Made by a program: the position numbers and the translations under genes. The notes beneath the pieces were generated by a model that made no database searches, was not told where the DNA came from, and saw only the letters and a list, made by a program, of their open reading frames with translations. From NCBI RefSeq assembly GCF_014196305.1, contig NZ_JACIDJ010000003.1, positions 1-64,000 on the forward strand: a DNA stretch of 64,000 nucleotides, read 5' to 3'. Within the stretch, counting starts at the first letter, position 1, and the number at the start of each line of letters is the position of its first letter. The DNA comes from Roseococcus suduntuyensis (GTDB lineage Bacteria > Pseudomonadota > Alphaproteobacteria > Acetobacterales > Acetobacteraceae). Shown one piece after another: positions 1 through 64,000 of the stretch.

Positions 1-81
1 CCCCACAGCGGATTGCGTTTCCAGTCCCCGCGTGAGTTCATCCAGCAGCAGTCCAACCAACAGGCCATGTGTCCGGTTTGA
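1..81 (+). pseudogene. IS3-family transposase OrfB, C-terminal fragment
   Basis: Reading from base 1, the frame gives 26 residues beginning PHSGLRFQSPREFIQQQ and ending CPV before a TGA at 79-81. The PHS.L...SPREF signature is the usual C-terminal end of IS3-family integrase-type transposases. The rest of the gene is off the left edge, so whether that copy is intact upstream cannot be judged. Confidence 0.65.
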
Positions 82-99
82 TGGGGGCCACTCCAGGCG

Positions 100-839
100 G
101 ATAATGCTTGCCTGCGGCAGCGGCTGCGAGAACTGGCGGCTGAGCGTCGGTGTTTCGGTATCGGCGGGCTAATTGCTGGCTCGTGAGGGTCTGGCGCCTA
201 ACCACAAGAAGCTGCTGCGGCTCTACCGCGAGGAAGGGCTCAAGGTCCGCCGCGCGGCGGCCGGACGCGGGCGCTGGGCACCCGAGCGCCATGGTGCTGC
301 CGCAGGGGCCGAACCAGCGCTGGTCGCTGGACTTCGTGTCCGACGCTTTGGGCTGTGGTCGGCGGTTTCGGATCCTGTGCGTGGTGAACGACTTCACACG
401 CGAATGCTTGGCGCTGGTGGCCGACACCTCGCTGTTGGGTGCCAGGGTGGCGCGTGAGCTCGACGCGATCATGGCGCTCCGCCCCAAGCCTCTGGCGGTG
501 GTCAGCGACAAGGGCATGGAGCTGACCTCGACCTCGATCCTGCGCTGATCGCAGGAGCGGGAGGTGGAGTGGCACTACATCGCCCCGGGCAAGCCCACCC
601 AGAATGCGTTCATCGAGAGCTTCAACGGGCGGCTGCGGGATGAGTGCTTCTACGAGAAGTTGTTCACGTCCGTGCTGCAGGCCCGTGCTGTGCTGACCAC
701 CTGGCGACAAGACTACAACACGATCCGGCCACACTCGAAGCTGGGCGAGCGTACCCCTGCCCAGATCGCCGACCAACTGGGTTGGGGGCATGCCCCCAAC
801 CCAGTTGCCTTCCCATCAATCATTATACATCAAAGCTGA
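100..839 (+). pseudogene. IS3-family transposase OrfB, frameshifted and interrupted
   Basis: This is a DDE (rve-type) integrase catalytic region broken several times. The similarity moves through three frames: LRQRLRELAAERR from about 112, FRYRR at 153, then REGLAPNHKKLLRLYREE at about 182, and finally LPQGPNQRWSLDF from about 298. A TGA at 546-548 sits where the family normally has Trp (ILR-W-SQE), so a nonsense mutation separates the halves. The last part, [18 protein letters not shown], includes the catalytic Glu region and reads to a stop at 837-839. At least three indels plus a stop make this a dead element. It is most like the IS407/IS3 subgroup, an assignment made by motif only. Confidence 0.85.
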
Positions 840-882
840 GAACTCTCCATCTGAGTGGGTACATTCAGGGGGGCGCATCATT

Positions 883-1461
883 TTATCTATCTCTGCGATG
901 TTCTGCCTGAAGTACTTTCTGAACAGCCAAATCAAAGCGATGCGATGCAACCAAAAAAGTAATTAAGTCACGCGTCCATTTGTGCAGACTATATTTTTTG
1001 TTTAACTTTAGTGAATTTACTACCTGACAATTGACCTCTGGTAAGTGCGCATATTTCTCGTCCGGCGTGCTGAGAACTAACTCGACTAGCTGGGCTTGCT
1101 TGGCAGCGAAGCAAGTCAAGCTTGCTACGCGAACGCGTCCCTGTCGGATGATATCCCGTAAAATCTTGTTATCCAAAAATTCTTCGCCGTAGTCGGAATT
1201 TTCATCAATTGGTGTGCACTCCACAGCTGATCCGGGTGCGTCGGGGCTAGGCATTTTCAGAAAGCAAGCTGAAGGCGTAGATGCCGGGCAGAACTGGTGG
1301 GGGCGCCCGCGCTGCGCAGCATTTGGCCGAAGCCACCCGTGCATTTTCGCAAGGCGAGAGACGGCTCGCTCCGATACATTCACACGAAGACTAGCGATCG
1401 TGCGCATCGGATATCCCATTTCGAAGAGGTATCGAATGGCGGCGACCTCCTCATCAGGCAC
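883..1461 (-). CDS. HTH-type hypothetical protein, island cargo
   Basis: The product is 192 aa from a GTG at 1461 and has no family I can name. Residues about 4-40 (EVAAIRYLFEMGYPMRTIAS...VSERAVSRLAKMHGW) look like a resolvase-type helix-turn-helix. A long hydrophilic C-terminal part follows. The frame stays open about 33 codons upstream of the GTG with protein-like composition (LARTEERNKAIRN) but no ATG, GTG or TTG, so the 5' end may be truncated or may use an unusual start. Base composition is clearly more A+T-rich than the rest of the window. With the neighbouring integrase and IS remnants, this suggests recent transfer. Confidence 0.5.
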   Translation of the reverse strand: MPDEEVAAIRYLFEMGYPMRTIASLRVNVSERAVSRLAKMHGWLRPNAAQRGRPHQFCPASTPSACFLKMPSPDAPGSAVECTPIDENSDYGEEFLDNKILRDIIRQGRVRVASLTCFAAKQAQLVELVLSTPDEKYAHLPEVNCQVVNSLKLNKKYSLHKWTRDLITFLVASHRFDLAVQKVLQAEHRRDR

Positions 1462-1549
1462 GTTCCGGATGGCTTTATTCCTCTCTTCAGTTCGAGCTAA
1501 ACTGATGGCCCTGTGAGTGATACTAAAATTTCGAAGCGGTATAAAGGAG

Positions 1550-2893
1550 TTAAACGCAGACTACCCGGGGCTTCGCCAATTGCGCATCTTCAAACGGCCC
1601 ATCGAAGCTCCAGCTTTCCCGCGACACGGGCGTGCCCAGGGCGCGGTCCACCGCGGCGAAGAGCAGCTCCACCCAAAGGTCCAGCGCGGCGCGCCGCTTC
1701 TCCCACATCTCTGAGCGGTTGTAGGTGGCCATCACGCCCGGAAGGCTTGCCGATTGGGCGTGGTTCAGCAGCCCATCGGCCACCTGGGGGTCGAATCCGT
1801 GATCCCCCAGCACCGACACCAGCGTGCGGCGGAAGTCGTGCAGGGTGGATCCGGGCCTCAGCCCCGCACCGGCGCGCACCGCGGTCAGCAGCGCGGTCCA
1901 GCCTCCGAGCGGCTTGTTGCCGCGCCCCGCGAAGATCAGGGCGGCCTCACCGCTCTTGCGGGTGGCGCGCGGGGGCAGCCAGCGCAGTAGCGCCACCGCT
2001 GGCGCCGAGAGGGCCACCCGATAGGGCCGCCGCGTCTTTGTGCGCGCCGCCGGCTGGTTCCAGTGCGGGCCCAGCACCGCGTCCTCCAGCACCAGGTCAT
2101 CCCAGGCGGCGAGTGCCGCCTCGCTGCGGCGGCAGCCGGTTAGCATCAGGAACCGCACCAGCGCCCCGCGCCGGCCCAGCGCGCCGGCCGCGATCCAGAT
2201 GCGGGCCATCTCATCGAGCGTGTAGCGCTCCCAGCGAGGCTGGCTCTTCACCTCCACCTCGAAGCGCGTGGGCCAGGCCACCTTCACGCCCTGGGCGCGC
2301 AGCTCGGTTCGAGCGTGCTTCACGAAGCGCACCACCAGGGCGCGGACGTTCCTCCGATCCCCCGGGCGGGCGGAATCGATGCAGGCCTGCAGCTGGTCCG
2401 GGTCGAAGGCGCCGAGCTCGGCCGCCCCGATGAGGGGGCGCACCACCTTCCCCTCCAGGCGCAGCAGCTCCTTCTCGTAGGATCCGCTCTCGCCGGCCGC
2501 CATGCGCTTCGCCCGAACCGCCTCGGTGGCGAGGCGCCAGGAATCGAGCAGGCGCGAGAGGGGAAAGGTGTCGCGATCCTGCTGGACCCGTGCGGCGCGC
2601 TCCTCCTCGAGCAGGTTCCGGCCGGCCTGGGCCGCGGTGCGGAGCGCCAGCGCCCGCTCTCTCGCCGCCTCGGGCGTCATGGAGATCCAGTCCCCCAGCG
2701 AGGCGAAGATCTGCTGGTGGCTGCCCCTCACCCGGAGCTTGCAGATGAAGGTGATCTTGTCCCCGCCGCCCCAGCGGATCCCGAAGCCGGGAAGAGAACT
2801 GTCCCATAGGGTGACGCGCTGACCGCTGCCGGGCTGCTTGGCCAGGGCGCGCAAGGTCGAGATGTTCACCTTGAACGGCGCGTCCTTGCCCAT
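1550..2893 (-). CDS. Tyrosine site-specific integrase
   Basis: A 447-aa phage/island integrase. It has an N-terminal arm-binding domain of the DUF4102 type (about residues 5-85), a SAM-like core-binding domain, and a catalytic domain from about residue 210. The catalytic set is visible: Arg in LTGCRRSEA (about 255), HxxR in HDFRR (352-355), His in LLNHAQ (about 378), and Tyr in TYNRSEM (about 391). The ATG at 2893 was preferred to an upstream GTG-type extension rich in Gly because DUF4102-like sequence starts right after it. The gene reads away from the 3' end of tRNA-Lys, 136 bp distant, which is the classic layout for integration into a tRNA gene. Confidence 0.92.
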   Translation of the reverse strand: MGKDAPFKVNISTLRALAKQPGSGQRVTLWDSSLPGFGIRWGGGDKITFICKLRVRGSHQQIFASLGDWISMTPEAARERALALRTAAQAGRNLLEEERAARVQQDRDTFPLSRLLDSWRLATEAVRAKRMAAGESGSYEKELLRLEGKVVRPLIGAAELGAFDPDQLQACIDSARPGDRRNVRALVVRFVKHARTELRAQGVKVAWPTRFEVEVKSQPRWERYTLDEMARIWIAAGALGRRGALVRFLMLTGCRRSEAALAAWDDLVLEDAVLGPHWNQPAARTKTRRPYRVALSAPAVALLRWLPPRATRKSGEAALIFAGRGNKPLGGWTALLTAVRAGAGLRPGSTLHDFRRTLVSVLGDHGFDPQVADGLLNHAQSASLPGVMATYNRSEMWEKRRAALDLWVELLFAAVDRALGTPVSRESWSFDGPFEDAQLAKPRVVCV

Positions 2894-3028
2894 GCTGCCC
2901 CCCCCTCCGGCTACCACCTGGCTACCACTGGGCTACCAATTTCTCCAAATTCGATCCGAAAACAGCCAAAACGAAGCGGGCCGATGGAAATTCACCGGAC
3001 TGAAAAGACGCTGTTTTTGCGGGGGAAA

Positions 3029-3060
3029 TGGTGAACCGGGTGGGATTCGAACCCACGGCC
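3029..3060. other. Probable attachment site (attR/attL) in the tRNA-Lys 3' end
   Basis: Tyrosine integrases of this type normally recombine at the T-arm/acceptor 3' part of a tRNA gene, and this segment keeps the tRNA whole. The integrase starts 136 bp away. The matching direct repeat should lie at the far end of the element, left of base 1, and I found no second copy inside the window. The exact core is therefore inferred. Confidence 0.5.
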
Positions 3061-3103
3061 ATTCGATTAAAAGTCGAATGCTCTACCACTGAGCTACCGG
3101 TTC
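3029..3103 (-). tRNA. tRNA-Lys (anticodon UUU)
   Basis: On the minus strand a 75-nt cloverleaf can be folded. The 7-bp acceptor pairs GAACCGG with CCGGTTC. It has a D-arm GCTC/GAGC, an anticodon stem TTCGA/TCGAA with loop CTTTTAA (anticodon TTT), a T-arm GTGGG/CCCAC with loop TTCGAAT, discriminator A, and an encoded CCA at 3029-3031. The 3' end faces the integrase, so it is the probable integration target. Confidence 0.95.
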
Positions 3104-3159
3104 GCACGCGCGCGGGGCGGAGAAACGCCACCGCGCGCGGCAAGTCAACCCGAGAGGGT

Positions 3160-3750
3160 TCAGCCCACGTCGGCCAGCACCTGCATGCGGATCAGCCGGT
3201 CCGGATTGCGCACCTGGCCCGACTGGCCGGCGCCGCGGGTGATGCGGTCCACATGCTCCATCCCCGCCGTCACCTGGCCCCAGATGGTGTACTGGCCATC
3301 GAGGAAGCTGCCCGGCGCGAACATGATGAAGAACTGGCTGTTCGCGCTGTTGGGGTTCTGCGAGCGGGCCATGCCACAGGTGCCGCGCAGGAAGCGCGCG
3401 CGCGAAGGTGGCACGAATTCGGCGGGAAGGTCGGCGAAGCCGCGGTCGCGGAAACCGCCCGTGCCGGTGCCCGTCGGGTCGCCGCCCTGGGCCATGAAGC
3501 CCTCGATCACGCGGTGGAAGGGCGTGCCGTCATAGAGGCCCTGGCGTGTCAGCGTCTTGATGCGCTCCACATGCAGCGGCGCCAGGTCCGGGCGCAGCTG
3601 GATGGTGACGATGCCATCATCCTTCAGCGTCATCCGCAGCGTGTTCTCGGGGTCCTGCGCGGGCGTCTGGGCCTCGGCTTCGTTCGTCTCGGTCATGATC
3701 GCTCCTGCGGCGAGAAGAGTGGTGGCGGTGAGAAGGGCGCGGCGTTGCAT
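3160..3750 (-). CDS. Secreted cyclophilin-type peptidyl-prolyl isomerase
   Basis: A 196-aa cyclophilin that isomerises Xaa-Pro bonds. A signal peptide (MQRRALLTATTLLAAGAIM, with a processing region near AEAQ) points to export. The cyclophilin core runs from about 38 to 195, with the catalytic FHR in DGTPFHRVIEGFMAQGGDP, the SQFFIM substrate-binding strand and the WGQV strand. It lies 38 bp downstream of coaD on the same strand, so it may be the last gene of a gyrA-coaD-ppi transcript. An N-terminal RR could suggest Tat, but the motif is not canonical. Confidence 0.93.
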   Translation of the reverse strand: MQRRALLTATTLLAAGAIMTETNEAEAQTPAQDPENTLRMTLKDDGIVTIQLRPDLAPLHVERIKTLTRQGLYDGTPFHRVIEGFMAQGGDPTGTGTGGFRDRGFADLPAEFVPPSRARFLRGTCGMARSQNPNSANSQFFIMFAPGSFLDGQYTIWGQVTAGMEHVDRITRGAGQSGQVRNPDRLIRMQVLADVG

Positions 3751-3788
3751 GTCGGGCCTCCTGTTCGGGTTTGGCGCGCGCTTGCCGG

Positions 3789-4292
3789 TCAGGCCTTGCG
3801 CGTGCGGGCGAGGGTGCGTTCGAGCGTCAGCGGGGGGACGAAGCTGTGGATGTCACCGCCCAGCTGCGCGATCTCCTTCACGAAGCGCGAGGAGATGAAG
3901 TGGTTCCGCTCGCTGGCCATCAGATAGACCGTCTCGATCTCGGGATCGAGACGGGCATTCATCCCAGCCATCTGGAACTCATAGTCGAAATCGGTGACGG
4001 CGCGCAGCCCGCGCACGATCATCTGCGCCCCCACCTCGCGCGCGAAATGCACGAGCAGGCCCGTGAAGGGCACCACCTCGATGTTGCAGCCCGTGCGCGT
4101 GGCGATGGCGTCCGTCTCGGCGCGGACCAGCTCCGCGCGCTCCTCCAGGGGAAAGAGGGGGCCCTTGCCGGCGTTCATGGCGACACCGACCACCAGCCGG
4201 TCCACCAGCCGCGCGGCGCGGCCGATCACGTCCAGGTGGCCATTGGTCACGGGGTCGAAAGTGCCCGGGTAGAGGGCCGTGCGTTCAACCAT
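3789..4292 (-). CDS. coaD: Phosphopantetheine adenylyltransferase
   Basis: 167 aa, the normal CoaD length. It transfers AMP from ATP to 4'-phosphopantetheine, the penultimate step of CoA synthesis. The nucleotidyltransferase signature [14 protein letters not shown] (HxGH-type) is at about residues 8-21, and the second motif ISSRFVKE at about 133-140. Its start overlaps the end of gyrA by 8 bp, suggesting translational coupling. Confidence 0.97.
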
Positions 4293-6999
4293 CTTCTTGC
4301 GTTTCCTCGACTTCTTCCAGGACAGGGAAGCAGCTCGTCACCCGCTCGCCCTCGTCCAGCCTTTGCAGCATGACGCCCTGCGACTGCCGGCCCGTCTTGC
4401 GGACCTGTTCCGCCGCGAAGCGGATGGCCTGGCCGCCATCGGTCATCAGCATGATGTGGTCGCCCGGATGGACGACGAAGTTGGCCACCACCGCGGAACC
4501 GGTGCGCGCCGACAGGGTGAGGTTGGCGATGCCCTGCCCACCACGGCCCGTCACGCGATATTCATAGGCGCTGCTGCGCTTGCCGAAGCCGCGATCGGTG
4601 ACGGTGAGCAGGAATTGTTCGGCCTGCTCCATCTCGGCCATGCGCTCGGGCGAGAGGGTGATTTCCTCCGACACCTCCGCGTCCTCGATCACGGCGGGCA
4701 CGGCCTCCATCTCCTCGCCGGCGGCGCGGCGGCGAGCGCGGAGATAGGCCTCGCGCTCGGCGGGGCTCGCCTCCACATGGCGCAGCACCACCAGCGCGAT
4801 CACCCCATCGCCGGGGGCGAGGCGGATGCCGCGCACGCCCGTCGAATCGCGGCCGGCGAAGACACGCAGCGTGTCGGTGTCGGCCACGAAGCGGATGGCC
4901 TTGCCCTGGCGGGTGGCCAGCAGCACGTCATCGCCCTCCTGGCAGGTGGCGACGCCGATGAGCTTGTCGCCCTCGTCCAGCTTCATGGCGATGAGGCCGG
5001 AGGAACGGATGTTGCGGAAATCCGACAACCGGTTGCGCCGCACGTCGCCGCCCGCGGTGGCGAAGACCAGGTGCAACGCATCCCATAGCGTCTCGTCCTG
5101 CGGCAGCGGCAGGACGGCGGTGATGGTCTCGTTCTCCTGCAACTGCAGCACCTGCCGCAGCGAGCGGCCCTTGCCGCCGGTGCCGCCCTCGGGCAGTTGC
5201 CAGACTTTCTCGCGGAAGGCGATGCCGCGGCTGGTGAAGAAGATCACCCACTGGTGGGTGTGCGCCACGAAGCTGCGCACCACCACGTCATCGGCGCGGG
5301 TTGAGGCCGCACTCCGGCCCCGCCCGCCGCGATGCTGCGCGCGGAACACGTCCAGCGCGGTGCGCTTCACATAGCCGTCGCGTGTCAGCGTCACGACCAT
5401 GGAGGCGGGGGCGATCAGGCTTTCGTCGTCAATGTCGCCGTCAATGTCCTCGATGCGCGTCATGCGCGGGCTGGCCAGCACCGCGCGGACGGCGTGCAGT
5501 TCCTCGGACATCACCTCCATGCGGCGGGGGCGGCTGCCCAGGATATCCAGCAGATCCACGATGCGGGCGCCGACCTCCTGCAGTTCGCCCTCGATCTTGG
5601 CGCGTTCCAGGCCGGTCAGGCGTTGCAGGCGCAGTTCCAGGATGCCGCGCGCCTGGGCTTCCGTCAGGCGCATGGTGCCGGTGTCGGAGAGGATGTTCCC
5701 CTCGTCCTGCACCAGGGCCACCAGCGGCGCCACATCGGCCGCCGGCCAGTCGCGCGCCATCAGTGCGATGCGCGCGGCGGCGGCGTCGGGGCTTTCGCGG
5801 ATGAGGCGGATCACCTCGTCAATGTTCGCCACCGCAATGGCGAGGCCCACCAGGTTGTGCGCCCGCTCGCGCGCCTTCATCAGGCGATGGCGCGAACGGC
5901 GGAGGATCACCTCCTCGCGGAAGGCGATGAAGCAGAGCAGCGCCTCGCGGATGCCCATCTGCTGCGGGCGGCCGCCATTCAGCGCCAGGAAGTTCACCGG
6001 GAAGCTGATCTGCAGCTGCGTCATGCGATACAGCGTGTTCAGCACGATCTCGGCCACCGCGTCGCGCTTCAGCTCGATCACGATGCGAAGTCCCGAACGG
6101 TCGCTTTCGTCGCGCAGGTCGCTGATGCCCTCGATCAGCTTGGAACGCACCAGTTCCGCGATCCGCTCCACCAGGGTGGACTTGTTCACCTGGTAGGGGA
6201 TTTCGGTGACGATGATGGCCTGGCGGTTGCCCTTCACCTCGATGTCGCAGTCGGCGCGCAGCGGGATGGAGCCGCGCCCCGTCTCGAAGGCCGAGCGGAT
6301 GCCCGAGCGCCCCAGGATGATGCCGCCCGTGGGGAAGTCCGGCCCCGGGATGATCTCCATGAGTTCCTGCAGCGTGGTCGCGGGCTCCGCGATCAGCTTC
6401 AGCGTGGCGTCAATCACCTCGGTCGGGTTGTGGGTCGGGATGTTGGTGGCCATGCCCACCGCGATGCCGCCCGCGCCATTCACCAGCAGGTTGGGGAAGG
6501 CGGCCGGGAGCACCTTGGGTTCGTTCGCGCTCTCGTCGTAGTTGGGCGCGAAATCGACGGTGTCCTCGTCAATCCCTTCCAGCAGCGCGGCGGCGGATTT
6601 GGCCAGCCGCACCTCGGTGTAGCGCATGGCCGCCGGCGGGTCGCCGTCCATGGAGCCGAAATTGCCCTGCCCATCCACCAGCGGCACGCGCATGGAGAAG
6701 GGCTGTGCCATGCGGACCATGGCGTCATAGATCGCGCTGTCGCCGTGCGGGTGATACTTGCCCATCACGTCGCCCACCACGCGGGCCGACTTGCGGTGCG
6801 GCTTGTCGGCCGTGTAGCCGGCCTCGTCCATGGCAAACAGGATGCGCCGGTGCACAGGTTTCAGCCCATCGCGCACATCGGGCAGCGCGCGGCTGACGAT
6901 GACGCTCATCGCGTAGTCGAGATAGGACCGCCGCATCTCCTCTTCGAGGGCGATGGGCGCGATGTCCGAAGACGGTTCGTCCGGGGCGGTGTCGCTCAA
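4285..6999 (-). CDS. gyrA: DNA gyrase subunit A
   Basis: 904 aa. It forms the breakage-reunion subunit of the GyrA2GyrB2 supercoiling enzyme. The catalytic Tyr is Tyr127 in AAMRYTEV. The quinolone-determining region reads HGDSAIYD, so the positions equal to E. coli Ser83 and Asp87 are Ser88 and Asp92, the sensitive-type residues. The C-terminal DNA-wrapping domain opens with a GyrA-box-like QHRGGRGRS at about residue 560. An acidic insertion (about 755-790) interrupts the C-terminal blades, as is common in alphaproteobacteria. It overlaps coaD downstream. Confidence 0.98.
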
Positions 7000-7067
7000 G
7001 TCGCAATCCTCATGGCGCGGGGGCGCGCCTGGTCAGTCGGCAGGGGGTAGGGGGAGGTGCAGGGGGG

Positions 7068-7598
7068 TCAGAAGGGGATGTCGTCGTCGAGGTCGGCCTT
7101 CTTGGGCGCGTCCCAGCCCGAGCGCTGCCCGCCGCCCGAACGCCCGCCGCCGCCATAACCGCCAGCGCGCTCGCTCGCGCCGGCACGGGGGGCCGGGCTG
7201 TCGCCGCCGCCATAGGAACGTTCCTCGCCCATGTCGCCGCCGCCGCCACCGCCGCGCCCGCCCACCAGGGTGAGTTCACCGCGGAAGTTCCGCAGCACGA
7301 TCTCGGTCGTGTAGCGCTCCTGGCCGGCCTGGTCCTGCCATTTGCGGGTTTCGAGCTGGCCTTCGATGTAGACCTCGCTGCCCTTCTTCAGGTAGCGCTC
7401 GGCGATCTCGCCCAGCTTTTCATTGAAGATGGCCACGGAGTGCCACTCGGTGCGCTCCTGCATGTTGCCATCACGGTCCTTGTAGCGCTCGGAGGTGGCG
7501 AGGCGCAGGTTCACCACGCGGCCGCCATTCTGGAAGTTCCGCACTTCCGGGTCCTTGCCGAGCCGGCCGAGGATGATCACCTTGTTCACGCCGGCCAT
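7068..7598 (-). CDS. ssb: Single-stranded DNA-binding protein
   Basis: 176 aa. The N-terminal OB fold (residues 1 to about 110, beginning [20 protein letters not shown]) binds ssDNA as a tetramer. A Gly/Arg/Ser-rich linker follows (about 115-165), then the acidic tip DLDDDIPF, which recruits repair and replication partners. It lies divergent from uvrA, a common arrangement in bacteria. No LexA-type GTTC-N7-GTTC box was seen in the shared intergenic region. Confidence 0.97.
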
Positions 7599-7642
7599 GG
7601 GGGAAAGCTCCTTGCAATCGGGTCGAGCAACCTACCTTTTCA

Positions 7643-7673
7643 GCGCCCTCACGCCAAGCCGAGGGCGCTTTCT
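7643..7673. terminator. Hairpin with T-run between divergent ssb and uvrA
   Basis: GCGCCCTC (7643-7650) pairs perfectly with GAGGGCGC (7661-7668) around a 10-nt loop and is followed on the plus strand by TTTCTT. The shape is that of an intrinsic terminator. No gene ends here, since ssb and uvrA both start outward. It could stop antisense transcripts, act in a 5' leader, or be a remnant. Confidence 0.45.
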
Positions 7674-7744
7674 TGCCGCGTCCATAACTGTCATAACCAC
7701 CCCTTAGGATGGGCCGATGACCCTTGCCCGCCGGAGTTCGCCCC

Positions 7745-10659
<2,915 letters not shown>

Positions 10660-10663
<4 letters not shown>

Positions 10664-11889
10664 AGGGGCAGCGCCGCCGCCTCGCCAGACAGCCAGGCGC
10701 CGGCCACCGTCCCGGCGAAGCGGCCATGCGTGGCCTCGCCCGCGAAGGTGAGGCGCCCTTCGCCCAGCGGTGCCGCCAGCACGGCGCGCGAGGCGTGGTG
10801 CCCCGGCCGCGCATGGCTGTAGCTGCCCAGGAACAGCGGGTCGTCGCCCCAGCGCGTGACCAGCGCCTCGCCCAGCGCGTCATCGGCGCCGAACATGGCG
10901 GCGAAGTCGGCGCGAGCGGCGGCCTCGGTGGCGGCCACGCCCTCGCGCAGCAATTCCCAGGCCCGCGCGCCCCCCACGAAGCCGAAGACCAGCGGCGCGC
11001 CGAAGGGGCGGAACACCCAGGACATGGGCTGCGGCGCGGCCGCGGTCACGGCCCGGCGCGCGGAATGGAAGGGCGCCACCCCCACATTCCGCCGCAGCCG
11101 GAAGGCGAATTTCGTCAGTAGGCCCATGGGCAGGCCGGCGATTGCGTCCCGTGTGGCCGGAGGCAATTCGGGTGTGAAGCGCAATCCGCCCGCTGCCAGC
11201 ACGCCGGTCGAAACGGTGACGATGGTGCGCGCGGCGCGCAGCGCGCCAAAATCGCCCTCCGCCACCACGCCCGGCCCTTCCCAGCGCAGGTGCCGCACGG
11301 CGTGGTTCAGGCGGATGTCGAGCCCCTCGGCCAGCCGCGCCACCAGCCCGCCGACCCCTTCGCGCGGCAGCAGGTTGGGGCCGTCCAGGTCGGTGCGGAC
11401 GTAATCCTCCAGGGAAATGCGCTCCAGCTCGGCGCCATTGATCTGGCTGCCCAGCCAATGCGCGATGGTGGCGTCCCAGCGCCCGCCGCATGGGGCGGCC
11501 TCGGTCACGGGGCGGTCGGGGGCGAGGGGGGCTTTGGCAAGCGCGTCCTCGAAGGCCGCATGGGCGCGCCAGTAGTCGCGGAACTCCTCCGGCGTCGCGA
11601 ATCGGTCGCCCAGATGCAGGTGGCGTTCGCGCACCGTGTCGTGGTCGATGTGCTCGGCGATGTGGGCGGTCAGCGGGTTCTCCCGCGCCTGGTGCAGCCA
11701 GGTGGCGCCATGGTCGAAGGGCACGCCCAGGCTGTCGCTGGTGTGGGCGCGGCCGCCGACGCGGCCTCCCGCCTCCAGCACAATCGCGCTTCGCCCCGCC
11801 ATGCGCAGCGCCCGCGCCGCCGCGATGCCTGCGCAGCCCGCACCGATGACCAATACCTCCGGGGGCACCTCTGGATCGCTTGGGGACAT
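10660..11889 (-). CDS. FAD-dependent amine oxidase
   Basis: 409 aa. The Rossmann FAD site is at residues about 10-40 ([17 protein letters not shown], then a Glu that would bind the ribose, and [10 protein letters not shown]). It continues as a flavin monoamine/polyamine oxidase with the C-terminal [10 protein letters not shown] flavin motif. It oxidises a primary or secondary amine to imine plus H2O2; the substrate cannot be read from sequence. There is no signal peptide, so it is cytosolic. It is divergent from the DSD1-type aldolase with only 34 bp between the starts, so the two probably share a regulatory region. Confidence 0.88.
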
Positions 11890-11923
11890 GCCCGCATCAT
11901 GCCCCGGATCACGGAGAACGCCC

Positions 11924-13033
11924 ATGCTGCAGCCACCCCCCGCCGAACCCGGCATGCGCGAGGACGAGGTGGACACGCCCGCCCTGCTGCTCGACCTCGA
12001 CGCCTTCGAGCACAACCTCGACACCATGGCGGCTCTGCTGGCGCCGACCAGCGTGAAGCTGCGGGCGCACGCCAAGACGCACAAATCCCCCGTCATCGCC
12101 CGCATGCAGATGGCGCGCGGCGCCATCGGCCAATGCGTGCAGAAGGTGGCCGAGGCCGAGGCGCTGGTCTGGGGCGGCGTGCCCGATGTGATGGTGACCA
12201 ACCAGGTGGTGGGCGCGCGCAAGCTCGCGCGGCTCGCGGCACTGGCGAAGGTGGCGCGCGTGTCCATCTGCGCCGATGACCCCGCGCATGTGGACGCCAT
12301 CGAGGCCGCGGCGGAGGCCGCCGGCGTGCGAATTCCGGTGCTGGTCGAGATCGACGTGGGTGCCGCGCGCTGCGGCGTGCAGCCGGGGCCACCGGCCGTG
12401 GCACTGGCGCAGCGCATCGCGGCGTCCCGGCATCTGAGCTTCGGCGGGATCCAGGCCTATCACGGCAGCGCGCAGCACATCCGCACACCGGAGGGTCGCG
12501 CCACGGCCATCCGCGCAGCTTCAGAGGAAGCCCGCCGCACGGTGGAGCAGCTGCGCCAACAGGGGCTGGAGTGCCCCGTGGTGGGCGGCGCCGGCACCGG
12601 CACCTTCGCGCACGAACTGGCGAGCGGCGTCTACACCGAACTGCAAGCCGGCTCCTACGCGCTGATGGACGCCGACTACGCGCGCAACGAGGAGGCACCG
12701 CCCTTCCAGCACGCCCTCTTCGTGCTGGCGACGGTGATGAGTGCCGCCACCCCGCACATCGCGGTGCTCGATGCCGGCCACAAGGCCATGCCGACCGACA
12801 GCGGCTACCCGCTGGTCTGGGGGCGGGAAGGGGTGCGCTATGTCGGCGCCTCGGACGAGCACGGAAAGCTGACGGTGGAAGACCCCGCGCTCCGTCCGCG
12901 GCTGGGGGAGAAACTGCGCCTCGTGCCCGGCCATTGCGACCCGACTGTGGACCGCTACGACTGGTATGTGGGCGTCAGAAAGGGGCGGGTGGAATGCCTC
13001 TGGCCCGTCGCGGCGCGGGGGGGGATGGCGTAG
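11924..13033 (+). CDS. DSD1-family PLP enzyme (D-threonine aldolase / D-serine dehydratase type)
   Basis: 369 aa. It has an alanine-racemase-type N-terminal barrel with the PLP lysine in RAHAKTHKSP (about Lys51). The C-terminal beta domain carries the divalent-metal ligands His and Cys in PGHCDPTVD. Family members cleave D-3-hydroxyamino acids (D-threonine, 3-hydroxyaspartate) to an aldehyde plus glycine, or dehydrate D-serine. The other beta-hydroxyaspartate-cycle genes are absent nearby, so that specific role is not supported. Start: ATG with GGAG 8 nt upstream. Confidence 0.88.
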   Translation: MLQPPPAEPGMREDEVDTPALLLDLDAFEHNLDTMAALLAPTSVKLRAHAKTHKSPVIARMQMARGAIGQCVQKVAEAEALVWGGVPDVMVTNQVVGARKLARLAALAKVARVSICADDPAHVDAIEAAAEAAGVRIPVLVEIDVGAARCGVQPGPPAVALAQRIAASRHLSFGGIQAYHGSAQHIRTPEGRATAIRAASEEARRTVEQLRQQGLECPVVGGAGTGTFAHELASGVYTELQAGSYALMDADYARNEEAPPFQHALFVLATVMSAATPHIAVLDAGHKAMPTDSGYPLVWGREGVRYVGASDEHGKLTVEDPALRPRLGEKLRLVPGHCDPTVDRYDWYVGVRKGRVECLWPVAARGGMA

Positions 13034-13045
13034 CCAGCCCCGCGC

Positions 13046-13993
13046 TCAGCGCCTGCGAAACCGCTCCACCGCCGCCACCAGCGCCGTGCGGATGCCAGGT
13101 TCCAACGCCGAATGCCCGGCATCGGCCACCACCGTCAGCCGGGCGCGCGGCCAGGCGGCGGCCAGGTCGAAGGCCGTCTCGGCCGGGCAGACCATGTCGT
13201 AGCGGCCCTGGATGATCTCGGCCGGCATGTGCGCGATGCGGTGCATGCCGCCCAGCAGCCCGCCCTCGGGCAGGAAGAGCCGGTGCTTGAAGTAATGCGC
13301 CTCGATGCGCGCCAGCCCCAGCGCCGTGCGGTCCTGCGCGAAGGAAGCCACCGTCTCGGGCGAAGGCAGGAGGGTGGAGCAGCTTCCCTCGTAATGGCTC
13401 CAGGCCCGGGCGGCGGGCAGGTGCAAGGCGGGGTCGGGGCTGGTGAGGCGCCGCAGATAGGCCTCCAGCAGGTCATGCCGTTCCTCGGGCGGGATGTGCT
13501 CCACGAAGGCGGACCAGGCATCGGGGAAGAAGCGCCGCAGCCCGTGCAGGAACCACTCCACCTCCGCGTCGCGGCCGAGGAAGACGCCGCGCAGCACGCA
13601 GCCTGTCACGCGCTCCGGGTGCGCCTGGGCATAGGCCAGGGCCAGTGTGGAACCCCAGGAGCCGCCGAACAGCAGCCAGCGCTCCAGCCCCAGGAAGCGC
13701 CGCAGCGTCTCGATGTCCTCGACCAGATGCGGCGTGGTGTTGGCTGTGAGTTCCCCCAAGGGGCGCGAACGACCGGCGCCGCGCTGGTCGAACACCACCA
13801 GGCGCCAATGCGTGGGGTCAAAGAAGCGGCGATGCACGGCACCCGCCCCCGCACCCGGGCCCCCATGCAGGAACAGCACGGGCTGGCCGCGGGGGTTGCC
13901 CACCTGCTCCCAATACATGACATGCCCGTCGCCGAGCGGCAGCAGGCCGGTTTCGAAAGGCGCGATATCGGGGAAAAGGTCGCCACGGGGCAT
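13046..13993 (-). CDS. pip: Proline iminopeptidase
   Basis: 315-aa alpha/beta hydrolase of family S33, which releases N-terminal proline from peptides. The oxyanion-hole motif HGGPGAG is at about 43-49, the nucleophile Ser112 in GGSWGS, and the acid and His at GRYDMVCP and DAGHSALEPG near the C-terminus. I chose the ATG at 13993 (AAGGA about 10 nt upstream) over an upstream ATG at 14041. It is convergent with the D-threonine-aldolase-type gene and divergent from the zinc-ribbon gene. Confidence 0.93.
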   Translation of the reverse strand: MPRGDLFPDIAPFETGLLPLGDGHVMYWEQVGNPRGQPVLFLHGGPGAGAGAVHRRFFDPTHWRLVVFDQRGAGRSRPLGELTANTTPHLVEDIETLRRFLGLERWLLFGGSWGSTLALAYAQAHPERVTGCVLRGVFLGRDAEVEWFLHGLRRFFPDAWSAFVEHIPPEERHDLLEAYLRRLTSPDPALHLPAARAWSHYEGSCSTLLPSPETVASFAQDRTALGLARIEAHYFKHRLFLPEGGLLGGMHRIAHMPAEIIQGRYDMVCPAETAFDLAAAWPRARLTVVADAGHSALEPGIRTALVAAVERFRRR

Positions 13994-14098
13994 CCCGCAG
14001 TTATCCTTCGCCGCGCCGCGCGGGGCAATGGCTTCGGCCATCTGCGCCGATCATCATTCTCCCCCCTTCGCCTTCGGCCCCGGACTGCCTAGTTTAGC

Positions 14099-14854
14099 AT
14101 GATGCCAGTTTCGCGACCCGGCCAGAGCGCCGCGTCCACCGCACCCCAGGGGGCCGTGTGCGCGGTCTGCGGCACCGAAAGCCGCCAGGCCCTGTTCCGC
14201 GCCACCGCGCCGGAGCAGGCGCCGGACCTCGACCTGCGGCCGGGCCAGCCGCTGCGCGCCACCATGGGGCGCTGGCTGCAGCAATGCCCGCATTGCGGAT
14301 ATTCGGCGCCGGACATCACCCAGGCGCATCCGGCCGCGGCACAGGCGGTGGGCGGGGCGAATTACCGCGCGCTGCTAAACGATGCCTCCCACCCCCCGCT
14401 CGCGCGGCGATTCCTGGCCTGGGCGCTGGTGCTGGAGGAGACGGGCGCGCTGCACGCCGCCGCCGAGGCCACGCTGCAGGCCGCCTGGACGGCGGATGAT
14501 CTCGGCCGCCCCGAACTCGCCCGCGCCTGGCGGCTGGAGGCGGTGGCGCTGTGGCGCAGCGGCCCGCCCTTGGATGCCGAGCAGACCGTGCGCGTCGTGG
14601 ACGCGCTGCGCCGCGCCGAGGAATGGGAGGATGCCGCCCACACCGCCCGCGCCCTGCTGCAGGATGGCCCGCCCGAGGCGGTGGCCCAGGTGCTGGCCCT
14701 GGAACTGCGGCTGATCGAGGCGGAGGACGCGGCGCGGCACAGCGTGGCCTCCGCCCTGCCGCCACCTTCGCGCCGGCCGCATGTGTCGCACCAGCGCAAC
14801 CGGCCGCGCGGCGATGGGCTGTTCGGCTGGCTGCGGCGGCTGTTCCGGCGTTGA
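14099..14854 (+). CDS. Zinc-ribbon hypothetical protein with helical repeat region
   Basis: 251 aa, cytosolic. Two CxxC pairs (CAVC at about 21-24 and CPHC at about 64-67) probably bind one zinc. A roughly 130-residue Ala-rich helical region follows, resembling the DUF2225 layout (zinc ribbon plus TPR-like helices). The tail is basic (LFGWLRRLFRR). No Shine-Dalgarno precedes the double ATG, so translation may be leaderless or weak. The function is unknown and the DUF2225 link is by architecture only. Confidence 0.65.
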   Translation: MMPVSRPGQSAASTAPQGAVCAVCGTESRQALFRATAPEQAPDLDLRPGQPLRATMGRWLQQCPHCGYSAPDITQAHPAAAQAVGGANYRALLNDASHPPLARRFLAWALVLEETGALHAAAEATLQAAWTADDLGRPELARAWRLEAVALWRSGPPLDAEQTVRVVDALRRAEEWEDAAHTARALLQDGPPEAVAQVLALELRLIEAEDAARHSVASALPPPSRRPHVSHQRNRPRGDGLFGWLRRLFRR

Positions 14855-14879
14855 CCTGAGGAGGCACCCCGTCCAGATA

Positions 14880-14893
14880 GGTTATAACATACC
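14880..14893 (+). promoter_or_regulatory. Candidate Zur operator before znuA-like gene
   Basis: GGTTATAACATACC is an A+T-rich imperfect palindrome with a GTTATA half-site, in a region that is otherwise about 75% GC. It lies 19-32 nt before the start of a zinc-type binding protein. Proteobacterial Zur boxes have the general form GTTATA-n-TATAAC, so the left half matches fully and the right half partly. It could instead be the -10 element itself. Confidence 0.5.
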
Positions 14894-14911
14894 TGTTCTG
14901 CGAGGTGCCCG

Positions 14912-15799
14912 ATGAACCGCCGCCTTCTCCTGGCCCTGCCGGCCCTGCTGCCTTTCACCGCGCTCCGCGCGCAGGCGCGCCCCGTCGTCGCCGCCTCCTT
15001 CACCATCCTGGGTGACCTGACGCAGCAGGTGGTGGGCGACCGCGCCGAGCTGCGCGTCATCGCGGGCCCTGATGTGGACGCGCATCATTTCCAGACCCGC
15101 CCCTCCCATGCCGAGGCGGTGCGGACGGCGAACGTCGCCATCCGCAACGGGGCGGGCTTCGACAACTGGTTCAACCGCCTGCTGGGCAGCACGAATTTCC
15201 GCGGAACCCGGGTGGTCGCGACCGAGGGCCTCACCCTGCTGCGCGAGGCCCCGCGCCCCGGCCACAACCACGGCCACAACGACCCCCATGCCTGGCAGGA
15301 TGCGCGGCTCGCCGCCCGCTACATCCGCAACATCGAGGCCGGCATGGTCCAGGCCGATGCGGACGGCGCCACGCAATACCGCGCCCAGGCCGATGCCGCC
15401 GTGGCCCGGCTGGAGGCGCTGGATGCCTGGGTCCGCGCCGAAATCGCGCGCGTGCCCGAGGCGCGGCGCGTCGTCGTGACCAGCCATGACGCCTTTGCCT
15501 ATTTCGGCGCGGCCTATGGCGTGCGCTTCCTGGCCCCCCAGGGCATCGGCAACACGGAGCCCTCGGCCCAGCAGGTGGCGCGGCTGATCCGGCAGATCCG
15601 CGAGAACAACATCACCGCCGTCTTCGTCGAGAACATCAGCAACCCCGCCACGCTGGAGCGCCTGGCGCGCGAGGCGGGGGTGACGGTGCAGGGCCGTCTC
15701 TACGCCGATGCGCTCTCGGCCGCCGATGGCCCGGCCGCGACCTATGAGGCGATGATGCGCCACAATGTCGGGCTGATGGTGCGGGCCATGGCGGGGTGA
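14912..15799 (+). CDS. znuA: Zinc/manganese-type ABC transporter substrate-binding protein
   Basis: 295 aa, periplasmic after a signal peptide (about 1-22, ending LRAQA). This is a cluster A-I metal receptor. Metal His residues are likely in DVDAHHFQ (about 52-59), in DPHAWQD behind a short His-rich GHNHGHND loop (about 117-124), and in VTSHDAF. The His loop favours zinc over manganese. No znuB or znuC lies beside it, so the permease and ATPase must be elsewhere. GAGGT lies 6 nt before the ATG. A Zur-like palindrome precedes it. Confidence 0.88.
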   Translation: MNRRLLLALPALLPFTALRAQARPVVAASFTILGDLTQQVVGDRAELRVIAGPDVDAHHFQTRPSHAEAVRTANVAIRNGAGFDNWFNRLLGSTNFRGTRVVATEGLTLLREAPRPGHNHGHNDPHAWQDARLAARYIRNIEAGMVQADADGATQYRAQADAAVARLEALDAWVRAEIARVPEARRVVVTSHDAFAYFGAAYGVRFLAPQGIGNTEPSAQQVARLIRQIRENNITAVFVENISNPATLERLAREAGVTVQGRLYADALSAADGPAATYEAMMRHNVGLMVRAMAG

Positions 15800-15852
15800 G
15801 GGCAGAAGGCGGGCCGGATGGTGCTTGCGGAAATTTCTCGCCCCGGGTGAAA

Positions 15853-15883
15853 CCTTGGGCGAGGCCCGGGCGAAGTCCCAAGG
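15853..15883. terminator. Possible hairpin terminator after znuA-like gene
   Basis: CCTTGGG (15853-15859) pairs with CCCAAGG (15877-15883) around a GC-rich loop that can itself fold. No T-run follows, so termination is only suggested by position, between the receptor gene and the rhodanese gene. Confidence 0.3.
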
Positions 15884-15904
15884 GCACAGCATCCGCGGGA
15901 CAGC

Positions 15905-16450
15905 ATGACGCCACGCCGCTCCTTGCCGCTTCTCCTGGCCGGCGCCGCCCTGGCGCCAGGACCCGCCCAGGCCTGGCTCTGGCGCCGCGGCCTGCCCGAC
16001 CCGGCCGACGCCGCCACCACCCTGGAGGCGGTGGAGCGGGCCGTAACGCGGCTGATCCCGGTGCCGGAGATCACGCCCCGCGAACTCGTCCCGCGCCTGG
16101 CGGAGATGATCCTTTTCGACGTGCGCGAGGCCGAGGAATTCGCCCTCAGCCGGCTGCCTGGCGCCCGGCGCCTGCCGCCCGACATGCCGGCCGCGGCCTT
16201 CCGCGCGGCCCATGGCGCGGAGGTGGCGGGCGCGCGGGTGGTGTTCTACTGCGCGGTGGGGTGGCGTTCGGGCCGGATGCTGGAGCGGGTGCAGGCCACG
16301 ATCGCCAGCGCGGGCCCGGCGGCGCTGTATAACCTCCGCGGCGGCCTGTTCCGCTGGCGCGCCGAGGGCCTGCCCCTGGAAGGCGCCGCCGAGGTCCATC
16401 ACTACGATGCCGCCTGGGGCCAGTTGCTGCGCCGGACCCTTGGCCGCTAA
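15905..16450 (+). CDS. Rhodanese-like domain protein, exported
   Basis: 181 aa. A signal peptide-like N-terminus (MTPRRSLPLLLAGAALAPGPAQA) precedes a single rhodanese domain (about 55-165). The active-site Cys116 sits in FYCAVGWRSG, so sulfurtransferase chemistry is possible. The larger-than-usual loop (CAVGWR) fits rhodanese rather than Cdc25 phosphatase. The next gene starts inside its 3' end, so the rhodanese and the two glycosyltransferases appear to be one operon. What links them is unknown. Confidence 0.85.
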   Translation: MTPRRSLPLLLAGAALAPGPAQAWLWRRGLPDPADAATTLEAVERAVTRLIPVPEITPRELVPRLAEMILFDVREAEEFALSRLPGARRLPPDMPAAAFRAAHGAEVAGARVVFYCAVGWRSGRMLERVQATIASAGPAALYNLRGGLFRWRAEGLPLEGAAEVHHYDAAWGQLLRRTLGR

Positions 16451-17774
16451 CCCCTCCATTCCCACGCCGGTGACGCGGATCGCCGCGGCGCCCGTGCTGG
16501 TCTTCGCCGCCCTGCTTCTCGTCCTGCAGGCGGGCATGCTGGCGCTGGCGCCCCGCCTGGTCGAAGGCGCCGAAATCCCGCTCGCCCCCGTGCTGGGCTT
16601 CGTGGCGCTGGCCATGGCGGGGGGCGCGCTGTGGCTTTGGGCCATCCCGGGGCCGCTTGCGCGCATGGGCTGGCCCGCCTGGCTGGCGCTGGGGGCGGCG
16701 ATGCGCCTCCTCTGGCTGGACGCGCCGGTGGTGCTGAACACCGACCACTTTCGCTACCTGTGGGAAGGGGCGCTGCTGGCGCATGGGCTCTCGCCCTGGG
16801 GGTCGCCGGTTGCGGCGGGCGTGCCCGAGGCGCTGGGCCAGGCCGGCGCCGTCCTGGCGCCGCAGGTGAACTTCCCCACCTTGCGCAGCATCTATCCTGG
16901 CACGGCACAGGCGGGTTTCGGGCTGGCGCATCTGGTCTGGCCCTGGGATGTGCGGGGGCTGCGCCTCGTGGCGCTGGCGGCGGAGGCGGCCACGCTCGGC
17001 CTCTCGATGCTGCTGCTGCGCCGTGCCGGCTGGCCGGCCGCGCGGGCGGCGCTGTGGTGGTGCTGTCCGCTGGCGCCGGTGCTGATGCTGGGCAATGCCC
17101 ATGTGGATGTGCTGGTGCCGCCGCTGCTGCTGGGCGCGCTGCTCGCCACCCTGGCGGGGCGGGGGGTCACGGCCGGGGTGGTGCTGGGGCTGGCGGTGGG
17201 CGTGAAGCTCTGGCCTGTGCTGCTGGCGCCGTTGCTCGGTCGGGCGCTGCCGTCGGAGGCGCGTCCCGGTGCCGCGCTGGCGCTGGTTGTGGTGGGCGGC
17301 GCCATGGTGGCGCCGCTGCTGACGACGCTCGGCACGGGCGAGGCAGGGCTTGCGGCCTATGCGGGCGGCTGGCTGGTGAACAACGCGCCCCTGGCCTGGG
17401 CAGTGGCCCTATGGCCGGGGGCGGGTGCGGGGCTCAGGCCCGTGCTCGGGCTTGTGGCCGGGGTGGTCGCGCTGGCCGTCGCCTGGCGTGCGCCGTCGGG
17501 CCCGGCGGGGCTGCTGGGGGGCGCGCTCGTGGTCGCGGCCAGCGTCTTCTACCTCTCGCCCGCGCAATACCCATGGTATGCGGCATGGTTCATGCCGCTC
17601 GCCACCCTGCTTGCCTTCCGCCCATTGCTGCTGCCGGCGGCGCTGCTGCCGGTCTACTGGCTGTGGTTCCCGCTGGACCGGGCGGGGCAGGGGGCATTGT
17701 TCAACCAGGCGCTGGCCGCGCTGCACCTGCTGCCGGTGTTGCTGGCCCTGGCCCTCTGGTGGCCGCGGCGATGA
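16440..17774 (+). CDS. GT87-type (DUF2029) integral membrane glycosyltransferase
   Basis: About 444 aa from a TTG at 16440, or 434 aa from a GTG at 16470; no ATG or clear ribosome site decides this. The protein is almost entirely hydrophobic, with ten or more membrane segments. An early loop Asp motif (NTDHFRYLWEG) and a late YPWY...P region are typical of GT-C-fold enzymes using polyprenyl-phosphate sugars. It overlaps the rhodanese gene upstream and the GT2 gene downstream (ATGA). The likely job is transfer of a sugar from a lipid carrier to an unknown envelope acceptor. Confidence 0.8.
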   Translation: MAANPSIPTPVTRIAAAPVLVFAALLLVLQAGMLALAPRLVEGAEIPLAPVLGFVALAMAGGALWLWAIPGPLARMGWPAWLALGAAMRLLWLDAPVVLNTDHFRYLWEGALLAHGLSPWGSPVAAGVPEALGQAGAVLAPQVNFPTLRSIYPGTAQAGFGLAHLVWPWDVRGLRLVALAAEAATLGLSMLLLRRAGWPAARAALWWCCPLAPVLMLGNAHVDVLVPPLLLGALLATLAGRGVTAGVVLGLAVGVKLWPVLLAPLLGRALPSEARPGAALALVVVGGAMVAPLLTTLGTGEAGLAAYAGGWLVNNAPLAWAVALWPGAGAGLRPVLGLVAGVVALAVAWRAPSGPAGLLGGALVVAASVFYLSPAQYPWYAAWFMPLATLLAFRPLLLPAALLPVYWLWFPLDRAGQGALFNQALAALHLLPVLLALALWWPRR

Positions 17775-18478
17775 GCGCGCCCGGCGGCCTGCGCGTGGGC
17801 GTGGTGATCCCGGCGCGCGACGAGGCGCCGGCGCTGCCGCGCGTGCTGCCCTTCCTGCCGCCCTGGCTGGCCCAGGTGGTGGTGGTGGACAATGGCAGCC
17901 GCGACGCCACGGCCGAGGTCGCGCGCACCCTGGGCGCGCAGGTGGTGGCTGAACCACGCCGCGGCTATGGCCAGGCCTGCCTCACCGGCATCGCCGCCCT
18001 CGCGCCCGATGTGGACACCGTGCTGTTCATGGACGCCGACGCGGCCGACCGGCCGGAGGATATCCCAACCCTGCTGGCACCCATCGCGGCCGGGGAAGCG
18101 CAGCTCGTCATCGGCTCGCGCGTGCGGGGCAGGTTGGAGCGCGGCGCCCTGACGCCGCAGCAGCGCATGGGCAATGCGCTGGCCTGCGCGCTCATGCGCG
18201 GCATCTGGGGCGGGCGCTTCACCGACCTTGGCCCCTTCCGCGCCATCACCCGCGCGGCCCTGACGAAGCTCGCCATGCAGGACAGGACCTGGGGCTGGAC
18301 GGTCGAGATGCAGGCGCGCGCCCTGCGCCTCGGCCTGCCCGTGGCCGAGGTCCCGGTGGGCTACCGGCGCCGCGTGGGCGTGTCCAAGATTTCGGGCACG
18401 CTCATGGGCTCGGTGCGGGCCGGGACGTGCATCCTCTACGTGATCGGGCGCGAGGCGCTGGCCCGCCGCGCGCCCTGA
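17771..18478 (+). CDS. GT2 glycosyltransferase, polyprenyl-phosphate sugar synthase type
   Basis: 235 aa with a GT-A fold. It has the N-terminal VVIPARDEAPAL strand, VVDNGSRDAT, the metal-binding DADAAD motif (about 86-91), and a GWTVEMQ motif that in DPM1-like enzymes lies near the acceptor site. The C-terminus lacks the two membrane anchors often fused to such enzymes. The start overlaps the GT87 stop as ATGA. A cytosolic GT2 making a polyprenyl-phosphate sugar, feeding the neighbouring GT-C enzyme, is a reasonable inference. Confidence 0.87.
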   Translation: MSAPGGLRVGVVIPARDEAPALPRVLPFLPPWLAQVVVVDNGSRDATAEVARTLGAQVVAEPRRGYGQACLTGIAALAPDVDTVLFMDADAADRPEDIPTLLAPIAAGEAQLVIGSRVRGRLERGALTPQQRMGNALACALMRGIWGGRFTDLGPFRAITRAALTKLAMQDRTWGWTVEMQARALRLGLPVAEVPVGYRRRVGVSKISGTLMGSVRAGTCILYVIGREALARRAP

Positions 18479-18484
18479 GGCGCC

Positions 18485-19456
18485 TCAGCCATCCAGCCGC
18501 CGCAACCGCCCGCTGCGGACCAGTTCCGCCCAGCGCGCCGCGTCGGCGCGGAAATAGGCGGCGAAGCCGGCGGCGTCGGTCGGGATGGGCTCCACCAGCG
18601 CCTGGCGCATGCGCTCCTGCACGGCGGCGGTGGCGATGGCCTCGCGGCAGGCGGCCTCCAGGCGCTGGAAGGCGGCCTGGGGCGTGCCGGTGCGGGTGAA
18701 GAAGCCCAGCCACAGGCCGAATTCGTAGCCGGCCACGCCCTGCTCGGCCACGGTCGGCAATTCGGGGAAGACCGCCGTTCGCGCCGCGGAGGTGACGCCC
18801 AGCGCCCGCACCGCGCCACCCCGCACCTGGCCCGAGGCCGAGCCCGCCGCGTCCAGCAGGAAGTTGATCCGCTGGCTGATCAGGTCCGGATAGACCGCGC
18901 CCGAGCCGCGATAGGGCACGTGCAGAAGCTGGGTGTTGGTCGCCGCCGCCAGCAATTCGCCGGCCAGGTGGCTGCCCGTGCCCGGACCCGACGAGCCATA
19001 GCTGATCTCGCCCGGCCGGGCCCGCGCGGCGGCCAGCAGATCGCCCAGGTTCTGGAAGGGGGCCTGGGGCGAGACCACCAGCAGCATGGGCACGGCGCCG
19101 ATGCCGCTCAGCGGCGTCAGGTCGTTCAGCGGATCATAGTTCAGCGTCTGCAAGGAAGGCCCGGTGGCCTTGGAGACGGAGCCGAGCACGAAGCTGTAGC
19201 CATCGGCCGGGGAGCTGCGCGCCACATGCGCGCCGCCGATATGCCCGCCGGCGCCCGGCCGCTGCTCCACCACCACCGTCTGGCCCAGGATGCGCGACAT
19301 CTCGGGCGCGATGACCCGGCCCAGCACATCGGCCGAGCCGCCGGTGGCATAGGGAATGACCATGGTGACCGGGCGCTCGGGGAAGGCGGCGCGGGCGATG
19401 GTGGGGGCGGCGAGGCCAAGCCCCGCGAGGAGGGGGAGGGAACGGCGATGCAGCAT
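18485..19456 (-). CDS. Bug-family tripartite tricarboxylate transporter receptor
   Basis: 323 aa with a signal peptide (about 1-24, ending ARAA). This is a Bug/TctC-type periplasmic receptor. The core opens with FPERPVTMVIPYATGGSADVLGR, then VVVEQRPGAGGHIG, YGSSGPGTGSHL and VPYRGSG, all family landmarks. It would deliver a carboxylate to a TctAB permease, but no tctA or tctB lies in the window. It is 106 bp downstream of the acyl-CoA ligase gene on the same strand, so it may belong to that catabolic operon. The ligand is unknown. Confidence 0.93.
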   Translation of the reverse strand: MLHRRSLPLLAGLGLAAPTIARAAFPERPVTMVIPYATGGSADVLGRVIAPEMSRILGQTVVVEQRPGAGGHIGGAHVARSSPADGYSFVLGSVSKATGPSLQTLNYDPLNDLTPLSGIGAVPMLLVVSPQAPFQNLGDLLAAARARPGEISYGSSGPGTGSHLAGELLAAATNTQLLHVPYRGSGAVYPDLISQRINFLLDAAGSASGQVRGGAVRALGVTSAARTAVFPELPTVAEQGVAGYEFGLWLGFFTRTGTPQAAFQRLEAACREAIATAAVQERMRQALVEPIPTDAAGFAAYFRADAARWAELVRSGRLRRLDG

Positions 19457-19490
19457 GGGGCAGTCTCCTGGATCGGCTTGGGGCTCCAGG

Positions 19491-19509
19491 TTGGCACGAA
19501 CCATGCCAA
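19491..19509. promoter_or_regulatory. Dyad upstream of Bug receptor
   Basis: TTGGCA (19491-19496) and TGCCAA (19504-19509) form a perfect inverted repeat with a 7-bp spacer, 35-53 bp before the receptor start. Size and placement suit a dimeric regulator site. No regulator gene is nearby, so this is a candidate only. Confidence 0.3.
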
Positions 19510-19562
19510 GGGGCCCCGCCGCGGCGAGACCCCTTATTGCACGATCTAATTTGGTAGGAAAG

Positions 19563-21059
19563 CTAGGCCGATATTTCCGCGGCCTTACGCTGTAGAATGG
19601 CCTTGTCCACCTTGTTGGTGCCCGCCAGTGGCAGCGCATCCAGAAACCACACGCGGCGCGGATGCATGAAGGCCGGCGCGTGGCGCAGGGTGAAGGCCTT
19701 GAGCGTGGCTTCGTCCACCGTCGCACCTGGCCGACGCACCACGAAGGCCACGGGCTTGGTGCCCTTGATCTCGTCGGGCACGGGGATCACGGCGGCCTGC
19801 TCCACCTCCGGATGGCGTTCGAGGACGGCCTCCACCTCGCCGGGGAAGATGTTCTCGCCGCCGGAGATGAACATGTCATCCGCCCGGCCCACGACGTAGA
19901 AAAACCCGTCCGCGTCGCGGCGCATCACGTCGCCCGTGATGTAGAATCCGTCCGAGGTGACGGGGGGCTTGAGGTCCGGCCGGTTGAAATAGCCGTTCAT
20001 CAGGCCGGGCGTGCGCTGTTCCAGCACGCCTTCATCGCCCAGCGTGCCATCGGGCGCGCGCAGGCGCAGTTCCACCACCGGCAGCGGGTAGCCCACCGAA
20101 AGCTGCGGCGTGGGCAGGCCTTCCGGGTGGGGCCCGAAGACCACCGGGCCCGCTTCCGTCGTGCCATAGGCGTTGATGAGGCGCGCGGTGGGGAAGGCGG
20201 CCTTGATGGCGGCCGCCAGCGCCTCGCTGACCGGGGCGGAGCCGAGGCGGATGGAGCGCACCGAACTCGTGTCCGTCTCCGCCAGCAGCGCCTTCTCCCG
20301 CAGCAGCATGGCGAACATGGGCGGCACGGCGGTGAGCCAGGTGCATCGCTCGTCGCCGATGGCGCGGATGTAGTCGGCCTCGCGGAATTGCGGCAGCAGC
20401 ACGATGGTGGCGCCCGCGGCCAGCGCCAGTTGCGCCAGCGCCAGCCCGTTCATGTGGTAGAGGGGGGCCGCGATGAGGAAGCGTTCCTCCCGCTGCGGCG
20501 CGGCCTTCAGGCGCTGTTCCACGATCCAGAGATGGGATTGGTGCGACAGCACCACTCCCTTGGGCTTGCCCGTGCTGCCCGAGGTGTAGAGGAAGAGCGC
20601 CGGCTCGGCCGGGGCGGGGATGAGGGGGTCCAATGCCCCCGCATCAAGAAATCCATGCCAATCAGCGCCTTCCAGGGGCAAGGTGGGAATTCCACCGGGC
20701 ACCTGGGTGGCAAGCGCTGCGTCATGCGCGACCAGACTGACTTCCGCATTGCCCAGCACATAGGCAATCGTCTCGGGCGGGAAGCGCCAATTCACCGGCA
20801 CGGCCACCACGCCCACGCGCATGGCGCCGCAGAGCAGCGCCAGGAACTCAACCGAACTCGCGCCGAGCAGCCCCAGCCTGTCGCCGCGAACCAGGCCACG
20901 GCGCAGCAGGCCACGCCCGGCCGCATCGGCCAGGGCGTCGAACTCCGCATAGGTCACGACGCGCCGCGCGCCACCGGACCGGAAGACCAGGGCGGGCTTG
21001 TCGCCCGCCACGTCCTTCGGCGTCAGCGCGCCGAGGTTGCGCGCCGTGAACCCGCTCAT
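19563..21059 (-). CDS. AMP-dependent acyl-CoA synthetase/ligase
   Basis: 498 aa of the ANL superfamily. It activates a carboxylic acid with ATP and then forms the CoA thioester. Motifs are the P-loop YTSGSTGKPKG (about 160-170), AYGTTE, the hinge-region TGD...RRDADGFFYVVGRADD, and the catalytic Lys near the end in GTNKVDKA. Substrate (fatty or aromatic) is not predictable. It overlaps the PaaI thioesterase gene by 4 bp and is followed by a Bug receptor. This suggests uptake and activation of an organic acid. Confidence 0.92.
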   Translation of the reverse strand: MSGFTARNLGALTPKDVAGDKPALVFRSGGARRVVTYAEFDALADAAGRGLLRRGLVRGDRLGLLGASSVEFLALLCGAMRVGVVAVPVNWRFPPETIAYVLGNAEVSLVAHDAALATQVPGGIPTLPLEGADWHGFLDAGALDPLIPAPAEPALFLYTSGSTGKPKGVVLSHQSHLWIVEQRLKAAPQREERFLIAAPLYHMNGLALAQLALAAGATIVLLPQFREADYIRAIGDERCTWLTAVPPMFAMLLREKALLAETDTSSVRSIRLGSAPVSEALAAAIKAAFPTARLINAYGTTEAGPVVFGPHPEGLPTPQLSVGYPLPVVELRLRAPDGTLGDEGVLEQRTPGLMNGYFNRPDLKPPVTSDGFYITGDVMRRDADGFFYVVGRADDMFISGGENIFPGEVEAVLERHPEVEQAAVIPVPDEIKGTKPVAFVVRRPGATVDEATLKAFTLRHAPAFMHPRRVWFLDALPLAGTNKVDKAILQRKAAEISA

Positions 21060-21493
21060 GCCTTCGGCGGGGCCGGGGGTGCCGTGAGATAGACGCCACG
21101 GCCCGAGGCGCAAAGCTTGCCATCGCCGTCGAAGACCGAGGCCTCCGCCACCGAGAACTGCCCGCCCGCGCGCACCACCTTGCCCTTGCAGGTCAGGTCG
21201 CCCGGCATGGCGGCACGGTGATAGTCCACCCGCATGTCGATGGTGGGCACGCCGCGCCCGGTGCTGGACACCAGCGCCCAGTCGGCCGTCAGGTCCACCA
21301 GGGCCGCCAGGATGCCGCCATGGGTGTAGCGGCGGTCAGGGTTCACCACCCATTCCTCGCGCCAGGTGGCCTTCAGCTCAATGGTGCCTTCGCCGACCGC
21401 GATCACCTTGATGCCGAGCCATTGGTGGTAGGGGCCACGCAGCAGCATGGCCTCCACCTCGGCGGGGGTGGGGAGGGGCTTCTTCTCGCTCAT
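21056..21493 (-). CDS. PaaI-type hotdog thioesterase
   Basis: 145 aa with a single hotdog domain. The motif HGGILAALVDLTADW (about 63-77) holds the helix and the usual acidic residue of PaaI/4HBT acyl-CoA hydrolases. It would release CoA from stalled acyl-CoA intermediates. Four-base overlaps with both the upstream MDR gene and the downstream ligase gene indicate tight translational coupling. Confidence 0.9.
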   Translation of the reverse strand: MSEKKPLPTPAEVEAMLLRGPYHQWLGIKVIAVGEGTIELKATWREEWVVNPDRRYTHGGILAALVDLTADWALVSSTGRGVPTIDMRVDYHRAAMPGDLTCKGKVVRAGGQFSVAEASVFDGDGKLCASGRGVYLTAPPAPPKA

Positions 21494-22524
21494 CCTTCGT
21501 CTCCGTTCGGCAGCACCACGACCTTGCCCAGCACCTCGCGGTCGCGGATCAGGCGCAGGCCCTCCGCGGCTTCGTCCAGCGGCAGCACCTTGTCGAGAAC
21601 CGGCGCGATGCGCCCGTCCTGGATCATCTCCATCAGCGCCGCCAGGTTGTCGTCGTAGAAGGAGTTGGAGCCGATGATCTGCAGCTCGAAGGACCAGACG
21701 TAGCGGAGGTCTTCCTTGGGGTCGTGGCCCGCGGTCGCGCCGCAGACCAGGATCTTGCCGCCGCGCTTCACGCAGCGCAGCGTCTTGGTCCAGGTGTCGC
21801 CGCCGGTGAAGTTGATGACGACGTCCACGCCGCCCTCATAGTTGCGGCGCTGCGGCTTGCCATACTTCTCGGTGGCCCACTTGGAGAAGTCCACCTCGTT
21901 GTAGTTGATGGCCTCGTCGGCGCCCATCTTGAGCAGCGCCTCGCACTTCTCGGCCGAGCCCGCGCAGGCGATGACATGCGCGCCCAACTGCTTGGCCAGG
22001 ATGACGCAGCCCGTGCCCACGCCGCCCGAAGCGCCGAGAATGAGCACCTTGTCGCCGGCCTTGATCGTGTTGTGCGTCACGATCATGCGGTGCGCCGTGC
22101 CATAGGCCACGGGCAGCGAGGCCGCCTGGGCGAAGGTCACGCCCGCCGGCATCCTGATGAGCTGGTCGGCGGCGACGCGGCAATATTGCGCCATGCCGCC
22201 ATCGAGCATCTCGCCCATCAGCCCCTTCTTCTTGTTCAGCGGGTTGACCAGCACGCGGTCCCCCACCGACCAGCCGGAGACGCCGGCACCCACCTCGGTG
22301 ACGGTGCCCGCCATGTCCAGGCCGATCACGACCGGCATGGGCACCTTGATGCCCGGCATGCCCTTCACCGTGAACACGTCATGGTAGTTGAAGGAGGAGG
22401 CGCCGACGCGAATGACGACATGCCCCTCATCGGCCACCGGCATCGGGTGGTCTTCCACCACCTGGAGCTTGTCGAGGTCGCCATGTTCGCGCAGCAGCAG
22501 CGCGCGCATCGTTCCGGCCATCAT
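21490..22524 (-). CDS. MDR-family NAD(P)H-dependent oxidoreductase
   Basis: 344 aa. A GroES-like N-terminal domain (SSFNYHDVFTVKG, VIGLDMAGTVTEVG) is followed by a Rossmann domain with LILGASGGVGTG (about 158-169). The four-Cys structural zinc lobe is missing; a KKKG-containing loop stands in its place. This makes a quinone- or enoyl-reductase-like member more likely than a classical zinc alcohol dehydrogenase. Two adjacent ATGs (22524 and 22521) are possible starts. It is first in the MDR-thioesterase-ligase operon and divergent from endonuclease V. Confidence 0.88.
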   Translation of the reverse strand: MMAGTMRALLLREHGDLDKLQVVEDHPMPVADEGHVVIRVGASSFNYHDVFTVKGMPGIKVPMPVVIGLDMAGTVTEVGAGVSGWSVGDRVLVNPLNKKKGLMGEMLDGGMAQYCRVAADQLIRMPAGVTFAQAASLPVAYGTAHRMIVTHNTIKAGDKVLILGASGGVGTGCVILAKQLGAHVIACAGSAEKCEALLKMGADEAINYNEVDFSKWATEKYGKPQRRNYEGGVDVVINFTGGDTWTKTLRCVKRGGKILVCGATAGHDPKEDLRYVWSFELQIIGSNSFYDDNLAALMEMIQDGRIAPVLDKVLPLDEAAEGLRLIRDREVLGKVVVLPNGDEG

Positions 22525-22575
22525 CCATTCCCGTCTTGTGCAGCGATGTTTCGGAAACTACTGCACCTTGTCCGT

Positions 22576-23277
22576 ATGACAAGCCGCGCACCCCCCAGAA
22601 GCGACCTCGTGAAACTGCGTAGATGCCAGTTGGAACTGGCCGCGCGGGCGGTGCGAGAGGATGCGCTGGGCGAGGTGCGGCGTATCGCGGGGGTGGATGT
22701 CTCCTCCTCGCGCTTCGACCCGGCGCGCATGGTGCATGCGGCGGTGGTGGTGCTGGACTGGCCTTCGCTCACACCCGTGGCGCGCGCGGCCGTGAGCCTG
22801 CCCGCGCCCATGCCCTACATCACCGGGTTGCTGGCCTTCCGGGAAATCCCGGCCATCGAGGCCGCGTTGGCGCAGCTGCCCGACCCACCCGACCTGCTGA
22901 TGGTGGACGGGCAGGGCATCGCCCACCCCCGCCGCTGCGGGATCGCCACGCATCTGGGCGTGGTCACGGACCTGCCCAGCATCGGCGTGGCGAAGTCGCG
23001 GCTGGTGGGCCAGCCCGTGGCGCCGCTGGGCGAGGAGCCCGGCGCGCTGGTCGAGGTGCGGGACCGCGGCGATGTGGTGGGTGCGCTGCTGCGCAGCCGG
23101 GCGCGCGCCAACCCGCTGCACATCTCGCCCGGCCACCGTGTCAGCCTCGCCACGGCGCTGCACTGGGTGCGGGCCACGCTGCGCGGCCGCCGCCTGCCCG
23201 AACCGACGCGCGCCGCGCATGAATGGGCCGGACAAGCGCGCCGCGCGGCCATGGCGCCGCCGCCCGGCCGGGAGTAG
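22576..23277 (+). CDS. nfi: Endonuclease V (deoxyinosine 3' endonuclease)
   Basis: 233 aa. It nicks DNA one base 3' of deoxyinosine to start repair of deaminated adenine. The active-site residues are present: Asp41 in RIAGVDVSSS, the YITGLLAFRE wedge/Glu90 segment, Asp111 in LLMVDGQGIAHPRRCG, and a late His-containing region. Length and layout are normal for the family. The ATG at 22576 keeps the whole N-terminal helix. It is followed 9 bp later by the DUF423 gene. Confidence 0.94.
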   Translation: MTSRAPPRSDLVKLRRCQLELAARAVREDALGEVRRIAGVDVSSSRFDPARMVHAAVVVLDWPSLTPVARAAVSLPAPMPYITGLLAFREIPAIEAALAQLPDPPDLLMVDGQGIAHPRRCGIATHLGVVTDLPSIGVAKSRLVGQPVAPLGEEPGALVEVRDRGDVVGALLRSRARANPLHISPGHRVSLATALHWVRATLRGRRLPEPTRAAHEWAGQARRAAMAPPPGRE

Positions 23278-23286
23278 AGGAAGCCC

Positions 23287-23637
23287 ATGCAAAGACTTTG
23301 GTTCAGCGCGGCGGGGCTTGCGGGCTTCGCCGCCGTGGCGCTCGCCGCCCTCGGCGCCCATGCGCCCCTCGACGCGCGGGAGATGGTGCAGTCGGTGGCC
23401 CAGATCCTGGGCTGGCACGCGCCGGCCTTGCTCGCCTTCGGCGTGTGGAACGACGCGCGGGGCCGGGCGGTGGCGGCGCTGATGCTGCCGGGGCTGGTGC
23501 TGTTCTCGGGGGCCGTGCTGTTCCGCGCCTTCACCGGCGTCTCGCCCGGGCCCATCGCGCCCATCGGCGGCTTCGCGCTGATGGCGGGCTGGCTGGTGCT
23601 GGTGGCGCTGGCCCTGCGCACGCCCCCCCGCGCATGA
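23287..23637 (+). CDS. DUF423 small membrane protein
   Basis: 116 aa, four predicted membrane helices. The DUF423 landmarks are visible: the ALGAHA segment (about 21-26), a Gln/His-containing LGWHAPALLAFG, LFSGAVLFRAF, and the APIGGFALMAGW end. The function is unknown across bacteria. GAGGAAG lies just before the ATG. The stop overlaps the next start as ATGA. Confidence 0.88.
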   Translation: MQRLWFSAAGLAGFAAVALAALGAHAPLDAREMVQSVAQILGWHAPALLAFGVWNDARGRAVAALMLPGLVLFSGAVLFRAFTGVSPGPIAPIGGFALMAGWLVLVALALRTPPRA

Positions 23638-24527
23638 TCCGCGCCGCCTATTTGGCCGATGAGGGGTTGGAGACGGTGCTGGAGGAGGAGCTTGCCCTCT
23701 CCGGCCGCGCCGTCACGCGCTGGCATGGGCGCCTTGCCCTCTCGCCGGACCCGCCGGCGCCCGCGGCCTGGGCGCTGGATGTCTGGGACGCCCCGCGCGA
23801 AATCTCGGCGGCCTCCATCAAGGAGGCCGCCGATGCGCTGCGTGCCATCCAGCGCAATTGGTCCGTGGTGCCCGCGCTGCATCACCGGCGCGCGGCACTC
23901 ATCGAGGCGCGGCTGCCGCCGGTGAAGGCGCGGCCGCTGGCCTTTCCCGAACCCGCGCCCACCGGACACCTGGGCGGCTGGACATTGCTGGAGACGGGGC
24001 TGATCCTAGCCTCGCCCACCAAATCCTCGCCCTTTCCGGGCGGCGCCGTGCGCTTCGTGGAGGACCGCGAGGGCCCGCCCTCGCGCGCCTATCTCAAGCT
24101 GTGGGAGGCGCTGACGCGGCTCGGCCACCACCCCGCGCCGGGCGCGCGCTGCCTCGACCTCGGCGCCGCGCCGGGCGGCTGGACCTGGGCGCTGGCCCAA
24201 CTCGGCGCGCAGGTGACGGCGGTGGACAAGGCGCCGCTCGATCCGCGCGTGATGGCCATGCCCGGCGTGTCCTGGCGGCAGGAGAGCGCCTTCGCGCTCG
24301 AACCCGAGCCGGTGGAATGGCTGTTCAGCGATGTCATCTGCTACCCCGCCCGCCTGCTGGCCCTGGTGCGGCGCTGGCTGCCCATGGCCACGAACATCGT
24401 CTGCTCGGTGAAGTTCCAGGGGCCGACCGACCACGCCGTGGTGGCCGAGTTCGCGGCCATCCCTGGCGCTACCCTCTTCCACGGCGCCCACAACAAGCAT
24501 GAGTTGACCTTCGCCCGCCTGGGGTAG
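23634..24527 (+). CDS. rlmM: RlmM-like 23S rRNA 2'-O-ribose methyltransferase
   Basis: 297 aa, shorter than E. coli RlmM (about 366 aa). The FtsJ-type Rossmann domain starts near residue 155. The SAM loop is CLDLGAAPGGWTWAL (about 166-180). A K-D-K-E-like set fits YLKLWEAL, LFSDVIC, CSVKFQG and HNKHELTFARL. The last is the RlmM/YgdE C-terminal signature. The N-terminal part is a reduced RFM/THUMP-like region. The role, methylating a 23S rRNA cytidine, is inferred from family. It is coupled to the DUF423 gene. Confidence 0.82.
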   Translation: MIRAAYLADEGLETVLEEELALSGRAVTRWHGRLALSPDPPAPAAWALDVWDAPREISAASIKEAADALRAIQRNWSVVPALHHRRAALIEARLPPVKARPLAFPEPAPTGHLGGWTLLETGLILASPTKSSPFPGGAVRFVEDREGPPSRAYLKLWEALTRLGHHPAPGARCLDLGAAPGGWTWALAQLGAQVTAVDKAPLDPRVMAMPGVSWRQESAFALEPEPVEWLFSDVICYPARLLALVRRWLPMATNIVCSVKFQGPTDHAVVAEFAAIPGATLFHGAHNKHELTFARLG

Positions 24528-24662
24528 GCGGCGGCGCGCGTGATTCACGCCTCCGGGCGTTGGGCCCTGCGGCGATGACGCTTCGGCAGCAACCGCACGC
24601 TTCACCGGGCGTTGAGGGGCCGTTGCGTGATCGCCGATCCGGCGAAGGAGTCTCGCCCTCCC

Positions 24663-26528
24663 ATGTCCGATTTCCGCCGTGCCTACCATTCCATTCGGCC
24701 GGCGGGCGCCCCCGAGGGGGGAACCAACCTGGCGCTGACCGCGCTGCTGGTCATGGCCGTGCTCTACTTCGCACGGGAATTGCTGGTGCCGCTGGCGCTG
24801 GCCGTGCTGCTCTCCTTCGTGCTGGCGCCCATCGTGCGCGCGCTGCGCCGCATCGGCACCCCGCGTGTGCTGGCCGTGCTGGCGGCGGTGCTGGCCGCCG
24901 TCGCGGTGCTCCTGATGCTGGGCCTCGTCATGGCGCGCCAGCTTGCGGAGCTGGCCAATGACATTCCCTTCTACCAGTTCGAGCTGACCCGGAAGCTCTC
25001 CTCCATCAACGCCAGCGGCGGGATGATCGAGCGCGTGCAGGAGATGCTCCAGGGCCTCGCCGCGGGAGCGGAGCGCGCGGCACCCGAGCCCCCGCCCATG
25101 CCCGCGGCCGACCAGGTGCGGCCCTTTCCCGTGCAGGTCCACCCGCCGCCGCCCCGCACCTTCGAGGTGCTGCGCACGGTGGTCGAGCCCTTGCTCTACC
25201 CGCTCGCCACCTTCGGCATCGTCATCGTCTTCGTCATCTTCGTGCTGCTCTACCGCGAGGATCTGCGCGACCGCCTCATCCGCCTGATCGGCGCGCATGA
25301 CCTGCAGCGCACCATGGCCGCCATGGATGACGCGGCCTATCGCCTCTCGCGCTTCTTCCTGGCGCAGGTCGCGATGAACTCCATCTACGGGATGGTCATC
25401 GCGTTGGCGCTGTTCTTCATCGGCGTGCCGCAGCCCATCCTGTGGGGCATCGTGGCCGGGTTGATGCGCTTCGTGCCCTTCGTGGGCACCATCATCGCGG
25501 TCGCCTTCCCGTTGCTGCTCTCGCTGGCGGTGGAGCCGGGCTGGACCATGCCCGTGCTGGTGCTGGTGCTCTTCGCGGTGGGGGAGGGCGCGATGGGGCA
25601 GGTCTTCGAGCCCTTGATCTTCGGGCGGTCCACCGGCCTCTCGCCCATCGCCGTCATCGTGGCGGCGACCTTCTGGACCTGGCTCTGGGGACCCGTCGGG
25701 CTGGTGATGGCGGTGCCGCTCACGGTCTGCCTCGTGGTGCTGGGGCGGCATGTGGAGCGCTTCGAATTCCTGGAGGTGGCGCTGGGTGACCGACCCCCCC
25801 TCGAACCGCCCGAGACCTTCTATCAGCGCGCCCTGGGCGACGACCCCGACGCCCTGGCCGAGCAGGCGGAGATCGCGCTGCGGGAATCCCGCCTCTCCCG
25901 CTACTACGACACGGTGGCGCTTCCGGGCCTCGCCTTGGCCCAGGCCGATGCCCAGCGCGGCCGCCTGGGCGAATTGCAGCTCAAGGGCATGCGCGCGCGC
26001 CTCGCCTCATTGCTCGAGGATCTGGAGGAGGATGTGGAGCAGGACGCCATCCCCTTGGCCAAGGGCGACCCCACGGTCCCGCGCCCCGTGCCGCCGGCCT
26101 CGGCGGGTCCGATCCTTTGCGTGGGCGGGCGCGGCCCCTTCGACATGGCGGCCGCGGCCATGCTGGCCCAGGTGCTGCGCAAGCGCGGGCTGGACGCCGG
26201 CGCCGCCCCGGCCGAGATGCTGCGCGCCGACGCGACCCCCGCGGAGGATCTGGCCCGCATCCGCCAGGCCTGGCTGTGCACTGTGGAGGGCATGGGCTCC
26301 ACCGCCGCCGCCCGCTCCATCCTGCGCCGGGTGAAGCGGCGCCTGCCGGGGGTGGAGGTGAATGTGCTCGTCATCGGCGATGAGGGCCGGCTGGCCGAGG
26401 CGCTGCGCCAGGAAGGCGCGGGGAGCATCACCACCACCATCGACGCCACAGCCGCCCAGGCTTTCCAGATGGGCGAGGACCAGGAAGAGGACACCCAGAA
26501 CGTGCCGAGTTCAGGCGGCACGGCCTAG
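24663..26528 (+). CDS. AI-2E family transporter with long cytosolic tail
   Basis: 621 aa. The first 370 or so residues form the AI-2E (UPF0118/PerM-like) membrane domain: paired N-terminal helices, a periplasmic Pro-rich loop (PPPPRTFEVL), and the conserved FVPFVGTIIA and PVGLVMAVPL segments. The remaining 250 residues are soluble and Ala/Leu/Glu-rich, with a Rossmann-like strand pattern (LCVGGRGPFDMAAAAMLAQ and VNVLVIGDEG). That tail is longer than in the typical family member. Transport of AI-2 itself is not implied; several homologues move other solutes or ions. Confidence 0.88.
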   Translation: MSDFRRAYHSIRPAGAPEGGTNLALTALLVMAVLYFARELLVPLALAVLLSFVLAPIVRALRRIGTPRVLAVLAAVLAAVAVLLMLGLVMARQLAELANDIPFYQFELTRKLSSINASGGMIERVQEMLQGLAAGAERAAPEPPPMPAADQVRPFPVQVHPPPPRTFEVLRTVVEPLLYPLATFGIVIVFVIFVLLYREDLRDRLIRLIGAHDLQRTMAAMDDAAYRLSRFFLAQVAMNSIYGMVIALALFFIGVPQPILWGIVAGLMRFVPFVGTIIAVAFPLLLSLAVEPGWTMPVLVLVLFAVGEGAMGQVFEPLIFGRSTGLSPIAVIVAATFWTWLWGPVGLVMAVPLTVCLVVLGRHVERFEFLEVALGDRPPLEPPETFYQRALGDDPDALAEQAEIALRESRLSRYYDTVALPGLALAQADAQRGRLGELQLKGMRARLASLLEDLEEDVEQDAIPLAKGDPTVPRPVPPASAGPILCVGGRGPFDMAAAAMLAQVLRKRGLDAGAAPAEMLRADATPAEDLARIRQAWLCTVEGMGSTAAARSILRRVKRRLPGVEVNVLVIGDEGRLAEALRQEGAGSITTTIDATAAQAFQMGEDQEEDTQNVPSSGGTA

Positions 26529-26573
26529 AGCGGCTTCCGACCGGATGATTCCATCCGGTCGGATATGGCTCTA
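26526..26573. repeat. Long perfect dyad, REP-like, overlapping the AI-2E stop
   Basis: TCCGACCGGATG (26536-26547) pairs perfectly with CATCCGGTCGGA (26552-26563) around the loop ATTC. An outer stem TAGAGC (26526-26531) and GCTCTA (26568-26573) encloses it. The left outer arm contains the TAG stop codon of the transporter gene. There is no T-run. The shape suits a repetitive extragenic palindrome or a 3'-end stabiliser. It separates two convergent genes. Confidence 0.75.
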
Positions 26574-26616
26574 GCTGGTGCCGAGAGCGGGATTCAGCGG
26601 GGTCGGTGATGCCGCC

Positions 26617-28326
26617 TCAACGCATCCCGCTCTCATGCCGCCGCAACAGCCGCCCCGGCAGGCGCCCGGTGGGCGTGCCGTGGCGATAGGTGACCTGGCC
26701 GCGCTTGATCGTGGCCTGGTAGCCCCGCGCGCCCTGGATCAGGCGTTTCCCGCCGGCCGGCAGGTCATGGATCATGCGCGGCTGGGGCAGGGCGAGTTCC
26801 CCTTCCGCGATGAGGTTGATGTCCGCCAGCAGCCCCGGCGCCAGGACGCCCCGGTCGGTCAGCCCCATGGCGCGCGCGGTGTCGCTGGTCTGGCGGCGGA
26901 TCAGTTCCTCCATGGGAAAGCCGCGCTTGGGCCAGTGCATCAGCGTGAAGGTCGGGAAGCTGCCATCCGAGATGAAGCCCACATGCGCGCCCCCATCCGA
27001 AAGCCCCACGATGGCGTGGCGATGGCGCAGGCATTCGGCTGATGCATCAAGCGTGTAGTCGGCGAAGTTCGTGAGTGGCGCGAAGATGAAGGCACTCCCA
27101 TCCCCGGCGCAGAGCAGGTCATACGCCACCTCCTCCGGGCGGCGGCCCTCGCGTGCGGCCTGGGCTTCGAGGCTCGCCTCGCGCGGCGGCGCATAGTCGG
27201 GCGGGTCGCCGAAGGGGAACATGCGCGCCCAGTGCAGCCGGGTGATGAGGGGGAAGTTGGACCCCGCCACCCGGTCCTCGGAGAGGATGGCCGCGCGGCG
27301 CGCGGGCTCGCGCATGGCCGCCGCGCGCTCGGCCGGCGGCAGATGCGCGATCTCGCGGTAGGAGGGGCAGCCGGAGAAGGGGTTCTGCGACCCCACCAGC
27401 CCCATCAGGATGCCGATGGGACGCGGCGGGAAGACCGGGCGGATGTCGAGCCCCGCCGCCATGGCCTCCCCGGAGAGGGCCAGCAACTCCTTCCAGGCCT
27501 CGGTGCGGTCATGCCGGGCCGTCAGGCTGAACACCACGGGCTGGCCCGAGGCCGCCGCCACACGGCGCACAATGGCGAATTCCGTGGCCGGGTCCGGCGT
27601 ATTCCAGTCCGACACCAGTTCCAGCAAGCCACCGCCGCCTTCGGCCATGCCGGCGGCGAGGCCGATGAGTTCCTCCTCCTGCGCCTTCAGGGTGGGTGTG
27701 GGTTCGCCCGCCAGGGTCTTGTGGCTGATGGTGCGGCTGGTGCTGGTGCCGAAGGCCCCGGCCGCCACGGCTTCGGCCGTGATCGCGCGCATGCGGGCGA
27801 TCTCCTCCGCCGTGGCGTTCTCCAGCCGCAGGGCGCGCTGGCCCATGACGTTCACCCGCACGGCGCCATGCGGCAGCAGGGCCGCGATGTCGATGTCGCG
27901 CGCCTTGCGCTCCAGCGCGTCGAGATATTCGGGGAAACTCTCCCAGGACCAGTTCAGCCCCTCGTGCAGCACGGGGCCGGGGATGTCCTCCACCCCCTCC
28001 ATCAGCTCGATCAGCGTGTCGCGGTCCTCGGCGCGGCAGGGCGCGAAGCCCACGCCGCAATTGCCCATCAGCGCCGTGGTGACGCCGTGCAGGGCGGAGG
28101 GGGCGAGGTGCGAATCCCACACCGCCTGGCCGTCGTAATGGGTGTGGATGTCCACGAAGCCGGGCGTGACCAGCAACCCCTTGGCGTCCAGCTCCTCGCG
28201 GCCGGAGCCATGGACCTTGCCGACCGTCGTGATGGTTTCGCCATCAATGGCGATGTCGGCCTGGAAGCCGGGGGCGCCGGTGCCGTCCAGCACCCAGCCG
28301 TTGCGGATGACGAGGTCGTGCTTCAT
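26617..28326 (-). CDS. N-acyl-D-amino-acid deacylase family amidohydrolase (copy 1)
   Basis: 569 aa, amidohydrolase superfamily. Metal-site landmarks are GFVDIHTHYD (about 58-67), GNCGVGFAPC (Cys at about 93, used as a metal ligand in D-aminoacylases), SRTISHKTL, and the late Asp in LSDGGAHVG. The C-terminal strand (GRLAPGLLADIN-type: RGVLAPGLLADIN) closes the composite beta domain. It would hydrolyse N-acyl-D-amino acids or a related amide. It overlaps copy 2 by 4 bp and lies downstream of it. Confidence 0.88.
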   Translation of the reverse strand: MKHDLVIRNGWVLDGTGAPGFQADIAIDGETITTVGKVHGSGREELDAKGLLVTPGFVDIHTHYDGQAVWDSHLAPSALHGVTTALMGNCGVGFAPCRAEDRDTLIELMEGVEDIPGPVLHEGLNWSWESFPEYLDALERKARDIDIAALLPHGAVRVNVMGQRALRLENATAEEIARMRAITAEAVAAGAFGTSTSRTISHKTLAGEPTPTLKAQEEELIGLAAGMAEGGGGLLELVSDWNTPDPATEFAIVRRVAAASGQPVVFSLTARHDRTEAWKELLALSGEAMAAGLDIRPVFPPRPIGILMGLVGSQNPFSGCPSYREIAHLPPAERAAAMREPARRAAILSEDRVAGSNFPLITRLHWARMFPFGDPPDYAPPREASLEAQAAREGRRPEEVAYDLLCAGDGSAFIFAPLTNFADYTLDASAECLRHRHAIVGLSDGGAHVGFISDGSFPTFTLMHWPKRGFPMEELIRRQTSDTARAMGLTDRGVLAPGLLADINLIAEGELALPQPRMIHDLPAGGKRLIQGARGYQATIKRGQVTYRHGTPTGRLPGRLLRRHESGMR

Positions 28327-30041
28327 GGCTTGGCTCCCCCATTCTTCGCGCCGCGGATGAGCCGGCCGGGCAGGGCGCCGCTGGCCTCTCCGTTCTGATG
28401 GACCACCTGGCCGGAGACGAGGGTCGCGACATAGCCCCGCGCCCCCTGCACCAACCGCTTGCCGCCCGCCGGCAGGTCGTAGCGCATGTTCGGGCGTTCG
28501 ATGGCAAGCTGTTCGTAATCAATGACGTTGAGGTCGGCCTTGAGACCAGGTGCGAGCCGCCCACGGTCATTCAGCCCCAGCGCCGCGGCATTGTCGGCCG
28601 AGAGCCGCTTCACCACGAATTCCACCGGCAGCTTGGCGCCACGGGCACGGTCGCGCGCCCAATGGGTCAGCATGTGGGTGGGTGCGGAGGCATCGCAGAT
28701 ATAGCCCACATGCGCCCCGCCATCGCCCAGGCCCATCAGCGTGTGGGGGTGGGTCACCATCTCGCGGATGGCGTCCAGGTTGCCATCCGCGTAGTTCAGC
28801 AAGGGGCGGTTCAGGATGGCGCGGCCGCCTTCCTCCAGCATCCAGTCGTAGCAGAGGTCCTCGGGGTCGCGGCCCTGGGCGCGGGCCTGTTCCAGCACGC
28901 TGGTCTCGGGCGGCGGCTCGTAATCCATGGTGAGCTTGTAGATGCGGGCGTAGTTGTTGAGGCGCGCCTTGAGGGCCGGGTCCGTCGGCTCGGCCAGGAT
29001 GCGGGCGCGGCGGGCGGGGTCGCGCAGGGCGGCGGCGCGGGCGTCAATGGGCAGATGCGCCACCTCCTGGTAGGCCGCGCGCGTCAGGAAGGGGTGCTGC
29101 GACAGCTCCCACCCGAACATCAGCCCCACCGGCCGCCCCATCACCTGGCCCGAGACCTTCAGCCCCTCGGCATTGGCGCGGTCCACCTGGGACAGGATCC
29201 AGCGCCAGAAATCGGGCTTGGACTCGCGCTGCAGCAGCGAGAAGGTCATGGGCCGGCCCGAAAGCCGCAGGATGCGGAGCAGGCGTTCCCATTCCTCCTC
29301 GGCCGGCTCGTCGAAGTCGGAGATCAGCTGCATCCAGCCGCCGCCCAGGCCGCGGGCGATCTCGGCCAGTTCGATCTCGGCGGCCCCCAGGGTGGGGGTG
29401 GGTTCGCCCGCCAGCGTCTTGTGGGCGATGGCGCGGGAGGTGGAGAAGCCCAGAGCCCCCGCCGCGATGCCCTCGCGCGCCAGGCGCGCCATCTCGGCGC
29501 GGTCGGCCTCGGTGGCCGGTTCACGCTCGAAGCCACGGCGGCCCATGACATGCACGCGCAGCGCCGCATGTGGCACCTGGGTCGCGATGTCCATGTCATA
29601 GGGGCGGCTGTCGAGGGCGTTCAGATATTCCGGGAAGCTTTCCCAGTTCCACGGAAGTCCTTCCGTCAGAACCACTTCCGGAAGGTCTTCGACACCTTCC
29701 ATGAGCTTCACCAGCATGTCCCGCGCCTCGGGCCGGCAGGGCGCGAAGCCCACCCCGCAATTGCCCAGCAGCGCCGTCGTCACGCCATGCAGCGAGGAGG
29801 AGAGGATTTCCGAGGTCCAGGTGGCCTGGGCGTCATAATGGGTGTGGATGTCCACGAAGCCGGGCGTGACCAGCTTGCCGCGGGCATCGATCTCGGGGGT
29901 GCCGCGGGGCGCGGTGATGCGGCGTTCGACGGCGGCGATGCGGTCGCCGATCAGGGCGATGTCGGCCTCGCGCGGCGGGGCGCCGGTGCCATCGGCCACG
30001 AGCCCGCCCCGGATGATGAGCGTGGGGTCCGCCATGGACAT
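28323..30041 (-). CDS. N-acyl-D-amino-acid deacylase family amidohydrolase (copy 2)
   Basis: 572 aa and clearly paralogous to the downstream gene. Shared blocks include TPGFVDIHTHYD, TALLGNCGVGFAPCR, HKTLAGEPTPTL, GLGDGGAHVG and DLPAGGKRL. It differs in the middle (KLTMDYEPPPETSVLEQ), so substrate specificity has probably diverged after duplication. No signal peptide. The pair is likely co-transcribed from a promoter in the 71-bp gap behind it, or with the DUF697 gene further upstream. Confidence 0.88.
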   Translation of the reverse strand: MSMADPTLIIRGGLVADGTGAPPREADIALIGDRIAAVERRITAPRGTPEIDARGKLVTPGFVDIHTHYDAQATWTSEILSSSLHGVTTALLGNCGVGFAPCRPEARDMLVKLMEGVEDLPEVVLTEGLPWNWESFPEYLNALDSRPYDMDIATQVPHAALRVHVMGRRGFEREPATEADRAEMARLAREGIAAGALGFSTSRAIAHKTLAGEPTPTLGAAEIELAEIARGLGGGWMQLISDFDEPAEEEWERLLRILRLSGRPMTFSLLQRESKPDFWRWILSQVDRANAEGLKVSGQVMGRPVGLMFGWELSQHPFLTRAAYQEVAHLPIDARAAALRDPARRARILAEPTDPALKARLNNYARIYKLTMDYEPPPETSVLEQARAQGRDPEDLCYDWMLEEGGRAILNRPLLNYADGNLDAIREMVTHPHTLMGLGDGGAHVGYICDASAPTHMLTHWARDRARGAKLPVEFVVKRLSADNAAALGLNDRGRLAPGLKADLNVIDYEQLAIERPNMRYDLPAGGKRLVQGARGYVATLVSGQVVHQNGEASGALPGRLIRGAKNGGAKP

Positions 30042-30112
30042 TCTCTCCCGAAGTTGTTCGGACGATCATGCCATGTGTTGGGGCGGCTTGTGGACCCCTG
30101 GACGGACAAATC

Positions 30113-31240
30113 TCAATAGGGGGCCCCGCCGCGCCCCGCATCGTGCAGCGCATCGCCGCGCCGCTGGCCGTTGCGGAAGGCGGCGCGCAGGGCTGCCGGG
30201 GTGGGACGGCGGTCCTCCGCCTCGTCGCGGCAGATGCGGATGGCGGCTTCGCCCAGGCCGCAGGTGACCGCGAAGGTCCAGGCGCCGACGGTGGCGCTGC
30301 CCCAGAAGGGCGCCAGTTTCAGGGCCTGGCGCACCATCCAGAACATGGCGTGGCGCAGCAGGAAGCCCGCGCCCAGCCCCGCGATCAGCGCGGCCCAGAT
30401 GGCGGCGTCCGCGCCCAGCCCGTAGCGCCGCGCGATGGCGCGCACCATGGCCGCCTGGAAGGCCATGGCGGGCACCCCGCCGAGCAGGGGGAGCGGGGGC
30501 GCATCGGACGCGGCGGCGGCCATGGCCCAGGGCAGGATGACCTGTTGGCGGATACCCTCCTCCGGGTCGGGCCCGGGGGCAAGGCCGGGCACCAGCTCGG
30601 GCGCCAGGGCCTGCATGGCGGCCAGGAGCTGGGGCAGCCCGTAGTCATGCGGCTCCCGCAGCCCCTCGCCCTCGGTGAGGTCCAGCGGCACGAAGCCATC
30701 CGCCAGCCCCGCGAAGGCGGCGCGCTGGCCGGCCAGCGCCGCCGCGAGAGCGGGCGGGACGGGGTTCAGCGCGATGGCCGGGGTGAAGGGGTAGGGGGTC
30801 GGGTGGCCCGAGCCTTCGGGATACAGCTCATGCAGCCGGGTCTGCGCCACGAGCACCCTCCAGTCCGGATGCGCCTCGCGGATGGTCCGCAGGGCGGAGC
30901 GCAACCCGCCATGATCGAGCTCCGCCGCCGCCACGGTCACGAGGATGAGGCCGGGCGAGGCCTCCATGAAGGCCATGTCCTCCGACGGGTCATAGGTTTC
31001 GCCCGGCCGCAGCCCCGTGGTCAGCAGGAAGCGGATGAGGGGCAGTTCCTCCGGGTGGGCGAATTGCTCGGCGGTGGGGGTGGCGGGTTCGAAGGCGGGG
31101 CGCAGCGCCGCGCGCCAGCCATGGACCAGATGCGCGACCAGGCTGCTCTGCCCGGCGCCGGCATGGCCCAGCATCCAGAGGATGGGCGCCGCATCGCTGG
31201 CGCGCACGCGCGCGGCCTCGATCTTGCGCTGATCCCCCAT
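30113..31240 (-). CDS. DUF697/YcjF-like protein with degenerate GTPase P-loop
   Basis: 375 aa. The N-terminal 200 residues resemble the GTPase half of DUF697 proteins, but the P-loop reads GHAGAGQSSL (25-34) with Gln31 in place of the invariant Lys. The NKxD site is not recognisable (VAQTRLHELYP instead). The C-terminal part (about 230-330) has hydrophobic helices typical of DUF697. Nucleotide binding is therefore doubtful, and a scaffold or pseudo-GTPase role at the inner membrane is possible. No partner gene such as YcjX is adjacent. Confidence 0.65.
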   Translation of the reverse strand: MGDQRKIEAARVRASDAAPILWMLGHAGAGQSSLVAHLVHGWRAALRPAFEPATPTAEQFAHPEELPLIRFLLTTGLRPGETYDPSEDMAFMEASPGLILVTVAAAELDHGGLRSALRTIREAHPDWRVLVAQTRLHELYPEGSGHPTPYPFTPAIALNPVPPALAAALAGQRAAFAGLADGFVPLDLTEGEGLREPHDYGLPQLLAAMQALAPELVPGLAPGPDPEEGIRQQVILPWAMAAAASDAPPLPLLGGVPAMAFQAAMVRAIARRYGLGADAAIWAALIAGLGAGFLLRHAMFWMVRQALKLAPFWGSATVGAWTFAVTCGLGEAAIRICRDEAEDRRPTPAALRAAFRNGQRRGDALHDAGRGGAPY

Positions 31241-31296
31241 TGTCCCGTCTCCCTGGGCAACCTGGGGTTGGACTATATCGCGACTTGACCGTTTCG

Positions 31297-31683
31297 CTAT
31301 TGCTCCGCCGCAAGGGCGATGCAGGCGAAACCCACCCTGGCCTCGGTGGGCACGCCGAACAGCGCCGTGTGGCGGGCGGGCAGGCCGTTGGGGAAGAACG
31401 TCACGTATTCGGCGTTGCAGGCGGCATAGTCGGCGCGGTCGCTGATGAGCATGGTCACCTGCACCACGCGGTCCAGCCCGCTGCCGGCCTCTTCCAGCAG
31501 TCCCGCGATATAGGTCAGCGCGTTGCGGACCTCCTCGGCCGGGGTGGCGCCGCGGTGGAGGCCGCGCGCCGGGTCATGCGGGGCCGAGGCGCCGGACACA
31601 TAGACCATGCCGCCGGCCTTCACGACGCGGGAGAAGGGGCGCGCCTCTCCGGGGCCGGGCGGGTGGAGGAACTCGATCGTCAT
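31297..31683 (-). CDS. RidA family protein
   Basis: 128 aa, RidA/YjgF/UK114 fold, normally a trimeric deaminase of reactive enamines or imines. Landmarks are [15 protein letters not shown] (about 17-31), [18 protein letters not shown], and [18 protein letters not shown], with the catalytic-type Arg in PAR. The usual Glu that follows in canonical RidA (EIEAIA) is replaced (GFACIA), so activity on 2-aminoacrylate is uncertain. It overlaps tyrS by 4 bp. Confidence 0.87.
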
Positions 31684-32909
31684 GCGGCCCGCACCAGCAC
31701 ATGCTTCTTCTTGCCGGCCGAGAGCTTGGCCGCGCCGTCGCGCAGGTCACCCTCGGTTACGGTCATCGCCGCGTCGTTCACCGGCGCGTCGTTCAGCCGC
31801 ACGCCGTTCTGGGCCACGAGGCGCCGCGCCTCGCCCTTGCTGGCGACGAGGCCCGCACTCACCAGCAGGTCGGCCAGCGCGGCGGGGAGGGTGGCGGTGA
31901 TGCTGGGCAGGGTCTCGGCGGCGGCCCCCTCCTCGAAGGCGCGGCGGGCCGTCTCGGCGGCGAGTTCGGCGGCTTGGCGGCCATGCAGGATGGCGGTGGC
32001 CTCGGTGGCGAGGATCTTCTTCGCGTCATTCACCTCGGCACCCTGCAGCGCACCCAGGCGCCGCACCTCATCCATGGGCAGCTCGGTGAACAGGGCCAGG
32101 AACTTGCCCACATCGGCATCCTCGGCATTGCGCCAGAACTGCCAGTAATCGTAGGCCGAGAGACGCTCGGGGTTGGTCCAGACCGCACCCGCCGCCGTCT
32201 TGCCCATCTTGGCACCCGAGGCGGTGGTGATGAGCGGGGTGGTCAGCCCAAACGCCTCGGCCTGGTCCATGCGGCGGATCAGGTCGGCGCCCATGACGAT
32301 GTTGCCCCACTGGTCGCTGCCGCCCATCTGCAGCACGACGCCATGGCGGCGGCGAAGCTCCATGAAATCATAGCTTTGCAGCAGCATGTAGTTGAATTCG
32401 ATGAAGGTCAGCGGCTGGTCGCGCTCCAGGCGCAGGCGCACGCTGTCCATGGTCAGCATGCGGTTCACGCTGAAATGCCGGCCGACCTCGCGCAGGAAGG
32501 GGATGTAGCGCAGCTGGTCCAGCCATTCGGCATTGTCCAGCATCATCGCCTTGCCCGGGCCATCGCCGAAGTCGAGGATGGCGTCGAAGGTCTTGCGGAT
32601 TCCGGCCTTGTTGGCCTCGATCTGCGCCTCGGTCAGGATCTGGCGCGTCTCGTCGCGGCCCGACGGGTCGCCGATCTTGGTCGTGCCACCACCCATCAGC
32701 ACCACCGGCCGGTTCCCCGTGGTGCCCAGCCAGCGCAGCATCATGATCTGGACCAGGTGGCCGACATGCAGGCTGTCGGCGGTGCAGTCATAGCCGATAT
32801 AGCCCGCGATGGGGCCGGCGTTCAGCCGCGCCTGGAGCGCGACCTCGTCGGTGACCTGGTGGATGAAGCCACGCTCGCGCAGCACATGCAGGAAATCGGC
32901 GGAACTCAT
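31680..32909 (-). CDS. tyrS: Tyrosyl-tRNA synthetase
   Basis: 409 aa, class I, charges tRNA-Tyr. The HIGH-type motif is HVGH in [10 protein letters not shown] (about 46-49), the KMSKS-type motif is KMGKT in [11 protein letters not shown] (about 232), and an S4 RNA-binding domain occupies about 340-409 ([18 protein letters not shown]). It is divergent from anmK, an arrangement seen in many alphaproteobacteria. No T-box or other leader is visible in the 50-bp gap. Confidence 0.97.
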
Positions 32910-32959
32910 GGGGAAACGTCCAATTGGCGAGTGGGCGCCTCGCGTAGCACACTCGGCCG

Positions 32960-34087
32960 ATGTTGAGAATCGTGGGGCTGATGAGCGGGACTTCCCTCGA
33001 CGGGGTGGATGCCGCCTGGGTTGAGACGGATGGGGAACGTGTGGAACGCCTGGGGCCCACTCTGACTCTCCCGTATGATCCGGCTTTGAGGCGTGATCTC
33101 AGGCGTTTGCTGGAGCTGGCTCCCACCCTGCATGAGAATGATGACTTCCTCGCCGGCGTCACCGCGCGCCTGACCGAGGCCCATGTCGAGGCCGTGCGTC
33201 GCGTGATGCGCGAGGCCGCCCGCAACGGTCTGCCCGACGCCGAACTGGCCGGATTCCATGGCCAGACCATCCTGCACCGGCCGCTCCGCCATGGGGATCC
33301 GCGCAACGCCCAGGGCTTCACCTGGCAGATCGGCGACGCCCAGGCCCTGGCGCGCGCCACGGGGCTTTCCGTCGCCTTCGATTTCCGCAGCGCCGATGTG
33401 GCGGCCGGCGGGCAGGGGGCGCCACTCGTGCCCATTGCCCACCATGCGCTGGCAGCAAATCTCCCCAAGCCATTGGCTGTGCTGAATTTAGGGGGTGTGG
33501 GCAATGTCACCTGGCTGGGTGCGTCGGGCGAGATGCTGGCCTTCGACACCGGCCCCGCCAATGGCCCGCTCGATGACTGGGCCAAGCGCTCCATCGGGCG
33601 CGACTATGACCGCGACGGCAGGCTGGCCCTGGCGGGCGAGGTGGATGGCGCGGTGCTGGGGCGTCTCATGGCCCACCCCTATCTGGCAGCACCGCCGCCC
33701 AAATCCCTGGACCGGCTGGATTTCGACCGGGCGCTGCGCGAGGCGGGGGCCCACAACCTCTCCCCGCAGGATGGCGCCGCGACGCTGGTCGCCTTCGCCG
33801 CGGTATGTGTGGCCGTGGCCGGCCGGCACTTCCCCGAACCCCCCATGCAATGGCTGGTGGCGGGCGGCGGGCGGCGCAATCCCGCCCTGATGCGCGCGCT
33901 GTCGGCGGCGCTATCCGAACCGGTGCGCCCGGTGGAAGTGGTTGGCTGGGATGGCGACGCGCTGGAAGCGCAATGCTTCGCCGTGCTGGCGGCACGCACG
34001 GCCCGTGGCCTGCCCATCAGCTTTCCAGAGACCACCGGCGCGCCACGCCCTATGGTGGGCGGGCGGGTCCTGGGGTCCTTGTTGTAG
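32960..34087 (+). CDS. anmK: Anhydro-N-acetylmuramic acid kinase
   Basis: 375 aa. It phosphorylates and hydrolyses 1,6-anhydro-MurNAc in peptidoglycan recycling. The N-terminal ATP-site motif [14 protein letters not shown] lies at about 6-19, followed by [20 protein letters not shown] and [13 protein letters not shown], and the late [12 protein letters not shown]. Length is typical. Confidence 0.96.
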
Positions 34088-34090
34088 GGC

Positions 34091-34273
34091 TCAGCCCTTG
34101 TCGTGATGAAGGCGGGTCGTGCGGCGGGTGGTGCGGGCGATACGCACCGGAATGGGCTGCGGTGCCGGGGAGAGGAGGGCGGCCGCGGCCTCGCGCGTGG
34201 CCCGCGCCGCGGCGGCAATCGCCAGCGCGGCCTGGGCCAGAGAAATTCCACGTCCGGTGAGGCGAGTGGTCAT
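34091..34273 (-). CDS. Small Ala/Arg-rich hypothetical protein
   Basis: 60 aa from the ATG at 34273, chosen because AAGGA lies 8 nt upstream; the open frame extends further. The sequence is a short Ala-rich helix (ISLAQAALAIAAAARATREAAAALL) followed by a basic tail ending TTRRTTRLHHDKG. It fills the otherwise empty 317-bp gap between anmK and the Bug pair, ending 3 bp from the anmK stop. No family is recognised and it may not be a gene. Confidence 0.35.
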   Translation of the reverse strand: MTTRLTGRGISLAQAALAIAAAARATREAAAALLSPAPQPIPVRIARTTRRTTRLHHDKG

Positions 34274-34404
34274 GGCGGCGATCCTTGATGCCATTTCAAT
34301 AGATGGTGCGTGGGTGCCCGGTTGAAAGGCATTCGCCCCATAATCTTCCAACGCGAAGGTTAAGGTGCGGTTGCAGCCGAACCCATTGCTCGAAAAAAGA
34401 TCAA

Positions 34405-35379
34405 CTATCCGACAGTGACATTGTTGGCGCGGATCACCTCGCGCCAGCGCGCCACCTCCGTGCCCACGAATTCCGTCATGAAGGCCGGGTCCATGTTGGT
34501 GCCCTCCACGCCCAGGCTGGACAGGCGCTCGGTGACGGCGGGCAGGGCCAGGGCGGTGCGCAGTTCGCTCACCCAGCGGGCGGCGATGGGCGCGGGCAGG
34601 CCTGTGGGGGTGCAGAAGCCGAACCAGTTCATGCCCGTGGCCTCCCCCACGCCGATCTCGGTGAAGGTGGGGGTGTCGGGCAGGGCGGGGCTGCGCGCGG
34701 GGCCGCTCACCGCCAGCGCCTTGATGCGCCCGGCACGGATATGGCCGATCGCGGCGCTCAGCGTGTCGATCATCACGGGCACGGTGCCCGCCATCACGTC
34801 GTTCAGCAGCGCGCCCGAACCGCGATAGGGCACGAAGGTGGGCGACATGCCCGCCGCCCGGTGCAACGAGAGCCCGATCAGATGCGAGGCCGTGCCATTG
34901 CCGCCATAGCCCATGGTCAGCGAAGCCCCCTGCTGCCGGCCGGCCGCCAGCAATGCCGCCGCATCGGCCGCCGGGAAGGAGGGGTGTGCCGCCAGCACCA
35001 TGGGCAGCGCGCCCAGCAGGCCCAGATGGGTGAAGTCGCGCTGCGCGTCATAGGTCACGCCAGGGAAGAGGGTGGGCGAGACGCCATGCGGCGCGAAATT
35101 GCTCACCATCACCAGATGCGTGTCGCCACGGCCCTGGAAGAGGATGTTGGCCGCCAGCGTGCCCCCCGCGCCGGCCCGGTTCTCGGGCGCGATGGGCTGG
35201 CCCAGGGCGCGGCTGACATGTTCGCCCAGCAGCCGGGCCAGGATGTCGGCCGTGCCGGCGGGCGGGAAGGGCACCACCCAGCGGATGGGGCGCTCGGGCC
35301 AGTTGCTCTGGGCGAGCGCCGGGGTGGCGAGGGCGGCGGCGCCGGCCAGGGCCAGGGCGCGACGGGGCAGGCGGGTCAT
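34405..35379 (-). CDS. Bug-family receptor, second gene of a tandem pair
   Basis: 324 aa with a signal peptide (ending ATPALAQ at about 23). Bug core features are WPERPIRWVVPFPPAGTADILAR, ENRAGAGGTLAA, GYGGNGTASHL and VPYRGSGALLND. It starts 14 bp after the upstream Bug gene stops, so the two are co-transcribed. The pocket regions differ enough that they may bind different carboxylates. No permease gene is present locally. Confidence 0.93.
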   Translation of the reverse strand: MTRLPRRALALAGAAALATPALAQSNWPERPIRWVVPFPPAGTADILARLLGEHVSRALGQPIAPENRAGAGGTLAANILFQGRGDTHLVMVSNFAPHGVSPTLFPGVTYDAQRDFTHLGLLGALPMVLAAHPSFPAADAAALLAAGRQQGASLTMGYGGNGTASHLIGLSLHRAAGMSPTFVPYRGSGALLNDVMAGTVPVMIDTLSAAIGHIRAGRIKALAVSGPARSPALPDTPTFTEIGVGEATGMNWFGFCTPTGLPAPIAARWVSELRTALALPAVTERLSSLGVEGTNMDPAFMTEFVGTEVARWREVIRANNVTVG

Positions 35380-35393
35380 GCGGGGCCCTCCTG

Positions 35394-36359
35394 TCACTGC
35401 ACGGTCATGCCGGTGGCGCGGACCAGGTCGGCCCATTGCTGCCGGTCGCGCGCGATATAGGTGCCGAACTCCTCGGGGCTCATCGGCAAGGGCTGGGCGC
35501 CCTGGCTCGCCAGGCGCTCCAGGAAGGCCGGGCGGCCCAGCAGGGTCTGCATATGGGCGTGCAGCGTGGTGACGATGTTGGCGGGAAGGCCGCGCGGGCC
35601 GGCCAGGCCATACCAGTTCAGCACCTCATAGCCCGGCACATCGGCCCCCAGCGGCGGCACATCGGGCAGCACCGGCAGCGGCGCGGGGCTGGAGACGCCG
35701 ATGGCCCGCACCCGCCCGTCGCGGATGGCGGGCAGGGCGGAGGTGATGGTGTCCGTCATGCCGATGATGCGCCCGGCCAGCAGGTCCGGCATGGCGAGTG
35801 CCGTGCCGCGATAGGGCACATGCGTCACATCCAGCCCCGCCATGTGCAGCAGCAGCGCCATGGTCATGTGCGTGGAGGAGCCGATGCCGGCCGAGCCATA
35901 GGACAGCTGCCCCGCCCGCGCGCGGATGTAAGCCGCGAATTCCGCGAAGCTGGTGATGGGCAGGTCCCGGTTCACGATCAGCACGGCGGGCACGCCGGCC
36001 AGGTTCGCCACCGGCACCGTGTCGGTGGCCGGGTCGAAGCTGAGGCGCGTGATGTTGGGGACGATGCCATGCGTCGCCTGGCTCGCCATCAGCAGGGTCA
36101 AGCCATCGGGGCGGGCGCGGGCCACGGATTCGGTGCCCACCGCGCCGCCGGCGCCGGTGCGGTTCTCCACCACCACCTGCTGGCCGAGAAGGGGCGAGAG
36201 GTCCTCGGCCACGATGCGCGCGAGAATGTCGGCCGCTCCCCCGGCGGCGAAGGGCGCGATGAGGCGCACGGGCCGATCCGGCACCCAGCCCGATTGGGCC
36301 GAGGCGCCGAAGGGAAGGGCAGTTGCCGCGAGAACAGGCAGAAGGGAACGACGACGCAT
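35394..36359 (-). CDS. Bug-family receptor, first gene of a tandem pair
   Basis: 321 aa, signal peptide MRRRSLLPVLAATALPFGASA. Landmarks are VRLIAPFAAGGAADILARI, VVENRTGAGGAVGTE, YGSAGIGSSTHM and VPYRGTALAMPDL. The ATG at 36359 begins a normal basic/hydrophobic leader; the upstream ATG would add residues before it and is disfavoured. Ligand unknown. Confidence 0.93.
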   Translation of the reverse strand: MRRRSLLPVLAATALPFGASAQSGWVPDRPVRLIAPFAAGGAADILARIVAEDLSPLLGQQVVVENRTGAGGAVGTESVARARPDGLTLLMASQATHGIVPNITRLSFDPATDTVPVANLAGVPAVLIVNRDLPITSFAEFAAYIRARAGQLSYGSAGIGSSTHMTMALLLHMAGLDVTHVPYRGTALAMPDLLAGRIIGMTDTITSALPAIRDGRVRAIGVSSPAPLPVLPDVPPLGADVPGYEVLNWYGLAGPRGLPANIVTTLHAHMQTLLGRPAFLERLASQGAQPLPMSPEEFGTYIARDRQQWADLVRATGMTVQ

Positions 36360-36416
36360 CAGGTGAACCCCACATGACAAGATGATTGCCTGTGGGTTAG
36401 CAAAACCTGTGCCGGG

Positions 36417-36977
36417 TTATTCCTCCGGCGCCAGCTCCAGCGGCGTCAGCGTCCAGGGGGTGCCCGGCGCGGCCCAGAGGGGCAGGGCGTTGGGCGTGCG
36501 GATATTGGCTGTCATACCCGCCTCGTGGCGGAAGGCACGCCATAGCGCGCCATGCGCCACCACCAGCACGGGCCCGGGCAGGGCGGTGGCGCGGTTGATG
36601 GCGCGCACGGTCCGGGCACGGAGGCCCGCGAAGCTCTCCGCACCCGCCGGGGTGTAGTCGCCCGCGATCCAGCCATCATACCAGTCGCCCATCAACTGGC
36701 CTTCCTGCTCGCCGAAATTCACCTCCTCCAGCTCGGGGTCGAGCTGGATGGGAAGGCCCAGCGCCTCGGCCACCGTCTCGGCGGTGACGCGGGCGCGGGA
36801 GAGGGGGGAGGCCACGATGGTCGTGATCTTCTGGCCCACCAGCGTGCGGGCGGCGCGGCGCGCCTGCATCTCGCCCACATGGTTCAGCGGGATGTCGGTG
36901 CGGCCCTGGCTGCGGCCCTCGGCGTTCCAGTCGGTCTCGCCATGGCGGAGGAACCAGAAGGGGATGGGATTGAGCAA
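36417..36977 (-). CDS. Histidine phosphatase (phosphoglycerate mutase-like)
   Basis: 186 aa. The RHG motif is FLRHGETDWN (about 8-17), and the second catalytic His is in VVAHGALWRAF (about 137). An Asp/Glu in EEVNFGEQEG fits the proton donor. No ATG precedes the RHG motif; the TTG at 36977 has GAGGG 8 nt upstream and lies 11 bp after the prs stop, so it is the likely start. It could be a cofactor-independent sugar- or alpha-ribazole-phosphate phosphatase. No cobalamin genes are near. Confidence 0.85.
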   Translation of the reverse strand: MLNPIPFWFLRHGETDWNAEGRSQGRTDIPLNHVGEMQARRAARTLVGQKITTIVASPLSRARVTAETVAEALGLPIQLDPELEEVNFGEQEGQLMGDWYDGWIAGDYTPAGAESFAGLRARTVRAINRATALPGPVLVVAHGALWRAFRHEAGMTANIRTPNALPLWAAPGTPWTLTPLELAPEE

Positions 36978-36988
36978 GACGGGTGCCC

Positions 36989-37921
36989 TCAGCAGAACAG
37001 CGAGGAGACGGAACTCTCCTCGCTGATGCGCCGCATGGCCTCGGCCAGCAGGGGAGCGATGGGAAGCTGGCGGATATTGTTGGAATTCCGCACCGCATCG
37101 GTCGCCGCGATGGTGTCGGTCACCGCCATGGATTCGATGGGCGCCTGTGCCACCCGCGCCACCGCGCCGCCCGAGAAGACGCCATGCGTGACATAGACGG
37201 AGACGCTGCGGGCCCCGTTCTTGATCAGCGCCTCGGCCGCGTTGCAATGGGTGCCGCCGCTGTCGATGATGTCGTCGATCACGATGCAGTCGCGGCCGGA
37301 CACGTCGCCGATCACGTTCATGACCTCGGACACACCCGCCTGCGGCCGCCGCTTGTCGATGATGGCGAGATCCGTGTTGAGGCGCTGCGCGATGGCGCGC
37401 GCGCGCACCACGCCGCCCACATCGGGGCTGACCACCATGAGCTCGCGCCCGGCATAGCGGTCCTGGATGTCGCGGGCGAAGAGCGGCGCGGCATAGAGGT
37501 TGTCCACCGGGATGTCGAAGAAGCCCTGGATCTGCCCGGCGTGCAGGTCCATCGTCAGCACGCGGTCCGCACCCGCCTGGGTGATGAGGTTCGCGACCAG
37601 CTTGGCCGAGATGGGCGAGCGCGGGCTGCTCTTCCGGTCCTGCCTGGCATAGCCGAAATAGGGCACCACGGCGGTCACGCGCCGCGCCGACGAACGCCGC
37701 AGCGCGTCCAGCGTGATCAGCAGCTCCATCAGATGGTCATTGGCCGGGAAGCTGGTGGACTGGATCACGAAGACATCCTCGCCGCGGATGTTCTCGTGGA
37801 TCTCCACGAAGACCTCCATGTCGGCGAAGCGCCGCACCGACGCATTGGTCAGCGGGATGCCCAGGGCATCCGCGACCGCCTGGGCGAGGGGGCGGTTGCT
37901 GTTGCAGGCGACGATCTTCAT
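36989..37921 (-). CDS. prs: Ribose-phosphate pyrophosphokinase
   Basis: 310 aa. It makes PRPP from ribose 5-phosphate and ATP for nucleotide, His and Trp synthesis. Motifs are [19 protein letters not shown] (about 33-51), [10 protein letters not shown] (ATP loop), [18 protein letters not shown], and the PRPP loop [11 protein letters not shown] (about 218-228). It is followed closely by the phosphatase gene. Confidence 0.98.
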
Positions 37922-37989
37922 CGGGCCAGTTCACCCCTTGTTTCGTGCGCGGCAGGGATAGCCGCAGGGCATCGCGCTGTAAACTTCAC

Positions 37990-38006
37990 GCCAGGGCAGC
38001 CCTGGC
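37990..38006. terminator. Short hairpin after the lipoprotein gene
   Basis: GCCAGG (37990-37995) pairs with CCTGGC (38001-38006), closely spaced after the stop of the minus-strand lipoprotein gene at 38015. The following minus-strand bases (GTGAAGTTT) give only a weak U-run. It is a possible weak terminator between this gene and prs. Confidence 0.3.
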
Positions 38007-38014
38007 ATGTGGCG

Positions 38015-38884
38015 TCACGGGTTGGCCGCGTTGCGAATCACCTGTCGCACCCCGCCCGCGGCCTCCTGCGCGGCGGCGAAGGCGATATCGCCCCAGAAAC
38101 CATTGAGCCGCCCGGCCGGCACCTCGTTCAATTGCAGCACGCGCCCCAGCTCATGCCCGTCGCGGCGCGAGACGATCCATTGGATCTCCACGCGCTCGGT
38201 GCGCGGCGCGGGGGCGGGGACGACACTGACCTCGGCGGTGACGGCGAAGGCCGCGCCATCCGCGATGTCCTGCACCACATAGCCCTGGGCGGACAGGAAT
38301 TCGCGCAGCCTGGCCGTCAGTGCCTGGTTGCCATCGCCCGGCGCGCCGGTGGCGGGCAGCAGGCGCACGCGGTCTGGCCCCGCCGCCAGCGCCGCCGGCG
38401 AGGCCGAGGCGCGCGCCGCCTGGATGCCCAGGATGAGCTGCGCGACCTTCGCCCCCGCATCGGAGGCCACGGCATCGAGGGTCGGCTGCTCGGCCGCCGC
38501 CCAGGCGGCGACAGGCACCAGGTTGCCGCCCACGCTGCCCTGCGGGCGCCCATCGGCGTCCAGCAGCCGGTAGATGGGGCGCACCGTGCCGCCCTGGTTC
38601 TCGGCCAGGATGACGAGGCGCCAGTCGAGCGGCAGGGGCGGCCTGGCGGTGGCGGGCACATCACCCGCCTGCAGGGCGGTGCTGACCGCCTCGGCCAGCC
38701 GCGCGGCATCGGCGGAGGGCAGCAGCGCGGCCTCGGGCGGCGGAATGGCGATGCGGACGGCCAGCGGCCGCGACAGCCAGGGCGCCGCCCCGCCCGGATT
38801 GCCCCAATGCGGCGGCCGCGGCTCTATCCCGCAGGCGGAGAGCAGCAGCGCCAGAGCGGCCAGCAGGAGGCTACGCGATGACAC
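38015..38884 (-). CDS. Outer-membrane-type lipoprotein, function unknown
   Basis: 289 aa. A type II signal ends in the lipobox LLSAC (Cys18). The mature part starts GIEPRPPHWGNPGG, with no Asp at +2, so outer-membrane sorting is expected. The rest is a soluble domain with two similar halves of strand-rich sequence (PLDWRLVILAENQGG and VTAEVSVVPAPAPRTERVEIQW), ending FAAAQEAAGGVRQVI. No named family. It is downstream of pgeF, midA and lgt; lgt makes the enzyme that acylates such proteins. Confidence 0.7.
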   Translation of the reverse strand: MSSRSLLLAALALLLSACGIEPRPPHWGNPGGAAPWLSRPLAVRIAIPPPEAALLPSADAARLAEAVSTALQAGDVPATARPPLPLDWRLVILAENQGGTVRPIYRLLDADGRPQGSVGGNLVPVAAWAAAEQPTLDAVASDAGAKVAQLILGIQAARASASPAALAAGPDRVRLLPATGAPGDGNQALTARLREFLSAQGYVVQDIADGAAFAVTAEVSVVPAPAPRTERVEIQWIVSRRDGHELGRVLQLNEVPAGRLNGFWGDIAFAAAQEAAGGVRQVIRNAANP

Positions 38885-38939
38885 AGGAGACCATCGCGGT
38901 CAGCAGCAGCAGGGCGAGGAAGATGATCATGTAGGGCAT
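38871..38939 (-). CDS. 22-residue hydrophobic peptide (candidate)
   Basis: The reading frame MPYMIIFLALLLLTAMVSCVIA sits in the 62-bp gap between the pgeF stop and the lipoprotein start, and its stop overlaps the lipoprotein start by 14 bp. It would be a single membrane helix. No good Shine-Dalgarno precedes it. It may be a translated leader that couples lipoprotein expression, or chance. Confidence 0.3.
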   Translation of the reverse strand: MPYMIIFLALLLLTAMVSCVIA

Positions 38940-38946
38940 GGCGGAT

Positions 38947-39672
38947 TCATAGCATGATGGCGGAAAGCTGATGTCCAAGGGGTCCGCCGCCCGCCAGGGT
39001 GCGGCGGCGGTGGCTGAAGAAGCGGTCCTCCTCGGCCAGCGTGTCCACGCCCAGCACGAGCGCCGCGCCGATGCCCGAAAGGCGGTGGGCGCAATAGCCG
39101 GCCAGGTCGAACTGGAAATGCGCGGCGTCGCGGCCGGGGGCGAAGAAGCGCGCGTCGCCCACCGCGTCCCGCAAATCGGCCCGCACCTCATAGCTCGGCT
39201 GGGCGATGCAGGGGCCGATGACGGCGGTGATGCGTTGGGGTTCGGCGCCCAGCTTCACCATGGCGTCCACGGTCGCCTCCAGCACGCCCGCCACCGCGCC
39301 GCGCCATCCGGCATGGGCGGCGCCGGCCACGCCGGCCACGGGGTCATGGAAGAGCACGGGCGCGCAATCGGCGGTGATGATGCCGAGTGCCAGGCCCGGG
39401 CGGTCGGTGACCAGCGCATCGGCCTCGAGCAGGCTGGTCCATTCCGGTTCCGCCTCCACCACGGCAGGGCCATGGACCTGCCGCAGCGAGACGAGCCGCG
39501 CCGCGCCCAGCGCCGCCGTGGCCCGCGCCCGGTTCTCGGCGACATTCGCCGGGTCGTCATCGCCGCGCAGCCCGCAATTCAGCGAGGCATAGCCACCGCC
39601 CGAGACGCCGCCGCGCCGGGTGAAGAAGCCGTGCCGGGCCGTGAGCGCGCCATGGGTCAGGTATTCGGCCAT
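38947..39672 (-). CDS. pgeF: PgeF/YfiH (LACC1-type) protein
   Basis: 241 aa. The family has been described as a peptidoglycan editing factor and as a copper-independent purine nucleoside phosphorylase/adenosine deaminase. Zinc-site residues are recognisable in TADCAPVLF (Cys), GAAHAGWRGAVAGVL (His) and GPCIAQPSYEV. It begins immediately after the midA stop. The lgt-midA-pgeF order is common in alphaproteobacteria. Confidence 0.94.
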   Translation of the reverse strand: MAEYLTHGALTARHGFFTRRGGVSGGGYASLNCGLRGDDDPANVAENRARATAALGAARLVSLRQVHGPAVVEAEPEWTSLLEADALVTDRPGLALGIITADCAPVLFHDPVAGVAGAAHAGWRGAVAGVLEATVDAMVKLGAEPQRITAVIGPCIAQPSYEVRADLRDAVGDARFFAPGRDAAHFQFDLAGYCAHRLSGIGAALVLGVDTLAEEDRFFSHRRRTLAGGGPLGHQLSAIML

Positions 39673-40638
39673 TCAGTTCTCGAAGCCTGCCGGAGTGGGA
39701 AGGGCAGGGTGCGCCAGGGCCAGCGCCTTGAACAGCCGCCCCATGCCCTCGGGCGCGACGAGGCGCTGGGCGGCGGCCAGGATGGCCCCCGCCTGGGCGG
39801 GTGCGGCGCGCGCCAGCATGGCCGAGCGCGCCATCAGCCCCAGGCGTTGCAGGAAGACGCCCATCGGGATCGGGCCATGGGCGGCGGCGCCCGCGTCGCG
39901 CGCGGCCGCGGCGAGGCCCGCGAAATCCACATGGGCGGTGATGTCCACCGTGCCGGGCTCGGCCAGCGGGTCGGCGGGGGCGTTGTCGCGCAGGGCCTGA
40001 AGGGTGTCGCCCAGGCCGGATTCCGCCGGGCCGTAGTCGAGGATCAGCGCGGCGCCGCCTTCGTGCGCCAGCCGCGCGGCGAGGCTCTTGGTCAGTGCGG
40101 AACCGGCCTCGCAGACCTCGCGCACCGCGCCTTCGGGCGCCTCGCCCTGGTCCTCGGCCGGATGTTCCACGAAGGCGCCTCCGGCCACGAAACGCTCCGT
40201 CCAAGCCGTGCCCCGGCGGACGAATTGCCGGATGGGCAGGGCGTCGAAGAACTCGTTGGCGACCAGGATCATTGGGCCGGGGGGCAAGGTGCTGGCGTCG
40301 TCATGCCAGGTGGCGGCAAGGCGGCGGGCCTGTTCCGCGCGCAGCAGGGGCGAGGCCTCGACCAGGTGCAGGTCCAGTGCCGCCGCGAATTGCGGCACCA
40401 TCTCGCGCACCGCGCGCAGCGCATCGGCCATCAGCGTGCCGCGCCCGGGGCCGAGTTCGGCCAGCACCACCCGCGACGGCGCGCCCATCGCCTGCCAGGT
40501 GACGGCGCACCACAGGCCCAGGCACTCGCCGAAGGCCTGGCCCATCTCGGGGGCGGTGGTGAAGTCGCGGCCCAGGCCGGCACGCTGCCCGTAATAGGCG
40601 GCGCCCGCGCGGGCCATGAAGGCGTCGAGGCGCTCCAT
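39673..40638 (-). CDS. MidA/NDUFAF7-like SAM-dependent methyltransferase
   Basis: 321 aa. The SAM pocket is at VVLAELGPGRGTLMADAL (about 57-74), followed by the family blocks DFTTAPEMGQAFGE near the N-terminus, VANEFFDALPIRQF, ILDYGP and DITAHVDF. Mitochondrial relatives methylate an arginine of complex I; the bacterial substrate is unsettled. Its start overlaps the lgt stop by one base (TGATG), so it is translationally coupled. Confidence 0.9.
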   Translation of the reverse strand: MERLDAFMARAGAAYYGQRAGLGRDFTTAPEMGQAFGECLGLWCAVTWQAMGAPSRVVLAELGPGRGTLMADALRAVREMVPQFAAALDLHLVEASPLLRAEQARRLAATWHDDASTLPPGPMILVANEFFDALPIRQFVRRGTAWTERFVAGGAFVEHPAEDQGEAPEGAVREVCEAGSALTKSLAARLAHEGGAALILDYGPAESGLGDTLQALRDNAPADPLAEPGTVDITAHVDFAGLAAAARDAGAAAHGPIPMGVFLQRLGLMARSAMLARAAPAQAGAILAAAQRLVAPEGMGRLFKALALAHPALPTPAGFEN

Positions 40639-41426
40639 CAGCCGGCGCGGCGGGCGCGCAGGATGAGGAACAGACCCACCAGGATCATCGGCAGGGACAG
40701 CAACTGCCCCATGGTGGAACCGGCCAGCAGGAAGCCAAGGTTGTCGTCCGGCTGGCGGAAGAACTCACCGATGCTGCGCGCCACGCCATAGCCCGCGATG
40801 AGCGTGCCTGTCAGCAGCCCCGGCCGCGCACGGTTGGCCCGGACCGACCACAGGGCCAACATGACCAGGAACAGCGCCACGCCTTCCAGCCCCGCCTGGT
40901 AGAGCTGGCTCGGGTGGCGGGGCAGTTGCAGCGGGTCGTGCGGGAAGACCATGGCCCAGGGCACGCTGGCCGGCCGTCCCCACAGCTCGCCATTGATGAA
41001 GTTCGCGATGCGCCCGAAGAAGAGGCCGATGGGCACGACCACGGCCACGCGGTCGCCAAAGGCCAGCGGGTTCAGCTTTTCCGCCCGGCAGAACAGCAAC
41101 GCGGCGACGATGACCCCCAACGCCCCGCCATGGAAGGCCATGCCCCCCTGCCAGACCATCAGCGCCTCCAGCGGGTTCTGGAGGTAGTAGGCCGGCCGGT
41201 AGAACAGCACATAGCCGAGCCGCCCGCCGATGATGATGCCGAGCGTGGCCCAGGTGACGAAATCATCCATCTGCCGCGCCGTGCCGGCGGCGGGCGCGGC
41301 CTCCACCAGCCGCCGCGCCACGCGCCAGCCGATGACGATGCCGGCGATATAGGCCAGCGCATACCAGCGGATGCCGATGGGCCCGATCTGCAGGGCCACG
41401 GGGTCTATCTGGGGAAAGGGGATCAT
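40638..41426 (-). CDS. lgt: Prolipoprotein diacylglyceryl transferase
   Basis: 262 aa, seven membrane segments. It attaches diacylglycerol to the lipobox Cys of preprolipoproteins. The Lgt signature lies in GRIANFINGELWGRP (about 140-154), with HGG in MAFHGGALG and RHPSQLYQAGLEG. The ATG at 41426 gives the normal N-terminus; a longer frame upstream is not supported. It serves the several lipoproteins in this window. Confidence 0.97.
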   Translation of the reverse strand: MIPFPQIDPVALQIGPIGIRWYALAYIAGIVIGWRVARRLVEAAPAAGTARQMDDFVTWATLGIIIGGRLGYVLFYRPAYYLQNPLEALMVWQGGMAFHGGALGVIVAALLFCRAEKLNPLAFGDRVAVVVPIGLFFGRIANFINGELWGRPASVPWAMVFPHDPLQLPRHPSQLYQAGLEGVALFLVMLALWSVRANRARPGLLTGTLIAGYGVARSIGEFFRQPDDNLGFLLAGSTMGQLLSLPMILVGLFLILRARRAG

Positions 41427-41466
41427 GCGCGGAGCGATAGCCCGGAACGACGCGCCCGACGAGGGT

Positions 41467-42297
41467 TCAGGGCGCGCGCAGCACCGCGGCACAGGCGGCG
41501 GGCAGGGCCGGCGGGGGTCCGGGGCGGGCGGGGCGTGGCGGCGGGCGACGGGCCTCCTCGCTCAGCCACCAGTCGAGGCTCGCGTCGCAGCCATCGCCGG
41601 CTGGGATGGGCGGGGCCTGCTGGCAGGTGGGATCGCCGGGGGCGCAGCGCAGGCGGATGTGCATGTGGCTGTCATGCCCGCGCCAGGGCCGTACCCGGCG
41701 CAGCCAGGCCTCGCCGCGATGGGCGGCGCAGAGGCTGCGCTTGATGCCGTGGTTGACAATTACGCGGTCCACGCCCGGATGTTCCGCCGCCTGGCGGATC
41801 AGCGCCGCGTGGCGGGCGGTGAAGTGGCGTGGGTCCACCGCCGACTGGTCGGGCAGCACCAGCGAGGTGATGCGGATCTCCTCCCGCGCCGCGCGCGGCT
41901 GGCGGGCTTTCGGCAGCAGGTCCAGCCAGATGTCCACGTCGAGGCCCGTCTGGTGGCTCACATGGCCCCAGGGCATGGGGCCGCCGCGTGGTTGGGCGAG
42001 ATCGCCGATCCAGAGGTCGGGGTAGCCACGCCGCTGCGCCTCGGCCGCGAATTCCTGCACGAAGCGGATGGTGACGGGGTGGCCCCAGTGCCGGTTGCGC
42101 GAGACGCGCACCGCCTGGTAGCCCACCCCCTCCAGCGGCAATTGCACCCCGCCCGCCAGGCAACCCAGCGAGGCCCCGCCGATGGAACGCGCGGGGCCGG
42201 CCGCCGGCCCCGGCACCTCGGCCCAGGCATTGCTGCGTGGGGCCTGCGCCTGGGCCGGCAGGGTCAGCGCCAGAAGCAGAAGCACCGCGCGGATCAT
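41467..42297 (-). CDS. mepA: Penicillin-insensitive murein endopeptidase
   Basis: 276 aa, signal peptide MIRAVLLLLALTLPAQAQA. Peptidase family M74 (LAS type). Zinc ligands fit HVSHQTGLDVDIWL (about 109-122) and HSHMHIRLRC (about 213-222). It cleaves D-Ala-mDAP cross-links in the periplasm. The C-terminus adds a Pro/Arg-rich tail after the Cys-containing GDGCDASLDWWL block. Its ATG overlaps the hldE stop (ATGA), so the two are co-translated. Confidence 0.94.
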   Translation of the reverse strand: MIRAVLLLLALTLPAQAQAPRSNAWAEVPGPAAGPARSIGGASLGCLAGGVQLPLEGVGYQAVRVSRNRHWGHPVTIRFVQEFAAEAQRRGYPDLWIGDLAQPRGGPMPWGHVSHQTGLDVDIWLDLLPKARQPRAAREEIRITSLVLPDQSAVDPRHFTARHAALIRQAAEHPGVDRVIVNHGIKRSLCAAHRGEAWLRRVRPWRGHDSHMHIRLRCAPGDPTCQQAPPIPAGDGCDASLDWWLSEEARRPPPRPARPGPPPALPAACAAVLRAP

Positions 42298-43694
42298 GAG
42301 CGCATCCTCTCGACCATGCCGGTGGTGGAGCGGCCGGGCAGCAATTCCAGCAGCACCGTCCGCCCGCCCCAGGAGGCGATTTCGGGCGCGCCCACCACAT
42401 CCTCGATGCGGTAATCCTGGCCCTTGAACAGCACGTCCGGTCGAAGGGCGAGGATGGCCTCCAGCGGCGTGTCCTCCGCGAAGCCTACCACCAAGTCCAC
42501 GGCGGCCAGCGCGCCGATCACGGCGGCGCGGTCGGCGAGCGTGTTGATAGGGCGCGCGGGACCCTTCAGCCGTGTCACCGAGGCATCGTCGTTCAGCGCC
42601 ACCACCAGACGGTCGCAATGGGCGCGGGCGGCGCGCAGCAGGCCGACATGGCCCGCATGCAGCAGGTCGAAGCAGCCATTGGCGAAGCCGACGCGCAGCC
42701 CCTGCGCCTGCCAGGCGGCCACCTGCCGCGCGGCCTCGGGCCAGGTGAGCAGCGCGCCGTCACCCTCGCGCAGCGCGGCCTCCAGCTCCGCCAGCGAACA
42801 GGTCGCGGTGCCGATCTTGCCCACCACCACACCCGCCGCCGCATTGGCCGCGCGCATGGCGCCCTCCAGCGACAACCCGCTGGCCACCCCCAGCGCCAGG
42901 GTCGCGATGACCGTGTCGCCCGCGCCCGAAACGTCGAACACCTCGCGCGCCATGGCGGGGATGAGGGTGGCCGGCGCGTCGCGCGGCACCAGCATCATGC
43001 CCTTCTCGCTGCGCGTGGCGAGGATGGCGCGGGCCTCGATGCGGGTGAGCAGGTGGCGGGCCGCGCCCTCGCATTCGGCATCGGTGGCGACGGGCATTCC
43101 CGCCGCCTCGGCCAACTCCCCGGCATTGGGTGTGAGCACATCCACCCCGGCATAGCGCGCGAAGTCGCGCCCCTTGGGGTCGGCCAGGACGGGGATGCCG
43201 CGGGCGCGGGCGCCGACGATGGCGGCCGCGATCACGGCAGGCGGCAGGGTGCCCTTGGCGTAGTCGGACAGCACCACGGCCTGGGCGCCGTCCAGCGCGG
43301 CGGGCAGGGCCTCCAGCAGGGCGGCGGCGTCCGTGAGCGGCGCGGCGTCCTCCTCATCCACCCGCACCACCTGCTGGCGGCCGGCGATGACGCGCAGCTT
43401 CACGGGCGTCATCCGGCCCGGGACGCGCAGAAGTTGCGCGGCGGGGCCGAGCAGCGCGGCCAGTTCCGCGCCGGCCGCATCGGCGCCGATGGCGGCCAGC
43501 AACAGCACCTCGCCGCCCAGCGCCTGGATGTTGCGCGCCACATTGCCCGCGCCGCCCGCCATGGCGCGGCGTTCGGAGAGGCGCACCACCGGCACCGGCG
43601 CCTCGGGCGAAAGGCGCCCCGCCGCGCCATAGACGAAGCGGTCCAGCATCACATCGCCGAGAACGAGGACGCGGCGTCCCGAGGGGTCGAACAT
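42294..43694 (-). CDS. hldE: Bifunctional heptose 7-phosphate kinase / heptose 1-phosphate adenylyltransferase
   Basis: 466 aa, making ADP-heptose for LPS inner core. The N-terminal ribokinase-type domain (1 to about 310) shows GGAGNVARNIQALGG and the catalytic FDVSGAGDTVIA. The C-terminal nucleotidyltransferase domain starts at GFANGCFDLLHAGHV (about 340) and ends with a KGQDYRIEDVVGAPE segment. Other ADP-heptose genes (gmhA, gmhB, hldD) are not in the window. Confidence 0.96.
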   Translation of the reverse strand: MFDPSGRRVLVLGDVMLDRFVYGAAGRLSPEAPVPVVRLSERRAMAGGAGNVARNIQALGGEVLLLAAIGADAAGAELAALLGPAAQLLRVPGRMTPVKLRVIAGRQQVVRVDEEDAAPLTDAAALLEALPAALDGAQAVVLSDYAKGTLPPAVIAAAIVGARARGIPVLADPKGRDFARYAGVDVLTPNAGELAEAAGMPVATDAECEGAARHLLTRIEARAILATRSEKGMMLVPRDAPATLIPAMAREVFDVSGAGDTVIATLALGVASGLSLEGAMRAANAAAGVVVGKIGTATCSLAELEAALREGDGALLTWPEAARQVAAWQAQGLRVGFANGCFDLLHAGHVGLLRAARAHCDRLVVALNDDASVTRLKGPARPINTLADRAAVIGALAAVDLVVGFAEDTPLEAILALRPDVLFKGQDYRIEDVVGAPEIASWGGRTVLLELLPGRSTTGMVERMRS

Positions 43695-43722
43695 GCGCCC
43701 TGTTTACGCCCTGGCGCCCCCA

Positions 43723-43757
43723 GGGGCGAGGGGTCGGCGAGGGGTGGGCGAGGGGTG
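43723..43757 (+). repeat. Three 11-bp iterons forming a G-quadruplex-type motif
   Basis: GGCGAGGGGT occurs three times at 11-bp spacing (43725, 43736, 43747). The stretch has four GGGG runs (43723-43726, 43730-43733, 43741-43744, 43752-43755) with loops of 3, 7 and 7 nt, a standard intramolecular G4 pattern on the plus strand. It lies in the 121-bp gap between divergent hldE and the SDR gene, so it may bind a regulator with one-turn spacing or fold. Confidence 0.7.
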
Positions 43758-43815
43758 GCTTCACGCGCGCCCCCGGCCCCGCCACCATCGCGCCCACGCA
43801 ACGGGAGGACATGCC

Positions 43816-44601
43816 ATGCAGATTTCCATCGAGGGCCGACGCGCGCTCATCACCGGGGGCTCGAAGGGGCTGGGGCTGGCCATGGGCCTCGCCTTCGCCC
43901 GCGCGGGCGGGCATGTCGCGCTGGTGGCCCGCGGCGCCGAGGCTCTGGCCGCCGCCAAGGCCGAGATCGAGGCCGCCGCCCCCACCGCGAAGGTGGCCGC
44001 CATCGCCGGCGACATCCGCCAGGCCAGCGAATGCGTGCGCCTGCACGCCGAGGCCGAGGCCGCCATCGGGCCCATCGACATCCTGGTGAACAATGCCGGC
44101 ACCTCGCAGCGCGGGCCCTTCCTCGATATCAGCGACGCGCTCTGGCAGGACGACTTGGACCTGAAGCTGATGGCCGCCGTGCGCTTCTGCCGCGCCGTGC
44201 TGCCGGGCATGCGGGCACGCAAATGGGGCCGGATCATCAATGTGCTGAACATCGGGGCCAAGGCGCCGCTGGCCACCTCCACGCCCACCAGCGTCTCGCG
44301 CGCGGCGGGCATGGCGCTGACCAAGGCGCTGGCGAATGAATATGCGCCCGACAATATCCTGGTGAACGCCATGCTGGTCGGCATCATCGAGAGCGACCAA
44401 TGGGTGCGCCGCCACGCGGCCGACAAGCGCAACATCACCTGGGAGGAATGGAAGGAAGAACAGGGCCGCGTCGTGCCGCTGGGCCGAATCGGCAAGCCGG
44501 AGGAATTCGCCTCCCTCGCTTTGCTGCTGGCGAGCGAGCAGGGCGGCTACATCACCGGCACCGCCATCAATGTGGATGGGGGTCGCAGCCCGGTGGTGTG
44601 A
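43816..44601 (+). CDS. SDR-family oxidoreductase with altered catalytic motif
   Basis: 261 aa. The cofactor loop TGGSKGLG (13-20), NNAG motif (about 92-95) and C-terminal GGYITGTAINVDGG are classical SDR. The usual YxxxK is replaced by Thr158-S-V-S-Arg162, and the Ser strand reads NVLNIGAK. So the normal proton-relay Tyr and Lys are both absent, unless another Tyr substitutes. GGAGGA lies 6 nt before the ATG. It is divergent from hldE and followed by the transporter operon after a hairpin. Confidence 0.85.
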   Translation: MQISIEGRRALITGGSKGLGLAMGLAFARAGGHVALVARGAEALAAAKAEIEAAAPTAKVAAIAGDIRQASECVRLHAEAEAAIGPIDILVNNAGTSQRGPFLDISDALWQDDLDLKLMAAVRFCRAVLPGMRARKWGRIINVLNIGAKAPLATSTPTSVSRAAGMALTKALANEYAPDNILVNAMLVGIIESDQWVRRHAADKRNITWEEWKEEQGRVVPLGRIGKPEEFASLALLLASEQGGYITGTAINVDGGRSPVV

Positions 44602-44652
44602 GGGGCCTGGATTGGGCAGGCGTTACCCACTCTGCCCTGAAATGATGCAAAA

Positions 44653-44688
44653 GGGCGGCAGGGCCCGGAGATTTCGCCCCTGCCGCCC
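44653..44688. terminator. 11-bp hairpin between SDR and transporter genes
   Basis: GGGCGGCAGGG (44653-44663) pairs perfectly with CCCTGCCGCCC (44678-44688) around a 14-nt loop. An A-run (CAAAA) precedes the stem on the plus strand, so a U-run exists only for leftward transcripts. It lies 52 bp after the SDR stop, and probably acts as a GC-rich terminator or barrier. Confidence 0.6.
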
Positions 44689-44717
44689 GCTCTAGCGGCA
44701 TGCACTCGAACCAATCT

Positions 44718-44746
44718 CATGGAGACCAGCCCAGGGAGTCTCCATG
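44718..44746 (+). promoter_or_regulatory. Start-codon hairpin of the cyanate-type binding protein
   Basis: CATGGAGAC (44718-44726) pairs perfectly with GTCTCCATG (44738-44746), and the latter contains the ATG start of the binding-protein gene. The likely Shine-Dalgarno AGGGAG (44733-44738) lies almost wholly in the 11-nt loop. Such an arrangement can limit or regulate initiation. Confidence 0.55.
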
Positions 44747-46105
44747 GCCCGCATGTTCCGCCGCGACCCTGTCCTCGATGTCTGCGCCTGCGGGGTGGGC
44801 CACCCGGCCGCCTTCGCCTGCGCCCCGGAGGCCCCGCCCGACGGCACGGGCGAGATGGGCCGTGTCGTCAACGAGGCGGCGCTGCGCGCGGCCTTCCCCA
44901 ATGCGGCAACACGGCGCGGGCTGCTCTCCCTCTTCGGCGCGGGCACGCTGCTGTCGGCGCTGGAGGGCGTGCTGCCGCTGGGGAATGTGCGCGAGGCGCT
45001 GGCCCAGGGCACGCCGGCCGCGGCCCCTGAGAAGCGCGACCTCAAGATCGGCTTCATCCCCATCACCTGCGCGACCCCCATCATCATGGCGGATCCGATG
45101 GGCTTCTATCGCCGCCATGGGCTGAACGTGGAGGTGATCCGCACCGCGGGCTGGGCCGTGATCCGCGACCGCGCCATCGCGCGTGAATATGACGCGGCGC
45201 ATATGCTGGCGCCCATGCCGGTGGCGATGTCGCTGGGGGTGGGCGTGGCCAACCCCATCCCGTTTGCCGTCGCCGCGATCGAGAACATCAATGGCCAGGC
45301 GATCACGCTGGCCAACAAGCACCGCGACAAGCGCAACCCACGCGACTGGCGCGGCTTCCGCTTCGCCGTGCCCTTCGACTTCTCCATCCACAACTACCTG
45401 CTGCGCGCCTATGTGGCGGAGGCGGGGCTCGACCCCGACCGCGACATCCAGATCCGCTCCGTGCCGCCGCCCGAGATGGTGGCCAATCTCCGCGCCGACA
45501 ACATCGACGGCTTCCTGGGGCCGGACCCCTTCAACCAGCGCGCGGTGTTCGACGGGGTGGGCTTCATCCACATCCTGACGCGCGAGCTGTGGGACGGGCA
45601 CCCCTGCTGCGCCTTCGCCGTGCCGCGCAGCATGATCACGGACACGCCCAACACCTATGCGGCCCTTCTGCGCGCCATCGTGGAGGCCACGGCCCATTCG
45701 AACGACCCCGCCAACCGGGTGGCGGTGGCGCAGGCCATCCATGGGCCCAACTACCTCAACCAGCCGCTGACCGTGGTGCAGCAGGTGCTGACCGGCACCT
45801 TCGCCGATGGGCTGGGCGGGGTGCAGCGCGTGCCGCAGCGCATCGGCTTCGACCCCTATCCCTGGCATTCCATGGCCGTCTGGATCCTGACGCAGATGCG
45901 CCGCTGGAACCAGTTGCAGCGCGACGTGGACTGGGCGGCGGTGGCCGAGCAGACCTTCCTGGCCCTCGATGCCGGCCGCGCCATGCGCGACCTGGGCCTG
46001 ACCGTGCCCGAGAGCCCGATGCGCAACGAGACCATCCTCGGCCGCACCTTCGACCCGCGCCAGCCCGAGGCCTATATGGCGAGCTTCGCCATCCGCCGGA
46101 ACTGA
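44744..46105 (+). CDS. NrtA/CmpA-type ABC transporter binding protein
   Basis: 453 aa. It matches the nitrate/bicarbonate/cyanate receptor family: DLKIGFIPITCATPIIMADP, MVANLRADNIDGFLGPDPFNQRA and GHPCCAF blocks. A Tat-type signal (RRGLLSLFGAG, Arg57-Arg58) is internal. It is preceded by an approximately 55-residue extension with Cys14, Cys16, His20 and Cys26 (CACGVGHPAAFAC). Cleavage is likely near ALAQ (about 87). With permease, ATPase and cyanase following, cyanate is the favoured ligand; nitrate cannot be excluded, but no nitrate reductase is here. Confidence 0.88.
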   Translation: MARMFRRDPVLDVCACGVGHPAAFACAPEAPPDGTGEMGRVVNEAALRAAFPNAATRRGLLSLFGAGTLLSALEGVLPLGNVREALAQGTPAAAPEKRDLKIGFIPITCATPIIMADPMGFYRRHGLNVEVIRTAGWAVIRDRAIAREYDAAHMLAPMPVAMSLGVGVANPIPFAVAAIENINGQAITLANKHRDKRNPRDWRGFRFAVPFDFSIHNYLLRAYVAEAGLDPDRDIQIRSVPPPEMVANLRADNIDGFLGPDPFNQRAVFDGVGFIHILTRELWDGHPCCAFAVPRSMITDTPNTYAALLRAIVEATAHSNDPANRVAVAQAIHGPNYLNQPLTVVQQVLTGTFADGLGGVQRVPQRIGFDPYPWHSMAVWILTQMRRWNQLQRDVDWAAVAEQTFLALDAGRAMRDLGLTVPESPMRNETILGRTFDPRQPEAYMASFAIRRN

Positions 46106-46108
46106 GCC

Positions 46109-46960
46109 ATGGCCGCGAAGGGGGAGGCCTGGCGCGCGGCACTGCTGTCCGCGCTGCTGCTGGCCGTGCTGCTGGGCGCCTGGGAATGGGCGGTGAAGGG
46201 CGGCGGTGGGCCGGGTGGCCCGACCGTGGATGCGGAACTGGCGGCACTTCTCAGCCCGGCCGCGGCGGCCGGCGGGCAGACGGCCATGCCCGCGCCGTCG
46301 GACATCGGCGCGCGGCTGGTCGAGTTGCTGCGCGACCCCTTCCACCAGCGCGGCACCAATGACCAGGGCATCGGCATCCAGATCGCGTGGTCGCTCTGGC
46401 GCGTCATGGCGGGCTTCCTGCTGGCGGCGGCCATCGCCATTCCGCTGGGCTTCGTCATCGGCATGTCGCCGCTGCTGAACGCGGCGCTGAACCCCTTCAT
46501 CCAGGTGCTGCGCCCGGTCTCGCCCTTGGCCTGGATGCCGCTCGCCCTCTACACGATCAAGGACAGCAACATCTCGTCCATCTTCGTCATCTTCATCTGC
46601 TCCATCTGGCCCATGCTGCTGAACACGGCCTTCGGCGTGGCCAGCGTGCGGAAGGAATGGCTGAACGTGGCGCGCACGCTGGAGGCCGGGCGCTGGCGCA
46701 CCGCCATGCGCGTGATCCTGCCCGCGGCCGCGCCCACCATCCTGACGGGGATGCGCATTTCCATCGGCATCGCCTGGCTGGTGATCGTGGCGGCGGAGAT
46801 GCTCGTGGGCGGCACGGGCATCGGCTACTGGGTGTGGAACCAGTGGAACAACCTCTCCATCGCCGACATCGTCATCGCCATCCTGATGATCGGGCTGGTG
46901 GGGCTCTTGCTGGACCGGGCGCTCGGCCTCGTGGCGCGCGCGGTGGCGTGGCAGGAATGA
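46109..46960 (+). CDS. NrtB/SsuC-type ABC transporter permease
   Basis: 283 aa. An N-terminal membrane segment is followed by a periplasmic stretch (about 30-80) and a five-helix BPD-transport domain. The EAA loop appears as ARTLEAGRWRTAMRVILPAAAPTI (split here at LPAAAPTI). The start is 3 bp after the binding-protein stop, and the stop overlaps the ATPase start as ATGA. It forms the channel of the cyanate/nitrate-type importer. Confidence 0.92.
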   Translation: MAAKGEAWRAALLSALLLAVLLGAWEWAVKGGGGPGGPTVDAELAALLSPAAAAGGQTAMPAPSDIGARLVELLRDPFHQRGTNDQGIGIQIAWSLWRVMAGFLLAAAIAIPLGFVIGMSPLLNAALNPFIQVLRPVSPLAWMPLALYTIKDSNISSIFVIFICSIWPMLLNTAFGVASVRKEWLNVARTLEAGRWRTAMRVILPAAAPTILTGMRISIGIAWLVIVAAEMLVGGTGIGYWVWNQWNNLSIADIVIAILMIGLVGLLLDRALGLVARAVAWQE

Positions 46961-47817
46961 ACGCCATGCCGGGCATGGGCGGGGCCGCGCGCATCGTCAG
47001 CATCGAGGGGATCGCGCGGCGCTTCCCGGGGCTGACCGTCTTCCAGGACCTCTGGTTCCATGTGGACAGGGGGGAGTTCGTCTGCCTGGTCGGCCATTCG
47101 GGCTGCGGCAAGACGACCATCCTGAACATCCTGGCCGGGCTCGACGTCCCGGATGAGGGCGGCGTGCTGGTGGATGGGCGCGAGATCAGCGGGCCTTCGC
47201 TCGACCGCGCGGTGATCTTCCAGGGCCATGCGCTGATGCCCTGGCTCTCGGCGCTGGAGAACGTGGCCTTCGCCGTCTCCTGCCGCAATCCCGGCTGGGA
47301 CAAGGCACGGGTGCGCGATGCGGCGCGCGCGGCGCTGGCACGCGTGGGGCTGACCCAGGCGGCCGAGCGCAAGCCCGCGCAGCTGTCGGGCGGCATGAAG
47401 CAGCGCGTGGGCATCGCGCGCGCCCTGGCCGTGGAGCCCAAGCTGCTGCTGATGGACGAGCCCTTCAGCGCGCTGGATGCGCTGACGCGCGGCACCCTGC
47501 AGGAGGAGGTGTCGCGCCTGGTGACGGAGGCCGGGCAGACCGCCTTCATGATCACGCATGACGTGGACGAGGCCATCCTGCTGGCCGACCGCATCCTGCT
47601 GATGACCAACGGCCCCGAGGCGCGGGTGGCGGAGGTGGTGCAGAACACGCTGCCGCGCCCGCGGGCGCGCGCCAACCTGCACCACATGCCCGGCTACCAC
47701 CCGCTGCGGGACCACATCATGGACTTCCTGATCACGCGCAGCCGCACACTGGCGGGCAAGCCGCCCGAGGGCTGGGATTCGCGGCGGCCACCGGTGGTGG
47801 TGCCGGCCGAGGCCTGA
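46957..47817 (+). CDS. NrtD/SsuB-type ABC transporter ATP-binding protein
   Basis: 286 aa. Walker A is GHSGCGKTT (about 48-56), the Q-loop is in VIFQGHALMPWL, the signature is LSGGMKQRVGIARAL, Walker B is LLLMDEPFSALDA, and the H-loop is ITHDVDEA. The C-terminal extension after MTNGPEARV is typical of nitrate/taurine-type ATPases. A second, fused NrtC-type ATPase is absent. The cynS gene follows after a repeat-filled 285-bp gap. Confidence 0.94.
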   Translation: MNAMPGMGGAARIVSIEGIARRFPGLTVFQDLWFHVDRGEFVCLVGHSGCGKTTILNILAGLDVPDEGGVLVDGREISGPSLDRAVIFQGHALMPWLSALENVAFAVSCRNPGWDKARVRDAARAALARVGLTQAAERKPAQLSGGMKQRVGIARALAVEPKLLLMDEPFSALDALTRGTLQEEVSRLVTEAGQTAFMITHDVDEAILLADRILLMTNGPEARVAEVVQNTLPRPRARANLHHMPGYHPLRDHIMDFLITRSRTLAGKPPEGWDSRRPPVVVPAEA

Positions 47818-47835
47818 GGGGGCGCCCTTCCTCCG

Positions 47836-47953
47836 CACCCTCCGAGGATCCGGCCGCGACGCGGCCGGCGGCGCCCACGGAGCTTCACAACAGGCGCGAC
47901 CGCCGCGCGCCGCAAGCCAAGCGCGCGCAGCGCGCGCCCGGCGTTTGAGGGCA
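47836..47953 (+). repeat. 118-bp direct repeat, copy 1
   Basis: The segment starts CACCCTCCGAGGATCCGG and ends GCGTTTGAGGGCA. It differs from copy 2 by one base (CGCGACG versus CGCAACG), so 117 of 118 positions agree. Internal palindromes GGCCGC/GCGGCC and CGCGCGCAGCGCGCG can fold. It lies 18 bp after the ATPase stop. I see no coding potential that fits neighbours in either strand. Confidence 0.9.
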
Positions 47954-47979
47954 GAGATCCTCTGTGCACGCCCGGCCAC

Positions 47980-48097
47980 CACCCTCCGAGGATCCGGCCG
48001 CAACGCGGCCGGCGGCGCCCACGGAGCTTCACAACAGGCGCGACCGCCGCGCGCCGCAAGCCAAGCGCGCGCAGCGCGCGCCCGGCGTTTGAGGGCA
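47980..48097 (+). repeat. 118-bp direct repeat, copy 2, carrying the cynS ribosome site
   Basis: Near-identical to copy 1, starting 144 bp later. Its last seven bases, GAGGGCA, place a Shine-Dalgarno (GAGGG) 7 nt before the cynS ATG at 48103. The repeat boundary is thus fused to the gene's translation signal. Together the two copies fill most of the transporter-cyanase gap. Confidence 0.9.
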
Positions 48098-48102
48098 CAA
48101 AC

Positions 48103-48585
48103 ATGACTCGCTCGCAGCTCACGGAGAAAATTCTCGACATCAAGCGGGAGAAGAACTGGACCTGGAAGTATATCTGCGAGGAGATCGGCGGAATGTCGCC
48201 CACCCTCATCGTGGGGGCGCTGCTGGGCCAAATGAAGCTCGTGAAGCCGCTGGCCGCCAAGGCCGCCAAGCTCTTCGGCCTGTCGGAGGTCGAGGAACGC
48301 ATGCTGAACGAAGTGCCTTACCGCGGCACCGCGATGCCCCCCACCGACCCGCTGATCTACCGCTTCTACGAGATGGTGATGGTCAACGGCCCCGCCTGGA
48401 AGGCACTGATCGAGGAGGAGTTCGGGGATGGCATCATGTCCGCCATCGACTTCGACTTCCACTTCGAGCGCATGGCCCATGAGAAGGGCGACCGCGTGAA
48501 GATCGAGATGACCGGCAAGTTCCTGCCCTACAAATACTACGGCAACGAGCAGGGCATCCCGGCCTACGGCTTCAAGGAGGACTGA
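48103..48585 (+). CDS. cynS: Cyanate hydratase (cyanase)
   Basis: 160 aa, full length. It converts cyanate plus bicarbonate to ammonia and CO2. All three catalytic residues are in place: Arg87 and Glu90 in PLIYRFYEM, and Ser113 in DGIMSAIDF, equal to E. coli Arg96, Glu99 and Ser122. The N-terminal helical domain (1 to about 75) and C-terminal dimer domain ending YYGNEQGIPAYGF are standard. Its position behind an NrtABD-type importer supports cyanate uptake and detoxification or use as nitrogen. Confidence 0.98.
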   Translation: MTRSQLTEKILDIKREKNWTWKYICEEIGGMSPTLIVGALLGQMKLVKPLAAKAAKLFGLSEVEERMLNEVPYRGTAMPPTDPLIYRFYEMVMVNGPAWKALIEEEFGDGIMSAIDFDFHFERMAHEKGDRVKIEMTGKFLPYKYYGNEQGIPAYGFKED

Positions 48586-48657
48586 CCTCCCGCCCTTGCC
48601 GGCGCGGCGATGGGCGGGCATCAACCCCGGCGACACATTCGCCGGAGGAACCCGCCC

Positions 48658-49470
48658 ATGTCCCGCACCCTCACCGTCGGCATCGCCGGCCTCGGCGCCA
48701 TCGGCCTGCACCTCGCCCGCGCGCTGGACGCGGGCGTGGAAGGGCTGAGCCTGCATTCCGTCGCCGCGCGCGACCATGACAAGGCGCGCGCCAACCTCTC
48801 GGGCTTCCGCAAGATGCCCGCCATCACGGACCTGGCCGGCCTCGCGGAGGCCGATATCGTGGTGGAAGCGGCCCCCGCCTCCATCTTCGAGGAAGTGGCC
48901 AAGGCCGCCATCGCCAAGGGGCGCATCTTCGTGCCCTCCTCCTGCGGGGCGCTGCTGCCGCGGATGCACCTGGTGGAGGAAGCGCGCCGCACCGGCGCTC
49001 GGATCATCGTGCCCACCGGCGCGCTGCTGGGCCTTGATGCCGTGCGCGCCGCGGCCGAGGGCGACGTCGCCTCCGTCACCATCGAGACGCGCAAGCCGCC
49101 GCGCGGCCTGGTCGGCGCGCCCTATCTCGAACAGCACAAGATCGACGTGCTGGCCGTGACCGATGAGAAGAAGCTCGTCTTCAAGGGCAACGCCTTCGAC
49201 GCGGCCCAGGGCTTCCCCGCCAACGTCAACGTGGCCGCCGCCCTGGCCCTCGCCGGCATCGGCCCGCGGAAGACCATGATCGAGATCTGGGCCGATCCGC
49301 ATGTCACCCGCAACACCCACACCATCCGCGTGGAAGCGGCCTCGGCGCGCCTCACCATGACCATCGAGAACGTGCCCAGCGAGGAAAACCCCCGCACCGG
49401 CAAGATCACCCCTCTGTCCATCCTGGCCTGCCTGCGCGGCCTGACCAGCACGCTGAAAGTGGGCAGCTGA
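48658..49470 (+). CDS. nadX: L-aspartate dehydrogenase
   Basis: 270 aa. The Rossmann loop GIAGLGAIGLHLARAL (about 8-23) is followed by the DUF108 domain with FPANVNVAAALALAG and the catalytic His in RNTHTIRVE (about 222). It oxidises aspartate to iminoaspartate with NAD(P), feeding quinolinate synthesis, or fixes ammonia in reverse. GGAGGA lies 9 nt before the ATG. It is 72 bp after cynS on the same strand, so ammonia from cyanase could be a link, which is speculative. Confidence 0.9.
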   Translation: MSRTLTVGIAGLGAIGLHLARALDAGVEGLSLHSVAARDHDKARANLSGFRKMPAITDLAGLAEADIVVEAAPASIFEEVAKAAIAKGRIFVPSSCGALLPRMHLVEEARRTGARIIVPTGALLGLDAVRAAAEGDVASVTIETRKPPRGLVGAPYLEQHKIDVLAVTDEKKLVFKGNAFDAAQGFPANVNVAAALALAGIGPRKTMIEIWADPHVTRNTHTIRVEAASARLTMTIENVPSEENPRTGKITPLSILACLRGLTSTLKVGS

Positions 49471-49696
49471 GGGGGTGCCGCGGGGAGGACGCTGTCCTCC
49501 CCACACCCCACCTGCCAAAGGCCATGGCCTTTGGAAACCGTCAGTTTTGGGGTTTGCGGGAGGGGGCGTCACACGCGCGCCCTGGATCAAGGGCACGACA
49601 TGCCCCCTCCCGAAAACCCCAACAATCGAATGGGTGTCCAGAGGCCCTCGGCCTCTGGCAGGGGGTGCGGGGGACAGCGTCCCCCGCGGCGCACCC
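49471..49696. repeat. 225-bp mirrored four-hairpin inverted repeat
   Basis: Two arms of about 95 bp (49471-49568 and 49601-49695) are imperfect inverted copies. Each arm contains the same two hairpins. The left arm has GGGGAGGAC/GTCCTCCCC (49482-49502) and the 20-nt palindrome at 49515-49534 (CCAAAGGCC centre). The right arm has CCAGAGGCC/GGCCTCTGG (49638-49658) and GCGGGGGAC/GTCCCCCGC (49667-49687). The centre has a small GCCCT/AGGGC stem. It fills the convergent gap between nadX and the chromate transporter genes, touching both stops. Confidence 0.85.
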
Positions 49697-50214
49697 TACA
49701 GCAGCGCCACGCCCAGCGCGCCGCCGCCGGCCAGCACCCAGAGGGGCGAGTATTTCGTGCGCCACACGAAGACGAAGGAGATGGCGAGGATCACCCAGGT
49801 CAGCCATCCGGTCGTGGCGGCGCGGGCGAGGGTGATGCCCGAGGCGCCGATGAGGCCGACGGCGATGGGCACGAGGCCGAACTGCGCGGGCTTGAGCCAG
49901 CGCGCGCCGCGCAGGCGGTGGGTGGCGCCGGCCACATACCAGGCGAGGATGGCCGCCGGCATCAGCATGCCCAGCGTCGCCATCGCCAGCCCGCCGATGC
50001 CTGCGATGTTCCACCCCATCAGCGAGGCGGCCAGGATGTTGGGGCCGGGCGCGGCCTGGGCCAGGGCGAAGAGCTGGGTGAAGGTCGCGTCGTCCATCCA
50101 GCCATGCACCACCACCAGCAGGCGGTGCATCTCGGGCAGCACGGCGGTGGCGCCACCCACGGCGACGAGGGAGAGCGTGGCGAAGGCCAGGAAGATCTGC
50201 AGCAGCAGGGTCAT
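49696..50214 (-). CDS. Chromate transporter, second half-size subunit
   Basis: 172 aa, about five membrane helices. It carries the ChrA C-terminal-half pattern: GGATAVLPEMHRLLVV (about 20-35), QLFALAQAAPGPN, and a PAAIL helix. Single-domain ChrA proteins work as heteropairs. Its start overlaps the stop of the first half by 4 bp. Confidence 0.9.
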   Translation of the reverse strand: MTLLLQIFLAFATLSLVAVGGATAVLPEMHRLLVVVHGWMDDATFTQLFALAQAAPGPNILAASLMGWNIAGIGGLAMATLGMLMPAAILAWYVAGATHRLRGARWLKPAQFGLVPIAVGLIGASGITLARAATTGWLTWVILAISFVFVWRTKYSPLWVLAGGGALGVALL

Positions 50215-50771
50215 TTCGCGGGGGTCTCCCGGTAGGCCCGGCGGATGGAGAGCCAGATGCCGACGGGCGCCAGGCTGAACACGATCAGCAGCAGCGGCAG
50301 GCGCAGGAAGGCGGCGGCCACCAGCGCCGCGATGCCGATCGCGATGAGTTCCGGCGGCGGGCGCAAATTCTGCCCCATCTTGAGCGCGGTCGCGATCACC
50401 ATGCCGGCGGCCGCGGCCGCGATGCCGTGCATGAAGGAAGCGACGCCCGGCGCCTCGGCGAAGTTGTCATAGAGCAAAGCGAGGCCCATCAGCACCGTCA
50501 GCGGCCCGATATAGAGGCCCGAGGTGGCCAGCAGCGCGCCCACCAGCCCATGGAAGCGCCGCCCGATCATCACCGAGGCATTGCCCACATTGGGCCCGGG
50601 CAGGATCTGCCCCATCCCCAGGATTTCGGCGTATTCGCGCTCGGTCAGCCAGCGGCGTTCCTCGACGATGACGTGGCGCGACCAGGCGGCGACGCCGCCG
50701 AAGCCCAGCAGCCCCATCTTCGCATAGCCCAGGAAGAGTTCCGCCCGGGTCGGTGTCCGCGTCTCACTCAC
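50211..50771 (-). CDS. Chromate transporter, first half-size subunit
   Basis: 186 aa from a GTG at 50771; no ATG precedes the conserved LFLGYAKMGLLGFGGVAAW. The ChrA motifs FGGV...HVIVEERRWLTEREYAEIL and GMGQILPGPNVGNAS (about 50-64) are present. The GTG overlaps the end of the M20 gene by 8 bp. Together the two halves equal one full-length ChrA of about 360 aa. Chromate is the family substrate; other anions are possible. Confidence 0.9.
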   Translation of the reverse strand: MSETRTPTRAELFLGYAKMGLLGFGGVAAWSRHVIVEERRWLTEREYAEILGMGQILPGPNVGNASVMIGRRFHGLVGALLATSGLYIGPLTVLMGLALLYDNFAEAPGVASFMHGIAAAAAGMVIATALKMGQNLRPPPELIAIGIAALVAAAFLRLPLLLIVFSLAPVGIWLSIRRAYRETPAK

Positions 50772-51942
50772 GGGGGAGAAGCTGCTCGGCCAGCGTGGCC
50801 CAGTAGGAGGCGCCCATGGGCAGGATTTCGTCGTTGAAGTCGTAGAGCGGGTGATGGACGGAAGCGTCGTTCGCGCCGCGCCCGCCGCCCAGCATGAGGT
50901 AGCTGCCGGCCTTGGCCTCCAGCATGAAGGCGAAGTCCTCCGCGCCCATGGTGGGCTTGTCCATGTGCTGCACGGCGGCCGCACCCGCGATGGTCTCGGC
51001 GGCGCGGACGGCGAGGCGCGTGCTGTCGCCCTCGTTGATGGTGGCGGGGTAGGCACGGCGGAAGACGGGCTCGGCCGTGGCGCCGAGGCTCGCGGCCACC
51101 CCGGTCACGATCTCCTTGAAGCGGCGCTCCAGCAGGTCACCCACCTCGGGGAGGAACCAGCGGGCGGTGCCGGTCATCTTCACCACCTCGGGGATGACGT
51201 TGCCGGCCTCGCCCGCATGGATGCTGCCGATGGTGATGACGCCCGCATCGGCCGCGTCCATGTTCCGCGCCACGATGGTCTGCAGCGCCTGGATGATGGC
51301 GGCCGAGGCCACGATGGGGTCCACGGTCTGGAAGGGCAGGGCGCCATGGCCGCCTTTCCCCGTGACGGTGATCTCCAGCCCCGCCACCGCCGCCATGACC
51401 GGCCCCTCGCGCCATAGGAAGGTGCCCGCGGGGGCTCCCGGCCAGTTGTGCAGGCCGAAGACGCGCTCCATGGGGAAGCGGGTGAACAGGCCTTCCTGCA
51501 CCATGACGCCGCCGCCGCCGCCGCCCTCTTCCGCCGGCTGGAAGATGACATAGACGCTGCCGTCGAAATTGCGGGTCTCGGCCAGGTATTTGGCCGCACC
51601 CAGCAGCATGGCGGTGTGCCCGTCATGGCCGCAGGCGTGCATCTTGCCGGGGATGGTGGAGGCGTGCGGCAGGCCTGTCGCCTCATGGATGGGCAGGGCG
51701 TCCATGTCGGCGCGCAGGCCGATGGCGCGGCCGGTCGGGCCCTTCGCGCCATGGATCACGCCGACCACGCCGGTCTTGGCGATGCCGGTGATGACCTCGT
51801 CACAGCCGAATTCGCGCAGCTTCTCGGCCACGATGCCGCTGGTGCGGACCTCCTCGAAGCCCAGCTCGGGGTGGCGGTGGAAATCCTGGCGCCACTCCGT
51901 CATCTCGGGGTGGAACTCGGCGATGCGGTTGAGGACGGGCAT
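50764..51942 (-). CDS. M20-family amidohydrolase (hippurate hydrolase type)
   Basis: 392 aa. The metal-site motif HACGHDGHTAML (about 98-109) and FQPAEEGGGGG (about 131-141) are those of M20D aminoacylase/hippuricase-type enzymes; a later HNWPGAPAGTF and the C-terminal MGAEDFAFML fit as well. It would release an amino acid from an N-acyl conjugate in the cytosol. It is translationally coupled to the chromate transporter pair, for which I see no functional reason. Confidence 0.92.
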   Translation of the reverse strand: MPVLNRIAEFHPEMTEWRQDFHRHPELGFEEVRTSGIVAEKLREFGCDEVITGIAKTGVVGVIHGAKGPTGRAIGLRADMDALPIHEATGLPHASTIPGKMHACGHDGHTAMLLGAAKYLAETRNFDGSVYVIFQPAEEGGGGGGVMVQEGLFTRFPMERVFGLHNWPGAPAGTFLWREGPVMAAVAGLEITVTGKGGHGALPFQTVDPIVASAAIIQALQTIVARNMDAADAGVITIGSIHAGEAGNVIPEVVKMTGTARWFLPEVGDLLERRFKEIVTGVAASLGATAEPVFRRAYPATINEGDSTRLAVRAAETIAGAAAVQHMDKPTMGAEDFAFMLEAKAGSYLMLGGGRGANDASVHHPLYDFNDEILPMGASYWATLAEQLLPRE

Positions 51943-51966
51943 GGGGCGAACTCCAACTTTGCCCCA

Positions 51967-52797
51967 TCAAAACGTCTGTTTGAGCCCGGCGGCAAGGGGG
52001 CGTGGCGCAATGTCCAGTGTGGCGCGCATGGGCGCGATGTCGAAGGCCTTGTCCTCGGTGAGTCGGCGGATTTCGTCGCGGCCGATGCGCGGCAGGAAGG
52101 GCAGGGCGCGGGTGAGGGGGGCGAAGGCCATCAGCGCCCCGGCCGGGATGGGCAAAACGGGGCGGGGTGCCATTCCCGCCGCGCGGGCCACGGCGGCGCA
52201 GAAGTCGCGATAGGGCAGGGCTTCGGGCCCCGCGATGACCAGCGCGCCCGCCATGCCGCGCGCGCGCCGCATCGCCGCCAGCAGGCAGGCGGTGACATCG
52301 TCCTGATGGATGGGCTGCACCAGCGCCCGCCCGCCCTGCGGCAGGGGCAATACGGGCAGGCGGCGCATCAGGGCGGCCAGGCGCTGCACATTGTCCTCGC
52401 CCTCCGCGCCATAGATCATGGTGGGGTGCAGCATGACGCCAGGCCGGCCGGAGGCGAGGAAGGCCGCCTCGCCCGCGCGCACGCCATCGCCATGATCATC
52501 CGGCCAGCGCGAGAAGCGGCGGGTCGAGCCCATCAGCACGAAGGCCGCATCCGCCGGCGCCGCGGCCAGGATGGCGGGCGCGTGGCGGGCATGGGCCGTG
52601 GAGACCACCACCTCCGCCCCCGCAAGCGCGGCGGCCAGCGCCGCCGGGTCGGTGAGGTCGGCGAGGGAGGGCGTCTCCGGCCCCGTCCACTTCAGGGCGT
52701 CGCGCAGCACGGGCCGGAAAGGCAGGCCCGCTTCGCGCAGGGCAGCGGCCAGCGCCCGCCCCGACCGCCCGCTGGCCCCGATGAGGGCGAGCGTCAG
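51967..52797 (-). CDS. NAD(P)-binding epimerase-like protein with probable CTG start
   Basis: 276 aa. Rossmann loop LALIGASGRSGRALA begins right at the N-terminus, so the start must be near 52797. No ATG or GTG is in frame there. A CTG at 52797 has GGAG 6 nt upstream and overlaps the previous stop as CTGA. A TTG at 52824 is an alternative. The rest is an atypical extended-SDR/NmrA-like protein (HPTMIYGAEGEDNVQRLA, QPIHQDDVT), resembling NDUFA9-like complex I assembly relatives. Confidence 0.78.
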   Translation of the reverse strand: MTLALIGASGRSGRALAAALREAGLPFRPVLRDALKWTGPETPSLADLTDPAALAAALAGAEVVVSTAHARHAPAILAAAPADAAFVLMGSTRRFSRWPDDHGDGVRAGEAAFLASGRPGVMLHPTMIYGAEGEDNVQRLAALMRRLPVLPLPQGGRALVQPIHQDDVTACLLAAMRRARGMAGALVIAGPEALPYRDFCAAVARAAGMAPRPVLPIPAGALMAFAPLTRALPFLPRIGRDEIRRLTEDKAFDIAPMRATLDIAPRPLAAGLKQTF

Positions 52798-53123
52798 CGG
52801 GTGCTCCGTGCGGGCAGTTCGCAATCCACCTGGCGGGTGTGGTCCTCGGTGTCGGGCATGTCGCTGATTTGCACCGAGGCCCCGCGCCGGCACAAGGAGG
52901 CGGCGAGCAGCATGGGCTGGAACCCCGTGCCCACCACCACCAGCGGGTCGCCGGGGGCGCAGCGATGGGCGGCGATCTGGCGGCGCGCTTCGCTCAGCGC
53001 CTCCTCGCCGCTGCGGGGCTGGGCCGTGAACAGCGTCACGGTGCAGGGCTGGAACGGGTCGGCATGGGCCGGCACCGCCGCCAGGCATGGCAGCAGCACG
53101 GCCGCGAACAGGTGCCGCGACAT
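52794..53123 (-). CDS. Small secreted Cys-containing hypothetical protein
   Basis: 109 aa with a signal peptide (MSRHLFAAVLLPCLAAVPAHA). The mature part has four Cys (PFQPCTVTL, AAHRCAPGD, LCRRG, QVDCELP), an even number that could form two disulfides. No family recognised. It overlaps the epimerase-like gene by 4 bp and probably drives its translation, so the two may act together, though one is periplasmic and the other cytosolic. Confidence 0.6.
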   Translation of the reverse strand: MSRHLFAAVLLPCLAAVPAHADPFQPCTVTLFTAQPRSGEEALSEARRQIAAHRCAPGDPLVVVGTGFQPMLLAASLCRRGASVQISDMPDTEDHTRQVDCELPARSTR

Positions 53124-53299
53124 GGCAATTTTCCTCCGGGCGCGGGCCGTTCTGCGACCCTGGATGGAGTCGGCAGCCCGTCGCCTGAAGGAAAGCCTAA
53201 CCCTGGCCTTTGGTTGCCGGCTACGGCGCGCGCGACATGCGTCGCACGCGCTTTCGCCGTGGCTCAGCGTCCCGCAACCGACCGGACGCTCCTTGCCAA

Positions 53300-53456
53300 G
53301 ACCGATTCACGGCTCCGGCAGCGCCGGAGCCGATCGGGCGGGCTTTGCCACGCGACCGATTCACGGCCCCGGCTGCGCCGGAGCCGATCGGGCGGGCATT
53401 GCCACGCGACCGATTCACGGCCCCGGCTGCGCCGGAGCCGATCGGGCGCTATTGCC
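53300..53456 (+). repeat. Three 54-bp hairpin repeats after the IlvD-type gene
   Basis: Units begin at 53300, 53354 and 53408 with GACCGATTCACGGC and are 54 bp apart. Each folds: CCGAT pairs with ATCGG outside, CCGGC with GCCGG inside (GGCTCCGGCAGCGCCGGAGCC in unit 1). A degraded partial unit precedes them near 53274. The third unit runs into the last codons of the dehydratase gene, whose stop is at 53449-53451. The same unit in reverse orientation forms the array at 60635. This array fills most of the 325-bp gap after the gene. Confidence 0.88.
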
Positions 53457-55146
53457 CCTCCGGCAGCAGGAAGCGCAGATCGGCCCCCTGCGGCGCCTGC
53501 GTCACCTCGCGCCGCACCAGCGCGTCCCAGCCGCGGCGGGGCGCCTCGGGCGGGGTCCAGCGGGCGCGGCGGGCGGCCAGCGTGGCCTCGTCCACCAGCA
53601 GGTCCAGGCTGCGCTTCTCGACCGACAGCCGCACGCGGTCGCCGGTTTCCACCAGGGCGAGCGGCCCGCCGGCCACCGCCTCGGGCGCGATGTGCAGCAC
53701 CACGGTCCCGAAGGCGGTCCCGGACATGCGGCAATCGCTCATCCGCACCATGTCCTTCACGCCCTGGCGGGCCAGCTTCTTCGGGATGGGCAGGTAGCCG
53801 GCCTCGGGCATGCCGGCGCTGGACAACGGTCCCGCCCCCTTCAGGATCATGATGTCGCCCGGCTCCACATCCAGCGCGGGGTCGTCAATGCGGGCCGCCA
53901 GATCCTCCAGCCCGTCGAAGACCAGGCAGCGCGCCTCGGTCTCGAACAGGGCAGGGGTGGCGGCGGAACGCTTCAGGATGGCGCCCTCCGGCGCCAGCGA
54001 ACCGTGCAGCGCGACCAGCCCGCCCACCGGCGAGACCGGGTTCTCCCGCGCCTTGATGTAGGTGCGGTCCACATAGGCGGGGCCCGAACCCAGCCGCTCG
54101 CCCAGCGTGACACCGTCGAGGTCGGGGCAGTCCAGGTGCAGCAGGTCCCGCAGCTCATGCAGCAGCGCCTTCATGCCGCCGGCGAAGTGGAAATCCTCCA
54201 TGTAACCCTCGCCGGTGGGCTTGAGGTCCACCAGCACCGGCGTGGTGTCGGAGAGCTCGTTCAGCCGGTGGTAGTCGATCGCCACCCCCGCGCGGCCCGC
54301 GATGGCCGCCAGGTGCACCAGCGCATTGGTGGACCCGCCCAGCGCCAGCAGCACGCGCAGCGCGTTCTCGATGGACTGCGGCGTCAGCAGTTCGGTGGGC
54401 TTCACGGGCTTGTGGATGAGGCGCACGGCCTGGGCGCCCGCCTCCTCCGCGATGCGAAGCCGGTCGGCATGGACGGCGGGGACGCTCGCCCCCTCCAGCG
54501 GCATGAAGCCCAGCACGGCGGCGATGCAGGCCATGGTGCTGGCCGTGCCCATCACGCCGCAGGTGCCGGCGGTGGTGGCGAGTGCCGCCTCCACCTCCTC
54601 GATGCGCGCCTCATCCACCTCGCCCGCGCGGTAGCGGGCCCAGTAGCGGCGGCAATCGGTGCAGGCGGCCAGGCGCTCGCCCTGGAAACGGTTGGCGCTC
54701 ATCGGCCCCGTGACGAGCTGCACGGCCGGCACGCCCGCGCTGGCGGCCGCCATGAGCTGGGCCGGCACGGTCTTGTCGCAGCCCCCCACCAGCACCACCG
54801 CATCCATGGGCTGGGCCGAGATCATCGCCTCGGTGTCGAGCGCCATGAGGTTGCGGTAGTGCATGGAGCAGGGGTTCAGGTAGGGCTCGCAGAGGCTGAC
54901 GGTGGGAAAGCTCAGCGGCAGCCCGCCGGCCATCAGCACGCCGCGCTTCACCGCCTCGATGAGCTCCGGCGCGGTGCGGTGGCAGTTGTTGAGGTCGCTG
55001 CCCGTGTCGGCGATGCCCACCACCGGCCGCGCCAGCGCCTCGCGCGAATAGCCCATGGACTTGGCGAAGGAGCGGCGCAAATACAGCGCGAATTCCCGGT
55101 CCCCGTAGTTGGCCGCGTTCCGGGCCAGCCCCTTCTTCTCTTCCAT
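53449..55146 (-). CDS. IlvD/Edd family dehydratase
   Basis: 565 aa. Iron-sulfur cysteines are visible in TGSDLNNCHRTAPEL, VLVGGCDKTVPAQ and TAGTCGVMGTASTM. The family includes dihydroxyacid dehydratase, 6-phosphogluconate dehydratase and sugar-acid dehydratases. Context (VOC protein and Bug receptor beside it, no other ilv genes) favours a sugar-acid or other hydroxyacid dehydratase. The ATG at 55146 has GAGGG 7 nt upstream; an ATG 6 bp earlier is too close to it. Confidence 0.88.
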   Translation of the reverse strand: MEEKKGLARNAANYGDREFALYLRRSFAKSMGYSREALARPVVGIADTGSDLNNCHRTAPELIEAVKRGVLMAGGLPLSFPTVSLCEPYLNPCSMHYRNLMALDTEAMISAQPMDAVVLVGGCDKTVPAQLMAAASAGVPAVQLVTGPMSANRFQGERLAACTDCRRYWARYRAGEVDEARIEEVEAALATTAGTCGVMGTASTMACIAAVLGFMPLEGASVPAVHADRLRIAEEAGAQAVRLIHKPVKPTELLTPQSIENALRVLLALGGSTNALVHLAAIAGRAGVAIDYHRLNELSDTTPVLVDLKPTGEGYMEDFHFAGGMKALLHELRDLLHLDCPDLDGVTLGERLGSGPAYVDRTYIKARENPVSPVGGLVALHGSLAPEGAILKRSAATPALFETEARCLVFDGLEDLAARIDDPALDVEPGDIMILKGAGPLSSAGMPEAGYLPIPKKLARQGVKDMVRMSDCRMSGTAFGTVVLHIAPEAVAGGPLALVETGDRVRLSVEKRSLDLLVDEATLAARRARWTPPEAPRRGWDALVRREVTQAPQGADLRFLLPEGQ

Positions 55147-55165
55147 GGTCATTCCCTCATGCCCC

Positions 55166-55558
55166 TCATGCGGGGCGGTGGCACACGCAGCACAGCTTGT
55201 TCCCGTCCGGGTCGCGGACATAGGTCCCGTAGTAGTCGGGATGGTAGTGCGGGCGAAGCCCCGGCGGCCCCTCGCAATGCCCACCATGTTCGAGGGCGAT
55301 GCGGTGGAAGTCGTCCACCGTCGCGCGGTCCTGCGCCTCGAAGGCGGCCATGGCGCCGTTGCCGATGGTGGCGGGCGCGCCGTCGAAGGGCTTCATCAGG
55401 TAGAATTGCGGCGTGGCCTCCGGGTGGGTGCCATAGCCGATGAGGCCATGGCCGGGGTCGCTCTCGATCCGCCGCAGCCCCAGCCGGGCCATCAGCGGAT
55501 CGTAGAAGGCGGCGGCCCGCGCGAGGTCATTGGTGCCGAAGGTGACGTGGCTGAACAT
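55166..55558 (-). CDS. VOC (glyoxalase/bleomycin resistance) family protein
   Basis: 130 aa with two beta-alpha-beta-beta-beta modules. The N-terminal FSHVTFGTNDLARAAAFYD (about 2-20) holds the first metal His. The end YYGTYVRDPDGNKLCCVCH holds the expected late acidic/metal region, followed by an unusual Cys cluster. It lies 19 bp upstream of the dehydratase start on the same strand, so it is probably in the same transcript. Reaction unknown. Confidence 0.88.
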   Translation of the reverse strand: MFSHVTFGTNDLARAAAFYDPLMARLGLRRIESDPGHGLIGYGTHPEATPQFYLMKPFDGAPATIGNGAMAAFEAQDRATVDDFHRIALEHGGHCEGPPGLRPHYHPDYYGTYVRDPDGNKLCCVCHRPA

Positions 55559-55624
55559 GCGGCATCTCCCTTGGGTGGTGTCCCGCAGGTGTAACGCCGC
55601 ATGGCCTGCCGCGTCTTGCGAAGG

Positions 55625-56584
55625 TCAGGTCCCAGGCGTGATGCCCGCGCGGCTCATCAATTCGCGGTTCTGCTCCAGCTCGCGGCGGATGCGCGCCACC
55701 AGCGCCTCCGGCCCCGGCTCGGCCTTCACCAGGCCGCGGTTTCGCATATGTTCCTGGTTGGCGGGATCGTGGAAGGCATCGCTGACCGCGGTGCCGATGC
55801 GGCGGGCGAGGCCAGGCTCCATCCCCGGCGGCCCCTGCACCGAGAACCACCCGCCGCCCGAGAAGCCAGGGAAGCCCATTTCGGCCACCGTCGGCACATT
55901 GGGCAGGACGGCGATGCGGTCGGTCATCACCGAGGCCAGCGCCTTCACGCGGCCCGCCTCCACATGGCCGCGCCCAGCCGCGACCAGGATCACCATGCAG
56001 TCCACCCGGCCGGAAATCACCTCGGTCAGCGCCGCCGGCGCGCCGTTGAAGGGCACGTGCAGCATGTCGAGATTGGCGCGGCGCAGCAGCTCCAGCATGG
56101 TCAGGTGGGCGGAGGTGCCCACCCCCCAGGACGCGTAGCTGAGCTCCCCCGGGCGGCGGCGGGCGGCGTCCATCAGCGCCTCCAGGCTGCCATGGCGGGG
56201 GTTGGCCACGATCAGGCTTTCCACCTCGCAGGTCTGGGTCATGTGGGTGAAGTCGTTGACCGGGTCGAAGCCCGGCTCCCGCAGCGCGAGCGGCGCCATG
56301 GTGAAGGTGACGACGGTGCCCAGCAGCAGGGTGTGGCCATCGGGCCGGGCGCGGGCCACATGGCGCGCCGCGATGGTGGTGGAGGCGCCGGCCCGGTGCT
56401 CCATGATGACGTTGCCGCCCAGACGCGCCACCATCCCGTCCAGCGCGATGCGCCCCACCACGTCCGACGCGCCGCCCGCCGCATAGGGGATGATGAGATG
56501 CGTGCCACCCGGCGCCTGGGCGAGGGCGGCGCCGGACAGGCCGAGCAGTGGCGCGGCGAGCGCCGCGCGGCGGGTGATGGACAT
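55625..56584 (-). CDS. Bug-family tripartite tricarboxylate transporter receptor
   Basis: 319 aa, signal peptide MSITRRAALAAPLLGLSGAA. Bug landmarks: LIIPYAAGGASDVVGRIA, IMEHRAGASTTIAA, YASWGVGTSAHL and VPFNGAPAALTEV. It precedes the VOC and dehydratase genes by 66 bp, suggesting uptake of the acid they process. It is divergent from rplM. A palindrome lies 85 bp before the start. Confidence 0.93.
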   Translation of the reverse strand: MSITRRAALAAPLLGLSGAALAQAPGGTHLIIPYAAGGASDVVGRIALDGMVARLGGNVIMEHRAGASTTIAARHVARARPDGHTLLLGTVVTFTMAPLALREPGFDPVNDFTHMTQTCEVESLIVANPRHGSLEALMDAARRRPGELSYASWGVGTSAHLTMLELLRRANLDMLHVPFNGAPAALTEVISGRVDCMVILVAAGRGHVEAGRVKALASVMTDRIAVLPNVPTVAEMGFPGFSGGGWFSVQGPPGMEPGLARRIGTAVSDAFHDPANQEHMRNRGLVKAEPGPEALVARIRRELEQNRELMSRAGITPGT

Positions 56585-56668
56585 GCGTGTTTTCTCCGGT
56601 GATTCTTTTGGTTGAGACGCAGCCTGCCAAGCCGGGCGGGGGAAATGCAAGGAATTGCCGCGCGCGTC

Positions 56669-56682
56669 GGTATGATGATACC
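56669..56682. promoter_or_regulatory. Candidate operator palindrome GGTATGATGATACC
   Basis: GGTAT and ATACC form a perfect inverted repeat with a 4-bp centre. The site lies in the divergent gap, upstream of the Bug receptor and also upstream of rplM. GntR/FCD-type regulators use similar short GTAT-n-ATAC sites; no such gene is in the window. Confidence 0.4.
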
Positions 56683-56706
56683 ACGCACGAAAAACCCAGT
56701 CCGCGC

Positions 56707-56735
56707 TTGACCTCGCGCGCCGCCTGGGGCACATG
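56707..56735 (+). promoter_or_regulatory. Probable rplM-rpsI promoter
   Basis: TTGACC (56707-56712) is a strong -35 element. At 17-bp spacing, CACATG (56730-56735) is a weak -10. The placement, about 30 bp before the start codon with AGGG just before it, suits a ribosomal protein operon with a short leader. Confidence 0.4.
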
Positions 56736-56765
56736 GGCCTCGGTTTTTCAATTCCAGGGTAGATC

Positions 56766-57251
56766 ATGCTCAGCACACAGACCCGCTCGCTGAAGCCGGC
56801 GGAGGTCCAGAAGGGCTGGTGGGTGATTGACGCCGACGGCCTCATTCTCGGCCGCCTCGCGTCCATCGTCGCCAACCGGCTTCGCGGCAAGCACAAGCCG
56901 CAATTCACCCCGCATGTGGATTGTGGCGACCACGTCGTCATCATCAATGCCGACAAGGTGCGCCTGACCGGCAACAAGGCCGAGCAGGAATTCTTCTACT
57001 GGCACACCGGCTATGCCGGTGGCGTGAAGGGCCGCAGCCTGCGCCAGCGCCTCGAGAGCCGCTACCCCGAGCGCGTGGTCGAGAAGGCCGTGGAGCGCAT
57101 GATCACCCGCGGGCCGCTCGGCCGGAAGCAGATGAAGAACCTGCACATCTACGCCGGCACCGATCATCCCCATGCCGGCCAGTCGCCCGTGGCCCTCGAT
57201 GTCGCGGCCATGAACCGCAAGAATGTCGCGCCTGGCGCGCAGAAGGCCTGA
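56766..57251 (+). CDS. rplM: 50S ribosomal protein L13
   Basis: 161 aa, slightly longer than E. coli L13 through an N-terminal extension. The core opens [16 protein letters not shown] (about 18-33), then [32 protein letters not shown] and [15 protein letters not shown] start ATG with AGGGTAG just upstream is clear. It is co-transcribed with rpsI, as in nearly all bacteria. Confidence 0.98.
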
Positions 57252-57256
57252 CCCAG

Positions 57257-57757
57257 ATGAGCGAGCAGACCACGGCGAATTCCCTCGCCGACCTCAAGAG
57301 CCTCGTCCAGGGCACCCCTGCCGCCGATGGCACCGCCGAGGCCGTGAAGCGCGAGCCGAAGCGTGACGCCCAGGGCCGCGCCTACGCCACCGGCTCCCGC
57401 AAGGAGAGCGTGGCGCGCGTCTGGATCAAGCCGGGCAAGGGCGTCATCACCATCAACGACAAGCCGGCGTCGAAGTATTTCGCGCGCCCGGTGCTGCGGA
57501 TGCTGATCACCCAGCCCTTCCTGGTGGCCGACCGCTATCAGACCTTCGACGTCATCGCGACGGTGGTGGGCGGCGGTCTGTCCGGCCAGGCCGGCGCCGT
57601 GCGCCACGGCATCTCCCGCGCGCTGACCAACTATGAGCCGGAACTGCGCGGCATCCTGAAGAAGGCCGGCTTCCTGACGCGCGACCCGCGTGCGGTCGAG
57701 CGCAAGAAGTACGGCAAGATGAAGGCGCGACGTTCCTTCCAGTTCAGCAAGCGCTGA
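57257..57757 (+). CDS. rpsI: 30S ribosomal protein S9
   Basis: 166 aa. A roughly 38-residue acidic/Ala-rich N-terminal extension, common in alphaproteobacteria, precedes the S9 core ([18 protein letters not shown] at about 46-63; [19 protein letters not shown]). The C-terminal tail [11 protein letters not shown] ends in the usual KR that reaches the P-site tRNA. It starts 5 bp after rplM. Confidence 0.98.
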
Positions 57758-57820
57758 TCGCCCCTCTACAGACCATGGGGCCCGGCGTCAGTGCCGGCCT
57801 TCCTGGCTGTCATACCTTCC

Positions 57821-57859
57821 GAAAGGGGCGGGCCCACCAGGGTCCGCCCCTTTCTTATT
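57821..57859 (+). terminator. Intrinsic terminator of the rplM-rpsI operon
   Basis: GAAAGGGGCGG (from 57821) pairs with CCGCCCCTTTC (to 57854, a G-T at one point), with GGCCC/GGGTC-type pairs above it and a small ACCA loop region. It is followed by TTTCTTATT. This is the clearest rho-independent terminator in the window. It lies 64 bp after the rpsI stop and 40 bp before argC. Confidence 0.9.
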
Positions 57860-57898
57860 CGCCCCTTCCGGTCCAGACTTGGCGCAGAGGAAAGCCCC

Positions 57899-58858
57899 AT
57901 GACCCCCAGCATCTTCATTGACGGCGAGGCCGGCACCACCGGGCTGCAAATCCGCCAGCGTCTGGAATTGCTGTCCAATGTCACGGTCCGTTCCATCGCG
58001 CCCGAGCGCCGGAAGGACCCCGAGGCCCGCCGCGCCATGATGGAAGAGGTGGACCTGGTGGTCCTCTGCCTGCCCGATGACGCGGCGCGGGAAAGTGCCG
58101 CGCTGGCCGCCTCGCTGGGCGCGCGCGCGCCCAAGCTGCTGGACGCCAGCACCGCCCACCGCGTGGCGGCCGATTGGGAGTATGGCCTGGCCGAACTCTC
58201 GCCCGAGCAGCCGGCCCGCATCGCGGCGGCCGCGCGCGTCTCCAACCCGGGCTGCTACCCCACCGGCGCCATCCTGCTGCTGCGGCCATTGGTCGAGGCG
58301 GGGCTGATCCCGGCCGACCACCCCATCAGCGTGAACGCCGTCTCGGGCTATTCGGGCGGCGGCAACGCCATGATCGCGGCCTATGAGGCCCGCACGGCGC
58401 CGGATTTCGAGCTGTATGGCCTGACGCTGGAGCACAAGCACGTGGCCGAGCTGCAGCTCCATGCCGGGCTGACGCGCCGGCCCATCTTCGTGCCCTCGGT
58501 CGGGGATTTCCGCCAGGGCATGATCGACAGCATCCCGCTCCATCTCGACCTGCTGCCCGGCCGCCCGGACCCCGCCGCGCTGGAGGACGCCCTCCGCCTT
58601 CGCTATGCCGGCGCCGAGCATGTGCGCGTGGTCCCGGCCGAGGCGGGCGCCAAGCTCGAACCCCAGGCGCTCAACAACACCAATGGCATCGAGCTGCGCG
58701 TGCATGGCAACGCCAGGCGCGGCCAGGCGGTGCTGACGGCCCGCTACGACAATTTGGGCAAGGGTGCCTCGGGGGCGGCGGTGCAGAATATCGGATTGAT
58801 GCTGGGCGTCGCGGTGCAGACCACGCTGCCCGGTGCCACGCAACAGGCAGCGGAGTAA
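57899..58858 (+). CDS. argC: N-acetyl-gamma-glutamyl-phosphate reductase (short type)
   Basis: 319 aa, the type 2 AGPR length. It reduces N-acetylglutamyl-phosphate in arginine synthesis. The NADP loop is [14 protein letters not shown] (about 5-18), the catalytic Cys119 is in [11 protein letters not shown], and His is in [18 protein letters not shown] precedes the ATG. It starts a run with the gamma-carbonic-anhydrase-like gene and the two lipoprotein genes. Confidence 0.96.
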
Positions 58859-58863
58859 CGCGC

Positions 58864-59415
58864 ATGGGTCCTCTCTATCCCTTCGAAGGCAAGCGTCCGC
58901 TGGTGCATCCAGAGGCCTGGGTGGCGCCCACCGCGGCCGTGATCGGCGATGTCGAGATCGAGGCCGGCGCCAATATCTGGTATCATTGCGTGCTGCGCGG
59001 CGACACGAACGTCATCCGCATCGGGCCGCGCACCAATATCCAGGACGGCACCATCATCCATGTGAATGCCGGACGGCAGTCCACCATCATTGGCGCCGAT
59101 GTCACGGTGGGCCATGCCGCCATCATCCACGCCTGCAAGCTGGAGGACCGCGCCTTCGTCGGCATGGGCGCCACCGTGCTGGATGACGCGGTGGTGGAGG
59201 CGGGCGGCGTGCTGGCCGCGGGGTCGGTGCTGCCGCCGGGCAAGCGCATCGGCGCGCTGGAACTCTGGATGGGCAACCCCGCGAAACTGGTCCGTGTTCT
59301 GACGGTCGAGCAGCGGGCGGGTTTCGACACGACGGCGAAGCACTATGTGGAGCTTTCCGGGCGGCACCGTGCCTCGCTCGCCCCCCTCCTGGAACCGGAG
59401 ATGCACAGCCCATGA
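58864..59415 (+). CDS. Gamma-carbonic-anhydrase-like hexapeptide protein
   Basis: 183 aa, left-handed beta helix of the YrdA/Cam family. The metal His triad fits NIQDGTIIHVN (about 60-70), TVGHAAIIHAC (about 82-92), which has both remaining His. The catalytic proton-shuttle loop of true Cam is absent, so carbonic anhydrase activity is uncertain. It starts 5 bp after argC and overlaps lipoprotein A by 4 bp. Confidence 0.92.
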   Translation: MGPLYPFEGKRPLVHPEAWVAPTAAVIGDVEIEAGANIWYHCVLRGDTNVIRIGPRTNIQDGTIIHVNAGRQSTIIGADVTVGHAAIIHACKLEDRAFVGMGATVLDDAVVEAGGVLAAGSVLPPGKRIGALELWMGNPAKLVRVLTVEQRAGFDTTAKHYVELSGRHRASLAPLLEPEMHSP

Positions 59416-60002
59416 CCCAGAAGCGCCGCGCCCTGATCATGCTCCTGCCGCTGGCGCTCGCCGCCTGCGCGGGCGTCACACCCCCCGAAACCGCAACCAT
59501 GCCCAGCAATTATCTGCTCGGCGCGGGCGACCCCACGCGCGGCGCGATCTTCGCCGCCAGCGGCACCTTCGCCCGGCCCGGCCAGCTTCAGGGCCGGCCG
59601 GCGGCGGCCGCGCGGGCCCTGGCCAACATGGAATACATCACCGTGGCCCTCCCGCAGGACCAGTTGATGAGCATCCGGCTGGACGGGATGACGGAGCTGC
59701 AGCTTCTTGCCGCGCGCCGCGAATGGCGGGCCGCCCTGGGCGTGGCCGAGGCCGCGCCCGCGCAGGGCGTGATCGATGGCCTGCTGGCCGCCTCGGCGGC
59801 GCTTTCGGCCAATGAGCCGGGCAGGGCAGGGGCGGCGCTCGCCTCGCCCGCCTTCACCGCCGGGCCCGAGGCCACGCTGGGGCGCCTCGCCGCCCTGCCA
59901 CCCCTGCCGCAGACGGCCCGCGCCGCCGAGATGGCCCGCTTGTCGCTCGACCGGCAGATCGAGGTGCCCCGCAGTGTCTCAAGCCTGGGCCGCCACCGCT
60001 GA
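59412..60002 (+). CDS. Tandem lipoprotein A, unknown function
   Basis: 196 aa with a type II signal, lipobox LAAC (Cys19). The mature protein is Ala-rich and mostly helical. It is homologous to the next gene: RPAAAARALANMEYI matches RPVEAAHAAARLEWL, and GLLAASAALSANEPG matches ALLAASRALQANDAA, with the same SPAF/SPVF follow-on. An N-terminal YLLGAGDPTRGAIF segment is specific to this copy. No known family. Confidence 0.72.
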   Translation: MTQKRRALIMLLPLALAACAGVTPPETATMPSNYLLGAGDPTRGAIFAASGTFARPGQLQGRPAAAARALANMEYITVALPQDQLMSIRLDGMTELQLLAARREWRAALGVAEAAPAQGVIDGLLAASAALSANEPGRAGAALASPAFTAGPEATLGRLAALPPLPQTARAAEMARLSLDRQIEVPRSVSSLGRHR

Positions 60003-60634
60003 TGCGCGCGCTGGGCGTCCTTGCCATGGCGGCGCTGCTGGCGGGCTGCGCCGAGGCGCGCCGCCCGGCCGTGCCCGAACCCGCGGCCGAATTGTCGGAC
60101 GGGCGGGTGGTGACGCCGCTCAGCGCCATCCTGGACCTCGCCGTGGCCGATGCCACCGCGCCCGAGACGGCGCGTGACAACCGCCCGGTCGAGGCCGCGC
60201 ATGCCGCCGCCCGGCTGGAATGGCTTTCAGGCGAGACGCGGGCGGGCTACCGGCTGGCGAATCTTCCCTCCTCGCACCGCTTTGCCCTGCAACGCGCGGT
60301 GGATGAGAGCCGCGCGGCGCTGGCCATCTCGCCCGATGCGACGCCCGAGCAGGTGGTTCAGGCACTGCTGGCCGCCTCGCGCGCTCTGCAGGCCAATGAC
60401 GCGGCGGCGGTGCAGCAGGCCATGACTTCGCCGGTCTTCCTGCGCGTGCGTCCCGATGCGCTGGCACGTCTGCGCCAGCCGGGACCCCGCCCTGGCGCGG
60501 CCCTGGCCCTGCCCGCGCTGCGCGAGGAACTGGAGCGCCAACAGGGCTTCGCCGGACGGGGCCTCGGCGGCCCCGTGGGCGCCGAGCCGGTGGGGGTGTT
60601 GAACTGGATGGGGCTGGCCGGCCCGCCGCTCTGA
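60002..60634 (+). CDS. Tandem lipoprotein B, unknown function
   Basis: 210 aa, lipobox LLAGC (Cys16). It is a diverged paralogue of lipoprotein A, sharing the helical blocks described there. It differs by an extra WLSGETRAGYRLANLPSSHR segment and a Gly-rich C-terminus (GRGLGGPVGAEPVG). The start overlaps the previous stop by one base (TGATG), so the two are made in step and may form a complex at the outer membrane. Confidence 0.72.
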   Translation: MRALGVLAMAALLAGCAEARRPAVPEPAAELSDGRVVTPLSAILDLAVADATAPETARDNRPVEAAHAAARLEWLSGETRAGYRLANLPSSHRFALQRAVDESRAALAISPDATPEQVVQALLAASRALQANDAAAVQQAMTSPVFLRVRPDALARLRQPGPRPGAALALPALREELERQQGFAGRGLGGPVGAEPVGVLNWMGLAGPPL

Positions 60635-60792
60635 CGCGTCCGATCGTCCCGGCGCAGCCGGGGCGTGAATCGGCCGCGCGAAGATTCCACCGCGTCCGAT
60701 CGTCCCGGTGCAGCCGGGACGTGAATCGGCCGCGCAAAGGTTCCACCGCGTCCGATCGTCCCGGCGCAGCCGGGGCGTGAATCGGCCGCGCA
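60635..60792 (+). repeat. Three 56-bp hairpin repeats between lipoprotein B and phaC
   Basis: Units start at 60635, 60691 and 60747 with CGCGTCCGATCGTCCCGG and are 56 bp apart. Each has CCGAT/ATCGG outside and CCGGC(GCA)GCCGG inside. The unit is the reverse complement, with small changes, of the 53300 array unit. It fills the whole convergent gap (60635-60798) and starts directly after the lipoprotein stop. Confidence 0.9.
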
Positions 60793-60798
60793 GCCCCT

Positions 60799-62601
60799 TC
60801 AGTCCACCGCCATCACCCGCACATAGCTGCCCGGCGCGGCCTCGATGGGCTTGAGCTGCCCATCCCCCGGCTTGCGCGCGGGCACCTGCGTGTTGTCCAT
60901 GGCGCTGGCCCAGCGGTGCCAATCCGGCCACCAGCTTCCGGCCAGCTCCGTGGCACCGGCCAGCCAGGCCTCGGGGTCGGGCGGCAGGTCTTCGTTGATC
61001 CAGTGGCTGTACTTGCCGGAGTCGGGCGGGTTCACCACGCCGGCGATATGACCGGACGCCGCGAGGACGAAGCGCACCTTGCCGCCATAGATTTGCGTGC
61101 CGCGATAGGTGCTCTTCCAGGGCGCGATGTGGTCCTCGCGCGTCGAGATCATGTAGGTCGGCACCTTGATCTTGCGCAGGTCGATCTTGGTGCCCAGCAG
61201 TTCCAGCACGTTCGGCTTGATCAGGTCATTCTGCTGGTACATCCGGCGCAGGTAGAAGCTGTGCATCTTCGCCGGCATGCGCGTGCTGTCGTCGTTCCAG
61301 TAGAGCAGGTCGAAGGGGAAGGGGTCCTGGCCCATCAGGTAGTTGTTCACCACGAAGGACCAGATCAGGTCGTTGGCGCGCAGCATGTTGAAGGTGGTGG
61401 CCATCTCGCGGCCATCCAGGAAGCCGCGCTTGTCCATCTTGCCTTCGAGGGCCGTCAGTTGCTCCTCGTCAATGAAGACGCCGAGTTCGCCCGGCTTCTC
61501 GAAATCCGTCAGCGTCACGAAATAGGTGGCGGACTTGATGCGGTTGTCGCGGCGTGCGGCCATGTGGGCGAGGGTGGTCGCCAGCAGCGTGCCGCCCAGG
61601 CAATAGCCGATGGCATTCACCTCGCGCTCGCCCGTCGCGGCCTCGATGGCATCCAGCGCGGCCAGCACGCCCTCGCGCATGTAGTCGTCGAAGCCCTTGT
61701 CGGCCAGGCTCTCGTCGGGGTTCACCCAGGAGGCGACGAAGACCGTGTGCCCCTGGTCCACCGCCCAGCGGATGAAGCTGTTCTTGGGCCGCAGGTCCAG
61801 GATGTAGAACTTGTTGATCCAGGGCGGAAAGATCACCAGCGGGCGCTTCAGCACCGTCTCGGTCGTGGGGTTGTACTGGATCAGCTGCATCAGGTCGTTC
61901 TGGAAGACGACCTGGCCCGGGGTGACGGCGATGTTCTCGCCCACGCGGAACTTGCTGTCATCCGTCATGCGGATGCGCAGCTTGCCCTTGCCGCGCTCCA
62001 GGTCGGCCAGCAGGTTGGAGAGGCCCTTGAGCAGGTTGGTCCCGCCCGTCTCGGCCGTGCGGCGCAGGACCTCTGGGTTGGTCAGGACGAAGTTCGCGGG
62101 GCTCATCGCGTCCACGAATTGCCGCGTGTAGAAATCCACCTTCTGGGCGGTCTTCTCGTCCAGCCCGTCGGCGCTGTTCACCGCCGTGGTGAAATAGCGC
62201 GCCGCCAGCAGGTAGGATTGGCGGATGAAGTCGAACACCTCGTTCTCGCGCCAGGCATCGTCCTTGAAGCGCCGGTCGCCCCGGGGCTCCTCGATGACGG
62301 GGCCGGGGTCGCCCCCCATCATGCGCCGCGCGGTGTGCGACCAGAGCGTGATGTAGTCCTGCCAGAAGCCGAGCTGCGCCTCCATCAGCTTGGCCGGGTT
62401 GGCCATCAGGCGGCTCGTCATCTCCATGAAGGCGCCGCCGATGTTCAGCGGGTCCGGGTTGGCGTCGGTCTCGGCCTGGCGCTTCAGGAAGTCGCCCACG
62501 ATGCGCTGGCTGCGCTCGGCCACCTCGGCCATGGTGCGGGTGACGAGGCGGGGGTCGGGCAGGCGGAAGTCTGGCATCGGGTCGCCGGGCTTTTCGGTCA
62601 T
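60799..62601 (-). CDS. phaC: Class I poly(3-hydroxyalkanoate) synthase
   Basis: 600 aa, class I size. It polymerises (R)-3-hydroxyacyl-CoA into storage polyester. The lipase-like box is GYCLGG with nucleophile Cys334; the catalytic Asp490 is in STREDHIAPW and His518 in ASGHIAG. The N-terminal domain (about 50-240) is typical. No phaA, phaB or phasin gene is adjacent. It is divergent from the Pro-rich lipoprotein gene. Confidence 0.97.
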   Translation of the reverse strand: MTEKPGDPMPDFRLPDPRLVTRTMAEVAERSQRIVGDFLKRQAETDANPDPLNIGGAFMEMTSRLMANPAKLMEAQLGFWQDYITLWSHTARRMMGGDPGPVIEEPRGDRRFKDDAWRENEVFDFIRQSYLLAARYFTTAVNSADGLDEKTAQKVDFYTRQFVDAMSPANFVLTNPEVLRRTAETGGTNLLKGLSNLLADLERGKGKLRIRMTDDSKFRVGENIAVTPGQVVFQNDLMQLIQYNPTTETVLKRPLVIFPPWINKFYILDLRPKNSFIRWAVDQGHTVFVASWVNPDESLADKGFDDYMREGVLAALDAIEAATGEREVNAIGYCLGGTLLATTLAHMAARRDNRIKSATYFVTLTDFEKPGELGVFIDEEQLTALEGKMDKRGFLDGREMATTFNMLRANDLIWSFVVNNYLMGQDPFPFDLLYWNDDSTRMPAKMHSFYLRRMYQQNDLIKPNVLELLGTKIDLRKIKVPTYMISTREDHIAPWKSTYRGTQIYGGKVRFVLAASGHIAGVVNPPDSGKYSHWINEDLPPDPEAWLAGATELAGSWWPDWHRWASAMDNTQVPARKPGDGQLKPIEAAPGSYVRVMAVD

Positions 62602-62750
62602 TCGAGGTCCTATGGGCGGGGTCCCGTGGCCGGGGCCGTCGTCTTGCCGCGCAGAATAGGCCCTTTCCGAGCGCCGCGCGAGTTTCGCGGTGCATTCCGG
62701 CGTGCCGCGATCTGCTTTATCCAGGCAGGAGACGTCGGAGGGGACAACGC

Positions 62751-63275
62751 GTGCCGCGCCAGACCATGCCTGCCAAAGCCCTGCCGGGGCTCGCCCTGCT
62801 GGCGCTGCTGCTGCCCGGCTGCGGCGCGCTGCCCGAGCGCGGCAACCCCCTGTCCCTCTGGCGGGACGCGACGGGGGCGAGCCTGGATGGGCGGCTGCCG
62901 CCCCCGGGCCTCGACCAGCCCACGCCCAACCTGGCCAGCGTGCCGCCCGTGCCCAACCGGCCGGATCTGGCCACGCGCAACGCCATCCTGCGCGGGCTGG
63001 AGGGCACGCGCGACGCCGCCGCCGCCCCGCTGCCCGAGGGCCGGGACGATGCGCCCCGCGCCGCGGCCGCCTCGCCGGGCAACCCGCCCATCCCCGCCGG
63101 CCCGCCGCCCCCGCCACGCCTGGTGCGCGCGCCGGGCGTGCCCTGGGGGCCCGCGCGCGGGGCGGCGCCCGAGCCCGCGCTGCCGCCGCTGCCCCAGCCC
63201 GAGCCCGGCGCCCCGCCGCCGCCGCCCACGCCGGAGCTCCTGGCCCCGCCGCCGCCGAACCTGCGGGGCGGATGA
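62751..63275 (+). CDS. Proline-rich lipoprotein
   Basis: 174 aa from a GTG at 62751, which has GGAGG 9 nt upstream; an ATG at 62766 lacks a good site. A signal with lipobox LLPGC (about Cys25) is followed by a low-complexity chain very rich in Pro and Ala (IPAGPPPPPRL, GAPPPPPTPEL). It likely spans or extends into the periplasm as an unstructured stalk. No named family. It lies between phaC and the aminotransferase gene. Confidence 0.65.
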   Translation: MPRQTMPAKALPGLALLALLLPGCGALPERGNPLSLWRDATGASLDGRLPPPGLDQPTPNLASVPPVPNRPDLATRNAILRGLEGTRDAAAAPLPEGRDDAPRAAAASPGNPPIPAGPPPPPRLVRAPGVPWGPARGAAPEPALPPLPQPEPGAPPPPPTPELLAPPPPNLRGG

Positions 63276-63384
63276 CGCACTGCCACGACTCCGCTACACC
63301 CGCCCCATCATCAACCGCCAATGGTCCGCGCCCGCGGGCCTAGCCCGGCAGGCCCCGCGCCCGCCCGACCGAGGAGTGGCCACC

Positions 63385-64000
63385 CATGGCCGAGGAATTC
63401 CACCGCATCCGCCGCCTGCCGCCCTATGTCTTCGCCGAGGTGAACACGGCCAAGGCCAAGGCCCGGGCCGCCGCGGAGGACATCGTGGACCTCGGCATGG
63501 GCAACCCCGACAGCCCCACGCCGCCGCATATCGTGGCCAAGCTGATCGAGGCGGTGCAGGACCCGCGCACGCACCGCTATTCCATGTCCAAGGGCATCCC
63601 CGGGCTGCGCAAGGCCCTGGCCGGCTACTATGCCCGCCGCTTCGGCGTGAAGCTGGACCCGGAGACGGAGGTGGTCGCGACGCTGGGCTCCAAGGAGGGG
63701 CTGGCGAACCTGGCCCAGGCCATCACCTCTCCGGGCGACACCATCCTGGTGCCGAACCCGTCCTACCCCATCCATCAGTTCGGCTTCATCATCGCCGGCG
63801 CCACCGCGCGCTCCATCCCCTACACGCCCGATGACGCGATGCTGGAGGCGATCACCCGCGCGGTGAAGCATTCGGTGCCCAAGCCCACCGCGCTGATCGT
63901 GAATTTCCCGTCCAACCCGACGGCGCTGCTGGCGAGCCGCGAATTCTACAAGGAGCTGGTGCGGATCGCGCGGCAGCACGAGTTGTTCATATTGAGCGAC
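63385..64000 (+). CDS. Class I/II aminotransferase (AlaC/LL-DAP aminotransferase type), partial
   Basis: The first 205 residues are in the window. It starts MAEEFHRIRRLPPYVFAEV, with VDLGMGNPDSPTPPHIV (about 34-50), YSMSKGIPGLRKALAGYY and NPSYPIHQFG, which are AlaC/YfdZ-type blocks. The Schiff-base Lys lies beyond the right edge. GAGGAG lies 9 nt before the ATG. It would transaminate alanine or a related amino acid; automatic labels often say LL-diaminopimelate aminotransferase. Confidence 0.9.

Follow-up and report, generated by a model that had tools for sequence, protein, structure and literature searches.

Three groups of described repeats lie closest to the element considered here. The CcrM/CerM-associated intergenic repeats (CIR) of Caulobacter, Brucella and other Alphaproteobacteria (Chen & Shapiro 2003, reviewed in PMC2229807) are multi-copy extragenic units of ∼110 bp, built from inverted-repeat arms and a linker, with a mechanism of mobility that has not been established. 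The REP/BIME/REPIN sequences associated with RAYT (TnpA-REP) are dispersed GC-rich palindromes lying outside genes and near to them; according to PMC3733652, the ends of GTAG-type REP give stop codons to flanking ORFs, which sets a precedent for repeat ends that touch coding signals, and the CGTC repeats of Alphaproteobacteria are missing in Acetobacteraceae. The MITE-type elements, including ERIC, RUP and Correia, are short, non-autonomous-looking, structured and mostly intergenic, and ERIC is reported to alter the stability of neighbouring transcripts (PMC2229807, PMC10969869).

The repeat under study, a 118-nt unit present in two copies ahead of the cyanase gene cynS in a 64,000-nt stretch of Roseococcus suduntuyensis DNA (the window), resembles each group in the build and placement just described, and it fails the defining features of REP/RAYT, CIR and MITE families that were tested. 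It is set apart from CIR by the lack of a conserved GANTC at the hairpin loop: among 126 near-full copies of the family, GANTC occurs in 31, always at position 11 before helix 1 (with one further site at position 46), and in neither window copy. Unlike REP, a palindrome of 20–40 bp, the element comprises several hairpins within 118 nt, and the window copies have no GTAG or CGTC tag near their ends on either strand; CGTC appears on the − strand of copy 1 inside the helix 1 loop, and across the 126 copies the four spellings of GTAG/CGTC turn up 10 times at no more than 10 nt from an end. Mobilisation by a RAYT was rejected on finding no Y1 transposase (PF01797) in the window's own genome or in 20 of 21 genomes of the genus (completeness is ≥90% for 13 of these 21; the control was positive in 5 of 14). 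The Y1 matches of the one other genome, G016, are located at C14:41498-41860, C19:18455-18754 and C10:31877-32146. In contrast to MITEs, no target-site duplication was found at 94 solo copies, the best k-mer common to both flanks being 4.45 against 4.44 expected from shuffled pairing. The CCCTC and GAGGG ends, to be compared with the terminal inverted repeats of MITEs, are paired in 69% of cells and never show a two-sided change, which leaves a closing helix CCCTC/GAGGG unsupported. Among the open-licence papers brought up by full-text searches, none has a title or abstract on this repeat, or on repeats supplying a Shine-Dalgarno (SD) sequence in this group of bacteria.

The cyanase locus and its repeat family

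All features of the locus lie on the + strand. Genes for an ABC transporter substrate-binding protein (NMT1_2; 44744-46105, Pfam/NCBIfam profile match), a permease (46109-46960, score above the ntrB cut-off) and an ATPase (46957-47817, profile match and gene calling, with a profile score of 289.3 just below the ntrCD cut-off of 291.8) are followed codirectionally by the repeats and then by cynS (48103-48585), which encodes a cyanase of 160 aa recognized above cut-off by Pfam Cyanate_lyase/CYNS_N and NCBIfam cynS. Self-comparison and the family model place copy 1, a full-length family member, at 47836-47953 and copy 2, docked against cynS, at 47980-48097. The two are identical at 117 of 118 positions, just as the first-pass annotation had described them, with a single G/A mismatch at unit position 23 and a start-to-start distance of 144 nt. 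Its description of the copies as filling the gap between ATPase and cynS holds for 236 of the 285 nt from the ATPase stop (47817) to the cynS ATG (48103), the remainder being non-repeat stretches of 18 nt before copy 1, 26 nt between the copies and 5 nt after copy 2; the end it had assigned to the repeat, 48110, falls 8 nt inside cynS. The 26-nt spacer (47954-47979) is not repeated, so that the copies stand in tandem without being back to back; compared by eye, it is unlike either outer flank. Copy 2 terminates in TTTGAGGGCA, and the GAGGG of this 3′ end (48091-48095) sets GAGG (48091-48094) 8 nt before the ATG across an A-rich spacer (48098-48102) like that at other start-docked copies. No second SD-like motif was found in the 20 nt upstream of the ATG, the SD scoring applied to the cynS sites selects this motif as well, and the earlier claim that GAGGG is the only Shine-Dalgarno sequence of cynS is thus borne out by position. 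Judged from that placement, the supply of a putative SD to cynS by the repeat is well supported.

The 118-bp unit is a member of a dispersed extragenic palindromic family of the Roseococcus/Rubritepida group of the Acetobacteraceae. A covariance model trained on 31 copies gave 50 matches at E ≤ 1 in the window's genome (G000), 43 of them at E ≤ 1e-5, so that a search for further copies in that genome finds the repeat dispersed. Among the best 150 candidates per genome, matches at E ≤ 0.01 numbered at least 40 in G004, a near twin of G000, at least 102 in G015, at least 30 in G012 and at least 6 in G006; the window copies themselves have at least two matches in each of 19 genomes of the same genus. 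Judging from identical cynS gaps, Rubritepida flocculans and Roseococcus sp. SDR belong to the group carrying the element. With a copy from another family (G029) as the query and the best three candidates scored per genome, the 3′ core of the element was detected in 18 of 289 genomes across the class, distributed over 13 family codes including its own. At three loci of G029 (L046, L319, L337) the core is found in a composite form, between long palindromes on both sides and in near-identical copies. The plasmids and phages searched gave no match, on which ground carriage by either was rejected, and Rfam gave none above gathering score at the window repeat and only a tRNA above it on 20 loci with class-level relatives. 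One such relative (L343:1467-1553), beside a convergent tRNA gene, has a sub-threshold match to the twister-sister ribozyme (29.4 bits, gathering score 34). This was kept as a lead only and twister-sister identity was rejected, since the remaining 19 class-level loci lack a match of this kind and none above cut-off came from a search of 20 genomes, where the L343 copy itself was unlisted; the matches listed for G000 and G268 included none, by eye, on a known element copy.

The strong palindromes ascribed to the repeat at first pass are recovered by comparison between copies, not by folding one copy alone, whose predicted fold is no more stable than when its GC-rich letters are shuffled (z = −0.89). 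The comparison reveals a structure supported by compensatory change. In an alignment unfitted to any structure, two-sided changes occur in 6 of the 21 predicted pairs. In 92 model-aligned copies, an alignment that leans towards the model, the covariation score is 0.209 (shuffled, 0.057; slid, ≤0.025), and 98.7% of 1905 cells are paired. The covarying stems are helices 1–3; in copy 1, the hairpin of helix 1 (CCGGCCGC..GCGGCCGG) extends over 47850-47868 and that of helix 3, the family's strongest covarying stem, over 47921-47935, with equivalents in copy 2 at 47994-48012 and 48065-48079. Helix 4, in which GCCC would pair with a GGGC overlapping the SD and through which GAGG could thus be engaged by the upstream GCCC, is nearly invariant, shows no two-sided change and is unproven. 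In the stems of helices 1–3, 147 cells have changed on two sides and 10 on one, mostly by G-C/C-G swaps with few G-U pairs, a hint that the changes resemble DNA-level palindrome correction more than ordinary RNA drift, and may reflect a constraint on the DNA or correction through template switching.

One-ended docking at gene edges

The surroundings of copies were analysed in four genomes, covering almost every copy listed for G000 and G004 and a part, mostly best-scoring, of those of G015 and G012. From 137 profile matches, 126 near-full copies were kept (G000, 40; G004, 33; G015, 35; G012, 18), none of which lies mainly inside a called gene. Genes were called by a self-trained home-made model that ignores SD sequences, and all starts and stops are those of the caller, not of an annotation. 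Subtraction of 19 copies with another copy directly after them gives 107 array-terminal copies, not all of which represent independent events because orthologous copies are common to sister species (84–99% identical in 10 pairs). The GAGGGC (3′) end lies no more than 10 nt from a called gene in 67 of the 107, the 5′ end in 14. When G004 is left out, 50 of 79 copies dock within 12 nt. Crowding was considered as the source of this pattern: the median free intergenic space around copies is 62 nt, and gaps so short could bring any repeat near genes, with a GAGG end that sometimes resembles an SD, just as some SD-like 4-mer precedes 195 of 482 control ATG genes. Chance of this kind is, however, disfavoured already by the controls, and we regard it as highly improbable. 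Docking is one-ended, and 20000 random placements within these gaps gave a mean of 26 docked copies and at most 41, and random flips of orientation a mean of 40.5 and at most 57, both short of the 67 observed. As a measure of replication-strand bias, the GC skew of the analysed loci is confounded with gene strand.

Docking involves starts as well as stops. A same-strand gene lies downstream of 29 copies, 21 of which end within 12 nt of its start, and for 19 of these 21 the distance is 5–9 nt. GAGG is present in 20 of the 21 start-docked copies, and a later AGGA, GGAG or GAGG in none. The genes concerned, as named from their own sequences, include what we take to be nrdR, accC, acpS, mtnA and an Xre-like regulator. 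Start-docked copies (21 of 107) thus precede unrelated genes of no consistent class, and the gene specificity of a cis-regulatory leader was not found. Conservation of GAGG is similar in start-docked (20/21), stop-docked (45/47) and distant copies (38/39), with 13 of 19 among array-internal copies; being equally conserved where use as an SD is impossible, the motif appears to be kept mainly as a property of the element, not through SD use.

The remaining 78 of the 107 copies face a convergent gene, 47 of them docking at ≤12 nt from its stop. Together with the GC-rich hairpins and the codirectional upstream gene found at 21 of 21 start-docked copies, this could suggest an element of mRNA 3′ ends, either a terminator or a REP-like 3′-end protector, whose start-docked copies really belong to the gene upstream. 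We consider such a role quite improbable, seeing that the docked end at starts adjoins the downstream gene and not the upstream one, and that no T-run follows the stems in the + strand of the consensus. In some of 26 stop-to-element gaps (L178, L222 and L238 among them), moreover, a predicted hairpin with a T-run stands ahead of the element, which there follows a terminator-like signal; the predicted hairpins of L178 and L222 are themselves pieces of an element end.

The host sequence beside the docked end is A-rich in every docking class. At positions −8 to −3, the A fraction is 0.60 in 19 start-docked genes and 0.19 in 426 controls. In the final six coding positions, the T fraction is 0.50 in 24 genes abutted at ≤2 nt and 0.12 in 548 controls; for neither fraction did any of 5000 resamples reach the observed value. 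The T enrichment is weaker, 0.21, in 21 genes abutted at 3–8 nt. Because these six positions are part of the coding sequence, their A/T richness is that of the host site, and a target preference is favoured.

Our preferred reading, to which we give a probability of roughly two in three, is that a mobile palindromic repeat prefers A/T tracts and has, in its GAGG end, a ready-made ribosome site, and that the cynS gap was filled by it repeatedly and then doubly in the window. Copies would settle with the GAGGGC end beside a tract rich in A (in T on the opposite strand), moved presumably by an enzyme. In a genome of 70% GC, tracts of this kind are probably commonest at gene edges, that is, in SD-to-ATG spacers, at stop codons and in terminator T-tracts, and it would be insertion preference, rather than selection, that makes the docking pattern. 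An insertion that separates a Shine-Dalgarno sequence from its start codon would, as a rule, be expected to reduce or abolish expression of the gene. Placed before an ATG, however, the element would bring its terminal GAGG to working SD distance in replacement of the native SD, ribosomes would use that GAGG, and the downstream gene would therefore stay translatable. If the docked end is indeed a ribosome site, this would explain how palindromic repeats can spread inside the operons of compact genomes. In a more far-reaching version, the repeat would belong to a class-wide family of structured mobile elements, so far undescribed, that dock one end at gene edges and bring a Shine-Dalgarno of their own. 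Insertion between native ribosome site and start codon would then do no harm while rewiring translation, and the native SD of cynS would have been replaced several times in different lineages; we advance this version tentatively and consider it rather more doubtful than likely.

Filled, empty and reversed sites at cynS, nrdR and acpS

The element precedes cynS in 7 of the 96 loci searched with copies (L050-L145), representing five distinct sites: the window, G004, L059 (same as L085), L056 (same as L076) and L100. The gaps were read by eye, with 10 loci lacking a located cynS start and 16 others lacking the ATPase left out. Across relatives, most readable gaps are without the repeat and short, and they have an ordinary AGGAG-type SD of their own; the 12 empty sites scored show AGGAG (9), GGAG (2) or AGGA (1) at 6–8 nt from the ATG. 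In the window, G004 and L100, cynS has the element's GAGG as its sole SD-like motif. Upstream of the element, L100 has an AGGGGAG-type SD and is the only site with a clear native SD left there. In L059 and L056 the element ends in GAGGAG and GAGGAA, respectively, instead of GAGGGC. Long gaps among the empty sites are those of L057/L078, with a 334-nt palindromic stretch, of L099, with a 363-nt stretch containing a helix-turn-helix-like ORF (named by eye), and of L123; the gap between ATPase and cynS seems to be insertion-prone. On a tree of 44 loci from ATPase and cynS, the filled state requires 4 changes, at least 3 of them on well-supported branches, and as few are needed in 85 of 500 label shuffles; the pattern may mix gains with losses. 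Several gains are preferred because L100 differs in its flanks, and cynS was probably filled several times in different lineages.

The first-pass annotation had suggested that a mobile-looking repeat captured, or was selected for, control of cyanase translation. Of this, dispersal of the repeat is supported, and so is the standing of its GAGG as the sole SD-like motif of the gene. Control of cyanase, and selection for it, find no support in view of the GAGG conservation in non-SD copies and of a predicted SD accessibility that is the same in filled (0.32–0.58) and empty (0.03–0.60) cynS sites. The latter comparison also led us to reject sequestration of the SD by folding as a switch. SD placement is characteristic of the family as a whole, with nothing in it particular to cyanate.

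Two further genes provide histories of the same kind. Between glyA and nrdR, the element was found by eye in 12 of 12 genomes that have the genes as direct neighbours, 144–162 nt apart. It is forward in seven (GAGGGC before the nrdR start) and reversed in five (GAGGGC at the glyA stop), the copy in G001 being degenerate, and forward also on short contigs of G032 and G013. In six genomes without an element seen at nrdR, glyA is not adjacent, and the contig of G031 starts too late. At acpS, where the upstream gene was taken for relA, 20 genomes comprise 8 with a forward copy, 2 with the end hairpin only, 3 with a reversed copy and 7 without, among which G006 has a possible remnant and G032 another neighbour gene. 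On a tree of four genes, orientation has changed at least three times at each of nrdR and acpS, and presence at acpS at least five times. Sister species differ, G010 from G018 at nrdR, and G009 from G015 and G000 from G004 at acpS. The reversed acpS copy of G000 and the forward one of G004 are 70% identical, like copies from different loci (mean 72%); an in-place inversion was thus rejected, and the alignment indicates that the copy was probably replaced, not flipped.

A selected regulatory or boundary element, retained between particular genes for a structure that controls their translation, transcription or mRNA stability and whose control is strengthened by doubling at cynS, has its best argument for function in the steady presence at glyA-nrdR, which exceeds what random insertion should give and favours some function there. 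Consistent with such a role are also the covarying helices, the same place and orientation of the element at five distinct cynS sites, and the decayed copies, diverged or nearly deleted, at nrdR in G018 and at acpS in G007 and G001, where GAGGGC before the ATG is kept and the remainder has degenerated, suggesting retention of the SD once installed. We nevertheless regard it as unlikely. The changes of orientation at nrdR and acpS mean that no fixed leader is kept, 86 of the 107 array-terminal copies are not start-docked, and empty cynS gaps are common; the uniform GAGG conservation and the indifferent SD accessibility, both noted above, speak against it as well. On the preferred reading of insertion at A/T tracts, cynS, nrdR and acpS offer natural sites without the element, with one or two copies, or with a reversed one, in which SD replacement could be measured directly.

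Two copies at cynS are found in the window only, the four other distinct sites having one each; the earlier suggestion that copy number tunes read-through from the transporter genes is left without support. Since solo elements are found elsewhere too, the condition that the first-pass annotation had named as its refutation, an identical pair of copies in every relative and none standing alone, does not hold. The window copies are 99% alike, each being ∼92% identical to the single cynS copy of G004, and the doubling is therefore recent, the inserted copy presumably having then doubled. It appears to follow a habit of the family, since same-strand neighbouring copies occur at three other places in the window's genome and arrays of four head-to-tail copies in G015. 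These arrays (C1:4883251-4883726 and 4708051-4708525) have a 119-bp period with two equal-scoring copies, as expected of tandem amplification. The window has two other tandem palindromic arrays, at 53300-53448 and 60635-60792, with 2.8 copies each of 54- and 56-bp units that by eye look related and opposite in orientation, and that constitute a second repeat family in the window.
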